NCBI GenBank assembly: GCA_018903055.1
Contig: JAHIPW010000164.1
Span: 1-8,403, forward strand
Direction of reading: 5' to 3'
DNA from: DRGV01 sp018903055 [NCBI: bacterium]
GTDB lineage: Bacteria; UBP18; UBA7526
Length of the DNA stretch: 8,403 nt
Every line of letters starts with the position of its first letter. Position 1 is the stretch's first letter. This document shows, piece by piece, positions 1-8,403 of this stretch. Made by a program: the position numbers and the translations under genes. The notes beneath the pieces were generated by a model. It made no database searches and had not been told where the DNA came from. It worked only from the letters and a program-made list of their open reading frames with translations.

Positions 1-171
1 ACCGGAAAGGTCATTCTCCCGGAGGGGGTGGAGATGGTCATGCCCGGGGATAATGCGGACCTGGAGATAGAACTCATCATCCCCATTGCCTTAGAATCTG
101 AGCAGAACTTCGCCATCCGAGAGGGGGGCAAGACAGTAGGTGCTGGGGTAGTGACCGAGATTATACAGTGA
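1..171 (+). CDS. tuf: Elongation factor Tu, C-terminal fragment (5' end outside window)
   Basis: This is the last 56 codons of EF-Tu, the GTPase that carries aminoacyl-tRNA to the ribosomal A site. The reading frame opens at base 1 and stops at TGA 169-171. Family hallmarks of the C-terminal beta-barrel (domain 3) are [11 protein letters not shown] at residues 8-18 of the fragment and [15 protein letters not shown] at 37-51. The GTPase domain lies outside the window. One small oddity is ELIIPIALE, where most bacterial EF-Tu proteins have a histidine (ELIHPIA). The following residues (SEQN) also differ from the usual EEGLR type. The position directly upstream of rpsJ is the common str-S10 arrangement. 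Identity is near certain; whether a second tuf copy exists cannot be seen here. Confidence 0.96.
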
Positions 172-185
172 ATAGTAGAATAGAG

Positions 186-252
186 GTTTACAGTAACCAG
201 CGAACAGTAACCAGCGAAAAGAGAAACTGTAAACTGGTTACTGGTTACTCCG
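186..252 (+). repeat. Heptad array with inverted arms, tuf-rpsJ spacer
   Basis: Nine 7-base words run in phase from 190 to 252. A 14-base unit (ACAGTAA plus CCAGCGA) occurs twice at 190-217. It is followed by words that reverse-complement it, such as AACTGGT (232-238) and TACTGGT (239-245). GTTTACAGT (186-194) is perfectly complementary to ACTGTAAAC (226-234), and CAGTAACCAG (191-200, 205-214) to CTGGTTACTG (234-243). The transcript could fold into a hairpin directly upstream of the rpsJ ribosome-binding block. There is no T-rich tail, so it does not look like an intrinsic terminator. Confidence 0.85.
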
Positions 253-270
253 AGCATAGCGAGGTATAGG
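251..270 (+). promoter_or_regulatory. SD-bearing block before rpsJ
   Basis: The sequence CGAGCATAGCGAGGTATAGG ends at the base before the rpsJ ATG. It matches a block recurring before nine genes in this window (consensus CGAGCGNAGCGAGGT). Its GAGG(T) core is the best Shine-Dalgarno candidate, about 7-8 bases from the start. Confidence 0.75.
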
Positions 271-582
271 ATGCCTAGAAGAGAAAGAATAAGAATAAGA
301 TTAAAGGCCTATGACCACCGGCTCCTGGATCAGTCTGCCCAAGAGATACTTCAGACAGCGAAGCGGACCGGTGCCAAGGTCTCTGGCCCCATCCCCCTGC
401 CAACCAGGATTTCAAAGTATACTGTCCTGCGTTCTCCCCATGTGGATAAGAAGTCGAGGGAGCAGTTTGAGATGAGAATCCACAAGAGGCTCTTGGATAT
501 TCTGGACCCAACCCCCAAGACAATAGATGCCCTGATGAGGCTCGATCTTCCGGCTGGGGTAGATGTAGAAATAAAGCTATAA
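271..582 (+). CDS. rpsJ: 30S ribosomal protein S10 (uS10, NusE)
   Basis: S10 sits in the head of the 30S subunit. In many bacteria it also acts as NusE, binding NusB in rRNA antitermination complexes and NusG in transcription-translation coupling. The 103 residues match the usual family length. Diagnostic segments are [18 protein letters not shown] (residues 6-23) and [20 protein letters not shown] (42-61), the conserved region including the NusB-binding loop. The ATG at 271 is preceded by a good SD block at 251-270, so the start is secure. It is the first gene of the S10 cluster here and follows tuf by 99 bp. That leader contains an inverted heptad array. I do not see anything resembling the E. 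coli S10 leader that L4 binds, although a diverged form could not be recognised by eye. Confidence 0.98.
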
Positions 583-596
583 ACACAATGAACGGT

Positions 597-676
597 CAGT
601 TGGCTGGTTGGATAGTTGGTTGGTTGGATAGGGGAAATCCTAACAAACCAACAAGCCAGCAAACTAACAAACTATC
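597..676 (+). repeat. Octad array with inverted arms, rpsJ-rplC spacer
   Basis: Ten 8-base words lie in phase over 80 bp. The left arm has words such as TGGTTGGA (605-612 and 621-628) and TAGTTGGT (613-620). The right arm has AAACCAAC (645-652), AAGCCAGC (653-660), AAACTAAC (661-668) and AAACTATC (669-676). Right-arm words approximate the reverse complement of left-arm words, so an imperfect hairpin is possible. The last word runs straight into the SD block of rplC. The same final octad and layout recur before rpmC. Confidence 0.85.
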
Positions 677-691
677 CGAACGGAGTGAGAT
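676..691 (+). promoter_or_regulatory. SD-bearing block before rplC
   Basis: CCGAACGGAGTGAGAT abuts the ATG at 692. It is a variant of the recurring CGAGCGNAGCGAGGT block, with GGAG and GAG as possible SD cores. Together with the preceding octad AAACTATC it closely matches the segment before rpmC at 6225-6252. Confidence 0.7.
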
Positions 692-1315
692 ATGAGGGGA
701 ATTCTGGGAAAGAAGCTGGGCATGAGGCAGATATATGATGAGGAGGGAAAAAGCATCCCGGTCACTATTATCCAGGCCGGTCCCTGCTTCGTTACCCAGA
801 TTAAAGAGGGGTCCATCCAGCTTGGCTTTGATAGGACAAAGAAGATTAAAAAACCCCTGAAAGGGCACTTGGCAAAGGCCAAGGTAAACCCGGTTAGAAT
901 ATTGAAAGAGATCTCCATCTCCAAGGGAGAGGAATATATCCTTGGCCAAGAGCTCAAGGTAGACATCTTTAAGGAAGGGGATTATCTCGATATCACGGGA
1001 ATGAGCAAAGGGAAGGGGTTTGCGGGAGTGATGAAGAGATGGGGATTTGCTGGTGGACCGGCCTCCCATGGCTCTACATCCCATAGGAGGGTGGGCTCCA
1101 TCGGTAGTGGTAGCGCCTTCCCCTCAAGGGTCAAGAAGGGAAAGAAGATGCCGGGAAGGATGGGGGGAGATAGGGTCACGGTTCAGAACTTAAAGGTGAT
1201 GAAGGTGGAGCCAGATAAGAACCTCTTATTGGTAGAAGGCGCCGTTCCGGGAGCAAGGGAAGGCTACTTAATAATCAAGGAAGCCCTAAAAAAGAGTAGA
1301 CAAGGTTTACGGTGA
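692..1315 (+). CDS. rplC: 50S ribosomal protein L3 (uL3)
   Basis: L3 is an early 23S rRNA-binding protein. Its long internal loop reaches toward the peptidyl-transferase centre. The 207 residues match the usual bacterial length. The start MRGILGKKLGM (1-11) is the family signature, and residues 104-165 carry the conserved loop, including WGFAGGPASHGS (117-128), KKMPGRMGGDRVTVQNLKV (151-169). The ATG at 692 has an SD block directly upstream. The last three residues (GLR) and the stop are encoded by the first words of a heptad array that continues downstream (1304-1338), so the extreme C-terminus may have been remodelled by repeat growth. The gene follows rpsJ after a 109-bp octad-filled spacer. 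Confidence 0.98.
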   Translation: MRGILGKKLGMRQIYDEEGKSIPVTIIQAGPCFVTQIKEGSIQLGFDRTKKIKKPLKGHLAKAKVNPVRILKEISISKGEEYILGQELKVDIFKEGDYLDITGMSKGKGFAGVMKRWGFAGGPASHGSTSHRRVGSIGSGSAFPSRVKKGKKMPGRMGGDRVTVQNLKVMKVEPDKNLLLVEGAVPGAREGYLIIKEALKKSRQGLR

Positions 1316-1338
1316 ACGGTTAACCGTTAACGGTAAAC
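1304..1338 (+). repeat. Heptad array, palindromic, overlapping the rplC 3' end
   Basis: Five in-phase 7-base words begin with GGTTTAC at 1304-1310, inside rplC, and end with GGTAAAC at 1332-1338. The array is close to its own reverse complement overall, with GTTAACCGTTAAC near the centre. A very similar set of words lies in the rplB-rpsS spacer (3745-3779). The array is interrupted at its end by the 104-bp element at 1338-1441. If that element and one 4-bp duplication are removed, the last word reads straight on into the rplD leader. Confidence 0.8.
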
Positions 1339-1445
1339 CCCGTTAGAAAACTCAACAGACGTATTCTTAAAGGTCTATGTTCTTGAATAAAGATAATATA
1401 CCTGAGAAGTAAAGGCCTATTTAAAAGGATTTCTAACGGGGTAAA
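1334..1445 (+). mobile_element. 104-bp MITE-like insertion upstream of rplD, with TAAA duplications
   Basis: Terminal inverted repeats CCCCGTTAGAAA (1338-1349) and TTTCTAACGGGG (1430-1441) are a perfect 12-bp match. The 104-bp element is flanked on both sides by TAAA (1334-1337 and 1442-1445), as expected of a 4-bp target-site duplication. It has no coding capacity. A second element of exactly the same length and nearly identical termini lies just after rplD (2099-2202), but the interiors show no obvious similarity. Ends, length and duplications support a miniature inverted-repeat element moved in trans. I cannot name the parent transposon family. Without transposition, the termini could still pair as the base of an RNA stem. 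Confidence 0.75.
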
Positions 1446-1453
1446 CGTGACGA

Positions 1454-1473
1454 CGAGCAAAACGAGGAGTTTC
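1454..1473 (+). promoter_or_regulatory. SD-bearing block deciding the rplD start
   Basis: CGAGCAAAACGAGGAGTTTC ends directly before ATG 1474. It matches the recurring start-site block and contains a strong GAGGAG SD core with normal spacing. This favours 1474 over the in-frame GTG at 1447, which would place the block inside the gene. Confidence 0.75.
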
Positions 1474-2097
1474 ATGCCTAAATTGGACCTTTATAATATA
1501 GAAGGAGAGAAAATAGGAGAGGTCTCTCTAAGTAGCAAGGTATTTGGGGCGAAGGTAAATGAGGCCTTGCTCTATGAGGCATTAAGAGCTCAATCTTCTT
1601 CCCGGAGAAAGGGAACCGCCTCTACCAAGGAGAGATCCCAGGTGAGGGGCGGAGGGAGGAAGCCCTGGAGGCAGAAGGGGACTGGAAGAGCCAGGGCTGG
1701 GAGCATTCGTTCCCCCATATGGAAGGGAGGGGGGACGACATTCGGCCCCCATCCTAAGGACTACTCCTATTCTCTTCCCAAGAAGGCCAGGAGAAAAGCC
1801 CTCAGGTGTGCCCTTTCTAGCAAGTTTAAAGAGAAGAAGATTTCAATTTTGGATAAGATAGAGTTAAAAGAACCTAAGACAAAGAGGATGGTTCACATAT
1901 TGGCTAATTTAAGAAGTGGCAAAAAGCCTCTGCTGATCGTCGAAGAGAAAAATGAGATGGTTCGCCGTTCAGCACGTAATATCGAGGGGGTAAAGGTGCT
2001 ATCACCGAATTCACTAAACCTCTATGACTTATTGAACCAGGATCGATTAATCGTTACCAAAGAGGCATTAGGAAGTTTAGAGGAGAACCTGGGATGA
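1474..2097 (+). CDS. rplD: 50S ribosomal protein L4 (uL4)
   Basis: L4 binds domain I of 23S rRNA early in assembly. Its extended loop lines the peptide exit tunnel opposite L22. With the start at ATG 1474 the protein is 207 residues, the usual bacterial size, and begins MPKLDLYNIEGEKIGEV. The loop signature is RKPWRQKGTGRARAGSIRSP at residues 62-81, followed by WKGGGTTFGPHP (83-94). The C-terminal fold includes KPLLIVEEKNE (151-161) and SLNLYDLLNQDRLIVTKEAL (180-199). In gamma-proteobacteria L4 represses its own operon; nothing here shows whether that holds. The gene is bracketed by two 104-bp inverted-repeat elements, and the downstream duplication (TGAA) begins with the rplD stop codon. Confidence 0.97.
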   Translation: MPKLDLYNIEGEKIGEVSLSSKVFGAKVNEALLYEALRAQSSSRRKGTASTKERSQVRGGGRKPWRQKGTGRARAGSIRSPIWKGGGTTFGPHPKDYSYSLPKKARRKALRCALSSKFKEKKISILDKIELKEPKTKRMVHILANLRSGKKPLLIVEEKNEMVRRSARNIEGVKVLSPNSLNLYDLLNQDRLIVTKEALGSLEENLG

Positions 2098-2206
2098 ACC
2101 CCATTAGACTTTCAATATCGTTATATAGTCTTCTACTCGTCTGGATAGCGACTCTAAATATGTTATCAATTTCATTCGTTGGTAGATCAAAGTCTAACGG
2201 GGTGAA
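2095..2206 (+). mobile_element. 104-bp MITE-like insertion at the rplD stop codon, with TGAA duplications
   Basis: The element runs 2099-2202 with termini CCCCATTAGACTTT (2099-2112) and AAAGTCTAACGGGG (2189-2202), complementary at 13 of 14 positions. TGAA flanks both sides (2095-2098 and 2203-2206). The left copy contains the rplD TGA stop, so insertion kept the rplD C-terminus intact. Length (104 bp) and ends match the element at 1338-1441, and the duplications have the same form (TRAA). The interior is AT-rich and non-coding. It fills most of the 127-bp rplD-rplW gap and may have displaced the usual SD block of rplW. Confidence 0.75.
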
Positions 2207-2224
2207 TCATAGAAAAGGTGCGGG

Positions 2225-2515
2225 ATGAAGAGTCCCTACGATATCATAAAGGTTCCCTTAATAACAGAGAAGAGCACTATACTCAAGGAGAGGGAGAATA
2301 AGTATGCCTTTCTTGTTGATAACAGAGCAAATAAGGATGAGATTAAGAGAGCAGTTGAGGAGATATTCAAGGTAAAGGTCCTGGCAGTCAATACCTCCTA
2401 CCTGAGAGGCAAGATAAAGAGGATGGGCAAGCATAGTGGCAAGACCCCGGATATGAAGAAGGCCGTTCTCACTTTAAAGGAAGGGGAGAAGATAGAAATA
2501 TTTGAGGGAACCTAA
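2225..2515 (+). CDS. rplW: 50S ribosomal protein L23 (uL23)
   Basis: L23 lies at the polypeptide exit-tunnel rim, where it contacts trigger factor and the signal recognition particle. The 96 residues match the usual length. Recognisable segments are [16 protein letters not shown] (5-20), [20 protein letters not shown] (26-45), and the loop [20 protein letters not shown] (56-75), followed by [18 protein letters not shown]. The ATG at 2225 is the only sensible start. Its upstream sequence, AAAAGGTGCGGG, gives only a weak AGGTG-type SD and lacks the GAGCGNAGCGAGG block seen before many neighbours. That is consistent with the insertion just upstream having separated the gene from its original leader. 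Confidence 0.97.
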
Positions 2516-2525
2516 GATAAGTAAC

Positions 2526-2760
2526 AATTTAAAATGCCCTTCGCCTCGCTTCTCTCGATCCCGAGGATCTTCGAGATCCGAGGGGCAGGATACCTCGCCC
2601 CTCTGGGATCTCGCAGATCCCATCGGGATCAAGAGGAAGTATCAAGCGAAGTATCCCGAGGGAAACCGAGGGGCAAAGTGAAAAATGCCCCCTACAATCT
2701 GCAAGATTGCGGGGACCAAAGTCCTGGAAATTCATTGAATTTCACAGGGCAAAATTTAAA
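2526..2760 (+). repeat. Palindrome-rich mosaic element A, rplW-rplB spacer
   Basis: This fills most of the 349-bp gap (2516-2864), which has no credible gene. AATTTAAA occurs at both edges (2526-2533 and 2753-2760), a possible 8-bp duplication around ends ATGCCC and GGGC. Inside are hairpins with 3-base loops: GGATCT/AGATCC (2565-2579), GGGATCT/AGATCCC (2605-2621), CAATCT/AGATTG (2695-2709) with a CCCC/GGGG base, and GAAATTC/GAATTTC (2727-2743). The part at 2535-2674 is related to the element at 5425-5526: similar left end, shared CAGGATACCTCGCC, and a 33-bp stretch (2597-2629) identical to 5460-5492. A short + frame across it looks repeat-derived and non-coding. From 2812 to the rplB SD I see nothing notable. 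Confidence 0.75.
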
Positions 2761-2783
2761 GTGTCTTGGCCAGTAAGCAAAGT

Positions 2784-2813
2784 GAATAAAAGAGACAACT
2801 TGCTTGGCTCATT
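2784..2813 (+). repeat. Left arm of 30-bp inverted repeat bracketing rplB
   Basis: This segment, core AGAGACAACTTGCTTG, is the reverse complement of 3682-3711 at 28 of 30 positions; 24 bp (2788-2811) match with a single difference. The arms enclose the rplB SD and the whole gene. One arm overlaps the rplB stop codon. Pairing in the transcript would make a stem closing a loop of roughly 870 bases. It could also be a relic of an inverted duplication or cassette end. No flanking target duplication is evident. Confidence 0.85.
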
Positions 2814-2864
2814 CTGCATTGATAATTGTTAGTTGATTACGATTTTTAAGAACGGAGCAAATTT

Positions 2865-3686
2865 ATGGCAATAAAGAAATACAGGCCAACTAGCCCATCG
2901 CGGAGATCGATAACCGGGGCGACTTTTGAAGAACTTACCAGGACCAAACCCCACAAGCCCCTCCTCAAGCCCTTGAAGGAGAGGGCGGGGAGGAGCAGAG
3001 AAGGAAGGATTACCATGCGCCATAGGGGGGGAGGCCATAAGAAGAGATATCGGATCATTGATTTTAAAAGAGATAAGTTCCATATCCCGGCCAGGGTGAT
3101 CTCCATTGAGTATGATCCCAACCGGACCTCTTACATCGCTCTTCTCTCTTATCGGGATGGGGAGAAGAGGTATATCATTGCTCCCCAGGGCTTAAAGGTG
3201 GGGGATGAGGTAATATCTGGTGAGAACGTTGATATCAGGATAGGGAACTCCCTACCACTTAAATATATCCCTCCCGGGACTACGGTTCATAATGTGGAGC
3301 TTACCAAAGGCCGAGGCGCCCAGCTGGCACGAGGAGCAGGCACCTTCGTTCAGCTCATGGCTAAAGAGGGAAGGTATGCCCATCTGCGGCTCTCTTCAGG
3401 AGAGATAAGGAAGGTCCTTCTGGACTGTCTGGCGACCATTGGTCAGGTGGGGAATGTCGACTGGGGACGCATCTCCTGGGGCAAGGCAGGAAGGTCTCGT
3501 CATTTTGGCTTTCGTCCCAAGGTAAGAGGAGTGGCCATGAACCCTGTCGACCATCCCCATGGTGGTGGAGAGGGGAAGAGCTCTGGTGGTCGGCATCCGG
3601 TAACTCCTTGGGGAAAGCCCACTAAGGGATATAAAACAAGGAAGAAAAAGCCCTCTGACAGGTTAATTATAAAGAGGCGAAAATGA
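2865..3686 (+). CDS. rplB: 50S ribosomal protein L2 (uL2)
   Basis: L2 is a primary 23S rRNA-binding protein needed for subunit association and for the structure of the peptidyl-transferase centre. At 273 residues it has the standard length. It begins [17 protein letters not shown]. The N-terminal RNA-binding part includes [20 protein letters not shown] (51-70), and the C-terminal part contains [20 protein letters not shown] (226-245). The second segment holds the conserved His (residue 230 here) reached by the loop near the catalytic centre. The SD is GGAG in GAACGGAGCAAATTT before ATG 2865, which partly resembles the recurring start-site block. The gene is bracketed by a 30-bp inverted repeat (2784-2813 and 3682-3711). 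Confidence 0.98.
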
Positions 3687-3711
3687 GTCAAGCAAGTTGT
3701 CTCTTTTCTTC
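3682..3711 (+). repeat. Right arm of 30-bp inverted repeat, overlapping the rplB stop
   Basis: This is the reverse complement of 2784-2813 with two differences. The arm includes the rplB TGA (3684-3686), so part of the repeat lies in or at the end of coding sequence. This suggests the upstream arm may be an inverted copy of the rplB 3' junction rather than the reverse. Confidence 0.85.
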
Positions 3712-3744
3712 GCCACGGCTCAGAAAATAACGGGTAGATATCCA

Positions 3745-3779
3745 GGTTTACGGTTAACGGTTCACGGTTAACGGTAAAC
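3745..3779 (+). repeat. Heptad array, rplB-rpsS spacer
   Basis: Five in-phase words run from GGTTTAC (3745-3751) to GGTAAAC (3773-3779), with GGTTAAC twice and GGTTCAC once between them. The first and last words are the same as in the array at 1304-1338. It is nearly self-complementary because of the GTTAAC centres, and ends just before the rpsS SD block. Confidence 0.8.
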
Positions 3780-3787
3780 GATAAGAT

Positions 3788-3806
3788 GAACAGAGTGAGG
3801 TTGAAA
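3788..3806 (+). promoter_or_regulatory. SD-bearing block deciding the rpsS start
   Basis: GAACAGAGTGAGGTTGAAA ends directly before ATG 3807 and has a GAGGT SD core. It matches the recurring block, and its first half resembles the one before rplC. Choosing the in-frame ATG at 3786 would put this SD inside the gene and add seven residues absent from the family. Confidence 0.75.
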
Positions 3807-4091
3807 ATGGGTAGATCGAGGAAGAAGGGCCCCTTTATCGTTCCAGAGTTATTGAAGAAGATCGAGGCCATGAATAAGACCGGAAAGAAGACCGTGATCA
3901 AGACCTGGTCTCGTTCCTCAACCATATTCCCCCAGATGGTGGGCCATACCCTGGCGGTCCATAATGGGAAGAGGTTCATCCCGGTCTACATTACAGAGGA
4001 TATGGTGGGCCACAAGCTGGGTGAATTCTCACCCACCAGGATATTCCGGGTACATGGGGCCCATACGGAAAGGGTAACTGCTATTAAATAA
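3807..4091 (+). CDS. rpsS: 30S ribosomal protein S19 (uS19)
   Basis: S19 is in the 30S head, where it contacts S13 and the intersubunit bridge region. From ATG 3807 the protein is 94 residues, within the usual 90-95. It begins [11 protein letters not shown], the family N-terminus. Core motifs are [20 protein letters not shown] (32-51), [20 protein letters not shown] (53-72) and [14 protein letters not shown] (74-87). The FRVHGAH segment differs slightly from the common FRGH form. An ATG 21 bases upstream (3786) would add MNRVRLK, but the SD block at 3788-3806 argues against it. Confidence 0.97.
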
Positions 4092-4096
4092 AAATA

Positions 4097-4194
4097 CAGT
4101 GATCGGTGAACAGTGAACTGTGATCAGCTGAAAACAGAAATCGGTTATTAGAAAACGGAAATCAGTAGAGAAAATAGAAAACAGAAAACCGAAA
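4097..4194 (+). repeat. Fourteen in-phase heptads, left arm of rpsS-rplV spacer
   Basis: Fourteen consecutive 7-base words keep phase over 98 bp. They begin with CAGTGAT (4097-4103) and CGGTGAA, drift to AAACAGA (4132-4138) and AAACGGA (4153-4159), and end with ACAGAAA (4181-4187) and ACCGAAA (4188-4194). Word content changes gradually while the 7-base period holds. The words are answered in reverse-complement, mirrored order on the right (4202-4298), so the 226-bp gap can be read as one long imperfect hairpin. Confidence 0.85.
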
Positions 4195-4201
4195 AATACT
4201 A

Positions 4202-4298
4202 ATTTCAGATTTCTGATTTCCCTACAGTTTTCAGATTTCCCTGCCCCGTAGGCTTGTCCTTCGGGGTGTCAACTGTTTTCAGACTTCACTGATTACTG
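4202..4298 (+). repeat. Right arm of the rpsS-rplV array, interrupted by a 27-bp hairpin segment
   Basis: The words ATTTCAG (4202-4208), ATTTCTG (4209-4215) and ATTTCCC (4216-4222) are followed by TTCAGAT and TTCCCTG (ending 4243). After a 27-bp break come AACTGTT (4271-4277), TTCAGAC, TTCACTG and ATTACTG (4292-4298). They pair in mirrored order with the left arm: TTTCTG-type words near the centre and CACTG-type words at the outside. The break holds the stem CCCCG(T)AGG / CCT(T)CGGGG at 4244-4266 with loop CTTGT. That stem looks like a separate palindrome placed inside the array. Confidence 0.75.
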
Positions 4299-4317
4299 CG
4301 AATGAAATGAGGTAGGG
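4297..4317 (+). promoter_or_regulatory. SD-bearing block before rplV
   Basis: This divergent copy of the recurring block ends AAATGAGGTAGGG directly before ATG 4318. GAGGT is the SD core, about 5-6 bases from the start. Confidence 0.65.
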
Positions 4318-4680
4318 ATGGAAGCAAAGGCAAAATTGAAATTCGTCAGAGTCGCTCCCAGAAAAATGAGGAAGGTCCTGGACCTCATCAGAAGGAAAGA
4401 GACAGAAGAGGCCTTAAGCATCCTCAGGTTTACTTCTGGAAGAGCCTCTCCCATCTTGCAGAAGCTCCTGCGCTCTGCCTTGGCCAATGCCAAAGTAAAA
4501 GAGAATCTCTATGTGGCCCAGGCGACCTGTGACCAGGGTCCCACCCTATCCAGGTGGAGGCCCCGTTCCATGGGAAAGGCGAATAAAATAAGGAAGAGAA
4601 CAAGTCATATCACCATCGTCTTGAAAGAGAAGCAAGGGGAGTCAGAAGTAAAAAGTAAGAAGTTAAAAGTAAAAAGTTAA
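4318..4680 (+). CDS. rplV: 50S ribosomal protein L22 (uL22)
   Basis: L22 spans the 50S subunit, and its beta-hairpin lines the peptide exit tunnel beside L4. The 120 residues are slightly longer than the common 110-115. Family features are AKLKFVRVAPRKMRKVLDLI (5-24), ALANAKVKENLYVAQA (54-69), the hairpin region DQGPTLSRWRPRSMGKANKI (72-91), and the terminal strand KRTSHITIVLKE (93-104). Residues 111-120 (VKSKKLKVKS) are encoded entirely by a 7-base tandem array (4648-4682), which also provides the stop codon. The tail therefore appears to come from repeat sequence grown into, or replacing, the original 3' end. It should be tolerated because the family's C-terminus is variable. Confidence 0.97.
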   Translation: MEAKAKLKFVRVAPRKMRKVLDLIRRKETEEALSILRFTSGRASPILQKLLRSALANAKVKENLYVAQATCDQGPTLSRWRPRSMGKANKIRKRTSHITIVLKEKQGESEVKSKKLKVKS

Positions 4681-4721
4681 ACTAAATTTTTCATTCTTCA
4701 TTTTGGATTTTCAATTCATAT
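4648..4721 (+). repeat. Heptad arrays crossing the rplV stop codon
   Basis: Five words GTAAAAA, GTAAGAA, GTTAAAA, GTAAAAA and GTTAAAC occupy 4648-4682 in perfect phase. They encode the last ten residues of L22 and its TAA. A second set, T-rich and roughly complementary, follows at 4687-4721 (for example TTTTTCA at 4687-4693 and TTCTTCA at 4694-4700). Together they form the A-rich and T-rich arms of a weak hairpin just before the rpsC SD. Confidence 0.85.
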
Positions 4722-4739
4722 CGCCTGAAAGGAGATATT

Positions 4740-5399
4740 GTGGGACAGAAGGTTCATCCTGAGAGCTTCCGATTGGGGATCATAAAGGACTGGAAGAGCA
4801 AGTGGTTTGCCAAGAAGGATTACGGCGACCTACTATTAGAAGACTTTCGCATTCGTAAGTTCATAAAGGAAAGGCTCTATCGTGCTGGTATCTCTAAAAT
4901 TGAGATCTATCGGGCTGGAAAACGCTTAAGAATCAATATCTTTGCTGCTCGTCCCGGGATCGTCATTGGAAGAAAAGGGGCGGAGGTGGAAAGGTTAAAG
5001 GAGGACCTCTCCACAATAACGGATAAGGAGATGTATCTTAACATCCAGGAGATAGAAGCCCCCTTCTTAGATGCCCAGCTGGTGGCAGAGAGCGTTGCCC
5101 TCCAACTTGAGAAAAGGTTTGGCTTCCGAAGGGCTATGAAGAAGATGGTGGAGAATGCCATGACAGCGGGAGCCGGGGGAATAAAGATTGCCTGCAGTGG
5201 TCGCCTGGGGGGAGCGGAGATCGCTAGAACAGAATGGTATAGAAAAGGAAGAGTTCCTCTGCATACCCTAAGAGCAAATATCGATTATGGGTTCAGCGAG
5301 GCCCACACAACATATGGAAGGATTGGGGTAAAGGTCTGGATATTTAAAGAAGATAAGCCCGAGGAGAAGGAAAAGACTAAAGAAGCGAAGAAAGCTTAG
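4740..5399 (+). CDS. rpsC: 30S ribosomal protein S3 (uS3)
   Basis: S3 lies at the mRNA entry side of the 30S head and contributes to helicase activity and RNA binding. The 219 residues fit the family. The protein starts at GTG 4740, read as [14 protein letters not shown], with the strong SD AAAGGAGAT seven or so bases upstream. The N-terminal KH domain shows [17 protein letters not shown] at 74-90, with the GxxG loop as GRKG (77-80). The C-terminal S3 domain includes [19 protein letters not shown] (149-167), [20 protein letters not shown] (170-189) and [10 protein letters not shown] (192-201). The final 16 residues are a charged Lys/Glu tail, common in S3. Its SD differs from the recurring block used by most neighbours. 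Confidence 0.98.
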
Positions 5400-5424
5400 C
5401 AACACAGAATTATCGTCAAACGGT

Positions 5425-5526
5425 TGCCCTTCACTTCGTTCAGGATACCTCGCCAAAGTGCCCCTCTGGGATCTCGCAGATCCCATCGGGATTGAGAGAA
5501 AGTATCCTGAGCCAACGGCGAGGGGC
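5425..5526 (+). repeat. Palindrome-rich mosaic element B, rpsC-rplP spacer
   Basis: This sits in the 308-bp gap 5400-5707, which has no gene on the + strand. It is related to element A (2535-2674): left ends TGCCCTTCACTTCG versus TGCCCTTCGCCTCG, shared CAGGATACCTCGCC (5441-5454), and 33 identical bases at 5460-5492 with the hairpin GGGATCTCGCAGATCCC. A direct CGGTTG lies at both edges (5421-5426 and 5526-5531). CAGGATAC (5441-5448) pairs with GTATCCTG (5502-5509), and CCTCGCC (5448-5454) with GGCGAGG (5517-5523). Those pairings cross, so both together would make a pseudoknot. Relative to A it lacks one internal hairpin of about 33 bp. Confidence 0.75.
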
Positions 5527-5559
5527 GGTTGTGAGGCTCGTATCAATGATATACTGTAA

Positions 5560-5664
5560 TATTAAAAATCAAAGTGTAAAAATTAAAATGACATATAAAA
5601 ATGTAAAATGTTTCAAAATTTTTGATTTGTAATTTTGATATTTAATTTTTGATATTTAATTTTT
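5560..5664 (+). repeat. AT-rich array with inverted character, rpsC-rplP spacer
   Basis: This is the remaining part of the 308-bp gap. The right half contains a perfect 14-bp direct repeat (GATATTTAATTTTT at 5637-5650 and 5651-5664, two heptads each), preceded by a 13-bp relative at 5624-5636. The left half (5560-5610) is A-rich with loosely complementary words such as AAAAATTAAAATG. The two halves could pair as an AU-rich stem. Phase in the left half is not clean. Confidence 0.65.
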
Positions 5665-5686
5665 CAACGTAACCGATAAACGAACA

Positions 5687-5707
5687 CCGACGAAGTGAGG
5701 GTTCGGA
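5687..5707 (+). promoter_or_regulatory. SD-bearing block before rplP
   Basis: CCGACGAAGTGAGGGTTCGG, followed by one A, ends directly before ATG 5708. It is a copy of the recurring start-site block with GAGG as the SD core. Confidence 0.7.
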
Positions 5708-6115
5708 ATGTTGATGCCTAAGAGAGTAAAATATAGGAAACAGCAGAGGGGCAGGATGAAGGGGAAGGCCTTTCGCGGTTCAAAGATAAGCTTTGGGGAG
5801 TATGGTCTTCAAGCCCTGGAACCTAGCTGGGTAACCACCAGGCAGATAGAGGCAGCAAGAGTGGCCCTTACCCACTTCATTAAAAGAGGAGGGAAAATCT
5901 GGGTCAGGATCTTTCCTGATAAGTCAGTGACTAAGAAACCCCTGGAGACCAGGATGGGAAAGGGGAAGGGGGCCCCTGAGATTTGGGTAGCGGTAGTTAA
6001 GCCAGGCAGAATCCTATTTGAACTGGCTGGGGTATCAGAAGCCATTGCCCAGGAGGCCATGAATAGGGCTGCCCACAAGCTACCTATAAAGACGAAGTTT
6101 GTTCAGAGAAAATAG
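5708..6115 (+). CDS. rplP: 50S ribosomal protein L16 (uL16)
   Basis: L16 is a late-assembly 50S protein near the A-site tRNA elbow, important for tRNA accommodation. The 135 residues match the family. It begins [20 protein letters not shown]; many L16 proteins start MLMPKR, so ATG 5708 is chosen over the in-frame ATG 5714. Conserved stretches are [20 protein letters not shown] (29-48), [20 protein letters not shown] (61-80) and [20 protein letters not shown] (81-100), then [17 protein letters not shown]. Arg82 is in the loop whose arginine is hydroxylated in E. coli; modification here is unknown. A 308-bp repeat-filled gap separates it from rpsC, unusual because these two genes usually touch. 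Confidence 0.98.
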
Positions 6116-6131
6116 GATGCTTACAGTGAAC

Positions 6132-6232
6132 AGTCAGTTGGTTAGCCAGTTAACCAGTCGGCCAGTTAGCCAGTTAATTAAGAAAAACCAACAAACTGGC
6201 AAACCGGAAAACCGGCAAACTGGTAAACTATC
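6132..6232 (+). repeat. Octad array with inverted arms, rplP-rpmC spacer
   Basis: Left-arm 8-base words are in phase at 6132-6179, for example GGTTAGCC (6140-6147), AGTTAACC (6148-6155) and AGTTAGCC (6164-6171). Right-arm words are in phase at 6185-6232: AAACCAAC (6185-6192), AAACTGGC (6193-6200), AAACCGGC (6209-6216) and AAACTATC (6225-6232). The arms are approximate reverse complements, and the SD block of rpmC follows. The layout, and even the words AAACCAAC and AAACTATC, are the same as in the rpsJ-rplC spacer 5.5 kb away. Confidence 0.85.
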
Positions 6233-6252
6233 CGAGCGGAGCGAGGTATAGT
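6232..6252 (+). promoter_or_regulatory. SD-bearing block before rpmC
   Basis: CCGAGCGGAGCGAGGTATAG, followed by one T, directly precedes ATG 6253. This is the closest copy to the consensus of the recurring block and almost the same as that before rpsJ (251-270). GAGGT is the SD core. Confidence 0.8.
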
Positions 6253-6453
6253 ATGCCCAAGAAAGAGGATTTAAGAGAGTTAAATATTCCAGAGCTTGAA
6301 GCGAAGATCTCCTCTTTGAAAGAGGATATCTTCAATAAAAAGGTTGCGAAGTCCAGCGGAGGACTTGCCAATCCCTTAGCCATTCGCCAGGTAAGGCGGG
6401 AGATAGCAAGGGTCAAGACCATCCTTCGCGAAAGGAGAGGAGAGACCAAGTGA
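6253..6453 (+). CDS. rpmC: 50S ribosomal protein L29 (uL29)
   Basis: L29 is a small two-helix protein at the exit-tunnel rim next to L23. The 66 residues match the usual size and read [20 protein letters not shown] followed by helix-forming Lys/Glu-rich sequence. The L29 signature is near the C-terminus: [19 protein letters not shown] (residues 40-58). The start is fixed by the SD block at 6232-6252. Its TGA stop (6451-6453) overlaps the GTG start of rpsQ in GTGA, so the two are probably translationally coupled. Confidence 0.96.
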
Positions 6454-6692
6454 AAAAGGTGAGAGTGGGAAAAGTAGTAAGCAACAGGATGGATAAGACA
6501 GCGGTGGTCAGGGTGGAGAGAACCTTTCGTCATCCTCTATATGGTAAGATAATAAAGCGTGCCAAGCGCTTCAAAGCCCATGATCCGAGGAACGAGTGTA
6601 AGATTGGGGATAAGGTAGAGATTATTGAAACCAGGCCCCTCTCTAAGGATAAGAGATGGCGAGTGGCAAAAATCTTAGAAAAGGCTAAGTAA
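6450..6692 (+). CDS. rpsQ: 30S ribosomal protein S17 (uS17)
   Basis: S17 is a primary 16S rRNA-binding protein with an OB fold, needed early in 30S assembly. The 80 residues match the family. It starts at GTG 6450, read [20 protein letters not shown], and overlaps rpmC by 4 bp. A purine-rich GGAGAGGAGAG at the end of rpmC supplies the SD. Conserved parts are [20 protein letters not shown] (12-31), [20 protein letters not shown] (36-55) and [20 protein letters not shown] (57-76). This is the only overlapping gene pair in the window, so translational coupling is likely. Confidence 0.97.
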
Positions 6693-6707
6693 GAATGAGA
6701 TACCCAG

Positions 6708-6756
6708 CTACAGGCTGCAGGTCACAGGCTACAGGCTGCAGGTCATGGGCTATATG
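6708..6756 (+). repeat. Heptad array, left arm of rpsQ-rplN spacer
   Basis: CTACAGG, CTGCAGG and TCACAGG (6708-6728) are followed by CTACAGG and CTGCAGG again (6729-6742), then TCATGGG and CTATATG. An 18-bp segment repeats exactly with a 21-base period (6707-6724 and 6728-6745). An AG/AATAAG-rich stretch follows (6757-6777). Both are answered by complementary-style words at 6824-6892, placing a central unrepeated stretch of about 45 bp in the loop. Confidence 0.85.
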
Positions 6757-6823
6757 CGAGAATAAGAGAATAAGTAAATTCTGTCCTGGGTGGGTTCGCA
6801 TTTGGTTAGGACGTATCAACCTA

Positions 6824-6892
6824 TTTTCTTATTGACTTATTTTACTTGCGGCTTGTGGCATGAGGCTTGTAACTTGTGGCTTGAGGCTTGAG
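6824..6892 (+). repeat. Heptad array, right arm of rpsQ-rplN spacer
   Basis: T-rich words (TTTTCTT at 6824-6830, ATTGACT, TATTTTA) are followed in the same phase by CTTGCGG (6845-6851), CTTGTGG, CATGAGG and so on, ending with two GGCTTGAG-type words up to 6892. The order mirrors the left arm: T-rich words opposite the A-rich stretch, and CTTGTGG-type words opposite CTACAGG. The 7-base phase continues through the SD block to the ATG of rplN. Confidence 0.8.
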
Positions 6893-6910
6893 CGAGCGGA
6901 GCGAGGAGAG
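6893..6910 (+). promoter_or_regulatory. SD-bearing block deciding the rplN start
   Basis: CGAGCGGAGCGAGGAGAG lies directly before ATG 6911 and contains GAGGAG, a strong SD. It is a copy of the recurring block. It argues for 6911 against the in-frame ATG at 6860, which lies within the heptad repeat. Confidence 0.8.
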
Positions 6911-7276
6911 ATGATCCAAGAGAGAACCGTCTTGAAAGTTGCGGATAATACTGGGGTGAGAAAGGTTATGTGTATCAGGATCTTGGGCGGAAGCAAGAGA
7001 AGATATGGCTGGCTGGGAAGTATTATCGTAGCTAGCGTCAAGGAGGCCATTCCTACCAGTGAGATAAAGAAGGGATCTGTGGTGCGTGCGGTCATCGTGC
7101 GAACGAAGAAGGAGACCAGAAGAGAAGATGGTTCCTATATAAGGTTTGATGAGAATGCCTGTGTCCTGGTCAATGCCCAAGGGGAGCTATTGGGAACCAG
7201 GGTATTCGGACCAGTAGCTAGTGAGTTGAAGGAGAAGTTCGCCAAACTAATTTCTCTTGCCCCAGAAGTCATTTAA
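6911..7276 (+). CDS. rplN: 50S ribosomal protein L14 (uL14)
   Basis: L14 is on the 50S interface and forms an intersubunit bridge with 16S rRNA; the silencing factor RsfS also docks on it. From ATG 6911 it has 121 residues, against the usual 122. It starts [20 protein letters not shown]. Further conserved stretches are [20 protein letters not shown] (21-40), [20 protein letters not shown] (55-74), [12 protein letters not shown] (77-88), [13 protein letters not shown] (95-107) and the end [10 protein letters not shown]. The frame stays open upstream to 6860, encoding 17 extra residues from the repeat array. Family length and the SD block reject that extension. Confidence 0.97.
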
Positions 7277-7301
7277 AGAGTTCGGAGTTTACAGTTCGCC
7301 T

Positions 7302-7337
7302 CTCGTCCCGAGGGGACTCGAGGTCCCCGAGGGAGAG
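7302..7337 (+). repeat. Hairpin with tandem GA mismatches, rplN-rplX spacer
   Basis: GGGGAC (7312-7317) pairs with GTCCCC (7323-7328) around loop TCGAG. Both sides are flanked by GA, then TCCC (7306-7309) pairs with GGGA (7331-7334), and CTC (7302-7304) with GAG (7335-7337) leaving one bulged G. The GA/GA internal mismatch could form tandem sheared pairs. The same sequence can be read as direct repeats CCCGAGGG on both sides of a small palindrome. Confidence 0.7.
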
Positions 7338-7371
7338 TTCGGAGAAAGAATACACCGAACACCGAACTCAA

Positions 7372-7396
7372 GCGAGCCCGTCAAAGACGGGCGAGC
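7372..7396 (+). repeat. GCCCGTC/GACGGGC hairpin, rplN-rplX spacer
   Basis: GCCCGTC (7376-7382) pairs perfectly with GACGGGC (7386-7392) around loop AAA. It is flanked by GCGA on the left and GAGC on the right, the same GA/GA layout as the hairpins at 7302-7337 and 2559-2585. There is no T-run after it, so it is not a convincing terminator. Confidence 0.7.
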
Positions 7397-7410
7397 GTGC
7401 TCCGAACTAA

Positions 7411-7430
7411 CCGAGCGAAGCGAGGTAAAG
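7411..7430 (+). promoter_or_regulatory. SD-bearing block deciding the rplX start
   Basis: CCGAGCGAAGCGAGGTAAAG directly precedes GTG 7431. It is a near-consensus copy of the recurring block, with GAGGT as the SD core. It supports GTG 7431 as the start rather than the long upstream extension. Confidence 0.8.
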
Positions 7431-7754
7431 GTGGGTTTTAAGATAAGAAAGGGAGATAAGGTAAGAATCATCGCTGGTAAGGAGAGGAAGAAGGAAGGGA
7501 AAGTCCTGGGTCTTTTTCCAAAGGAAGAGAAGGTGCTCATTCAGGGCCTCAACTTCGTAAAGAGACATACCAAGCCAAGGGGTGAAGGAAAGCCCTCTGG
7601 GATTATAGAGAAGGAAGCCCCCTTGGCTATCTCCAATGTTGTGCTTATCTGCCCCCGGTGTAATCAGCCTACCAAGATAGGATACAAAATAGTAGAAAAG
7701 GGTAAGAAATTGAGGGTCTGTAAGAAGTGTGGAGAGACCATAGATAAGGAATAA
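7431..7754 (+). CDS. rplX: 50S ribosomal protein L24 (uL24), zinc-ribbon type
   Basis: L24 is an assembly initiator that binds the 5' part of 23S rRNA near the exit tunnel. With GTG 7431 as start it has 107 residues, normal for the family, and begins MGFKIRKGDKVRIIAGKERK. The N-terminal KOW motif spans about residues 5-32. Further conserved sequence is VLIQGLNFVKRHTKP (35-49). The C-terminal part has two Cys pairs, CPRC (74-77) and CKKC (97-100), separated by 19 residues. This C-x2-C...C-x2-C arrangement is seen in some bacterial L24 proteins and may bind zinc. The frame is open far upstream through the repeat-rich spacer, but that stretch has no family similarity. The stop ends one base before rplE. 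Confidence 0.96.
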   Translation: MGFKIRKGDKVRIIAGKERKKEGKVLGLFPKEEKVLIQGLNFVKRHTKPRGEGKPSGIIEKEAPLAISNVVLICPRCNQPTKIGYKIVEKGKKLRVCKKCGETIDKE

Positions 7755-7755
7755 G

Positions 7756-8295
7756 ATGGCTAGACTAAAAGAAAGATACCAGAAAGAGATCATACCCCTT
7801 TTAATGAAGAGGTTTAACTATACCAACCTCTATCAGGTTCCCAGGATAGAGAAGGTGGTAATCAACGTTGGCATAGGAAAGGCCTTAGGCGATCCCAAAT
7901 TACTGGATGCCGCAGCAAATGAACTGGCCCAGATTACGGGTCAGAGACCCCTGATTACCAAGGCAAGGAGAGACATCGCTTCCTTCAAAGTGAGGAAGGG
8001 GGCGAAGATCGGCTGTAAGGTGACCTTGAGAAAAGAGTGCATGTACGAATTCCTGGATAGGCTCATAAATATCACACTACCCAGGATAAAAGACTTCAGG
8101 GGTCTATCCCCGGATTCTTTCGATGGGAAAGGAAATTATACCATAGGGATAACAGAACAGATCGTATTTCCCGAAATAGAATATGATAAAGTACCCCTTA
8201 TCCATGGAATGGATATCACTATTGTAACTACTACAGAATCGAATAAGGAGGCAAGAGAGCTTCTCTCTGCCTTCGGCTTCCCCCTCAAACGCTAA
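7756..8295 (+). CDS. rplE: 50S ribosomal protein L5 (uL5)
   Basis: L5 is in the 50S central protuberance, where it binds 5S rRNA and contacts P-site tRNA. The 179 residues match the usual 179-180. It begins MARLKERYQKEIIPLLMKRF. Family sequences include VPRIEKVVINVGIGKA (28-43), ITGQRPLITKARRDIASFKV (59-78), KGAKIGCKVTLR (80-91), MYEFLDRLINITLPRIKDFR (95-114) and the C-terminal GITEQIVFPEI. ATG 7756 follows the rplX stop by one base, with AAGGA at the end of rplX as SD, so translation is probably coupled. Downstream is an octad array, then presumably rpsN beyond the window. Confidence 0.98.
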   Translation: MARLKERYQKEIIPLLMKRFNYTNLYQVPRIEKVVINVGIGKALGDPKLLDAAANELAQITGQRPLITKARRDIASFKVRKGAKIGCKVTLRKECMYEFLDRLINITLPRIKDFRGLSPDSFDGKGNYTIGITEQIVFPEIEYDKVPLIHGMDITIVTTTESNKEARELLSAFGFPLKR

Positions 8296-8319
8296 CCACT
8301 GAGAACACAGAACCGTAGA

Positions 8320-8403
8320 AAGCAGTTAGACAGTGAGACAGTGGAACAGTTAGACGGTTACACTGAATTTTAAACTGTCAATCTGTCAAACAGTCAGACT
8401 GTC
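8320..8403 (+). repeat. Octad array with inverted arms downstream of rplE (runs off window)
   Basis: Left-arm words AAGCAGTT (8320-8327), AGACAGTG (8328-8335 and again 8336-8343), GAACAGTT (8344-8351) and AGACGGTT (8352-8359) are in 8-base phase. The right arm is AAACTGTC (8372-8379), AATCTGTC (8380-8387), AAACAGTC (8388-8395) and AGACTGTC (8396-8403), in phase to the last base. Arms are approximate reverse complements. By analogy with the other spacers, an SD block and the next gene should follow just outside the window. Confidence 0.8.

What the first reader, a model, noticed from the sequence alone, without database searches (positions are those of the whole stretch)
186..8403. Spacers share a hidden grammar: phase-locked 7- or 8-base degenerate words followed by their mirrored reverse complement
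In at least eight spacers I can cut the sequence into words of exactly seven bases (190-252, 1304-1338, 3745-3779, 4097-4194, 4648-4721, 6708-6756, 6845-6892) or exactly eight (597-676, 6132-6232, 8320-8403) without losing phase. Each spacer uses its own vocabulary, yet several have an array, a short loop and a reverse-complement-style array, then the SD block and start codon. This is not copying of one repeat sequence; what is conserved is period, mirrored order and position relative to genes. Short tandem heptamers are known in cyanobacteria (STRR), but a family of spacers with changing words and inverted arms inside the most conserved operon is not something I can match to a named element. 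Possible causes are slipped-strand expansion followed by template-switch inversion, or selection for long transcript hairpins between genes.
Basis: partly seen in the sequence, partly recalled or inferred. Interest (0 to 1): 0.8.

Follow-up and report, generated by a model that had tools for sequence, protein, structure and literature searches.

The report
Interchangeable hairpin repeats between ribosomal genes
The gaps between the ribosomal-protein genes of this uncultured bacterium are filled with dispersed hairpin repeats built from short seven-, eight- or ten-letter words that vary in spelling but keep their length, and relatives carry other repeats, or none, in the same gaps.

Summary
In 19 other readable contigs taken without regard to repeats, pooled spacers peak at lags 7, 8, 10 and 14 (z 20, 11, 9, 15), not at 9 or 11. 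Strong inverted arms occur in 96 of 342 codirectional spacers of the five family genomes sampled and in 0 of 342 shuffles. Where both arms are arrays, 63 of 69 share one period.

The spacers hold dispersed repeat families: 163 of 198 fetched G000 spacers match another one. The same slot holds a different family, or almost nothing, in related species. Elements nest, and two MITE-like insertions with 4-bp direct repeats lie in the window.

RNA-level selection on pairing is not supported: G·T and A·C mismatches are about equal (213 vs 194). A polarity is unexplained: the purine-rich arm is upstream in 75 of 90 hairpins. Of four transposase or reverse-transcriptase families tested, three were absent from six draft genomes.

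Heptamer repeats are known; this multi-vocabulary hairpin form with three periods is a new variant.

The parts
191..249 (+). heptamer hairpin, tuf-S10 spacer (CAGTAACCAGCGAA words); in the same-genus genome G001 this family sits in the next spacer, S10-L3
   Evidence: period 7, p=0.002; IR score 24 vs shuffle max 16; swap seen
251..264 (+). CGAGCATAGCGAGG box (GAGCGNAGCGAGG type) just before the S10 start codon, holding an SD-like GAGG
   Evidence: read from the sequence; boxes of this type in 26 sense, 0 antisense codirectional spacers, median 5 nt before the called start
593..678 (+). octamer hairpin, S10-L3 spacer; near copy between nusG and rplK on contig C55
   Evidence: period 8, p=0.002; IR 32 vs shuffle max 20; 93% identical over 67 bp at C55:1511-1577
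1304..1338 (+). heptamer array/hairpin (GGTTNAC words) running over the 3' end of the L3 gene
   Evidence: period 7, p=0.002; L3 aligns with kin only to residue 193-203 of 207
1338..1441 (.). MITE-like element, ends CCCCGTTAGA/TCTAACGGGG, TAAA direct repeat, inserted in the heptamer hairpin
   Evidence: joining the flanks gives an uninterrupted heptamer hairpin
2099..2202 (.). second MITE-like element, TGAA direct repeat, 1 nt after the L4 stop codon
2537..2673 (.). GC-rich hairpin insert inside the older heptamer spacer between L23 and L2
   Evidence: joined flanks match the uninterrupted G003 spacer
2688..2749 (.). second GC-rich hairpin insert in the same spacer
3745..3784 (+). heptamer hairpin GGTTNAC, L2-S19 spacer; the two genes abut or overlap in G002, G003 and G005
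   Evidence: period 7, p=0.002; IR 22 vs shuffle max 20
4099..4239 (+). heptamer hairpin (AGAAAACAGAAATC words), S19-L22 spacer; 7-8 nt spacer in G002, G003, G005
   Evidence: period 7, p=0.002; IR 38 vs shuffle max 26
4640..4716 (+). heptamer array (AGTAAAA words) overlapping the L22 3' end; no significant inverted repeat here
   Evidence: period 7, p=0.002; IR 18 vs shuffle max 26; L22 aligns with kin only to residue 113-117 of 120
5555..5666 (+). A+T-rich heptamer-type hairpin, S3-L16 spacer; 6 nt spacer in G002 and G003
   Evidence: best period 14, p=0.002; IR 50 vs shuffle max 26
6134..6235 (+). octamer hairpin, L16-L29 spacer; 1 nt spacer in G002 and G003
   Evidence: period 8, p=0.002; IR 32 vs shuffle max 18
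6711..6890 (+). heptamer hairpin, S17-L14 spacer: CTACAGG words upstream, CTTGAGG words downstream
   Evidence: period 7, p=0.002; IR 34 vs shuffle max 24
8323..8403 (+). octamer hairpin after L5, cut by the contig end
   Evidence: period 8, p=0.002; IR 26 vs shuffle max 22

Best explanation
The spacers are occupied by a community of small non-coding, dispersed hairpin repeats. Each family has a 5' arm and a 3' arm that are complementary, degenerate tandem arrays of one word length (7, 8 or 10). Shown: copies recur in many unrelated slots; slots are filled by different families in related species; gaps of one whole word are over-frequent between copies; elements nest; several families and the purine-rich arm have a polarity along the genes. 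Inferred: copies spread between intergenic slots by an unidentified, probably ssDNA- or replication-linked copying process. Replication slippage on the hairpin-forming array then adds or removes whole words, which keeps the period while the spelling drifts. Insertions inside genes are removed by selection, leaving them next to stop and start codons. They need not be functional; pairing seems inherited with the family rather than kept by selection on RNA.
For: Dispersal: 163 of 198 G000 spacers hit another spacer, 0 shuffled; G003 76 of 115 (1 shuffled), G001 22 of 40, G005 13 of 29, G002 5 of 57. 380 of 529 candidate pairs within and between the genomes align over at least 45 bp at 78% or more. 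Slot turnover: the tuf-S10 and S10-L3 families are swapped between G000 and G001; spacers of 1-8 nt or overlapping genes in G002 and G003 where the window has 99-308 nt; different families in shared slots (by eye). Slippage: gap lengths peak at 7 and 8; the tuf-S10 octamer spacer is 99 nt in G003 and 123 nt in G001 and G005. Nesting. DNA-symmetric pairing: 213 G·T vs 194 A·C, whereas 28 tRNA acceptor stems gave 7 vs 0. Polarity: 75 of 90.
Against: No mobilising enzyme was found. PF01797, PF00078 and PF01609 gave no match in 6 of 6 family genomes; PF00665 has one hit each in G000 and G002. No target duplication or clean boundary was found for the array families themselves, only for the CCCCGTTAGA family. 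Gaps of 1-4 nt are commoner than gaps of 7-8 (182 against 46), so whole-word steps are only part of the change. G002, in the same family, has few arrays and few repeats. The polarity suggests oriented insertion or selection, neither shown. The genomes are incomplete drafts.
Confidence: 0.62

Rival explanations
1. The hairpins are transcript structures selected between genes of long operons, for example to stabilise mRNA, insulate translation or block Rho.
For: RNA folding of sense spacers is far below shuffles (median z -2.78 and -3.12 in the two G000 sets, -0.17 in G002). The 3' end of strong hairpins lies a median of 36 nt before the called start codon, and polarity is 75 of 90.
Against: No wobble preference in arm mismatches: 213 G·T, 194 A·C, p=0.37. 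Sense-antisense stability difference equals that of shuffles. Kin do without spacers at several of the same places. Arm-swap tests show no consistent element-specific matching. That arrays lie between codirectional genes says little: only 17 of 313 spacers in G000 and G003 are convergent or divergent.
Confidence: 0.15
2. Each spacer makes its own array locally by slipped-strand expansion followed by template-switch inversion, without movement between sites.
For: Whole-word gaps; same period in both arms in 63 of 69. Template switching that perfects imperfect palindromes is mentioned in a passage of PMC4060949.
Against: Long similar copies in unrelated slots and across genera. By reading, the two arms of a family have different word consensus, not a fresh inverted copy.
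Confidence: 0.12
3. The arrays are binding sites of a repeat-recognising protein acting on DNA or RNA near start codons, as proposed for TAACTGA repeats in Beggiatoaceae.
For: Position before start codons and polarity; published precedent inside ribosomal-protein operons (PMC4679880, passages).
Against: Dozens of different array consensus words in one genome. Word variation is only slightly concentrated in particular columns (3.33 vs 3.09 for period 7).
Confidence: 0.06
4. Assembly or binning artefact of a draft genome.
For: 191 contigs, 85% complete; 9 of 28 sampled contigs read N.
Against: Same pattern in three further family genomes and weakly in a fourth, and in unrelated genomes, one of them on a 2.78-Mb contig. 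Copies differ in detail, as evolved repeats do.
Confidence: 0.02

Closest known systems
TAACTGA direct repeats of Beggiatoaceae, Cyanobacteria and Bacteroidetes (MacGregor 2015, PMC4679880; passages seen)
   Same: Intergenic heptamer arrays, in one genome mostly oriented and just before start codons, some inside ribosomal-protein operons; related heptamers interrupt some arrays; scattered phylogeny; indels mostly in 7-nt steps between two Cyanothece strains.
   Different: One fixed word in direct arrays (169 sets, one inverted); here many vocabularies, periods 7, 8 and 10, and paired arms.
GGGAATC heptamer repeats of Xanthomonas and Nostoc (Rehm 2015, PMC4692102; passages seen)
   Same: Intergenic heptamers; 70 and 75 cases of two sites in convergent (inverted) arrangement in two Xanthomonas genomes.
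   Different: One G-rich word with quadruplex potential; 83% of repeats kept in the same gene context between the two Xanthomonas, whereas slots here turn over.
Long simple sequence repeats with 7-nt excess (Mrazek 2007) and cyanobacterial STRR heptamers
   Same: Excess of heptamer arrays; polymerase slippage proposed.
   Different: Described as simple direct repeats; no hairpin arms or 8/10 periods in what was seen. Mrazek 2007 is known here only through passages of PMC4679880 and PMC4692102; the Calothrix heptamers through a passage of PMC4692102; the name STRR from the finding and recall.
REP / REPIN elements with RAYT transposase (PMC3116915, PMC8266576; search listings only)
   Same: Dispersed intergenic palindromes in many copies.
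   Different: No Y1 transposase match in 6 of 6 family genomes; arms are tandem word arrays.
MITEs (general class; recalled)
   Same: Small, non-coding, inverted ends, intergenic.
   Different: Only the CCCCGTTAGA family shows inverted ends plus a flanking direct repeat; this was not seen for the word-array hairpins.

Membership tests
Heptamer tandem repeats (STRR / LSSR kind) | intergenic tandem arrays with 7-nt unit above chance | tested here: met
   lag-7 z = 20.2 in 87 spacers; 7 is the most common best period in G000
Heptamer tandem repeats (STRR / LSSR kind) | perfect or near-perfect copies of one unit | tested here: not met
   mismatch fraction 0.30-0.34 to the array consensus; many vocabularies
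Heptamer tandem repeats (STRR / LSSR kind) | unit length 7 only | tested here: not met
   lag-8 z = 10.8 and lag-10 z = 9.0 as well
TAACTGA repeats | the word TAACTGA in direct tandem | tested here: not met
   not among the period-7 array consensus words listed
TAACTGA repeats | oriented arrays just before start codons | tested here: met
   several word patterns polar, others not; strong hairpins end a median of 36 nt before the called start
GGGAATC repeats | unit GGGNATC with quadruplex potential | tested here: not met
   no period-7 array consensus listed equals GGGAATC; quadruplex folding not computed
REP/REPIN | associated Y1 (RAYT) transposase in the genome | tested here: not met
   PF01797 no match in 6 of 6 draft genomes; control matches in 5 of 14
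REP/REPIN | dispersed intergenic palindromes in many copies | tested here: met
   163 of 198 G000 spacers; 96 of 342 strong hairpins over all sets
MITE (word-array hairpins) | terminal inverted repeats with target-site duplication | tested here: inconclusive
   inverted arms met; no duplication visible by eye against diverged empty slots, not tested systematically
MITE (CCCCGTTAGA family) | terminal inverted repeats with target-site duplication | tested here: met
   4-bp direct repeat in 8 of 21 inverted-end pairs, 1.4 expected; 7 of these 8 are 98-110 bp long
MITE (CCCCGTTAGA family) | parent transposase with the same ends | not tested
   parent not searched by its ends; PF01609 no match, PF00665 one hit each in G000 and G002
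Structured cis-regulatory RNA | pairing kept with G·U wobble on the transcribed strand | tested here: not met
   213 G·T vs 194 A·C; small tRNA control 7 vs 0
Rfam RNA family | match at gathering score | tested here: not met
   0 matches in the window

The most novel reading that the evidence does not exclude
In this lineage, period rather than sequence is what is transmitted. A set of mutually replaceable hairpin cassettes, each a pair of complementary arrays of 7-, 8- or 10-nt degenerate words, moves among intergenic slots with a preferred polarity and without a transposase or reverse transcriptase of the families found absent here. That would imply an unknown replication- or ssDNA-based copying process whose step length sets the period. 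Similar heptamer hairpins in scattered unrelated lineages would then be traces of the same process.
Probability: 0.3. Interest if true: 0.8.

Novelty: new variant of a known kind. Interest (0 to 1): 0.6.

Why it matters
Heptamer excess in bacterial genomes was reported in 2007 (as cited in PMC4679880 and PMC4692102), and PMC4692102 said in 2015 that no detailed literature on heptameric repeats was available. A lineage whose spacers consist in large part of such repeats, with three discrete periods, paired arms, a polarity and fast slot turnover in the most conserved operon, makes the origin of the period testable by strain comparison. It also shows that strongly folding spacers need not mean functional RNA, a trap for non-coding RNA prediction in uncultured genomes.

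Tried and rejected
RNA-level selection: the raw sense-strand stability bias (sense more stable in 220 of 336 spacers) looked supportive until shuffles gave the same bias (162 of 242 observed, 174 of 243 shuffled), and the G·T/A·C test was negative.

A '6 paired bases plus 1, 2 or 4 variable bases' rule for periods 7, 8 and 10: column concentration is only slightly above the null (3.33 vs 3.09, 3.82 vs 3.64, 2.55 vs 2.44). Rejected.

Element-specific co-variation of arms: with arms trimmed to the pairing part, own partner beats the family mean in 69 of 87 but is best or equal best in only 38 of 87 (biased towards own). With arms split at the loop, own minus swapped is above zero in 166 and below in 235 of 428 pairs (in my judgement biased towards swapped). 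No conclusion.

Shared vocabulary across unrelated lineages: 43 shared heptamer classes of 168 against 26.7 expected, summed over five genomes; one of the five (G248) shows no excess (7 vs 7.3). Those genomes were chosen for a GGTTNAC hit, whose words were excluded from the count. Suggestive only.

RAYT, reverse transcriptase and DDE transposases as drivers. Other transposase families were not searched.

Weaknesses: gene calls come from a home-made caller. Its starts differ from those used in the parts list at L4, S19, L16, L14 and L24; for L4 and S19 the kin alignments suggest the caller's later start may be right, for L14 and L24 the caller runs into the spacer. The G000b contigs (window and 12 others) were chosen because they hit a window spacer, so only G000u counts are unbiased; the hairpin, polarity and dispersal counts pool both. 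Control loci and outside genomes were tested with 60 shuffles, not 100.
Full report
WHAT WAS LOOKED AT. The window is contig C159 of an unnamed draft genome (G000, 1.09 Mb, 191 contigs, 85% complete). It carries tuf(3' end)-S10-L3-L4-L23-L2-S19-L22-S3-L16-L29-S17-L14-L24-L5 (gene names recognised from the order and sequences, not from an annotation). Among 60 genomes asked for as relatives, five are of the same family, G001 (same genus) to G005; all others are only in the same domain. G004 was searched but no stretch of it was taken by place. The 80 named L2 loci returned are at most 70% identical. No Rfam family matches the window.

Spacer by spacer, 10 of 13 window spacers exceed all 500 shuffles for their best period; L4-L23, L23-L2 and L14-L24 do not. 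Ten of 13 exceed all 60 shuffles for their best inverted repeat; L3-L4, L22-S3 and L14-L24 do not.

IT IS GENOME-WIDE. Contigs C1-C28 of G000 were taken without regard to repeats; 9 of the 28 read N, leaving 132 kb and 87 spacers. Pooled self-identity exceeds shuffles at lag 7 (z 20.2), 8 (10.8), 10 (9.0), 14 (14.8) and 21 (9.4), but not at 9 (0.6) or 11 (-0.6); lag 6 reaches 6.3 and several other lags 2 to 4. 41 of 87 spacers beat all 100 shuffles. In the window and 12 contigs chosen because they hit a window spacer it is 68 of 111. In kin: G001 23 of 39, G003 65 of 115, G005 13 of 29, G002 9 of 56. Leaving out spacers with N changes little: G002 lag 7 z 3.1, lag 8 z 6.0. In 102 loci from other lineages, all around the L2 gene, 19 of 749 spacers had arrays, 5 of them of period 7; lag 7 z was 1.3 and lag 8 -1.0, with the main peaks at multiples of three, as missed coding sequence would give.

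HAIRPINS. With a score that counts only Watson-Crick pairs, 96 of 342 codirectional spacers (all sets, one shuffle each) reach 30, and 0 of 342 shuffles do; G002 has 2 of 43. Of 144 hairpins with score at least 24 and arms of at least 18, 69 have arrays in both arms, 63 of them with the same period: 23 heptamer, 32 octamer, 6 decamer, 1 each of period 9 and 12. Equal periods are partly a consequence of complementarity. Arrays and hairpins go together: 118 spacers have both, 72 arrays only, 56 hairpins only, 96 neither (Fisher p=4e-6).

THEY ARE DISPERSED FAMILIES THAT CHANGE PLACE. 163 of 198 fetched G000 spacers have a blastn match to another spacer of the genome; no shuffled spacer does. G003 has 76 of 115 (1 shuffled), G001 22 of 40, G005 13 of 29, G002 5 of 57. 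The S10-L3 octamer hairpin recurs, 93% identical over 67 bp, between nusG and rplK on contig C55 (gene names by reading). In G001 the window's tuf-S10 heptamer family sits between S10 and L3, and an octamer family sits between tuf and S10. In G002 and G003 the L2-S19, S19-L22, S3-L16 and L16-L29 gaps are 8 nt or less or overlap, while the window has 99 (120 if S19 starts where the kin's does), 226, 308 and 137 nt. Of 20 syntenic codirectional pairs between G000 and G003, 10 have called spacers of at least 50 nt in both. One of these (S3-L16) is a start miscall in G003. Of the other nine, by eye, seven hold unrelated sequence, one keeps its 3' end, and one (L22-S3) is A+T-rich and undecided. 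A further spacer, L23-L2, keeps its flanks and outer array while G000 has gained inserts. Reciprocal best proteins are 86% (G003) and 88% (G001) identical at the median.

WORDS COME AND GO WHOLE, AND ELEMENTS NEST. In 380 usable pairs of homologous spacers, gap lengths fall from 1 (90) to 5 (11), then rise to 16, 26 and 20 at 6, 7 and 8 before dropping to 7 at 9 and 11 at 10. Short gaps of 1-4 nt are still the majority of those up to 8. The tuf-S10 octamer spacer measures 99 nt in G003 and 123 nt in G001 and G005. In the L23-L2 spacer two GC-rich hairpin inserts (2537-2673 and 2688-2749) interrupt an AAAATGC-type array; joining the flanks gives a sequence that lines up without gaps with the uninterrupted G003 spacer, with a few substitutions, until the two diverge downstream. 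A CCCCGTTAGA...TCTAACGGGG element (1338-1441) with a TAAA direct repeat sits in the L3-L4 heptamer hairpin; a second (2099-2202, TGAA) sits just after the L4 stop codon. A loose pattern found 21 such inverted-end pairs in the fetched loci (one, in L140, probably not of the family); 8 carry a 4-bp direct repeat, 1.4 expected from swapped flanks, and 7 of the 8 are 98-110 bp long.

WHAT THE PAIRING IS NOT. If pairing were kept at RNA level, G·U mismatches on the coding strand should outnumber A·C mismatches. They do not: 213 against 194, p=0.37. The same count in 28 tRNA acceptor stems from the fetched loci, a small control, gives 7 against 0. Sense spacers fold more stably than their complements, but so do their shuffles (-2.62 and -2.52 kcal/mol, p=0.92, G000 and G003). 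The low folding energies are therefore best read as a by-product of inverted DNA. Arm-swap tests had opposite biases and opposite signs and decide nothing.

POLARITY. Read along the genes, the 5' arm is the purine-richer in 75 of 90 strong hairpins (96 less 6 ties; p=9e-11). Particular words keep their side: GGTTNACGGTTNAC 11 sense and 1 antisense, CAGTTNNCCAGTT 8 and 0, GAAACGGNGA 11 and 0, AATGNAAAATG 15 and 2. Others do not, or not significantly: CAGTAACCAG 18 and 13, CTTGNRRCTTG 13 and 6, CAGGCTNCAGGCT 6 and 3. The GAGCGNAGCGAGG box near the start codon is 26 and 0, which is expected if it serves as the SD region. Polarity could come from oriented insertion or from selection against pyrimidine-rich sense arms; neither was shown.

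MACHINERY. Y1 transposase (PF01797), reverse transcriptase (PF00078) and DDE_Tnp_1 (PF01609) gave no match in 6 of 6 family genomes; rve (PF00665) has one hit each in G000 and, with a stop inside, G002. These are drafts, 53-93% complete.

ELSEWHERE. The pattern GGTTNAC x3 occurs in 6 of 6 family genomes and 5 of 284 others; its backward control hits one genome, G184, ten times. Stretches of those five show heptamer arrays with other words, some in hairpins by eye (G070 15 of 35 spacers, lag 7 z 14.0; G045 10 of 27; G248 8 of 22; G175 1 of 13; G120 1 of 5); two genomes taken without that criterion show 0 of 9 and 1 of 9. Of the 20 stretches, four short ones (G060, G200, G230, G280) were not analysed. 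The kind is thus not confined to this lineage. Lag 8 also rises in G070 (z 5.9) and G045 (4.8), though few arrays there have period 8; a clear lag-10 peak was seen only in G000 and G003.

LITERATURE. Eight full-text searches, with listings of at most 20 papers each, showed no description of multi-vocabulary, multi-period hairpin arrays; the library lacks most subscription papers. Closest are PMC4679880 and PMC4692102 (passages seen), and PMC4060949 (passages).

VERDICT. A real and strong pattern. Best explained as dispersed hairpin repeat families with slippage, a new variant of the known heptamer-repeat kind, with an unknown copying process and an unexplained polarity.

Noticed in passing
1338-1441 and 2099-2202; 21 inverted-end pairs in fetched loci: MITE-like family with CCCCGTTAGA ends, about 98-110 bp when a direct repeat is present (7 of 8), direct repeats such as TAAA or TGAA in 8 of 21; a stricter pattern occurs in 5 of 6 family genomes; PF01797, PF00078 and PF01609 gave no match there.
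   Followed up: partly
2537-2673, 2688-2749; L161:766-1060: GC-rich multi-hairpin inserts with CCC...GGG ends inside heptamer arrays; in the window both split an AATG|CAAA junction.
   Followed up: partly
1304-1315 and 4640-4680: Arrays run into the 3' ends of L3 and L22 and give these proteins short C-terminal tails that do not align with kin.
   Followed up: no
251-264, 6234-6246, 6894-6906: GAGCGNAGCGAGG-type box immediately before start codons, 26 sense to 0 antisense over all sets; may be a lineage-specific SD context.
   Followed up: partly
L202/L207 (G070), L211-L213 (G045), L219 (G248): Unrelated genomes with heptamer arrays of several vocabularies, some in hairpins by eye.
   Followed up: partly
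G000 contigs L125, L126, L128, L130, L132, L171, L172, L174, L178: Nine of 28 contigs sampled without regard to repeats read N throughout.
   Followed up: no
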